From Spirochaetales bacterium (GTDB taxonomy: Bacteria > Spirochaetota > Spirochaetia > DSM-27196 > SKKC01), in NCBI GenBank assembly GCA_007135605.1, contig SLIN01000108.1, forward strand, positions 1 to 33,124: a stretch of 33,124 nucleotides of DNA, written 5' to 3'. Below are positions 1-33,124 of the stretch, in pieces. Made by a program: the position numbers and the translations under genes. The first letter of the stretch is position 1, and every line of letters starts with the position of its first letter. Under the pieces are notes generated by a model. The model was not told the origin of the DNA. It saw only the letters and a list, made by a program, of their open reading frames with translations, and did not search any database.

Positions 1-2
1 CG

Positions 3-134
3 ATCGAGGTGGCAATCACCGGAGCGAGTGGAACGCATTTCACGAGTGTGCGCTGTGAATACGTTCTCTTTCGCGAGGAGGTAGCCCGCAGGCGTCTCGG
101 CTTTCCGGGCGCCGAAGCGTTTCAAGCGAAGTGA
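3..134 (+). CDS. 3' end of a truncated CDS, product unknown
   Basis: Frame 3 is open from the window start and reads IEVAITGASGTHFTSVRCEYVLFREEVARRRLGFPGAEAFQAK*, ending in TGA at 132-134; frames 1 and 2 contain stops. Confidence 0.5.
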   Translation: MEVAITGASGTHFTSVRCEYVLFREEVARRRLGFPGAEAFQAK

Positions 135-149
135 GGCCGCGGGGGCATC

Positions 150-170
150 GAGGTCCGAGGTCCGAGGGCC
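150..170. repeat. Three 7-bp tandem repeats (GAGGTCC GAGGTCC GAGGGCC)
   Basis: Read directly; the third copy has one mismatch. Confidence 0.7.
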
Positions 171-255
171 GACCGATCGCATACCCGCCGGATCATAGAT
201 TCGGAGAAACTCCTACCGTCGAACGCGTGAACCTTCGGCCTCGGTGCGAAAATGT

Positions 256-298
256 TTGACAGTTACGCATACCCCACCGTACGATGTGTACGTACACA
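256..298 (+). promoter_or_regulatory. Candidate promoter (TTGACA, 18-bp spacer, TACGAT) followed by 14-bp perfect palindrome TGTGTACGTACACA (285-298), a possible operator
   Basis: Exact TTGACA at 256-261; TACGAT at 280-285 matches 4/6 of TATAAT; palindrome abuts the -10, about 160 bp upstream of the substrate-binding protein start. Confidence 0.4.
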
Positions 299-456
299 GG
301 CCAACCGTGGAGGACTGCATGAATGACTATTCATTTATGGAGTCTACGTCCGAGGCCTTCGATCAAAAACGTTTGAGCAACCGGTTCGGCGGAGACGCAA
401 ACCGAGTGATAGAGAAGTTCGATTCAGCGCGGCCTGTGAATACAGGAGGGTTAGGT

Positions 457-1497
457 ATGATGTATCGAGCTTGCACGTCGCGATCCGCACCGCGCATCGC
501 GATCTCAGTTCTGGCCGTTCTGCTCCTCGCGTTCGCAATGACCGGCACCGCGTTCGCCGAGGGTGCTGCCGAGGCGACCGAAGAAGATCCCCTCGACATC
601 TATTTCTTCGCCGGTGGGCCTCCGGGTGGACCGTTCGCAACGGTAGTCCACAACGGGGCGCGTGCAGCAGCCGAGATTCTCGGCCCGCGGGTGAACGTTC
701 GCTACCTCTTCTCCGACTGGAGCCCGGATGAGATGGTGCGGCAGTTCCAGGAGGCCGTTGCCGCGAGGCCCGACGGTATCGCGGTTATGGGACATCCGGG
801 CGTGGATGCGCTCGAGCCGTTCGTCGATGAAGCCGTGGAGGCCGGTATTATCGTGACCAGTCAGAATGTCACACTTCCGCAGCTTCAGGCTCGCTACGGC
901 GAACGCGGTTTCGGCTATGTCGGCCAGGAACTGTATGAATCCGGATACATGCTCGGAGAGGCGGCGGTACAGCGGTCCGGCATACAGTCCGGCGAACGCG
1001 CGCTGGTGTGGGGTCTGAGACGACTTCCCGAACGCGGGCAGCGCACGATCGGTGCGGTCGATGCTCTTGAGGATGCCGGAGTGGAGGTCGACTACATCGA
1101 GATCTCGGAGGAAGTCGATGCCGACGCCTCTGCCGGTATCCCGGTTTTCGTCGGATACGCCGAGGCGAATCCCGATGTTCGACTGGTGATCACCGACCAC
1201 GGCGCGCTCACCGCCACGATTCCGTCCTATTTCGAGGCCGCCGGCTTCGACCCGGGCGATGTATTCGGCGCCGGATTCGACGTATCCCCGACCACCCTCG
1301 ACGGCATTCGGGAGGAGTACATCGGCGTGGTGCACAGCCAGCAGCCGTTCCTGCAGGGCTTCCTGCCCATCTTCCAGATCTATCTTTCCGCACGGTACGG
1401 TATCGCGGGATTGCACATCGACACCGGCGTCGGTCTCATCGACGCCGAGAATGTCGAGATTCTCGCACCGCTCGTGGAAGCGGGAGAGGCAGGATAA
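457..1497 (+). CDS. Sugar-type ABC transporter periplasmic substrate-binding protein
   Basis: The listed ORF opens at 244, but AGGAGGG at 444-450 followed by ATG 457 fits better. It has a signal peptide (MMYRACTSRSAPRIAISVLAVLLLAFAMTGTAFA) and a periplasmic-binding-protein-like body (ARPDGIAVMGHPGVDALEPFVDEAVEAGI..., VITDHGALTATIPSYFEAAG). Confidence 0.85.
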   Translation: MMYRACTSRSAPRIAISVLAVLLLAFAMTGTAFAEGAAEATEEDPLDIYFFAGGPPGGPFATVVHNGARAAAEILGPRVNVRYLFSDWSPDEMVRQFQEAVAARPDGIAVMGHPGVDALEPFVDEAVEAGIIVTSQNVTLPQLQARYGERGFGYVGQELYESGYMLGEAAVQRSGIQSGERALVWGLRRLPERGQRTIGAVDALEDAGVEVDYIEISEEVDADASAGIPVFVGYAEANPDVRLVITDHGALTATIPSYFEAAGFDPGDVFGAGFDVSPTTLDGIREEYIGVVHSQQPFLQGFLPIFQIYLSARYGIAGLHIDTGVGLIDAENVEILAPLVEAGEAG

Positions 1498-1529
1498 CGC
1501 AGCACGATTCACGGCGGATGATTCACTAC

Positions 1530-1560
1530 CGGCCGCGGAAGACGATGCATTCCGCGGCCG
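1530..1560 (+). other. Intercistronic hairpin (CGGCCGCGGAA / TTCCGCGGCCG, 11-bp perfect stem, 9-nt loop)
   Basis: Perfect inverted repeat between the binding-protein stop and the ATPase start; no following T-tract. Confidence 0.65.
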
Positions 1561-1595
1561 ATTTACGCTGCCGACCGGAGCAGAGGAGCAAGCGA

Positions 1596-2339
1596 ATGAG
1601 CCTCGTGGAGATGAAGGGCATCCACAAGTACTTTCAAGCCGTGCACGCGCTGCGCGATGTCGACTTCCATGTCGGCGACAACGAGATCGTCGGTCTCATC
1701 GGCGACAACGGCGCAGGCAAGTCGACATTAATCAAGATTCTGAGTGGCCTTTTTCCGCCGGACGGCGGAGAGATGTATATCCGCGGACGGAAGATCGGTC
1801 CGAAGCGCTATTCGGTGAAGCGGGCGCATAGTCTCGGTATCGAGACGGTGTTCCAGGAGCAGGCGCTCGGCGATCTGCAGCCGATCTGGCGCAACATCTT
1901 CCTCGGGCGCCAACCGACGAATGCCCTCGGACTGCTCGATGTACGCAAGGCGCGCGAGGAAGCGCACTACGTGATGACCGAGCTCATGCGCTTCACCGGC
2001 GCCGGCATGTCCGTCGATGCGCCGGTGCGCCACCTTTCCGGTGGGGAACGGCAGGGCATTGCGATCGGCCGGGCAATGTACTTCGACGCCGACCTCATTA
2101 TTCTCGACGAGCCGACGCGTGCGCTCTCGGTCAAGGAGGTCGGCAAGGTGCTCGATTTCATCTCCAGGATCAAGGAGGTCGGAAAATCATGTGTCTATAT
2201 TTCGCACACGATTATCGATGTGTTCAACGTTTCCGACCGCTTTGTGATCATGGATCGCGGCGAGGTGGTGGCCGAGCGTGCACGAGAAGACGCCTCCGAG
2301 GCATCGCTCATCGATCTGATCCGGAACACCCGAACATGA
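1596..2339 (+). CDS. Sugar-type ABC transporter ATP-binding protein, single NBD
   Basis: Walker A GDNGAGKST, signature LSGGERQ, Walker B LIILDEP; ATG 1596 preceded by AGAGGAG. Confidence 0.9.
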   Translation: MSLVEMKGIHKYFQAVHALRDVDFHVGDNEIVGLIGDNGAGKSTLIKILSGLFPPDGGEMYIRGRKIGPKRYSVKRAHSLGIETVFQEQALGDLQPIWRNIFLGRQPTNALGLLDVRKAREEAHYVMTELMRFTGAGMSVDAPVRHLSGGERQGIAIGRAMYFDADLIILDEPTRALSVKEVGKVLDFISRIKEVGKSCVYISHTIIDVFNVSDRFVIMDRGEVVAERAREDASEASLIDLIRNTRT

Positions 2340-2357
2340 CCGAGTGGAGCTGAACGC

Positions 2358-3380
2358 ATGGAAAAGAGTCACAGCGAATCGTTGGCTGCCGCCGAGAAAG
2401 AACTGGAAAACGGACCGCTTAAGGAGCGGCTCGCGAAGAAACTGTCGGAACACCGGGTACAAGTCGCCGTAATCGGAGCGGCCGTGCTCGTTTTCGGCAC
2501 GTTCATGGTGTTGAGTCCGGCAGTTTTTTTGAGGCCTCGAATATACGTCGCGTTCCTGTCGACCGCGCCGTTTTTCGGGATTATGGCGCTCGGCCTGACA
2601 CTCATTCTCGTGTCCAAGCAGATCGATCTATCCTTCCCGTCGACCATGGCGCTCGGAGCGTTCGTGAGCGCATCGATATTCGCCGCAACCGATAACCTGC
2701 TCCTCGGCATGCTCGGCGGTATGTCGGTCGGCGCGGTGGTCGGTGTGCTGAACGGTATTCTGGTGACGAAGGTCGGTATCCCGTCGATTATCGCAACGCT
2801 CGGTATGATGTTCGCGCTCCGCGGTGCGGTTCATGTGCTCTCCGACGGGATGAGTATCTCGCTGACCGCGCTTTCCGGGGCGCCGTTGCGTAATGTCTTC
2901 GTCGGAATGTCTCCCATAGGTATCCCTGCGCAGTCACTCTGGTTCATCGGCATCGCCGTTCTGCTCTGGTTTCTGCTGTTTCGTCACAAGTTCGGCGACC
3001 ATGTGCTCTTCACCGGAGACAACGAATCGGCCGCCCAGATGATGGGGGTGAACACCGACCTCACCAAGACGCTGGTGTTCGTCATTCTCGGCGTGCTTGC
3101 CGCCTTTGCCGGTGTGCTCGACAGCCTGAGGATGCTGCGCTGGTTCCCCACGCTCGGCGAGGGGTATCTCCTGATGACCTTCGGTGCGGTGTTCGTCGGC
3201 GGAACATCGATGTTCGGTGGCGCCGGCACGATCTTCGGAACCTTCATCGGCACATTTCTCGTCGGCTCGCTCGAAGCCGGGGTGATCGCGGCCGGACTCG
3301 CCGGCTTCTGGACCCGGCTGTTCGTCGGAGTGCTCATCCTCGTTGCGGTGACGATTCATGCGCTGTTGAGCAGGCGGTAG
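2358..3380 (+). CDS. Sugar-type ABC transporter permease (BPD_transp_2-like)
   Basis: Many hydrophobic segments; LGLTLILVSKQIDLSFPSTMALGAF and GGTSMFGGAGTIFGTFIGTFLVGSLEAGV resemble RbsC/FrcC-type permeases; adjacent to the binding protein and ATPase. Confidence 0.9.
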   Translation: MEKSHSESLAAAEKELENGPLKERLAKKLSEHRVQVAVIGAAVLVFGTFMVLSPAVFLRPRIYVAFLSTAPFFGIMALGLTLILVSKQIDLSFPSTMALGAFVSASIFAATDNLLLGMLGGMSVGAVVGVLNGILVTKVGIPSIIATLGMMFALRGAVHVLSDGMSISLTALSGAPLRNVFVGMSPIGIPAQSLWFIGIAVLLWFLLFRHKFGDHVLFTGDNESAAQMMGVNTDLTKTLVFVILGVLAAFAGVLDSLRMLRWFPTLGEGYLLMTFGAVFVGGTSMFGGAGTIFGTFIGTFLVGSLEAGVIAAGLAGFWTRLFVGVLILVAVTIHALLSRR

Positions 3381-3459
3381 CGCGATGCCGGGGCACGGTT
3401 CGCGACCGCCGGAGCACGGGGCCGGAGTTGCGGGCGCTGGCCGCAAGGTCCCGAGGTAT

Positions 3460-4350
3460 CTATCGTTTCCGCGCACAGACCGAGAAAGTGTTCGGTATGC
3501 GGGTTCGCTCGGGATCGGAGAGGGCGGGGAAGGGCCGCCAGAAATCCTCTGTATGTTCGCCGAGCCGATCGAGAACGAGACCGGCATCGATCAGCGCCTG
3601 CACCACCTCGGCCACCGGCCAGACCCGTTCGTACTTCCGCGTTTGCTTCGACACGTCGATTCCCTCGATCTCGCCGATATACTCGTCGGACCACCCTTTC
3701 TCCGAGTCGGCGTAGTCGAAGCAGGACGTCTGCGGTGCGAATGTGAGCTCGCTCGACTCCCACGAGATCATCGCTTGGAACGGATGGCTGTCGTAGATAC
3801 ATACCACGCCGCCGGGCCGTAGCAGGCGCTCGACGACTGCAGCCCATGCGGTGAGGTCATGGATCCAGGGCAGCGCGCCACGCCCGGTATAGACGAGGTC
3901 CGCGCTGCGGTCGAGTTCGGCCGGAGTATCGATCACGTCGCAGCAGTACCACCGGGCGGACATCCCGGTCCGACGGGAAAGCTCGCGTGCCGCCTCGATC
4001 ATCGCGTCCGATATGTCGATCCCGACGACCGAGCCCGCTCCTTCAACGAGTAGCGAGAGCGTGTCGAGGCCGCCGGCGCACTGGAGGTGGACCGCCGTTC
4101 GACACCAATACGGGAGCGGTCCGTATCGTTCGAGATTCCGGCGCTCGATCGGATGCATATTGCTGTTCCCGGAAGCGAGAAACTCCGTCGCGCGCTCGAT
4201 ATCGGCGGCATACGTTCGGGCGCCCTCGTTGAACGCGCTGCGGTTCGCCGCGTGACGGCGACGTACCTCGATTCCGTCTGTCGCTGGTCTTTCAAGCCGC
4301 CACTCGCCGCTGTCGGCCTCGCGCGGTTCCGCCTGCTTGTCTCTGCTCAT
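3460..4350 (-). CDS. Class I SAM-dependent methyltransferase
   Basis: Motifs VHLQCAGGLDTLSLLVEGAGSVVGIDISDAMIEAAREL and RLLRPGGVVCIYDSHPF; start taken at MSRDKQAEP. Confidence 0.85.
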   Translation of the reverse strand: MSRDKQAEPREADSGEWRLERPATDGIEVRRRHAANRSAFNEGARTYAADIERATEFLASGNSNMHPIERRNLERYGPLPYWCRTAVHLQCAGGLDTLSLLVEGAGSVVGIDISDAMIEAARELSRRTGMSARWYCCDVIDTPAELDRSADLVYTGRGALPWIHDLTAWAAVVERLLRPGGVVCIYDSHPFQAMISWESSELTFAPQTSCFDYADSEKGWSDEYIGEIEGIDVSKQTRKYERVWPVAEVVQALIDAGLVLDRLGEHTEDFWRPFPALSDPERTRIPNTFSVCARKR

Positions 4351-4453
4351 GGGTTCTTCGCCGTGTATCGGGCGTCCGCGAAGGAGTGACCGAAACCGGA
4401 CCGTCGATTGCACCGCAGGCTCGATTTCACCAACATGGTACGTGGCACCCTCT

Positions 4454-5668
4454 ATGTATAACCGACGAAGCGCACTTCTGACAAACAATATGGCGATGCT
4501 ACTCTACGGCGTCTCCGCGGTTCTCATCGGTCCCACCTTGCCCGGAATCGTTGCCGATCTCGAAATCTCGCTCGGGGCGGCCGGGCTAATCGGCTCGATG
4601 CAGAACGCCGGAGGCTTTGCGGGGGCACTCATAATGCTGCTGATCGCAGAGCGGATGTCACGGCCGAAGACGGTGATTGTCTCATTCGGCCTGCTCGCGG
4701 CGGCCCTTGTTTGGATTGGAGTATCAGCTACCTATGTACTTCTGCTTATCGCGTTTGCCGCCTCAGGGTTGTTCATACGGGTACTCGACGTGATGCTGAA
4801 CGCATATACCGGTGAGCTCGCCGGTGCGGACTCCGGCCGCCGGCTCAGCGCTCTGCATACGTTTTTCGGAGTCGGGGCGTTCGGGGGACCGCTCCTGGCC
4901 GCAGCGGCTATGCGGGCGGGGGCGAACTGGTCGTCGGTGTATCTTGTCACCGGAGCCGGATACGTTCTCATACTGCTCGGATTTGCCGCCGTGATGCGCT
5001 CGTATTTTGATACGCGTTCATACGAAGACGATCCGGGATCAACGCACGGTGGAACCGACCACTCCACGGCGAACGCCGAAGCGTCACGGAAGCTCGCATC
5101 ACCGAACGGAATCATCGTCGGCCTCGGTGTTCTTCTTTTCTTCTACGCGATTCACCAGATCGGCGTTATCTCCTGGCTGCCGTACTTTCTGCAGAACCAG
5201 CGGGGAACCGGTGCCGATTTTGCGAGCGTCGGACTATCAATGTACTGGGTGGGGATTATCGCCGGTCGGATCGTAGCCTCGCTCCTCGCCGACCGCGTCG
5301 GTTCCGCTCGGATGCTGTGTGTGGGTTTATTTCTCGCCGCCGTCGCCGCCGGTTTCGGGGTATTCGTCCCGCACGGCGTACACGCGGTACTGCTATTCGC
5401 CGTAGCCGGAGTCGCCGGCGGGGCTACCATCCCACTCGCCTACAGCGTTGGGTACGGCGCCGCGCCCGGAAACGTCGGAAGGATCACCGCTATTCTCGCC
5501 GTGATAATGCTCGCCGGTCGCGTTATCGGGCCGTGGCTAATCGGCGTCACCGCCGATACAACAAACCTCATTGCCGGCATGTCGATTCCCGCCGTCGTGT
5601 TGGCGGCAGCCGGAGCGCTCGCCGGGTGGATATACCTTCGTGACATACGGCGAACGAAACGACTTTGA
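4454..5668 (+). CDS. MFS transporter
   Basis: 12-TM-like hydrophobic profile; MYNRRSALLTNNMAMLLYGVSAVLIGPTLPGIVADLEIS start fits the MFS N-terminus; internal ATG 4454 preferred over 4337. Confidence 0.85.
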   Translation: MYNRRSALLTNNMAMLLYGVSAVLIGPTLPGIVADLEISLGAAGLIGSMQNAGGFAGALIMLLIAERMSRPKTVIVSFGLLAAALVWIGVSATYVLLLIAFAASGLFIRVLDVMLNAYTGELAGADSGRRLSALHTFFGVGAFGGPLLAAAAMRAGANWSSVYLVTGAGYVLILLGFAAVMRSYFDTRSYEDDPGSTHGGTDHSTANAEASRKLASPNGIIVGLGVLLFFYAIHQIGVISWLPYFLQNQRGTGADFASVGLSMYWVGIIAGRIVASLLADRVGSARMLCVGLFLAAVAAGFGVFVPHGVHAVLLFAVAGVAGGATIPLAYSVGYGAAPGNVGRITAILAVIMLAGRVIGPWLIGVTADTTNLIAGMSIPAVVLAAAGALAGWIYLRDIRRTKRL

Positions 5669-5792
5669 CACCTTTGCGTCACGACCGACCGGGTATGCAG
5701 GAACGCTCATATCGCGTCCTTCCAGGTTACTCGTCCGGCTCCATTCGCGATTCATTCCGTTGTCTCGCATTCGTCTGTGGACTGATGGTAGC

Positions 5793-6962
5793 ATGCGAAC
5801 CATGACGTTCGAGTTCAAAACGGCCGGTACAGTTCTCTTCGGTTCGCGCTCCAGCGAAAGATTGCACGATCTCGCTTCGCAACACGGATCACGGGTCTTC
5901 GTGGTGACCGGGTCGAAACCCGAGCGGTATCAACCGGTCCTCGACCCGCTTTCGACCGGGGGCCTGCAGACAGAACGCTTCGCGGTACCAGGTGAGCCGA
6001 GCACCTCCGTTGTTACCGCCGGGCTTGACGCCGCGCGGTCACACCGGGCCGAGGTTGTAGTGGCGCTCGGCGGGGGAAGCGTCATTGATACCGGAAAGAT
6101 CATCGCCGCACTCATGACCAACGAGGGAGAGCTCTACGATTATCTCGAAGTGGTCGGTGGCGGCCAACCGGTTGTGAGCGATCCGGTGCCGTTTATCGCG
6201 CTCCCCACGACCTCGGGTACCGGAAGCGAAGCAACTCGCAACGCGGTGATTAGTGTTCCCGAGCACAAGGTGAAGGTCAGTGTACGCAGTCCGCTCATGC
6301 TGCCGCGCTACGCGGTTGTCGATCCGGATCTTACGCATACCTGTCCGCCGACGATAACCGCATCGAGCGGACTCGACGCGATTACGCAACTTCTCGAGGC
6401 GTTCGTGAGCAGGAAACGAAATCCGTTTACCGACGCCGTTTGCAGAGAAGGGCTGCCCCGGGCGGGCCGAAGCATCCGCACAGTGTACCGGAATCCATCG
6501 GACGTCAGCGCGCGCGAAGATATGGCGCTTGCAGCGCTGTTCAGCGGCGTAGCGCTCGCCAACGCCGGGCTCGGGGCGGTGCACGGATTCGCCGGACCTC
6601 TGGGAGGGCTTATCGGCGCGCCGCACGGTGAGCTATGCGCGGCGTTGCTCGGCCCGGTAACCGAAACCAATCGCGACACGTTGCGCAACTCGTCGGAAAA
6701 CGAAGCCGGGGAAATTGTGACACGGTACGACGAGGCCGCTCGATTGCTTCTCGGTGACAGCTCCGCCGGGGCGCAGCAACTTATCGACTGGATCTACGAA
6801 ACGGTTTCGGATTTACGGATTGTTTCCCTCGGTCGACTCGGTCTCAGTCGAGAAGCCGTACCGGAGGCGGTTGCGAAAGCGCAGAAGGCGAGCAGCATGA
6901 AAGGCAATCCGGTCGAGTTGAGGGAGGAGCAGCTGACATGGATTCTCCAACGGGCAATGTAG
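5793..6962 (+). CDS. Iron-containing alcohol dehydrogenase
   Basis: ALGGGSVIDTGKIIA, ALPTTSGTGSEATRNAVI, VDPDLT and GAVHGFAGPLGGLIGAPHGELCA are characteristic of family III (Fe-type) ADHs. Confidence 0.92.
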   Translation: MRTMTFEFKTAGTVLFGSRSSERLHDLASQHGSRVFVVTGSKPERYQPVLDPLSTGGLQTERFAVPGEPSTSVVTAGLDAARSHRAEVVVALGGGSVIDTGKIIAALMTNEGELYDYLEVVGGGQPVVSDPVPFIALPTTSGTGSEATRNAVISVPEHKVKVSVRSPLMLPRYAVVDPDLTHTCPPTITASSGLDAITQLLEAFVSRKRNPFTDAVCREGLPRAGRSIRTVYRNPSDVSAREDMALAALFSGVALANAGLGAVHGFAGPLGGLIGAPHGELCAALLGPVTETNRDTLRNSSENEAGEIVTRYDEAARLLLGDSSAGAQQLIDWIYETVSDLRIVSLGRLGLSREAVPEAVAKAQKASSMKGNPVELREEQLTWILQRAM

Positions 6963-6985
6963 ATTCCGAACGCTTCGACAGGAGA

Positions 6986-8443
6986 CTAATCCGGTAACAG
7001 ATTCCGCTCGTGCTTCAATTCAAGCACACGGCGAGCTCCGCTTTCGATCTGCTCACGAGTAATCTCTCCTTCGCGATACAGATCGAGTGCAATGTCAATG
7101 AGCTCGAGCACATCGTACTCATTATGGGCGAGCATAATATCCACCTCGGCGTGGAACATGCGCTTGATCATTTCGCGCTCAGAGTAATGCGCAGACAAGG
7201 CTCGCATCGACATTCCGTCGGACACGACTACCCCGTCGAATCCGAGCTCGTCGCGCAAGAGGTCCTTCAGGATCGGCCCGGATAGCGTTGCCGGATAGTC
7301 GGCATCGAGCGCGGTAAAGAGAATGTGGGCGGTCATGATCGCCGGGGCGCCGTGTTCTATCGCCCTCACGAACGGTCTGAGCGCTCCGTTGCGCAACATA
7401 TCGGTGTCCTTGTCCACGACCGGAAGGGCTCCGTGCGAATCGACTGTAGTAACTCCGTGGCCGGGGAAGTGCTTCACGACCGGTATGACTCCCGCCCGTT
7501 CGGCACTATCGATGTAGCGTATACCGTAGCGCCCCACCGTCTCCGGATCCGCCCCGAACGAGCGATCGCCGATTATTGTCGAGTCCGGTTCGGCATACAG
7601 GTCGAGAACTGGAGCAAAATTCATGTTGAAGCCGAGAGAGCGCAACTCGCGCGAGGCGAGATAGGCCGCGGCCGAGACAAACTCCTCATCGTCGTGCTGC
7701 GCCCAGTGGTGGGCGGCGGGGAGCCGAACAGTATCGTCGAGACGAACGGCACTCACTCTGCCACCCTCGCGGTCCACCGATACGAACAGATCGATTGCCG
7801 GCTTGTTGCGGGCAGCCACCGCCTGAAGATCGTCGATAAGCGTGCGAACCTGGTCGCTGCTGTCGATATTCCAAGGGTAGAGAATAACACCGCCGACAAA
7901 ACCGTCGCGTATCATGCGCCCGGTTTCCGCGGTCACCGTTGTGCCGTCAACCCACGTAATAAAGCGCTGGCCGATCTTCTGCTCGATCGTGAGTATCTCG
8001 AGTATCGCGGAAATCGGCGACTCGATCGCGCTCGAATCTGTCGATAGCGTCTCTGTATCCGCCGTATCCGATTCTGACCGTTCGGTGGCGTTTGCCCCGT
8101 CGCTCGTCGATAAATCCGCGGGAGTGGACGTTTGCGCTGTGCCCGGAGTCTCATCAAAGAGCGCGGACGAGTCGTCGAATGCCCCCACAACCAGAAACGC
8201 GGCGAGAAATAGCAGCGCGGCCGAAGCAACCAGGGCAGCGATCAGCGGCAGCGGCGAGCGCTTGCAGGTGGGAGGTGGCGAGCTGAGCGTATACCGTCCT
8301 CCATGAGAGGCCTGCCTGTTCGGGCGTTGTACGTGTTCCGGTAGGCTTCGAGTGCGCAGTTCCATTCCTTTGTGCAGAAGTCCGCTCATCGGATTGCTTT
8401 CACCTCTCCTTACAATTGTCGGCTCAACCGTGGCGGTGTTCAC
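6986..8443 (-). CDS. Membrane-anchored glycoside hydrolase family 3 protein, NagZ-like
   Basis: KHFPGHGVTTVDSHGALPVV active-site region and SVDREGGRV; N-terminal TM segment (PLIAALVASAALLFLAAFLVVGAF) and a Ser/Thr/Asp-rich linker. Start uncertain. Confidence 0.88.
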   Translation of the reverse strand: MNTATVEPTIVRRGESNPMSGLLHKGMELRTRSLPEHVQRPNRQASHGGRYTLSSPPPTCKRSPLPLIAALVASAALLFLAAFLVVGAFDDSSALFDETPGTAQTSTPADLSTSDGANATERSESDTADTETLSTDSSAIESPISAILEILTIEQKIGQRFITWVDGTTVTAETGRMIRDGFVGGVILYPWNIDSSDQVRTLIDDLQAVAARNKPAIDLFVSVDREGGRVSAVRLDDTVRLPAAHHWAQHDDEEFVSAAAYLASRELRSLGFNMNFAPVLDLYAEPDSTIIGDRSFGADPETVGRYGIRYIDSAERAGVIPVVKHFPGHGVTTVDSHGALPVVDKDTDMLRNGALRPFVRAIEHGAPAIMTAHILFTALDADYPATLSGPILKDLLRDELGFDGVVVSDGMSMRALSAHYSEREMIKRMFHAEVDIMLAHNEYDVLELIDIALDLYREGEITREQIESGARRVLELKHERNLLPD

Positions 8444-8541
8444 CCCTTCTGTAAACCGTCACAACTACACACAACGATATCCCGCTCACCAGCGCAATCC
8501 CTGTTCGATCTTGCAATTAGTGGTAACATATCCCGTATTAA

Positions 8542-9678
8542 ATGGGTAACCACGAAGAAATGCAGGAATCACCGACGCTCGAATCGATAGAGGTCGCCGG
8601 CACGCCTCGCGAGATGGGTGAGGCGTTCGGTGAAGCGTATCGAGGCGAAACGCATGAGCTCTACGAGCGCAGGCTGGAAAATGCGATCGAGCAAGCGCGG
8701 CTGAACGGCGGACGCACTTTCGGAGTGGACGACGTGCTTTCGGTGGCCGGTTCGTGCCTATCGGTTACCGAGGAATACGACCCGCTCGGCTTCGCGGAGT
8801 TCCTCGGTATCGCGCGCGGCGCCTCACTCTCCCCCGAACAGCTCTTCGTGACGCAGGGGCTCACCGACTTCCGCGATATTCTCGCGTTTGCGGACGATAT
8901 CTCCGATGGTCCGGTCGTCCACCCGGACGCCGAAGGCTGCTCGTCGTTTCTCGTCGCACCGGATCGTTCCCGGCGCGGCGGTGTGCTCGCCGGCCAGACA
9001 TGGGATCTGTATACCGACAACATGCCGTACGTACGCCTCGTGCATCGAAAACCGAGTAACGCGCCGGAAACCATCAGCCTGACACTGACAGGTTGTCTCT
9101 CACTTATCGGTCTCAACAGCGAAGGTATCGCCGTCGGCAACACGAATCTCTGCACGCGCGACGCGCGAATCGGTGTGCAGTACTTGTCGGTCATACATCG
9201 CGCGCTCAGAAGCAGAAGCGCAGAGGAGGCAGTAGCTTCGATCACCGCAGCACCTCGATCGGCGGCACACTACTACTACGTCGCCGACCGATCGGGAGAC
9301 GCTGTCGGACTCGAGTGCAGCGCGACTCGCCATGAACGATTCGATGTGCCGAGCGGGATACTCGTGCACTGCAACCATTCGCTCGGCGAAACCATCCGCG
9401 AGCTCGAGGTGCCGATCACCGAGGAGTCGACCTACGCGCGGCAGTCGAGACTGACCCAACTGCTGGGCGACCGGGAGCCACCATTGCTCAGCGCCGGTAC
9501 TCTGAAGCGGGCGCTGTCGGACGGACACGGCGGCGATCTCGCCATCTGCCGCTACAGGACCGGCGATTTCGACGTAAGCACAAATGCGGCCGTGGTTATG
9601 TCTCCGCGAGACGGCGCAATTCACGCCTGCCGGGGACAACCGGACCGAGGAGTGTGGCGAACCGAACGGGTAGGGTAG
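8542..9678 (+). CDS. C45-type peptidase / acyl-CoA:6-APA acyltransferase-like NTN hydrolase
   Basis: GCSSFLVAPD...GGVLAGQTWDLYTDN and GLNSEGIAVGNTNL match the AAT/C45 pattern with a candidate Cys nucleophile. ATG 8560 is an alternative start. Confidence 0.8.
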   Translation: MGNHEEMQESPTLESIEVAGTPREMGEAFGEAYRGETHELYERRLENAIEQARLNGGRTFGVDDVLSVAGSCLSVTEEYDPLGFAEFLGIARGASLSPEQLFVTQGLTDFRDILAFADDISDGPVVHPDAEGCSSFLVAPDRSRRGGVLAGQTWDLYTDNMPYVRLVHRKPSNAPETISLTLTGCLSLIGLNSEGIAVGNTNLCTRDARIGVQYLSVIHRALRSRSAEEAVASITAAPRSAAHYYYVADRSGDAVGLECSATRHERFDVPSGILVHCNHSLGETIRELEVPITEESTYARQSRLTQLLGDREPPLLSAGTLKRALSDGHGGDLAICRYRTGDFDVSTNAAVVMSPRDGAIHACRGQPDRGVWRTERVG

Positions 9679-9770
9679 CGCACACGTCTGTCCCCCGGCC
9701 GACGAGTTTGCGTCTACGCATGACTGCGAACGGTACCATTCATTGCGAGGTCGGAGTCCGTTCAGGTCGA

Positions 9771-10922
9771 CTACTGTGCACGATGCAGTACCCGGGACAG
9801 CGCGATCGCGCTCAAACCCATCACCGCAAGCAGCAGCATAGCCGGCCGGAACGATCCGTACTGCTCGAAGAGAAGGCCGGCAACCCATGGTGTAATGCCG
9901 GCAACGCCGAGCGCCGAAAAAACGAGCCCGTACGTCAGTCCGAAACCGCGCTCGCCGAAGTATGTGACCGTAGCGGCGGGAAAGAGGCTGAAGAGCCCTC
10001 CGTACGACGCACCGAGCACCGCGACCGCCACCCCGACAAACAGGGGAGTCTCGGCGACAAACAGTCCCAGCAGCGCGACAAGTATCGTCGAAAATGCGAC
10101 GGTCATCGAATTCTCGCGTCCGACGCGGTCGGAAAGATATCCGGACACGATACGCCCTCCGGCGTTGAACAGGGCGAAAAGCGAGACGATTATGTAGCCG
10201 CGCGTGATGTCTGCATGCACGCGTGCGAGAGTGTCGAGGTGGGAGGCCACCGTAACGCCGGCGGACGTCGTGAGGAAAAACATCACCCAGATAAGATAGA
10301 AGCGCGGGGCGGCGAGTACACGGAGCGACTGTCTCAGACGTACCGGCGTCGACGGAGCGTCAGGCGGAAGTTTTATCAGTTGTGCCAGCGTAAGGACACC
10401 GACGAAAAGGATAATCCCGGAAAGCACGAATGCGTGGGCAACACCGCGTTCAACCCACCGGTCGATCATCGGCGCGAGGATCAGTGCCGACACACCGATG
10501 CCCGTGACCACGATTCCGGCCACAAGGCCTTTGCGTTCGGGACCGAACCACCGCACCGCGGCCGGTGTCACCGATGCGAAACAGCACGCCATCGCAACTC
10601 CGAGCAGCCCGCCCCAGAGAAGAGCGACACCGGTGGGCGTGAGAAAGAGCGCGCAGAGGATGAATGCTGCGCCCCCAAGCACCGCGCCGAGCGACACAAC
10701 CGGCCGTGGTCCGAGCCGATCCTGTAGTCGTCCGGCAGGAATCATTGAGAAGGCGTAACAGAAGAGAAAGATGGTATACGGGGCTGCAGCTTCGGCGTGA
10801 GTCCAACCGAGCTCTTCGACGAGTCCGCGAGCGAATATACTCCACGCATACGTAATGCCGACCAGGACATTCACCGCAAATCCGGCGAAAACCACGGTCC
10901 AGCCGGTTCGATTATCTTGCAT
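9771..10922 (-). CDS. MFS transporter, OFA (oxalate/formate antiporter)-like
   Basis: VGITYAWSIFARGLVEELGWTHAEAAAPYTIFLFCYAFSMIPAGRLQDRLGPRPV is typical of OFA-type N-termini. Confidence 0.85.
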   Translation of the reverse strand: MQDNRTGWTVVFAGFAVNVLVGITYAWSIFARGLVEELGWTHAEAAAPYTIFLFCYAFSMIPAGRLQDRLGPRPVVSLGAVLGGAAFILCALFLTPTGVALLWGGLLGVAMACCFASVTPAAVRWFGPERKGLVAGIVVTGIGVSALILAPMIDRWVERGVAHAFVLSGIILFVGVLTLAQLIKLPPDAPSTPVRLRQSLRVLAAPRFYLIWVMFFLTTSAGVTVASHLDTLARVHADITRGYIIVSLFALFNAGGRIVSGYLSDRVGRENSMTVAFSTILVALLGLFVAETPLFVGVAVAVLGASYGGLFSLFPAATVTYFGERGFGLTYGLVFSALGVAGITPWVAGLLFEQYGSFRPAMLLLAVMGLSAIALSRVLHRAQ

Positions 10923-11003
10923 CTATCGCCGATACTACCGGTGTCCGCCGGAGCCGCCAAGCACACCGCATTCCGGCACGCCGGTTCCAATCGTTCCTGC
11001 CGC

Positions 11004-12944
11004 TCATTCGAGCGAAAAGAGCGAGCGTACGGTGCGGAGGTTTGCCTCGTTTCGGTGGTTCTGGCCGTCTTCGGCGTACAGATCTTGTACACGCTGTTCG
11101 AAGACTTCGAGTACCTTGTGGCGCACGATCTTCATCGTCGAGTTGACCGTGTCGTTATCCTCACTGAACGGCTCCTCGAGCACTTGAAACGTTGAGGGAA
11201 TCCACTGCGACGGGAAACGCCGCGCATACGCCGGGTCGTCACGGAAACGATAGAGCTCGTCACGAACCAGGTCGAGAAACTCGGGAGCGCTCTGCACATT
11301 TCGCTCTTTGATCATGGCGGCCGCTCGCTCCCTGTCGAGAGTTATGAGGGCGCCGGTATACGGGGAGTGGTCGTTGTAGACTACCGCCTGGTCGATGAGA
11401 TCCGAGCTGTTTAAGATCGCCTCTTCGATCTCCTCCGGTGAGTACTTCTCGCCGTCGGGGGCGATGAGCAATGCCTTCTCCCGCCCGACGACAAACAGGA
11501 AACCGTCATCGTCGAGATAGCCGCGATCTCCGGTGAGAAGCATGCCGTCACGAATTGTCTCGAAGGTGGCCGCATCGTTCTTGAAATAGCCGGCCATGAC
11601 GTTTTCGCCGCGGATCGCTATCTCGCCGGTTTCACCGATCTCGCACTCCGTACCGTCCTCCTTGAGAATGTGACACTCCACCGAAGGCGCCACCTTCCCC
11701 GACGAACCGATCTTGTGAGCGAACGGAGTATTGGATGAGATGACTGGTGCGGCCTCCGTGAGTCCGTAGCCCTGATAGATCGGCACACCGATCGCCGCGT
11801 AGAACTCCTGCTGTTTGCGGTCGAGCAGAGCTCCGCCGCCGACGCAGAACTGAATGCTGCTGCCGAAGATCTCGCGAACTTTCCGGAACACGATACGGTC
11901 GGCGAGTTTATACGGTATGTAGCTGCGGAGCCGGATCAGATACGGCGGGCGGCGATAGCCGTCACCGTGGTACCGAATACCACTACGCAGCCCCATTTCG
12001 AACAGCTTCTCGGCGATACCACCCTTCGCACGTATGCCGGCGGGGATCTTCTTCATGAAGCTCGCCGTGAGCGCGGGGACTGTCAGCAGGAAAACCGGAC
12101 TCGTCTCGCGCAGATTTCCCGGGATATTCTTGAGGGCCGCCATGCTGCTTCCGCGCGCGTCGACAAAGTAGATCTCGATCGCTCGCGGGAGTGCCGCGTA
12201 GAGCCCGACGGTATGCGCGAACGAGTGGTCACACGGCAGAATGAGAAGCGTGCGGTACTCGGCGGTCGGTACCTGGAACAATTCCACCGCATCGTGCACG
12301 TTGACGTAGTAGTTGCGGTTTGTGAGCATGATTCCCTTCGGGTTCCCGGTTGTCCCGGAAGTGTAGGAGATCGTGACTACATCGTCTTCGACCGTATTCC
12401 GCTCAATTTCGTCGAGCTCGCTCGTCGCCTCCGGAAGGCTGTCGCGTCCGGCTGCGAGCACTTCTGCGAATGAGAAGAGCCGCTTGCCTCGTTTCAGCTT
12501 GTGCTCCCCGGCAATGCGGGTGAGCGTCTCTTCGTCGTCGTCGAGATAGAGAAGCTTCACGGTGCGCGGCAGTTTATTCAGGCGTGCAAGCAGTTTCTCG
12601 CTCGTATTCGAGGAAAATACAACGAACGCACTCTCCGAATGGGTGATTCGAAACTCGATCTCTTCCGGTTGCAACTTAATCGAAAGGGGAACCGAGATTC
12701 CTCCCGAGAAGAGTGTAGCGAACTCGGCGATCACCCATTCTGTGCGACCTTCCGAAAGAATAGACAGCCGCTGTCCGTTGCCGAACCCCGCCTTGAGCAG
12801 GCCGGCGGCCAGAGTTCGTGCGGTTTCGTGGACCTCCGCGAATGTGCGCGATATCCAGCCGCTTTCACCCTTGCTCCACAGATACGGTCGGTTCCGGTGC
12901 TGTGAAGCAGCCCGGCCAAGCATTCCCAGTACGGTTCGCTGCAT
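11004..12944 (-). CDS. Long-chain fatty acyl-CoA synthetase / AMP-dependent synthetase
   Basis: ISYTSGTTGNPKGIMLTNRNY, YQGYGLTEAAPVIS, LLTGDRGYLDDDGFLFVVGREKALLIAPDGEKYSPEEIE. Confidence 0.93.
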   Translation of the reverse strand: MQRTVLGMLGRAASQHRNRPYLWSKGESGWISRTFAEVHETARTLAAGLLKAGFGNGQRLSILSEGRTEWVIAEFATLFSGGISVPLSIKLQPEEIEFRITHSESAFVVFSSNTSEKLLARLNKLPRTVKLLYLDDDEETLTRIAGEHKLKRGKRLFSFAEVLAAGRDSLPEATSELDEIERNTVEDDVVTISYTSGTTGNPKGIMLTNRNYYVNVHDAVELFQVPTAEYRTLLILPCDHSFAHTVGLYAALPRAIEIYFVDARGSSMAALKNIPGNLRETSPVFLLTVPALTASFMKKIPAGIRAKGGIAEKLFEMGLRSGIRYHGDGYRRPPYLIRLRSYIPYKLADRIVFRKVREIFGSSIQFCVGGGALLDRKQQEFYAAIGVPIYQGYGLTEAAPVISSNTPFAHKIGSSGKVAPSVECHILKEDGTECEIGETGEIAIRGENVMAGYFKNDAATFETIRDGMLLTGDRGYLDDDGFLFVVGREKALLIAPDGEKYSPEEIEEAILNSSDLIDQAVVYNDHSPYTGALITLDRERAAAMIKERNVQSAPEFLDLVRDELYRFRDDPAYARRFPSQWIPSTFQVLEEPFSEDNDTVNSTMKIVRHKVLEVFEQRVQDLYAEDGQNHRNEANLRTVRSLFSLE

Positions 12945-13050
12945 GGAGGAAGTCTATGAGTGGCTCGACACGCGATCAAGATTGCCGATGCGGTCGGCAG
13001 CCGATATTTCTATACGCTGATGTACGTACGCAGGGGCGGCGCCGCCCTAA

Positions 13051-13179
13051 GAGTTTGTCGGACTTCACTTCGGAATTGAGTATCGGACGTATATATCAAC
13101 ATCGGAATGCATACGACTCGGCGATAATATGCGCTATGCCTTTCCGATTTTCAATTCTGCCCATATGTCCGACAAACTC
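13051..13179. mobile_element. Putative MITE-like non-autonomous element
   Basis: Perfect 13-bp terminal inverted repeats GAGTTTGTCGGAC / GTCCGACAAACTC with inner spaced matches (GAATTGA, ATCGGA at the same offsets); flanked by CTAA at 13047-13050 and 13180-13183; no significant ORF inside. Confidence 0.72.
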
Positions 13180-14241
13180 CTAAGGCGGATCGAGCTCTAC
13201 AACGAGCAACTCGTGCTCAGACACACTTCCGACCTCGGAGAGGCGTTCGACTGAATCGTCGAAAGCGGCGATAGCGTTGCTTCGCCCCTCCCAGAAGAGT
13301 CCGTGAAACTCGCCGGTCAGAAAGACGGTCAGGCCGTACGGCACCGCGCTTTCCATGAGGCGTTCGGGGACCGCATCCTGCAGGCGTTCGCGCACCGATG
13401 CATCGTACTCGGTGCCTTCTCCGCGCAGGTCGATCCACAGATCGCGCCCGTCGTGCACCTCGTCCCAGACGGGGAAATAGGTATCTCGGCAGATAGTCAG
13501 CCCGACAGACCATCCTTCCACCTCGAACCCGTGTGCGTCGTCCGGATCGCCGGCACTCAGTTCGACGATCTCACGCTCGAACGCGGTCAGGAAAACCTTA
13601 TCCTGCTCGTACAGACGTTCGCCGTCAGGACCGTATACGACCGCCCGATTCTTCAGCTGCGGGTTGCCATCCGGTGCATCGTCGAGCGCAAAGTACGTCC
13701 CGGCGACGACGGTGACCGCGTGTTCGGCTGCGGCGCGACCGTAGGCCCGGTCCATCCAGCGGGAGACTTCTTTGGAGGATGATGTGAACAGCTCGTGCAG
13801 CGACTCGAACTCGGTATGCGCGCGGAGCGTGCCGAACAGCCGTGCGACGGCGCTTCGGCGCGAACCGGTCGCACCGTCAATCGACTGCTCGATCTGCTCG
13901 CCTGACAGACCGAGCTCGGAGAGCGCGGTAACAAACCGGTCATGCTCGATGAGTGCCGCGAAAACGTTCTGGTACTCGGGAAAGACGACGAGATCGCTTC
14001 CGAGCTCAGCGGCACGTCCGATCGCGGCATGTATCGCACTCTCGAACCGCTCGCGGTCGGCTACGATGTCTTCGGCGACTTCGAATTGCACCGCTCCTAC
14101 GATCAGCGGCGGATCGACTGCTGCGCTGTCGGTGCGTTCCCGGGCCGTCGCCGGTCCGGCCGACAGTGTCGCGCTCGCGACCGTCAGCATCAGAATGGCG
14201 ATGGAGCGTCGGATCGGCGTGTGGCGGGCGGAGACGTTCAT
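13180..14241 (-). CDS. Exported carbon-nitrogen hydrolase (nitrilase superfamily)
   Basis: Glu-Lys-Cys triad contexts LVVFPEYQNVF, YEQDKVFLTAFE, VGLTICRDTYFP; signal-peptide-like MNVSARHTPIRRSIAILMLTVASATLSAGPATARE from ATG 14241. Confidence 0.82.
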   Translation of the reverse strand: MNVSARHTPIRRSIAILMLTVASATLSAGPATARERTDSAAVDPPLIVGAVQFEVAEDIVADRERFESAIHAAIGRAAELGSDLVVFPEYQNVFAALIEHDRFVTALSELGLSGEQIEQSIDGATGSRRSAVARLFGTLRAHTEFESLHELFTSSSKEVSRWMDRAYGRAAAEHAVTVVAGTYFALDDAPDGNPQLKNRAVVYGPDGERLYEQDKVFLTAFEREIVELSAGDPDDAHGFEVEGWSVGLTICRDTYFPVWDEVHDGRDLWIDLRGEGTEYDASVRERLQDAVPERLMESAVPYGLTVFLTGEFHGLFWEGRSNAIAAFDDSVERLSEVGSVSEHELLVVELDPP

Positions 14242-14404
14242 TCGTCGTCCGATACCCCGACTGCGTACACATACCATCGGTGTGTTCAGTGTAGCAGGGA
14301 GAGGCCGATGCGTCAGCGGCCAAATTGGGCTTGACAGCGAGCGCGCACATGTCACGATCGTGCATACGCGCAGAGACCGCCTCCGGTTCGGAAGCGGTCC
14401 GGCC

Positions 14405-14416
14405 GCGTACGTACGC
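14405..14416. promoter_or_regulatory. 12-bp perfect palindrome GCGTACGTACGC upstream of the M18 aminopeptidase
   Basis: Read directly; 31 bp upstream of the GTG start. Confidence 0.4.
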
Positions 14417-14446
14417 AGCTGCGATTTCATAAGGAGAAAGAACTAC

Positions 14447-15778
14447 GTGAATCTTGACAGCTTCCAACGGGAACCGTTTCTCGAGTTCCTCACTGCATCG
14501 TCGACTGCGGCTATCGCCGCCGATCGAATCGAATCGATACTGCACGAGCACGATTATGAGCGGTATAGCGAGTCGGAGACGTGGAGCGTCGCGGCAGGCG
14601 ACCGCTTCTACGTCCGGCGCGGAGCCGGTGGCCTGCTTGCGGTGAAAGTGGGCAACGAGTCGCTCGAGACCGCGGGTTTTCGCATCGCTGCCGCACACAG
14701 CGATAGTCCGGCATTGAAGCTCAAGCCGCGCGGTGCGAAGCGGAAGAACGGCGGCCTGTACGTCCCGGTAGAAGTATACGGTGCACCGATACTCTCGACG
14801 TGGATCGACCGCGAGCTGATACTCACCGGCCGCGCGGTGCTGCGGGCCGGCGATTCACTGATCGTCCGCTCTTTTCGCGCCGGCCAACCGGCGGCCGTGA
14901 TTCCGAATCTCGCCATCCACCTGAACCGGGAAGTGAACAAGGGGTTCGAGTACAACGCACAGGACCACTTGCAGGTTCGGCTCGCCGTCGACCGGGACCG
15001 GAGTAACGCTCCGGGACACGATGAATCCAACCACGAAGCCGGCGAAGAGATCATCACCTCCGAGATCGCCTCGATTCTCTCATGCGATCCGGAGGAGATC
15101 GTCTCGATGGATGTATTCGTTGCCGATCCGTCACCGGCGGTGATGCTTGCCGACGGCCGTACATTTGTGTCCGGACGGATCGATAACCTCGCCGGCTGCT
15201 ACTCTTGTCTTGCCGGATTTCTCGCCTCTCAGGATGACCGGACCACGAAGGTGTTGGCCGTTTTCGATAATGAGGAGATCGGCAGCCGAACCTCCGGTGG
15301 GGCGGATTCCGGCTTCCTGGAGTCGGTACTGCTTCGTCTCGCCGGTGGCGATCCTGCTTCGCTTGCGCGATCCTGCGCGAGAAGCCTCCTCGTATCCAAT
15401 GACGGAGCTCATGCACTTCACGACGGGTTCGCATCGAAGTATGACGAGTCGTACGCTCCGGTATTGGGCGGCGGGGTCGCGATCAAGACCAATGCCTCCT
15501 ATCGGTATGCGAGTACGAGTGAGGCGGTGGCCGTCACTCGAGAGGTCGCCCGAAGGGCCGATATCCCGTTACAATACCTGGCCGGCCGCAGTGATATGCG
15601 CACGGGGTCGACCATCGGACCGTTCGCCTGGTCGCGTACCGGAATGGCATCGGTCGACCTCGGGGTTCCAATGCTGGCTATGCACAGCATACGGGAGACG
15701 GCGCGAATCGATGATGTGGAGCGGCTCTCGACACTGATCGGCGAGCTGCTCGCGGTGAATGAGGAGATGTTGCCGTGA
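14447..15778 (+). CDS. M18 family aminopeptidase
   Basis: AAHSDSPALKLKP, DNEEIGSRTSGGADSGFLE, SNDGAHALHDGFASKYDESYAPVLGGGVAIK; GTG start with AAGGAG at 14431. Confidence 0.92.
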   Translation: MNLDSFQREPFLEFLTASSTAAIAADRIESILHEHDYERYSESETWSVAAGDRFYVRRGAGGLLAVKVGNESLETAGFRIAAAHSDSPALKLKPRGAKRKNGGLYVPVEVYGAPILSTWIDRELILTGRAVLRAGDSLIVRSFRAGQPAAVIPNLAIHLNREVNKGFEYNAQDHLQVRLAVDRDRSNAPGHDESNHEAGEEIITSEIASILSCDPEEIVSMDVFVADPSPAVMLADGRTFVSGRIDNLAGCYSCLAGFLASQDDRTTKVLAVFDNEEIGSRTSGGADSGFLESVLLRLAGGDPASLARSCARSLLVSNDGAHALHDGFASKYDESYAPVLGGGVAIKTNASYRYASTSEAVAVTREVARRADIPLQYLAGRSDMRTGSTIGPFAWSRTGMASVDLGVPMLAMHSIRETARIDDVERLSTLIGELLAVNEEMLP

Positions 15779-16791
15779 AAGCAATGGTAGTAGACGAGTG
15801 GGGTGGGCCGGAGAACTTCGTATTGCGCGATATCGAGAAGCCGTCGGTTACGCCGGGTCACGTACTGATCCGAGTCGAGGCGACCAGCGTCAACCCGATC
15901 GATTACAAGATACGCTCGGGAGGCATTGGATTCGCGCCGAAGCTTCCCGCCGTACTTCATGGCGACGTTGCGGGAATCGTCGCCGAGCTCGGCGAGGGCG
16001 TTGAACACCTCGAGGAGGGAGATGCAGTCTATGCGTGTGCCGGTGGATTTCGCGGACTCGGCGGTGCTCTCGCCGAGTATATGCTTGCCGACGCACGCGT
16101 CGTAGCACGAAAGCCGGAGGATCTCACGTTCAGGGAAGCGGCGGCCGTGCCGTTGGTGAGTATTACGGCATGGCTGGCTGTCGTGGACCGGGCGCGGGTT
16201 TCGCCTCACGACTACGTATTGGTTCACGCCGCGGCAGGCGGTGTCGGGCATGTCGGAATCCAGATCGCGAAGAACATCGGCGCGCACGTGGCGACCACGG
16301 TGTCCACGGCGGAAAAGGCGGACGTGGCCTCCGACCTCGGAGCGGATGAGGTCATCTACTATCGCGATGAGTCGGTCGACGACTACGTACAACGCCTTAC
16401 CGGGGGACGAGGGTTCGACGTAGTATTCGACACCGTCGGAGGCGAGACGCTGCAGAAAAGTCTCCAGGCCGTGCGTATCGGCGGGCGGGTCGCGGGAATC
16501 GCGATGCGCACCACCGGCAGTTTCGCTCCGGTACACGAGAAGGACTTAACGCTCAGCGGCGTGTTCATGGCTGCACCACTACTTACCGGTAATGCCCCCG
16601 CCATGGTGCACCAACGACACATTCTCGAGACGCTCGGCCGCTGGAATCTTGCCAATCGATTCCGCCCGGTTGTCGACCACAGACATTTCGCGCTCGAGGA
16701 CGTGGGGCAGGCACATACCGCACTCGAGTCCGGCGGCGTACTCGGTAAGGCGGTAATCGAGATCGGTGACCACGCTGGAGAGCGGAGCTAG
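15775..16791 (+). CDS. NADP-dependent MDR oxidoreductase, quinone oxidoreductase-like
   Basis: MKAMVVDEWGGPENFVLRDIEKPSVTPGHVLIRVEATSVNPIDYKIR, VHAAAGGVGHVGIQIAK; GTG start overlaps the M18 stop (GTGA). Confidence 0.92.
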   Translation: MKAMVVDEWGGPENFVLRDIEKPSVTPGHVLIRVEATSVNPIDYKIRSGGIGFAPKLPAVLHGDVAGIVAELGEGVEHLEEGDAVYACAGGFRGLGGALAEYMLADARVVARKPEDLTFREAAAVPLVSITAWLAVVDRARVSPHDYVLVHAAAGGVGHVGIQIAKNIGAHVATTVSTAEKADVASDLGADEVIYYRDESVDDYVQRLTGGRGFDVVFDTVGGETLQKSLQAVRIGGRVAGIAMRTTGSFAPVHEKDLTLSGVFMAAPLLTGNAPAMVHQRHILETLGRWNLANRFRPVVDHRHFALEDVGQAHTALESGGVLGKAVIEIGDHAGERS

Positions 16792-16796
16792 GTCCG

Positions 16797-17162
16797 GTGC
16801 CTGAGTACGGAAGCGTTCCCGAACGTGTGGGGGAGGTGTCTCCGGATCTCTTCTCTGCGCTCGACCTGCGTGTCGGCACCGTCGTAGAGGTAGAAGATTT
16901 TCCCGAGGCGCGCAAACCTGCATACCGGCTCCGCATCGACTTCGGACCGCTCGGGATAATGAACAGCAGTGCACAGCTTACCGAACGGTACGCGACCGAC
17001 GACCTGTTCGGCCGACAGGTTGTTGCCGTTGTAAATATCGGCGAGCGACGGATCGCGGGGTTCACCAGTGAATGCCTCGTTCTCGGTGTCGATGACGAAT
17101 ACGGGCGTGTTGTGTGCCTCCGACCCGATGCTCCCGTCGCGAACGGCCGGCGTGTGTACTGA
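16797..17162 (+). CDS. csaA: CsaA-like tRNA-binding-domain protein
   Basis: LDLRVGTVVEVEDFPEARKPAYRLRIDFGPLGIMNSSAQLT...FGRQVVAVVNIGERRIAGFTSECLVLGV; GTG start. Confidence 0.85.
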   Translation: MPEYGSVPERVGEVSPDLFSALDLRVGTVVEVEDFPEARKPAYRLRIDFGPLGIMNSSAQLTERYATDDLFGRQVVAVVNIGERRIAGFTSECLVLGVDDEYGRVVCLRPDAPVANGRRVY

Positions 17163-17163
17163 T

Positions 17164-18372
17164 ATGGCTCCGGGCCTCGATGACTGGTTCTACAAGTTTG
17201 AGCGGTTCGGCTGGCGCGAAAAGACGTACGAGCTCGGTCTCAGCCACGCTCTGTTCAGCAGTGACCATATCGACGACGGATCGAAAGCACTGCTCGATGT
17301 TCTCGATGCGCGGATGGGCTCCGGGTCGGATGCACCTCGCGTCAACCGGGTCTACGACATCGGCTGCGGCAACGGCGTGCTCGGGATTTGTGCCGCCGAT
17401 GGGCTTTCCGCCGCAGAGTTGATTCTCGAAGACCGCGATGCGCTTGCGGTAGCCCTCGCTGTTCGGAACGCCGAGCGAAATGCGCTGGAGTGCCGGACTG
17501 TGCCGTATGCTCGACCCACCGGGGTCGGAGCCGGAGTCGAAAGCGACCTGATCGTGTGCAACGTACCGGCAAAAGCCGGCGAACCGGTTCACCACCTCAT
17601 GACCGACTACGCACTCGCCAATCTTGCCCCGTCCGGCCTCTTGCTGCTCGTCGTGGTCAATCCGATTGCCGATACCCTTGCGATGCATCTCGAGCGACGC
17701 TCCGCCCGTATCGAGCGGCACACCTTCCGGGGGCACACGGTCTTTGCGGTCGAGCATACTCCCGATACCGGGACAGTACAGCCTCCGTTGCCGGAGGCGT
17801 ATCGGAGGGACAAACGGGTTGCACTCGAGTTTCGCGGCATCGCGTATGAGTTCACCCCCACGCTGGGGCTCGGGGAGTTCGACGGACCTTCGTACACGAC
17901 CGCGATGCTCGCTCGTCTCGCCGTCGAGTGTTGCGCCGATCGTCCGGCCGTTCTCTACGAACCGGGAGCAGGACACCTGCCGCTGATCCTCTCCCGGCTT
18001 CCGGACGGCAGCCGGCCGAGGTCGTTTCTCTTCGCCTGTCGGAACACCCTTGCCCGTCATGCACTCGAAACGCTCAACACCTTTTCCGGAGTTCCGTACG
18101 AGTCGGAGGTTTGTGAGCGCCCTCACGAGCTTCGACGCTTCGTCGCTCCGGGCGCGCTCGTCGTTCTGCCTGTGGTGCCGGAGCCGCATACACCCTTTAT
18201 CGAGGAGCTTCTCGGCGTTGCGGAAGCGGTTTCACAGGCCGGCGGCGTACTCGCGCTCGCCGGTGCCTCGGCAACCGTTACCCGACTCGAGAAGCGTCGA
18301 TTGCCGTTGCGGATCGTACGTCGGGCAAAAAGCCGCGGCGTTCGCGGGTTGATTCTTACACTGCGCGATTGA
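17164..18372 (+). CDS. Class I SAM-dependent methyltransferase, RsmC/RlmG-like
   Basis: VNRVYDIGCGNGVLGICAADG motif I; NVPAKAGEPVHHLMTDYALANLAPSGLLLLV resembles the NPP(Y/F)H region context; ATG 17164 immediately after the csaA stop. Confidence 0.7.
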   Translation: MAPGLDDWFYKFERFGWREKTYELGLSHALFSSDHIDDGSKALLDVLDARMGSGSDAPRVNRVYDIGCGNGVLGICAADGLSAAELILEDRDALAVALAVRNAERNALECRTVPYARPTGVGAGVESDLIVCNVPAKAGEPVHHLMTDYALANLAPSGLLLLVVVNPIADTLAMHLERRSARIERHTFRGHTVFAVEHTPDTGTVQPPLPEAYRRDKRVALEFRGIAYEFTPTLGLGEFDGPSYTTAMLARLAVECCADRPAVLYEPGAGHLPLILSRLPDGSRPRSFLFACRNTLARHALETLNTFSGVPYESEVCERPHELRRFVAPGALVVLPVVPEPHTPFIEELLGVAEAVSQAGGVLALAGASATVTRLEKRRLPLRIVRRAKSRGVRGLILTLRD

Positions 18373-19050
18373 GCTGTTCGGTGAGCGTGTCCCAGACCGG
18401 GTCGGCAGGAGGTGATGCGACAATGCTGATCGGATGGTCGAGTATCGGGTGCCGGAAGGAGAGCTCGCGAGCATGAAGATGAATCATTCGATCGCGGTTC
18501 CCCCGCCGGGCGCCGTATTTCCGGTCCCCCTTTACCGGGCAGCCGATAGCAGATAACTGAACTCGAAGCTGATGAGTGCGTCCACTTTCCGGACATAGTT
18601 CCACGAACCAGTACCGGTCGCTCGCGCCGATGGTCGCATATCGGCAAACGCACCGCTTGCCGTCCGGCGTCGGCTGGTTATACCAGATACTGCGGTTCTC
18701 TTTGTGCCGGTGCACGAGGTAATGCTCGAGATCGCCGGTGTACGGCTCCGGCGGCGATTCGACCGCCGCCCAATACGTCTTACGTATTTCTCCCCGGCGA
18801 AACATGTCGCTGAGACGGGAGGCAACCGTTCGTGTCCGCGCATAGAGCACGACGCCGCTAACCGGAGTATCGAGTCGGTGTACATCGTAGAGCGGTCCGA
18901 CCGAGACAGGGGCGATCGAACCGGGGCGGTTCACCTGTGTGGGCGCAGCGACGAGTTTGTTGACCGAGATCAGGTGTTCATCTTCATATAAGCGCGGTGC
19001 TGCAGACAAAGTGGCTACACTCTCGCCACGGCAGGCGAATGGTGTCAAGG
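18356..19050 (-). CDS. RluA-family pseudouridine synthase
   Basis: VHRLDTPVSGVVLYART catalytic motif, ESGRTHQLRVQLSAIGCPVKGDRKYG; 5' end uncertain (ORF extends to 19216). Confidence 0.88.
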
Positions 19051-19133
19051 CTGCGCCGTGACAGCTGCCCCGTAACAGGCTGCTCCGTGCCCGCGCCTTC
19101 ACCGGCGGTGCACGGTACCGGCTGCGCCGTACC
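19050..19133. repeat. Four imperfect copies of GCTGCNCCGTRMC (three in tandem, about 15 bp)
   Basis: gctgcgccgtgaca, gctgccccgtaacag, gctgctccgtgcccg, then gctgcgccgtacc at 19121. Confidence 0.5.
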
Positions 19134-19200
19134 CGGCTCGAGTACGCGGTAGGTGTACGCGAGAACCTGCGAGATGATACGCTCAAACGTAGTAAACACG

Positions 19201-19749
19201 ATGAGTGAGCAAGCACGTTTTCCCGACGAACTCACCGCTTTTCTCTTTGAGTACGCCGAAGAGGTGACGCTATCATTTCCGGGGGCGAATGCGATTCCGG
19301 TTAATCTGAGCATCGCCTATTTTGAGAGTATCGTGTACCTCACCGCTCGCGTACGTGTTCTTCTTCCGTATTTCCAGATCTCGGAGACACTTGTTTCGGA
19401 TGTTCGCCTGTCGGTGCGTGAGCGGCTGACCGAAGAATTCCGTAACGCCGACTCCGAATTGCTCGGCTACCACGCCGATCTCGCCACCGATGAATACGAC
19501 CGGATCTGCCGACGAAACGCTCCGTTCAGCGAACAGTGGTACCATCAGCTCTTCGAGGTGTTTCGCCGACGTATGTGGGATGCACTCAGCACGTCACGGC
19601 GATACATCTGGAACCTCGACGTCGATCCCGATGAAACCGACGAGAGCGACGACGAGCAGCTTCTCGAGTTCGTGCATCGTGCCGAAATACATCAGGTCGT
19701 CCCGTTTCAACGACTTGTGATAAACTTTTTCAACTATCAGATGGAATAG
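19201..19749 (+). CDS. Hypothetical protein
   Basis: ATG 19201 ORF, MSEQARFPDELTAFLFEYAEEV...; coding by position and acidic, structured composition; no recognised family. Confidence 0.65.
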   Translation: MSEQARFPDELTAFLFEYAEEVTLSFPGANAIPVNLSIAYFESIVYLTARVRVLLPYFQISETLVSDVRLSVRERLTEEFRNADSELLGYHADLATDEYDRICRRNAPFSEQWYHQLFEVFRRRMWDALSTSRRYIWNLDVDPDETDESDDEQLLEFVHRAEIHQVVPFQRLVINFFNYQME

Positions 19750-19765
19750 GTGATTGAGTAGCCGC

Positions 19766-20281
19766 ATGCCGATCCGAGTCATCATAACCGGAGGTACGTT
19801 CGACAAAGCGTACGATTCGTTACGCGGAGAGTTGACCCTTTCACGCACCCATCTGCCGGACATACTGGAGATGGTCCGCTGCACCGTGGATACACGGCCG
19901 GAGGTTCGGCTGTTGAAGGACAGTCTCGAGATGGACGACCACGACCGGCAGGTCATTACCGACGCGTGTCGCGAATGCGATGAGCACGTGATCATCGTAA
20001 CCCACGGTACCGATACCATGACAAAAACGGCGGCGGTGGTCGCCGCGGCGCAGCTGGACAAGACAGTCGTTTTCACCGGCGCGATGATCCCCTATGCGGT
20101 CAACGGCAGCGACGCTCTGTTCAATCTCGGCGGTGCATTCGCCGCGGCACAATCGTGTCCGCCCGGAGTCTATATCGTTATGAACGGAAAAGTATTCGAG
20201 TCAGGGGCGGTTCGTAAGAACCGTAATAACGGAGTCTTTGAGGAGGTAACCGGTGACCGAAAAACGACCGACGCGCGATGA
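19766..20281 (+). CDS. Asparaginase-domain protein, N-terminal domain only
   Basis: ITGGTFDK and VTHGTDTMTKTA active-site motifs; about 170 aa, lacking the second asparaginase domain. Confidence 0.85.
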   Translation: MPIRVIITGGTFDKAYDSLRGELTLSRTHLPDILEMVRCTVDTRPEVRLLKDSLEMDDHDRQVITDACRECDEHVIIVTHGTDTMTKTAAVVAAAQLDKTVVFTGAMIPYAVNGSDALFNLGGAFAAAQSCPPGVYIVMNGKVFESGAVRKNRNNGVFEEVTGDRKTTDAR

Positions 20282-20837
20282 TGCGCTCCGTCTCGTCCAC
20301 GACCATATTCAGAACGAAAACCTTCGAAAACATTGCCTCGCCGTGGAGGCGGTCTTGCGACATTTCGCCGAGCATTTCGGCGAAGATGTCGAAAAGTGGG
20401 GGACGATCGGATTAGTGCACGATCTCGATTGGGAGGAACACCCCGATGAGCACTGTACGTATACGCGGCGGATTCTGACCGAGGAAGGGTGGCCGGATGA
20501 CTACATCCGGGCGGTAATGTCCCACGCGTGGGGAATGTTCACCGATGAGAAGCCGGAACACACCATGGAGAAGGTGCTTTATACGATCGACGAGCTGACC
20601 GGCCTGATCACCGCGACAGCGCTCGTTCGACCGTCGAAGAGCATACTGGATATGAAAGCGAAGTCGGTCCGGAAGAAGTGGAAGGAGTCCGGCTTTGCCG
20701 CCGGGGCGAATCGCGAAATAATCGAGCAGGGGGCGGAGATGCTCGGCATGGAGCTATCGGAAGTTATCGAACACACGCTGAAGGGAATGCAGACGGTTGC
20801 CGATGACCTCGGTCTCGCCGGCGAAGCGGGCGACTGA
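20253..20837 (+). CDS. HD-domain protein
   Basis: LRKHCLAVEAVLRHFAEHFG...GLVHDLDWEEHPDEH, SHAWGMF; overlaps the asparaginase-like gene by 29 bp. Confidence 0.85.
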   Translation: MTEKRPTRDDALRLVHDHIQNENLRKHCLAVEAVLRHFAEHFGEDVEKWGTIGLVHDLDWEEHPDEHCTYTRRILTEEGWPDDYIRAVMSHAWGMFTDEKPEHTMEKVLYTIDELTGLITATALVRPSKSILDMKAKSVRKKWKESGFAAGANREIIEQGAEMLGMELSEVIEHTLKGMQTVADDLGLAGEAGD

Positions 20838-20945
20838 ATTGCGATCGCACCGGTGAACCGATCCGAGGCGGTGAGTCGATATGGGCGTTGCGCCGGAGCA
20901 GCTATGCGCGGGGTCCGCACGATACGGACCGGCGATCTTCGCCCG

Positions 20946-21398
20946 CTACGAGATGTCGACCATTCCCCCGACCGACTGCACGCTGACGTAGATGTCACGG
21001 TATCGGCTGCTCGGCTCGATCTCGCCGACGGCCCGCGGATTCAGCGTGCTCAGATACGAGAGCACATCGTTCATGTCGTCCGAATTATGGCAGACGGTAT
21101 AGCGGAAATAGAGGCGTTTGCTCTTCAGCAGGTTCAACACGCGACGATCCTTGCAGACGGTCGGGTCACCGTATTCACGCAACGCATGGCGCAATCCGCC
21201 GTACCACGCCCGTCTCGTTCGTATCAGGTTCGGTGTGTTTCCCTGATCGAGCACATACAGCTCAAAAATCCCGGCAACCGACGGGACCGACCGGATCACG
21301 GCCGACTTGCTCGCTCGCTGAATCGGGGACCATACGACGGTGTAATAGGCATCCTGACCGCGTTCCTGTCTCGTAATCGTTGCGTTTGTATTCGCCAT
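20946..21398 (-). CDS. Hypothetical protein
   Basis: MANTNATITRQERGQDAYYTVVWSPIQRASKSAVIRSVPSVAGIFELYVLDQGNTPNLIRTRRAWYGGLRHALRE...; divergent from coaX with a 49-bp gap. Confidence 0.65.
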   Translation of the reverse strand: MANTNATITRQERGQDAYYTVVWSPIQRASKSAVIRSVPSVAGIFELYVLDQGNTPNLIRTRRAWYGGLRHALREYGDPTVCKDRRVLNLLKSKRLYFRYTVCHNSDDMNDVLSYLSTLNPRAVGEIEPSSRYRDIYVSVQSVGGMVDIS

Positions 21399-21447
21399 CG
21401 ATTGCATCAATCTATCGGAAGAGGCCGTTGGAGGAAAGGAGGGAAAG

Positions 21448-22218
21448 ATGATTTGTACGGTTGATGTCGGAAACTCCAACATTGTGGGCGGGGTGTATCG
21501 AGAAGCGGAGCTCGTGGCGCACTGGCGGCTCTCTACCCGCCCGTACCGTACCGGCGATGAGCTTCGCGTTACCTTTCGCGAGCTCCTTCGCGAGGACCAG
21601 ATCGATGCTGATGAGATAGATCAGGTCGTATTGAGCAGTGTCGTTCCGCCGGTGACCGACGAGCTGCGACACGCCCTGGAACGCCTCATGCCCGTTACCC
21701 CGTTTCTCGTCACACCGAACTCCGTCCCGTGGCTCGAAATCGGAACCGAGAGCCGGAACGAAATGGGTCCGGACCTCATGGCGAACGCGATCGCCGGCGG
21801 TGCGATCGCAGACGGCTATGTGTCGGTTATCGATTTCGGAACGGCGATGACAATCACCACAATCGGGCCCCGGAAAGAGGTCCTCGGTGTAAGCATCGCG
21901 CCGGGACTTGCCCAGGCGACGGTTGCACTGAGCAGCGGGACTGCACGACTGCCGCAGGTTGCACTGGAGGCCCCGCCCCGTCCGTTCGGCACCAATACCG
22001 TCGAGGCGATTCAGTCCGGCCTCGTGCACGGATACGCGGCGATGGTCGAGGGCATGATTGCCCGGCTGGAGAAGCACTTCGACGCTCCGGTAACCGCAAT
22101 TGCCACAGGTGGTCTCTCGAGCATCGTCGCGCCGCTCGTCGGCGCGATCTCTCACATCGACCCGTGGCTCACATTGAGCGGATTGCGCATGATTGCGGAG
22201 AAAAGAAGAGCCGAGTAG
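21448..22218 (+). CDS. coaX: Type III pantothenate kinase
   Basis: MICTVDVGNSNIVGGVY, VVLSSVVPPVTD, VIDFGTAMTITTI, GVSIAPGLAQA; GGAGGGAAAG SD. Confidence 0.95.
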   Translation: MICTVDVGNSNIVGGVYREAELVAHWRLSTRPYRTGDELRVTFRELLREDQIDADEIDQVVLSSVVPPVTDELRHALERLMPVTPFLVTPNSVPWLEIGTESRNEMGPDLMANAIAGGAIADGYVSVIDFGTAMTITTIGPRKEVLGVSIAPGLAQATVALSSGTARLPQVALEAPPRPFGTNTVEAIQSGLVHGYAAMVEGMIARLEKHFDAPVTAIATGGLSSIVAPLVGAISHIDPWLTLSGLRMIAEKRRAE

Positions 22219-22330
22219 TGGTGAACTCGCAGTAGAAGTTCAGTCCGCTTCTCACGGCGTTGTCTCGCTGGTAGTATAGCCGCCACTGCACGCGAATCGG
22301 ATATCCATGTCGCAAAGGAGCTGACGACGA

Positions 22331-23050
22331 ATGAAACGCATTGTGCTGCCTGTATCCGGCCGGTCGGAGGAAAGCTATGAGCTTGCCCCGTCGAAGATTA
22401 TCTGCCTCGGACTCAATTACGCCGAGCATATCAAGGAGAGCGTTTCGGTACGCGTGAGAGGGTTCACCCCCGACGCGCCCAACGAACCGGTGCTCTTCCC
22501 GAAGACTCCGAATGCACTGCTCGGCCCGGGGGAGAATATCGAGTTACCGGCAATCGTTGCGAAATATGAGTTCGAAGAGCCGAGAACCGATCATGAGGCC
22601 GAGCTGGCCGTCGTTATCGGCGAGACGATGAAGAACGTCCCGTCCGGGCGGGCAATGGAATACGTGTTCGGCTATACGTGTGCAAACGACGTCAGCCAAC
22701 GCAACATCCAGAACCTCGACCGATCGGGATGGTATCGTGGCAAAAGCTTCGATACGTTCTGTCCGGTCGGTCCGGTCATCGTTCCGCGGGATGCAATCGA
22801 TGATCCGCACAACCTTGCGATTCGCTGCCGTGTCGGACGGAGAGTGGCGCAGGAGGCGAATACCGGGCAGATGATTTTCCGGATACCGGAAATTCTCGAA
22901 TACATCTCGCACAATATGACGCTCGAGGCCGGAGATCTCGTGCTTACCGGAACACCGAGCGGCGTCGGGCCGATTTCGCCGGGCGATACCGTCGAAATCG
23001 AAATCGAGCAGATCGGCACACTAAGAAACGGCGTGGTCGCGGCTGGATAG
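22331..23050 (+). CDS. Fumarylacetoacetate hydrolase family protein
   Basis: KIICLGLNYAEHIKE, DHEAELAVVIG, YTCANDVSQRNIQ, GDLVLTGTPSGVGPISPGD; AAGGAGC SD. Confidence 0.95.
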   Translation: MKRIVLPVSGRSEESYELAPSKIICLGLNYAEHIKESVSVRVRGFTPDAPNEPVLFPKTPNALLGPGENIELPAIVAKYEFEEPRTDHEAELAVVIGETMKNVPSGRAMEYVFGYTCANDVSQRNIQNLDRSGWYRGKSFDTFCPVGPVIVPRDAIDDPHNLAIRCRVGRRVAQEANTGQMIFRIPEILEYISHNMTLEAGDLVLTGTPSGVGPISPGDTVEIEIEQIGTLRNGVVAAG

Positions 23051-23152
23051 CGGTTCGAAAGGCAACGAAACGCGGGGTTCGCGCGGGAGTCATACTTCTA
23101 CGCCGTGCGAAACGCCGTCAAACCGATCGAGGTTGCGTTTCGCCGGATTCTG

Positions 23153-25351
23153 TCAATGTGTCGTATCTTCAACAGTCATATCTTCAATGAGCTGCCGAAC
23201 CTCGTGCTCGCTTTCGAGGAAGTATCGGGCGGATGAGATATCGAGGCCGACCTTGATTGAATACGCCCACTCGGGAAGCATTGAAAAGAGCTCTTCGTCG
23301 CTCCAGTCGTCTCCGACGGCAAAAATATAATCCCACTCGCTCCGGGAAAGCCACCTCGACGCGCCACGTCCCTTGTTTATGATCGAGTTCTTGATCTCCA
23401 GTGCCTTGCGCCCCTCGAGGATCGACAGGTTCAGATTCCCCGTCAGGCTCAGCACTGCATCGCGCAGCTCGCTCTTTCGTACGGCAGCAAGCTCCGGCTC
23501 GGCATTTCCGTACGACCAGCCGAGGCTATAGTCCGACTCCTCGATTCGGGAGCCCGGCGTTCGCATCTCGTAGCGTTCGAGTATCGGCCGAATTATGTCT
23601 TTCCAGTCATTGTCGATCTGCTCGATGAGATTCCACTCTTCATCGCGTGACTTGACCCATACTCCGTACTCGGCAATTAGTCCGACATCGCTATCGCTGA
23701 ACCAACGATCGAGATCGGCTCTCGACCGACTGCTGACGATCACCACCTCGTTGCGCTCGTCGTTTGCGAGTGTATGGATGTTTCTCAACAGACGTGCATT
23801 CGGCTGCGTTTCCTGGTGCCGATCACCGAATTCGACCAGCGTACCGTCATAGTTGAGAAAGAGGAGGCGGCGTCGCGAGCCGGTGAACGCTTCGAGCACC
23901 TCTTCTCTGTCCTTGCCGCGAAGACGGCGACTGCGGAGATCTTCACGGCTTTCAACAATCGACTCCAGTTTCTCCATGAAGTCCCGCGCCCAGAAATGCA
24001 CATCGTAGCGCGAAAGCCGCTCATGAATACTCCGATTGTTTGCCTCCTGTTGCGCCTCCGGCATTTCGAGCGCCCTCTGGATCGCGTCGGCGATCCCGTC
24101 GATATCACTGGGATTCACGATAATCGATTCACTCATTTCACGCGCCGAACCGGCCGTCTCGCTCAGTACGACCGTGCCGCGGAAATCGGAGCGGGCGGCA
24201 ACGTATTCCTTGGCAATCAGGTTCATTCCGTCGCGCACCGGAGTTACCAGCAGTACACTCGAGCAGCGATACAACGCACAGAGGCTGTCAAACGGGAAGG
24301 CCCGGAAGAAGTACTTGATCGGCACCCAATCGATTGTCCCGAACTTTCCGTTTATCGTGGAAACAAGCTGATCGAGTTCCCGTTTCAACCGTTGATAACG
24401 CGGAACTTCGGTTCGCGAGGGAGCGACGATCATTACGAGCTCAACCTTACCGTGATACAAAGGGTAACGATCGAGGAAGGCATCGTATGCGCGCAGCCGA
24501 TTCGGGATTCCCTTCGAATAATCAAGTCGATCGACGGAAAAAATGATCCGCCGCCCTTCGGTAGACGCATCCACTCGCTCGATTTCCTCACGAACCTTGG
24601 GCTGTTGCGAAGAGGTGGAGTACTTCTCGTAGTCGATTCCCATCGGGAATACATCGATCTTCGACATACTGTTGCGGTCACGAACAATTCCCAGATTGTT
24701 TTCCAGACCGAGCAGGCGCCGGGTGCTCGAAAGGAAGTGGCGCGCGTAGTCATACGTGTGAAACCCGAGCAGGTCGGCACCGAGCATCCCGTGCAGAAGC
24801 TCCTCGCGCCACGGGAGAAGGCGGAAAAGCTCGTAACTCGGGAACGGGATATGAAGGAAGAAGCCGATCTTCGTGTCCGGCAAATGGGAGCGAACCATTC
24901 CCGGGAGCAACATGAGCTGGTAATCATGAATCCAAATGTAGTCATCCGGTCCGGCTACCGAAGTAATGGCTGCGAGAAACCGCTCGTTGACTTCCCGATA
25001 CTTCTCCCATGCCGCCGGATCGTAATCCACGAATGTCGGGAAATAATGGAAGAGCGGCCAGATTACGTTGTTACAGAACCCGTAATAGAACCGATCGAGA
25101 TCGGCTCGCGACAAGGACACCGTGATACTCTTGTAATCATTGCGAAGAGTCTCGCTTACATTTCGTTGCTCCTCGTCGCTCAGATCGTCATCGGCCAAAC
25201 CGCTCCAGCCGATCCAAAGACTGTCGGATCGCTCGAAGAAGCTGCTCAGCCCCGTCGCCAAGCCCCCGACGCTCGGTGAGTATGAGAAGCCGCTGTCGGT
25301 TCGTTGAGCGGACACAGACAACCGATTGGAAGCGAGAATGATGCGTGACAT
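23153..25351 (-). CDS. Bifunctional trehalose-6-phosphate synthase / phosphatase (OtsA-OtsB fusion)
   Basis: GT20 part: VWIHDYQLMLLPGMVRS (as YIWIHDYQLMLLPG), RLDYSKGIPNRLRAYDAFL, VTPVRDGMNLIAKEYVA. HAD part: LLFLNYDGTLVEFG, AVGDDWSDEELF. Start 25351 or TTG 25366. Confidence 0.95.
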   Translation of the reverse strand: MSRIILASNRLSVSAQRTDSGFSYSPSVGGLATGLSSFFERSDSLWIGWSGLADDDLSDEEQRNVSETLRNDYKSITVSLSRADLDRFYYGFCNNVIWPLFHYFPTFVDYDPAAWEKYREVNERFLAAITSVAGPDDYIWIHDYQLMLLPGMVRSHLPDTKIGFFLHIPFPSYELFRLLPWREELLHGMLGADLLGFHTYDYARHFLSSTRRLLGLENNLGIVRDRNSMSKIDVFPMGIDYEKYSTSSQQPKVREEIERVDASTEGRRIIFSVDRLDYSKGIPNRLRAYDAFLDRYPLYHGKVELVMIVAPSRTEVPRYQRLKRELDQLVSTINGKFGTIDWVPIKYFFRAFPFDSLCALYRCSSVLLVTPVRDGMNLIAKEYVAARSDFRGTVVLSETAGSAREMSESIIVNPSDIDGIADAIQRALEMPEAQQEANNRSIHERLSRYDVHFWARDFMEKLESIVESREDLRSRRLRGKDREEVLEAFTGSRRRLLFLNYDGTLVEFGDRHQETQPNARLLRNIHTLANDERNEVVIVSSRSRADLDRWFSDSDVGLIAEYGVWVKSRDEEWNLIEQIDNDWKDIIRPILERYEMRTPGSRIEESDYSLGWSYGNAEPELAAVRKSELRDAVLSLTGNLNLSILEGRKALEIKNSIINKGRGASRWLSRSEWDYIFAVGDDWSDEELFSMLPEWAYSIKVGLDISSARYFLESEHEVRQLIEDMTVEDTTH

Positions 25352-25407
25352 ATTCAGGAGTTTCAACTCGTCCGGCGCCCGTCGTCAAGCGGCGTTCCGA
25401 AGGCTCC

Positions 25408-25440
25408 GATCCGGCAGAGATCCGGCAGAGATCCGGCAGA
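25408..25440. repeat. Three perfect tandem copies of GATCCGGCAGA (11 bp)
   Basis: Read directly at 25408-25418, 25419-25429, 25430-25440. Confidence 0.9.
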
Positions 25441-25447
25441 TACCAGC

Positions 25448-25476
25448 TTGACACGGCGATAGGGGCCGGCTAGCTT
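25448..25476 (+). promoter_or_regulatory. Candidate fructokinase promoter TTGACA-17 bp-TAGCTT
   Basis: Exact -35 consensus with optimal spacer; -10 matches 3/6; start codon 7 nt after the -10. Confidence 0.4.
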
Positions 25477-25482
25477 CGGCTC

Positions 25483-26433
25483 ATGACGAGACGTGACGTC
25501 TATGCGGCTATCGAGGCCGGCGGAACGAAGTTTGTGTGCGGAGTGGCTCATTCCCACGACGAAATACTCGATACGACCAGGATCGCCACCGGTACCCCGG
25601 AAGAAACCATCCGGCAATGTCTCGATTTCTTCAAAAGCAAAGCGAAGCAATACGGTTCGCCGAGGTCGTTCGGAATCGGCAGTTTTGGGGCGCTCGACCC
25701 TTCGATCGGTTCGCCACGGTTCGGATGGATAACCGAAACTCCGAAGGCAGGATGGAGACATACTGATCTTGCCGGACCGTTCGCCCGGCAGTTCGGTGTT
25801 CCCGTTGGATTCGACACCGATGTGAATGCCGCCGCGCTCGCCGAATTCCGGTGGGGTGCGGGAATCTCGATTGCAGCCGGTACGAGCGGAGCGACTCTCG
25901 TCTATTTCACGGTGGGCACCGGCATAGGAGGAGGAGCGGTGGTAGGCGGTCGCCTGCTACACGGGCTCGTTCACCCGGAGATGGGGCATTTGAAAACACC
26001 GCGCGCGCCCGGAGACCTCGAATTCTCCGGGGTCTGCGCGTACCATGGCGACTGCCTCGAAGGGCTCGCCTGCGGTCCGGCGATCAACGAGCGGTGGGGC
26101 GTTCCCGCCGAGGAGCTCGAGGCCGACCACGAAGCATGGAACATGGAATCATTCTACCTCGCACATGCGGTGGTATCCGTTACCGCGCTGCTGTCACCAC
26201 ACATCGTCGTACTCGGTGGTGGCGTAATGAGCGTTGATGGACTTATCGGGAAGGTCCGCCGCGAGGCAGAAAGTGCTATGGCCGGTTACTTTCCGCCGGC
26301 GTGGGGACACGATCATCTGAACGACTATATCGTGAAACCGGGGCTCGGAGAGACTCCCGGCCTGAGCGGGGCCATTGCTCTCGCGATCGATGCCGCGCAA
26401 TCTACTCCTTCCAGGGAAAGATCATACCCCTGA
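25483..26433 (+). CDS. ROK-family fructokinase
   Basis: AAIEAGGTKFVCGV, TDVNAAALAEFRWG, FTVGTGIGGGAVVGGRLLHGLVHPEMGHL, C-x-YHGDCLEGLACGPAI zinc-type region. Confidence 0.93.
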   Translation: MTRRDVYAAIEAGGTKFVCGVAHSHDEILDTTRIATGTPEETIRQCLDFFKSKAKQYGSPRSFGIGSFGALDPSIGSPRFGWITETPKAGWRHTDLAGPFARQFGVPVGFDTDVNAAALAEFRWGAGISIAAGTSGATLVYFTVGTGIGGGAVVGGRLLHGLVHPEMGHLKTPRAPGDLEFSGVCAYHGDCLEGLACGPAINERWGVPAEELEADHEAWNMESFYLAHAVVSVTALLSPHIVVLGGGVMSVDGLIGKVRREAESAMAGYFPPAWGHDHLNDYIVKPGLGETPGLSGAIALAIDAAQSTPSRERSYP

Positions 26434-27181
26434 GGGTGCGCGTGCCTACCTTATCGCGGTCCTCAAACAGAAGTTGGTCCCAAGGAATGCTACGCCGGTC
26501 GGCCTGTGGATTCGCCTCCAGGTAATCGTACTTGAGGAGACGAAGCTTGAATCCGCTCTGTAACCACATCATAACACCGGCAGGTCCCGGTATAAGCATT
26601 GCCAGGGGCAAGGAAACGACAGAAAGGAGCGCGACTCCAATCGCCATTACGACCGCAAACCCGGTGTTATCGAAGAAAACGAGGAAGCACTTCCGCAGTA
26701 TCTTTTTCGGTGAGCGGTCGAGCCGAGTATAAATCGGGAGATAGAACTGACTCGCAAGCAGCCAGATAATCGAGGCCCAGAAGAGAAATACGATAGCGCC
26801 GAGGCCGAAAATATTGTCGATCTGTACGTAAAACGGAAACGCCACGGATGTAACGAAAAACTGCACTACGTAGATCAGGCCGAGTACGGCCGACACCGGT
26901 AGGGCCTGTTTGAAGTAGCGAAGTATCTCGCGGAACTCCGGAGTTTCGTAGTTGGCCATGTCGCGCGTGGCAAGCGAGACTCCCCCGAGATAGAGTGTCG
27001 CGCCCATGATAGCAAGCGTCGGGGTCAAGAAGGCCACGAGGAACGTATCGATGGCGGCAAGAAGATTCGTCGCCGAGAGTATGAGCGCAAATATCGCGAT
27101 GAACCCGAGATTCAACAGCGCGATAACAAGGAGGTTATCCCAAAGGTCGAAGAACGCTTTCTTTATACAAAATGCAATCAT
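26402..27181 (-). CDS. Integral membrane protein, YesL/DUF624-like
   Basis: About 5-6 hydrophobic segments; MIAFCIKKAFFDLWDNLLVIALLNLGFI; 32-bp convergent overlap with the fructokinase. Confidence 0.7.
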   Translation of the reverse strand: MIAFCIKKAFFDLWDNLLVIALLNLGFIAIFALILSATNLLAAIDTFLVAFLTPTLAIMGATLYLGGVSLATRDMANYETPEFREILRYFKQALPVSAVLGLIYVVQFFVTSVAFPFYVQIDNIFGLGAIVFLFWASIIWLLASQFYLPIYTRLDRSPKKILRKCFLVFFDNTGFAVVMAIGVALLSVVSLPLAMLIPGPAGVMMWLQSGFKLRLLKYDYLEANPQADRRSIPWDQLLFEDRDKVGTRTLRGMIFPWKE

Positions 27182-27281
27182 AGGGTATTCCGCCGGCGCC
27201 AGTATAGTCGTTTCGGCAGATCGAAGACAACCAGATTGGGAGCAACCAACGTACCACTTGAGCGGCGATGAAGGTGGCGCT

Positions 27282-28280
27282 ATGCTCGCTGATATGAAGT
27301 ACAGAACGCTCGGTAAAATCGGTTACGAAGTCAGTGAAGTCGCACTCGGCACTTGGCAGGTCGGAGGGCGGTGGGGAGAACCGTTCGATGACAAGTGCGC
27401 CGAGGAGATACTGAATCGCGCAATCGATCGCGGTGTGAACTTTGTCGATACTGCCGACGTATACGGCGACGGACGCAGTGAAGCGGCTGTCGGTCGGGTT
27501 GTCCGTTCTCGTAACGAAACGATCTACGTCGCAACGAAGTGCGGGCGACAGCTTAACCCTCACGTCGCCGAGGCGTACACCCCGGAGGCGATGCGCGGTT
27601 TCGTTGAGAAATCCCTGCGTAACACCGGCCTCGAGCGCATCGACCTGGTTCAGCTGCATTGCCCGCCGACCGAGGTTTACTACCGTCCTGAGGTCTTCGA
27701 AGTCTTCGATCGACTTCGCGATGAGGGCAAGATAGCAAATCTCGGTGTCAGCGTGGAGAAGGTAGAAGAGGCGCTCAAGGCTATCGAATACGACAATGTC
27801 ACCACCGTTCAGATCATCTATAACATGTATCGCCACCGACCGGCTGAGCGTTTCTTTCCGGCGGCTGTCGAGCGTAACGTGGGGATCATCGTGCGGGTAC
27901 CTCTCGCAAGCGGTTTGCTCAGCGGCAAGTTCAGCGAGAGCTCGACATTTGCCGAAGGCGACCACCGGAACTTCAACCGCGAAGGAGCCGCGTTCGATCG
28001 CGGCGAGACGTTCGGGGGAGTGGATTTCGAGACCGGGGTGAAAGCAACCCGCGAGCTCCAGCACAAACTCGGAGACGATCATCCGCTTGCCGCGATGGCG
28101 ATCCGGTGGATCCTCATGGAACAGGCAGTGTCGACGGTAATTCCGGGCGCGTCGTCTACCGGCCAGGTCGAGTCGAATGTCGCTGCCGCGGGGCTCGCGC
28201 CCCTATCGGAGCAACAGATGCAGGCTGTCCGCGAGGTCTACGACAAGTGGATACGCAAGCGGGTCCATGAACGATGGTGA
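27282..28280 (+). CDS. Aldo/keto reductase
   Basis: YRTLGKIGYEVSEVALGTWQVGGRWG, VNFVDTADVYGDGRSEAAVGR, LERIDLVQLHCP; ATG 27282 or 27294. Confidence 0.93.
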   Translation: MLADMKYRTLGKIGYEVSEVALGTWQVGGRWGEPFDDKCAEEILNRAIDRGVNFVDTADVYGDGRSEAAVGRVVRSRNETIYVATKCGRQLNPHVAEAYTPEAMRGFVEKSLRNTGLERIDLVQLHCPPTEVYYRPEVFEVFDRLRDEGKIANLGVSVEKVEEALKAIEYDNVTTVQIIYNMYRHRPAERFFPAAVERNVGIIVRVPLASGLLSGKFSESSTFAEGDHRNFNREGAAFDRGETFGGVDFETGVKATRELQHKLGDDHPLAAMAIRWILMEQAVSTVIPGASSTGQVESNVAAAGLAPLSEQQMQAVREVYDKWIRKRVHERW

Positions 28281-28298
28281 ACGTATTGGGGATTTCGG

Positions 28299-29102
28299 TT
28301 ACCGGTCGGCGAACCACTCGAGTACGAGATCGGCAACCCGGTCTCGCTCGCTGTGGTTTGTCAGCACGTGGTTGCTCTCACGCAGCACCTCGAATCGCGT
28401 TTCATCGGCACCTATAGATCTGCGAATGCGATCGGTAACCGACATCGGTACGAGCTCGTCCCTCTCGGACACCATTGTGAGCGTGGGGGTTGCAACGTGC
28501 CTCAGACGGCGCCGGGCGTATCGCATGAGGCGATAGAGCTCGGCAGCCGGCCGATTCCACTGGAACGACCAATACTCCCTCGTTAGATGCTGCAGCTCCG
28601 GCTTATTGTCGTTCTTCTGGTCCGGTTCTTTCGGCAGACGCGGTATCAGCGGACCGACGATCGGCGAGAGCCACATAAGCCGGTTGTGTACGTCCAGAGC
28701 CGGAGCGGCAAGCGCGAGTCGGTCCACGGAAAAGTGCGATGCGAGAATCAGCGCGAGCACCCCGCCCATACTCAGTCCACAGACGTTCACACGAGCGTAC
28801 TCGCTCTTCAGATCGAGATACGCGTCGATAACACGGCGCAGCCAGTCGCGACGACCGCTGTTCAACAGATCGCCTCCGGAGGTTCCATGTCCCGGCAATC
28901 GGGGAATACTTACGGTCCATCCCCGGTTGTTCAACCGTTCGCCGAGGTACACCATATCGTGAGGGCTTCCGGTGAAACCGTGTACCAACAGAACGGCTTC
29001 TCGCTCACCGCGTAGAAACCGCGGTATCGAGATCGGGTCCGTCACCAGATCTGCCGGGAGGGTAGCAGGGCGCAGTCTTACTGAGAATCGCGGCATTGTC
29101 AT
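28299..29102 (-). CDS. Alpha/beta hydrolase (carboxylesterase/lipase-like)
   Basis: VLLVHGFTGSPHDMVYLGERLNNRGWTVSIPRLPGHG; nucleophile elbow GLSMGG. Confidence 0.9.
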   Translation of the reverse strand: MTMPRFSVRLRPATLPADLVTDPISIPRFLRGEREAVLLVHGFTGSPHDMVYLGERLNNRGWTVSIPRLPGHGTSGGDLLNSGRRDWLRRVIDAYLDLKSEYARVNVCGLSMGGVLALILASHFSVDRLALAAPALDVHNRLMWLSPIVGPLIPRLPKEPDQKNDNKPELQHLTREYWSFQWNRPAAELYRLMRYARRRLRHVATPTLTMVSERDELVPMSVTDRIRRSIGADETRFEVLRESNHVLTNHSERDRVADLVLEWFADR

Positions 29103-29140
29103 TATCGCTCACAATAGCGCTCGAACGCCGGAACGGCAAT

Positions 29141-29170
29141 CTCATCGCCGGATGTCTCATCGCCGGATGT
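29141..29170. repeat. Two perfect tandem copies of CTCATCGCCGGATGT (15 bp)
   Basis: Read directly; in the divergent intergenic region between the esterase and the XRE regulator. Confidence 0.9.
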
Positions 29171-29242
29171 CGCTCTGAGCGTGATCTATATATCGCTGTA
29201 CGTACGTTGCCGAAAACCGGAGGTGCACCCATAGTCTCACCC

Positions 29243-29590
29243 GTGTCAGGCTCGCCGGAGCGTGAGGTATCCGAAGTTCAGTCTCTTCTCTCGTTGAATC
29301 TGCGCCGTGGGCGTACCCGCCTCGGTTTTTCGCAGGCGCGCGTCGCCGAAGAATGTGACTTGACACCCAATTACATCAGCGAGATTGAGAGCGGTGTCAA
29401 GTTTCCTTCCGCCCCGGTACTCGGGAAGATAGCGAGAGTTCTCGGAATGCGGCCCGCCGAGCTTTTCTTTGAGGAACAGGAGTGGGAGCTTCGCGATCGG
29501 CAAGATTCGATCGCTCGCTTTGCCTCCGACCTCAAGACGAAACTCACCGACGACATCGACGACCTGGTTCGCCGTCATATGCTCGAGTGA
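29243..29590 (+). CDS. XRE-family helix-turn-helix regulator
   Basis: LRRGRTRLGFSQARVAEECDLTPNYISEIESGVKFPSAPVLGKIARVLGMRPAELFF; GTG 29243 start is a guess. Confidence 0.9.
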   Translation: MSGSPEREVSEVQSLLSLNLRRGRTRLGFSQARVAEECDLTPNYISEIESGVKFPSAPVLGKIARVLGMRPAELFFEEQEWELRDRQDSIARFASDLKTKLTDDIDDLVRRHMLE

Positions 29591-29654
29591 CCCCCCGGCG
29601 ATCAAGTTCCGAATCGAACCCGTCGTAAATCTATTCAGCGACTGAGGTTCGGAA

Positions 29655-30569
29655 GTGAAAACGGGCATATTTTACAGCTCAGAGCGAAACGAGGATCGGA
29701 GGTCGATCATTTCCGGCTTGCGTAGTCGGGGAATTGCCACATCGTCGTTCGAGTTCGGACGCGAATGGGAATCGTTTTCCCCCGCACGACTCAGGTATCG
29801 ACTCACTACGCTCACGCAGGTTGTAATCATCTCCGGAGTCTCCGAACACACTGCTCCCTGGATCCATTTTCTCGCCGGGTACTGCCTTTGCTCAAATGTC
29901 GGCCTCAGCGTGTTCGTCCGTTCGGATGCCGAGCGAGAGCGATTGCATCCGTGCGTATCGCCGCAGGCGATCTTTTTCGAACGGGAGAAACTGCTCGACT
30001 TCATCCGGGCGTGTTCGGAGCGCGAGATCAGACGACGTGAGTTCATGAACGCACGTGAGGCACTGCTGGCGAAGGGAAAGAGTCTTACCGAACAGTCGCT
30101 TGCGAGTTCGATAATCGAAGCCGATATCGAGGGTGTCGAACTATTTCTGAGAATCGGAATCGGTCCGAACGCGAGCGATGTCTCCGGTGTTCCGGCACTT
30201 AATCTCGCAATACGTCACCAGAATAACGCTATCGCCGTGCTCCTGCTCGAACAGGGGGCGAGCGCCGACGCGATCAGTGCCGATCGCGGTAATACTCCAC
30301 TCATGGAGGCCGCCGGCCGCGGTGAGATCGGAATCGTCCGGCAGCTTATAGCGCGGGGAGCTACTCTCGATATTCAGAACTCTAACGGGCAGAATGCGCT
30401 CATGCTCGCCGTTTCAGAGGGGTTCATGGATACGGCCCTGCTTCTTCTACGAAACGGAGCGAACCCGGATACCCGGGACAAACTCGGCATGAGTGCGGTT
30501 CAGTACGCGCGTCTCTTCGGCTACACCGAATTCGTCGAACAGGCCCTAATCCGGACAAATCAATCTTGA
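29655..30569 (+). CDS. Ankyrin-repeat protein with an uncharacterised alpha/beta N-terminal domain
   Basis: Ankyrin repeats such as RGNTPLMEAAGRGEIGIVRQLIARGATLDIQNSNGQNALMLAVSEGFMDTALLLLRNGANPD; N-terminus MKTGIFYSSERNEDRRSIISGLRSRGIATSSFEFG...QVVIISGVSEHTAPWIHFLAGYCL. GTG start. Confidence 0.88.
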   Translation: MKTGIFYSSERNEDRRSIISGLRSRGIATSSFEFGREWESFSPARLRYRLTTLTQVVIISGVSEHTAPWIHFLAGYCLCSNVGLSVFVRSDAERERLHPCVSPQAIFFEREKLLDFIRACSEREIRRREFMNAREALLAKGKSLTEQSLASSIIEADIEGVELFLRIGIGPNASDVSGVPALNLAIRHQNNAIAVLLLEQGASADAISADRGNTPLMEAAGRGEIGIVRQLIARGATLDIQNSNGQNALMLAVSEGFMDTALLLLRNGANPDTRDKLGMSAVQYARLFGYTEFVEQALIRTNQS

Positions 30570-30601
30570 CAGCTGGAAGAAGTGCTCACTATCGTGGTTG
30601 T

Positions 30602-31420
30602 ATGCCGAGGTATGCGGGGAGACGCTATCTCGTACATCTGTATCGCCTCGACGGCAGCTCGCTTTTCCTCCACCCGTTCAGCGAACGGCAGAGTATGGTC
30701 CAAGTCTTCGAGTCCGGTGTGCCGATCGGATTGTTCGGTCATGAACCGCCGGTTGAACGCATTAGGCAGTTTCGCGAGCATCTCTACTCGATAGCCACTC
30801 ACGATGCACGTATCTGGGCGCTCGACCTTCGCTTCCTCAGCAGATTCTTCTGGACGACTCTGACATTCCTGACCCTCTACAGTACGTTTCTCTTTTTCGG
30901 ACTTCCCGGTCTCACCGAAGTGTACTACCCGGTTATCGCGCTTCTCGTCTCAGTTCTCGTGTACGGGTTACTTTCGGTAAAGGATACCCGTGGAGCTCTG
31001 GCGATTTCGCGCCGAACCGCCCTCTGTCGCAACATCGACAATATTCGATTTGAGTTCAGTGAGCTTGTCGTGGAAATCGAAGAGTTGCTTCAGGAGCTCG
31101 ATCGAGCGACCCCGGAGGAAGTACTGCACGTCATGCGTCGCCGTAGCATCGAGAGCGCCGGCATTCCCAAGCATGCTCGACGGAAACCGGGGCAGATCGA
31201 ACGCGACCTCCTTTTCGCGCTCGAGCGTCGGCTGCGGAATTCGGGGGCATTGAAGGTTCGTCGGAAGCTTCAGCGGTGGCTGAATCAGGGTGACGGGGAA
31301 AGCCTGGCGGCGCTCACCCGCGATGTGGCCGATCGCAAAGTAGATCTTTCGTTGCTTGCACTCTACTGGCAGATCAAGGAACGGACCGCGGCAGTGGCAC
31401 GACCGACACGAAACGCATAA
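30602..31420 (+). CDS. Hypothetical protein with two predicted TM segments
   Basis: ATG 30602; FFWTTLTFLTLYSTFLFFGL and YYPVIALLVSVLVYGLL hydrophobic; soluble, charged C-terminal half. Confidence 0.7.
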   Translation: MPRYAGRRYLVHLYRLDGSSLFLHPFSERQSMVQVFESGVPIGLFGHEPPVERIRQFREHLYSIATHDARIWALDLRFLSRFFWTTLTFLTLYSTFLFFGLPGLTEVYYPVIALLVSVLVYGLLSVKDTRGALAISRRTALCRNIDNIRFEFSELVVEIEELLQELDRATPEEVLHVMRRRSIESAGIPKHARRKPGQIERDLLFALERRLRNSGALKVRRKLQRWLNQGDGESLAALTRDVADRKVDLSLLALYWQIKERTAAVARPTRNA

Positions 31421-31435
31421 CTCTCGCGCACGCGG

Positions 31436-32806
31436 TCAGTCGGCGTTTCCCTCGCCTTCTTCATCGACGTCGTTTTCGTCTTCGCGAAGCAGCTCGCCGG
31501 GGTCGCGATCGAGTTCTTCGAGGTCCCCGAGTGCACGCATCTCTTGTTCGAGCTCGCGAGCTCGACGTGCGTTTACGAGTGTTTCCTCGGCCGGCTCGAA
31601 GCGGGGATCGATCTCTACTGCCTGCTCGAGCAGGGATACGGCGCGCTCAAGCTCACCGGAGGTAAGTGCTTCGACACCCTCGAGGTAGAGGTCCTCGAGG
31701 TGTCTGCGTTCCTCCGCGCGCCCCCGGTCGCCGAAGTTAAAGCGCGCTTCAATGCTGAAGTTATCAGGCCCCGACACCTGAGTAACCATGTCGAGCGTGT
31801 AGTTCACCATCAATGATACCGAATCGAAGTCGACATTTCCGCCGAGGCTCAATCTCGGATTGCCGCCCTTAAGCCGAACTCCGGTTCCGGCACTGAAGAA
31901 ATCGGTGACGCGAATGGAGGTACCGGCGGCGACCGCGAACGGAGCTGAAGGGGTATCGGGTGCGAGATTAATCGGCATTTCCGCATCGAGCGCGATCGTA
32001 ACCGGCCGTAACGGGCGGTAGGCGAGTCCGGCGGCGACCAGTGACGGCGGCGACTCCTCGCGTGCGAACGTACCGAAATTGCGTGCGACGACGCCGAAGG
32101 CGGCGTTGCGATCGCGACTGGGGAACGGTTTAAGAAAATTGAACCGCAAGAGCGCGCCGGCATCAACCAGGAATGACGTTGTCGACTGATCCGGGGCGAT
32201 TATCTCGGGGACCGATCGGTGTGCAACCTTTGCATTCATCCCCAGACTCAGTCCGTGAAATCTGTAACTGCGGAAGAAGTTATAGGAGATGTTCGCCGCA
32301 GCGCTCAGTTCCGAATAACGGGCGGAGAGTGTTTGCCGGCCCCGGTCGTCACGGCCTGTGAACGGAACGTGAAGGTACCGGGCAACACCTCCGATCCCGA
32401 GATCCCCGAAGCGGGTCGAGTAGGCAGCGCCCTCGACGGAGGTATCGGCGATGTAGTTACGGTGAAAAAGCCCGAGCTCAGTGTGCGTCATTGTGGCGGT
32501 CGCCGCGGGATTGGTCTCGATCGCACTGAGATCGCGTGCAACCGCCGTATACGCGGTACCCATCGACTCGCGCTCGCCACCGAGGGGTATCTCGAGAAGC
32601 GGAAAGACGGTAAGACCGGTCTGCCGCCGGCCACCTTGTGTGAACAGCGAGTCCCAGATGTCGCTTTCGGCGAGCAGTCCTGACCCTTCGGCGTAGAACT
32701 CGCTCCAATTGTCCGCGTGTATACTCGCCGGACCCCCGAGGAACAGGAGCATGCCGGTGGAGGCGAGAATTATGGATAGGTAGCTCGTCTTACGACATCG
32801 ACTCAA
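31436..32806 (-). CDS. UPF0164/PorV-like outer-membrane protein with C-terminal TPR-like and acidic tail
   Basis: GTAYTAVARDLSAIETNPAATATMTHTELGLFHRNYIADTSVEGAAYSTRFGDLGIGGVARYL, repeated amphipathic beta strands; C-terminal YLEGVEALTSGELERAVSLLEQAVEIDPRFEPA. TTG start preceded by AGAGGGA, with signal peptide. Confidence 0.75.
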   Translation of the reverse strand: MSRCRKTSYLSIILASTGMLLFLGGPASIHADNWSEFYAEGSGLLAESDIWDSLFTQGGRRQTGLTVFPLLEIPLGGERESMGTAYTAVARDLSAIETNPAATATMTHTELGLFHRNYIADTSVEGAAYSTRFGDLGIGGVARYLHVPFTGRDDRGRQTLSARYSELSAAANISYNFFRSYRFHGLSLGMNAKVAHRSVPEIIAPDQSTTSFLVDAGALLRFNFLKPFPSRDRNAAFGVVARNFGTFAREESPPSLVAAGLAYRPLRPVTIALDAEMPINLAPDTPSAPFAVAAGTSIRVTDFFSAGTGVRLKGGNPRLSLGGNVDFDSVSLMVNYTLDMVTQVSGPDNFSIEARFNFGDRGRAEERRHLEDLYLEGVEALTSGELERAVSLLEQAVEIDPRFEPAEETLVNARRARELEQEMRALGDLEELDRDPGELLREDENDVDEEGEGNAD

Positions 32807-32991
32807 ACCGTCCCTCTGCTTCGAACTATAACGCAATCGCTCTATACAATCCACCGGAACTTCTTGTATGCGAATCTCTTACCGCATCTTGAAGACCGTT
32901 GTCGATCGGTCGATAAGCGTAGTACCATCGGTATATAGGAATCTGATGTAATAAAATGGAGACGATGGTCAAACGGCCTGAAGGGAACGAA

Positions 32992-33124
32992 TGCGAGCGG
33001 TAGTCACGCTTCTCTCCATTTCCGCGGTACTGCTCCTCGCCACCGTCGCGGTCCATCCGTTCGGACAACGCGAGGATCCGATTCGAACAGCCGAAGAGCT
33101 TATCGAGGAGCGCAGATATAACGA
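32992..33124 (+). CDS. 5' end of an exported protein, truncated by the window
   Basis: MRAVVTLLSISAVLLLATVAVHPFGQREDPIRTAEELIEERRYN...; signal-peptide-like start; GAAGGGA SD. Confidence 0.7.

Follow-up and report, generated by a model that had tools for sequence, protein, structure and literature searches.

The window analysed here was a 33,124-nt stretch of a Spirochaetales bacterium (contig SLIN01000108.1), whose genome (G000) comprised 3.57 Mb in 373 contigs. On reading of their translations, the ORFs at 9000–17500 looked like ordinary cellular genes. A 129-bp element lay at the end of one of them, a nitrilase/amidohydrolase-like gene (Table 1). The genomes compared included G001 and G002, congeneric Spirochaetales MAGs, and G036, a MAG of the same order but a different family.

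Table 1. Features of the element and the adjoining gene (positions in the window).
Feature	Position	Strand	Basis
Left target-site duplication copy, CTAA	13047..13050	+	Sequence; G002 empty site holds a single CTAC here
Non-autonomous DNA transposon (MITE), 129 bp, T subfamily	13051..13179	+	Repeated copies; absent at orthologous loci of G002 and G001
Left terminal inverted repeat, 13 bp, GAGTTTGTCGGAC	13051..13063	+	Sequence
Left subterminal arm, TTCACTTCG-GAATTGA-GT-ATCGGA	13064..13087	+	Imperfect inverted repeat with right arm; low divergence among copies
Variable interior	13088..13142	+	About 16% divergence among T copies vs 2–3% at ends
Right subterminal arm	13143..13166	-	Pairing with left arm; divergence among copies
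Right terminal inverted repeat, 13 bp, forward-strand GTCCGACAAACTC	13167..13179	-	Sequence
Right target-site duplication copy, CTAA	13180..13183	+	Reverse complement TTAG contains the TAG stop of the right-hand gene
Nitrilase/amidohydrolase-like gene, 416-aa ORF	13180..14430	-	Function from reading of the translation only

Structure of the element and its position at a stop codon

As the first-pass annotation had described, a 129-bp sequence was bounded by perfect 13-bp terminal inverted repeats with identical CTAA tetranucleotides outside them, and the matching inner arms that it had pointed out (GAATTGA and ATCGGA) ran on as an imperfect inverted repeat, with arms of 46 nt each, 76% complementary and 55 nt apart. 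The window contained just two exact occurrences of the 12-mer AGTTTGTCGGAC, one at each end of the element. G+C content was 44% in the element vs 60% in the window. The element (<300 bp) was non-coding, all frames inside it being far below transposase size.

The nitrilase-like gene ended in ...LDPP-TAG; this stop codon lies within the duplicated tetranucleotide. The gene's counterpart in a congener ended in ...CTCGACCCGCCG TAG, corresponding to the ...LDPP stop in the window. The window copy landed on this stop codon, with the duplicated TAG preserving the stop; the protein end was unchanged by insertion there because the duplication repeats TAG.

Copies, distribution and subfamilies

About 40 places in G000 matched the element by BLAST, sharing the same termini as the first-pass annotation had predicted and contradicting a sequence that is single-copy genome-wide. 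A scan of the whole genome for the terminal 12-mer (at most 1 mismatch) gave 54 forward and 63 reverse matches (117 in all), against 1 forward and 3 reverse (4) for a reversed-control 12-mer; the copy number is far beyond chance. Further matches were found in G001 (16), G002 (22) and G036 (2), with none in the other 37 relatives examined. The arm pattern, sought in 84,980 species genomes, turned up at 31 loci, each in a Spirochaetales or Spirochaetaceae MAG, and had no match among the viral contigs scanned; a search of a plasmid collection for the element also gave no match. Among 46 genomes of the order, a pattern of TAR plus terminal inverted repeat was limited to the four MITE-bearing ones. 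The isolate names of the MITE-bearing MAGs point to soda-lake sediments; one paper containing the name B1Sed10 is reportedly a soda-lake sediment metagenome study (PMC6146748).

The two copies in G036 may reflect horizontal transfer or mis-binned contigs; this MAG and one congener MAG share a sample name. On one contig from that other family (G036:C132; L109, L163), an element copy and an IS1380-like transposase gene occurred together.

Exactly 129 bp was the length of 51 of the 60 near-full copies. Two subfamilies were distinguished, T (ends GAGTTTG...CAAACTC) and C (ends GAGCTTG...CAAGCTC), with arms common to both and strongly different interiors; between them, paired changes were present in the arms at positions 4/126 and 34/96. 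Within the T subfamily, divergence was 16% in the interior and 2–3% at the ends, the latter figure being biased low by the choice of copies by their ends. The exact length was maintained despite strongly different interiors, with changes matched at both ends. An unusual length constraint, in which a transposase complex or hairpin intermediate would need a fixed end-to-end distance and the enzyme would perhaps belong to an undescribed group, is a rather improbable reading, and a general question would depend on this MITE family only if the length proves mechanistic.

Short forms of 43–44 and 65 bp, with ends kept, look like internal deletions. Such hairpin-forming forms (43–65 bp, same ends) would also suit a repeat of the REP/REPIN type mobilised by a RAYT (Y1) enzyme, but a single arm is not itself palindromic, and a 4-bp duplication at a YTAR target, seen against empty sites (below), speaks against such a repeat, which is highly improbable. 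At L082 (G000:C40) and L098 (G000:C353), two ends were fused into a solitary near-palindrome of 19 bp (GAGTTTGTCCGACAAACTC), perhaps an extreme internal deletion. A second MITE-like family of ~166 bp, with 21-bp ends TGTCTCGAAGATTATGGATGG, was nested within some first-family copies (L090 and L111; G000:C231:1753-1918 and G002:C236:5526-5690); its ends matched 16 times in G000, 8 in G001 and 9 in G002, with none in G036 or the window.

Target-site duplication and element-free sites

The flank consensus of 68 copies was YTAR. A YTAR stood at the junctions 13 and 20 times vs 0–1 at control offsets, and the 4-bp direct repeats around the copies varied, as the first-pass annotation had expected. 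Direct agreement between left and right flank 4-mers was 138 vs 123.6 expected from shuffled pairing (P 0.014), and exactly equal 4-mers numbered 7 vs 2.5 expected (P 0.010). Among lengths 2 to 9, only 9 besides 4 gave P below 0.05 (0.028), these P values being uncorrected for the eight lengths tried; inverted agreement was never significant at any tested length. Direct agreement was thus best at length 4, which together with the YTAR-like flanks indicated that the duplication was real and of 4 bp. A candidate reading of CTAA as a mere extension of the inverted repeat was ruled out by the flank statistics and the empty sites. Conservation was higher at the two flank bases adjoining the element than at the outer pair, and these inner bases may make a small contribution to the element ends.

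After removal of orthologues (junctions of 65 copies), two pairs of flank positions were correlated: left -4 and right +1 (Fisher P 0.016), and left -1 and right +4 (P 0.020). This correlation bears on a MITE moved by a non-IS5-like enzyme, such as an IS630/Tc1-type one duplicating only TA, with G/C as terminal bases of the element. TA is the target core, G/C is common beside the element, and an IS5-type transposase with these ends was not found in the genomes searched, all of which would suit such an enzyme; a 2-bp TA duplication, however, would not give a direct correlation of positions 1 and 4 between sides, which argues for a 4-bp duplication, and the CTAA/CTAA of the window and the TTAG/TTAG of other copies deviate together. 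An enzyme that is not IS5-like is possible but rather unlikely.

T to C changes in the duplicated YTAR were commoner at the T reading [C/T]TAGG towards the element (46 vs 25, P 0.017; junctions of 65 copies), which matches what a Vsr-type repair bias would give.

The first-pass annotation had also asked whether relatives carry an empty site, and element-free orthologous loci were found in congeners for the window copy and five others. The window orthologue in G002 read ...GCACCGTC-CTAC-GGCGGGTCGAG..., with 87% identity aligned across the junction and one CTA(C) (CCGTC-CTAC-GGCGG) where the window has CTAA...CTAA; the locus in G001 was also without the element. A joined-flank search for ten further copies yielded element-free sites for L002, L004, L011, L017 and L018, the count leaving out L020 in G002 for its poor junction alignment. 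A single 4-mer was clear at L002 (CTAA), L011 (ATAG) and L018 (GTAA), and the alignments for L004 and L017 were less clean; at L017, G002 was occupied and G001 empty. Relative to the empty sites, insertion of the 129 bp is precise.

Other insertions, judged by eye from their flanks, were apparently common to species (L012/L067, L015/L142 and L080/L133), and the copies have diverged from each other. Because some insertions look shared between species, the family appears old and active more than once.

The empty sites also bear on a reading of the copies as structured RNAs or terminator hairpins conserved for a host function. The predicted fold was strong (-50 kcal/mol, z -6.3), and the subfamilies differ by the paired arm changes given above. 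In addition, 24 of 63 copies had a junction at the end of an open frame of 120 codons or more, vs 20–25% of control YTAR sites, an enrichment that is suggestive, with open frames counted and genes putative. A perfect inverted repeat necessarily folds, however, and changes at paired bases of the T set comprised 139 broken singly vs 17 compensated. An Rfam search was without match, and the insertion is polymorphic between congeners, its absence at orthologous loci opposing a conserved role. The ancestral RNA or terminator with no empty site that the first-pass annotation had set against a transposon is at variance with the empty sites found, and a host-serving RNA is most improbable.

Probable mobilisation and comparison with known systems

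The element is almost certainly a non-autonomous DNA transposon (MITE), presumably mobilised in trans, and inserting at YTAR-like sites with a 4-bp duplication. A DDE transposase supplied in trans would recognise the 13-bp ends, probably together with the neighbouring arms, and would insert the element at YTAR-like tetranucleotides, chiefly CTAG, CTAA or TTAG, with duplication of the 4-bp target. From the YTAR duplication we infer that this enzyme is probably IS5-like. The first-pass annotation had connected a YTAR-like duplication with IS4/IS701-related elements; the duplication was confirmed, but the suggested family would change, YTAR duplications being documented for IS5 (PMC5493358, PMC10359306), which uses mostly CTAG (PMC5493358).

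No IS4-, IS5- or IS701-type transposase with the ends of the element (GAGTTTGTCGGAC) was found in the genomes searched, MAG assemblies that were fragmented and 64–91% complete. Searches with PF01609, PF05598, PF13546 and PF13586 in G000, G001, G002 and G036 gave no transposase with matching ends, PF13546 (IS701-type transposase) having no match in these four incomplete genomes, and no autonomous element was found by end pattern among the 46 genomes of the order. None of the PF01609 elements checked in G036 and G003 carried the MITE ends; one of them, on a G036 contig that also has a MITE copy, resembles IS1380 in sequence. In G001 and G036, DUF772 elements (including L170 and L171) had ends of a different type, GGGCTTGCTGAA. 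ORFs adjoining solitary ends encoded ion channel, ATP synthase, hydrogenase, sulfatase and ABC proteins, with no transposase among them.

In design the element is closest to MITEPsy1 of Pseudomonas syringae, which is likewise non-coding, ~100 bp long, with terminal inverted repeats of similar length, and inserts at CTAG or YTAA with a 4-bp duplication (PMC3189936), as the 129-bp MITE does at YTAR. MITEPsy1 has been attributed to the IS5-type element ISPsy2, and its active transposition demonstrated (PMC3189936); its parent IS is thus known and its movement shown, neither of which holds for the spirochaete MITE. The ends of the two (GGAAGGTCTGAAAAAGCC in MITEPsy1) have no sequence relation. IS5 shares with the spirochaete MITE the 4-bp YTAR duplication, CTAG being commonest, followed by CTAA and TTAG (PMC5493358, PMC10359306), but encodes its own transposase, whereas the MITE has none. 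None of the IS elements found in these genomes shares the ends of the MITE.

The MITE family is real, a new family of a kind of element already known. It adds to uncultured soda-lake spirochaetes a MITE family with clean empty sites and clear YTAR duplications, and gives an example of a harmless insertion on a stop codon, where the duplication restores the stop. The family is of use in annotation, as these repeats break the assemblies, and its copies provide useful evolutionary markers for the three species.
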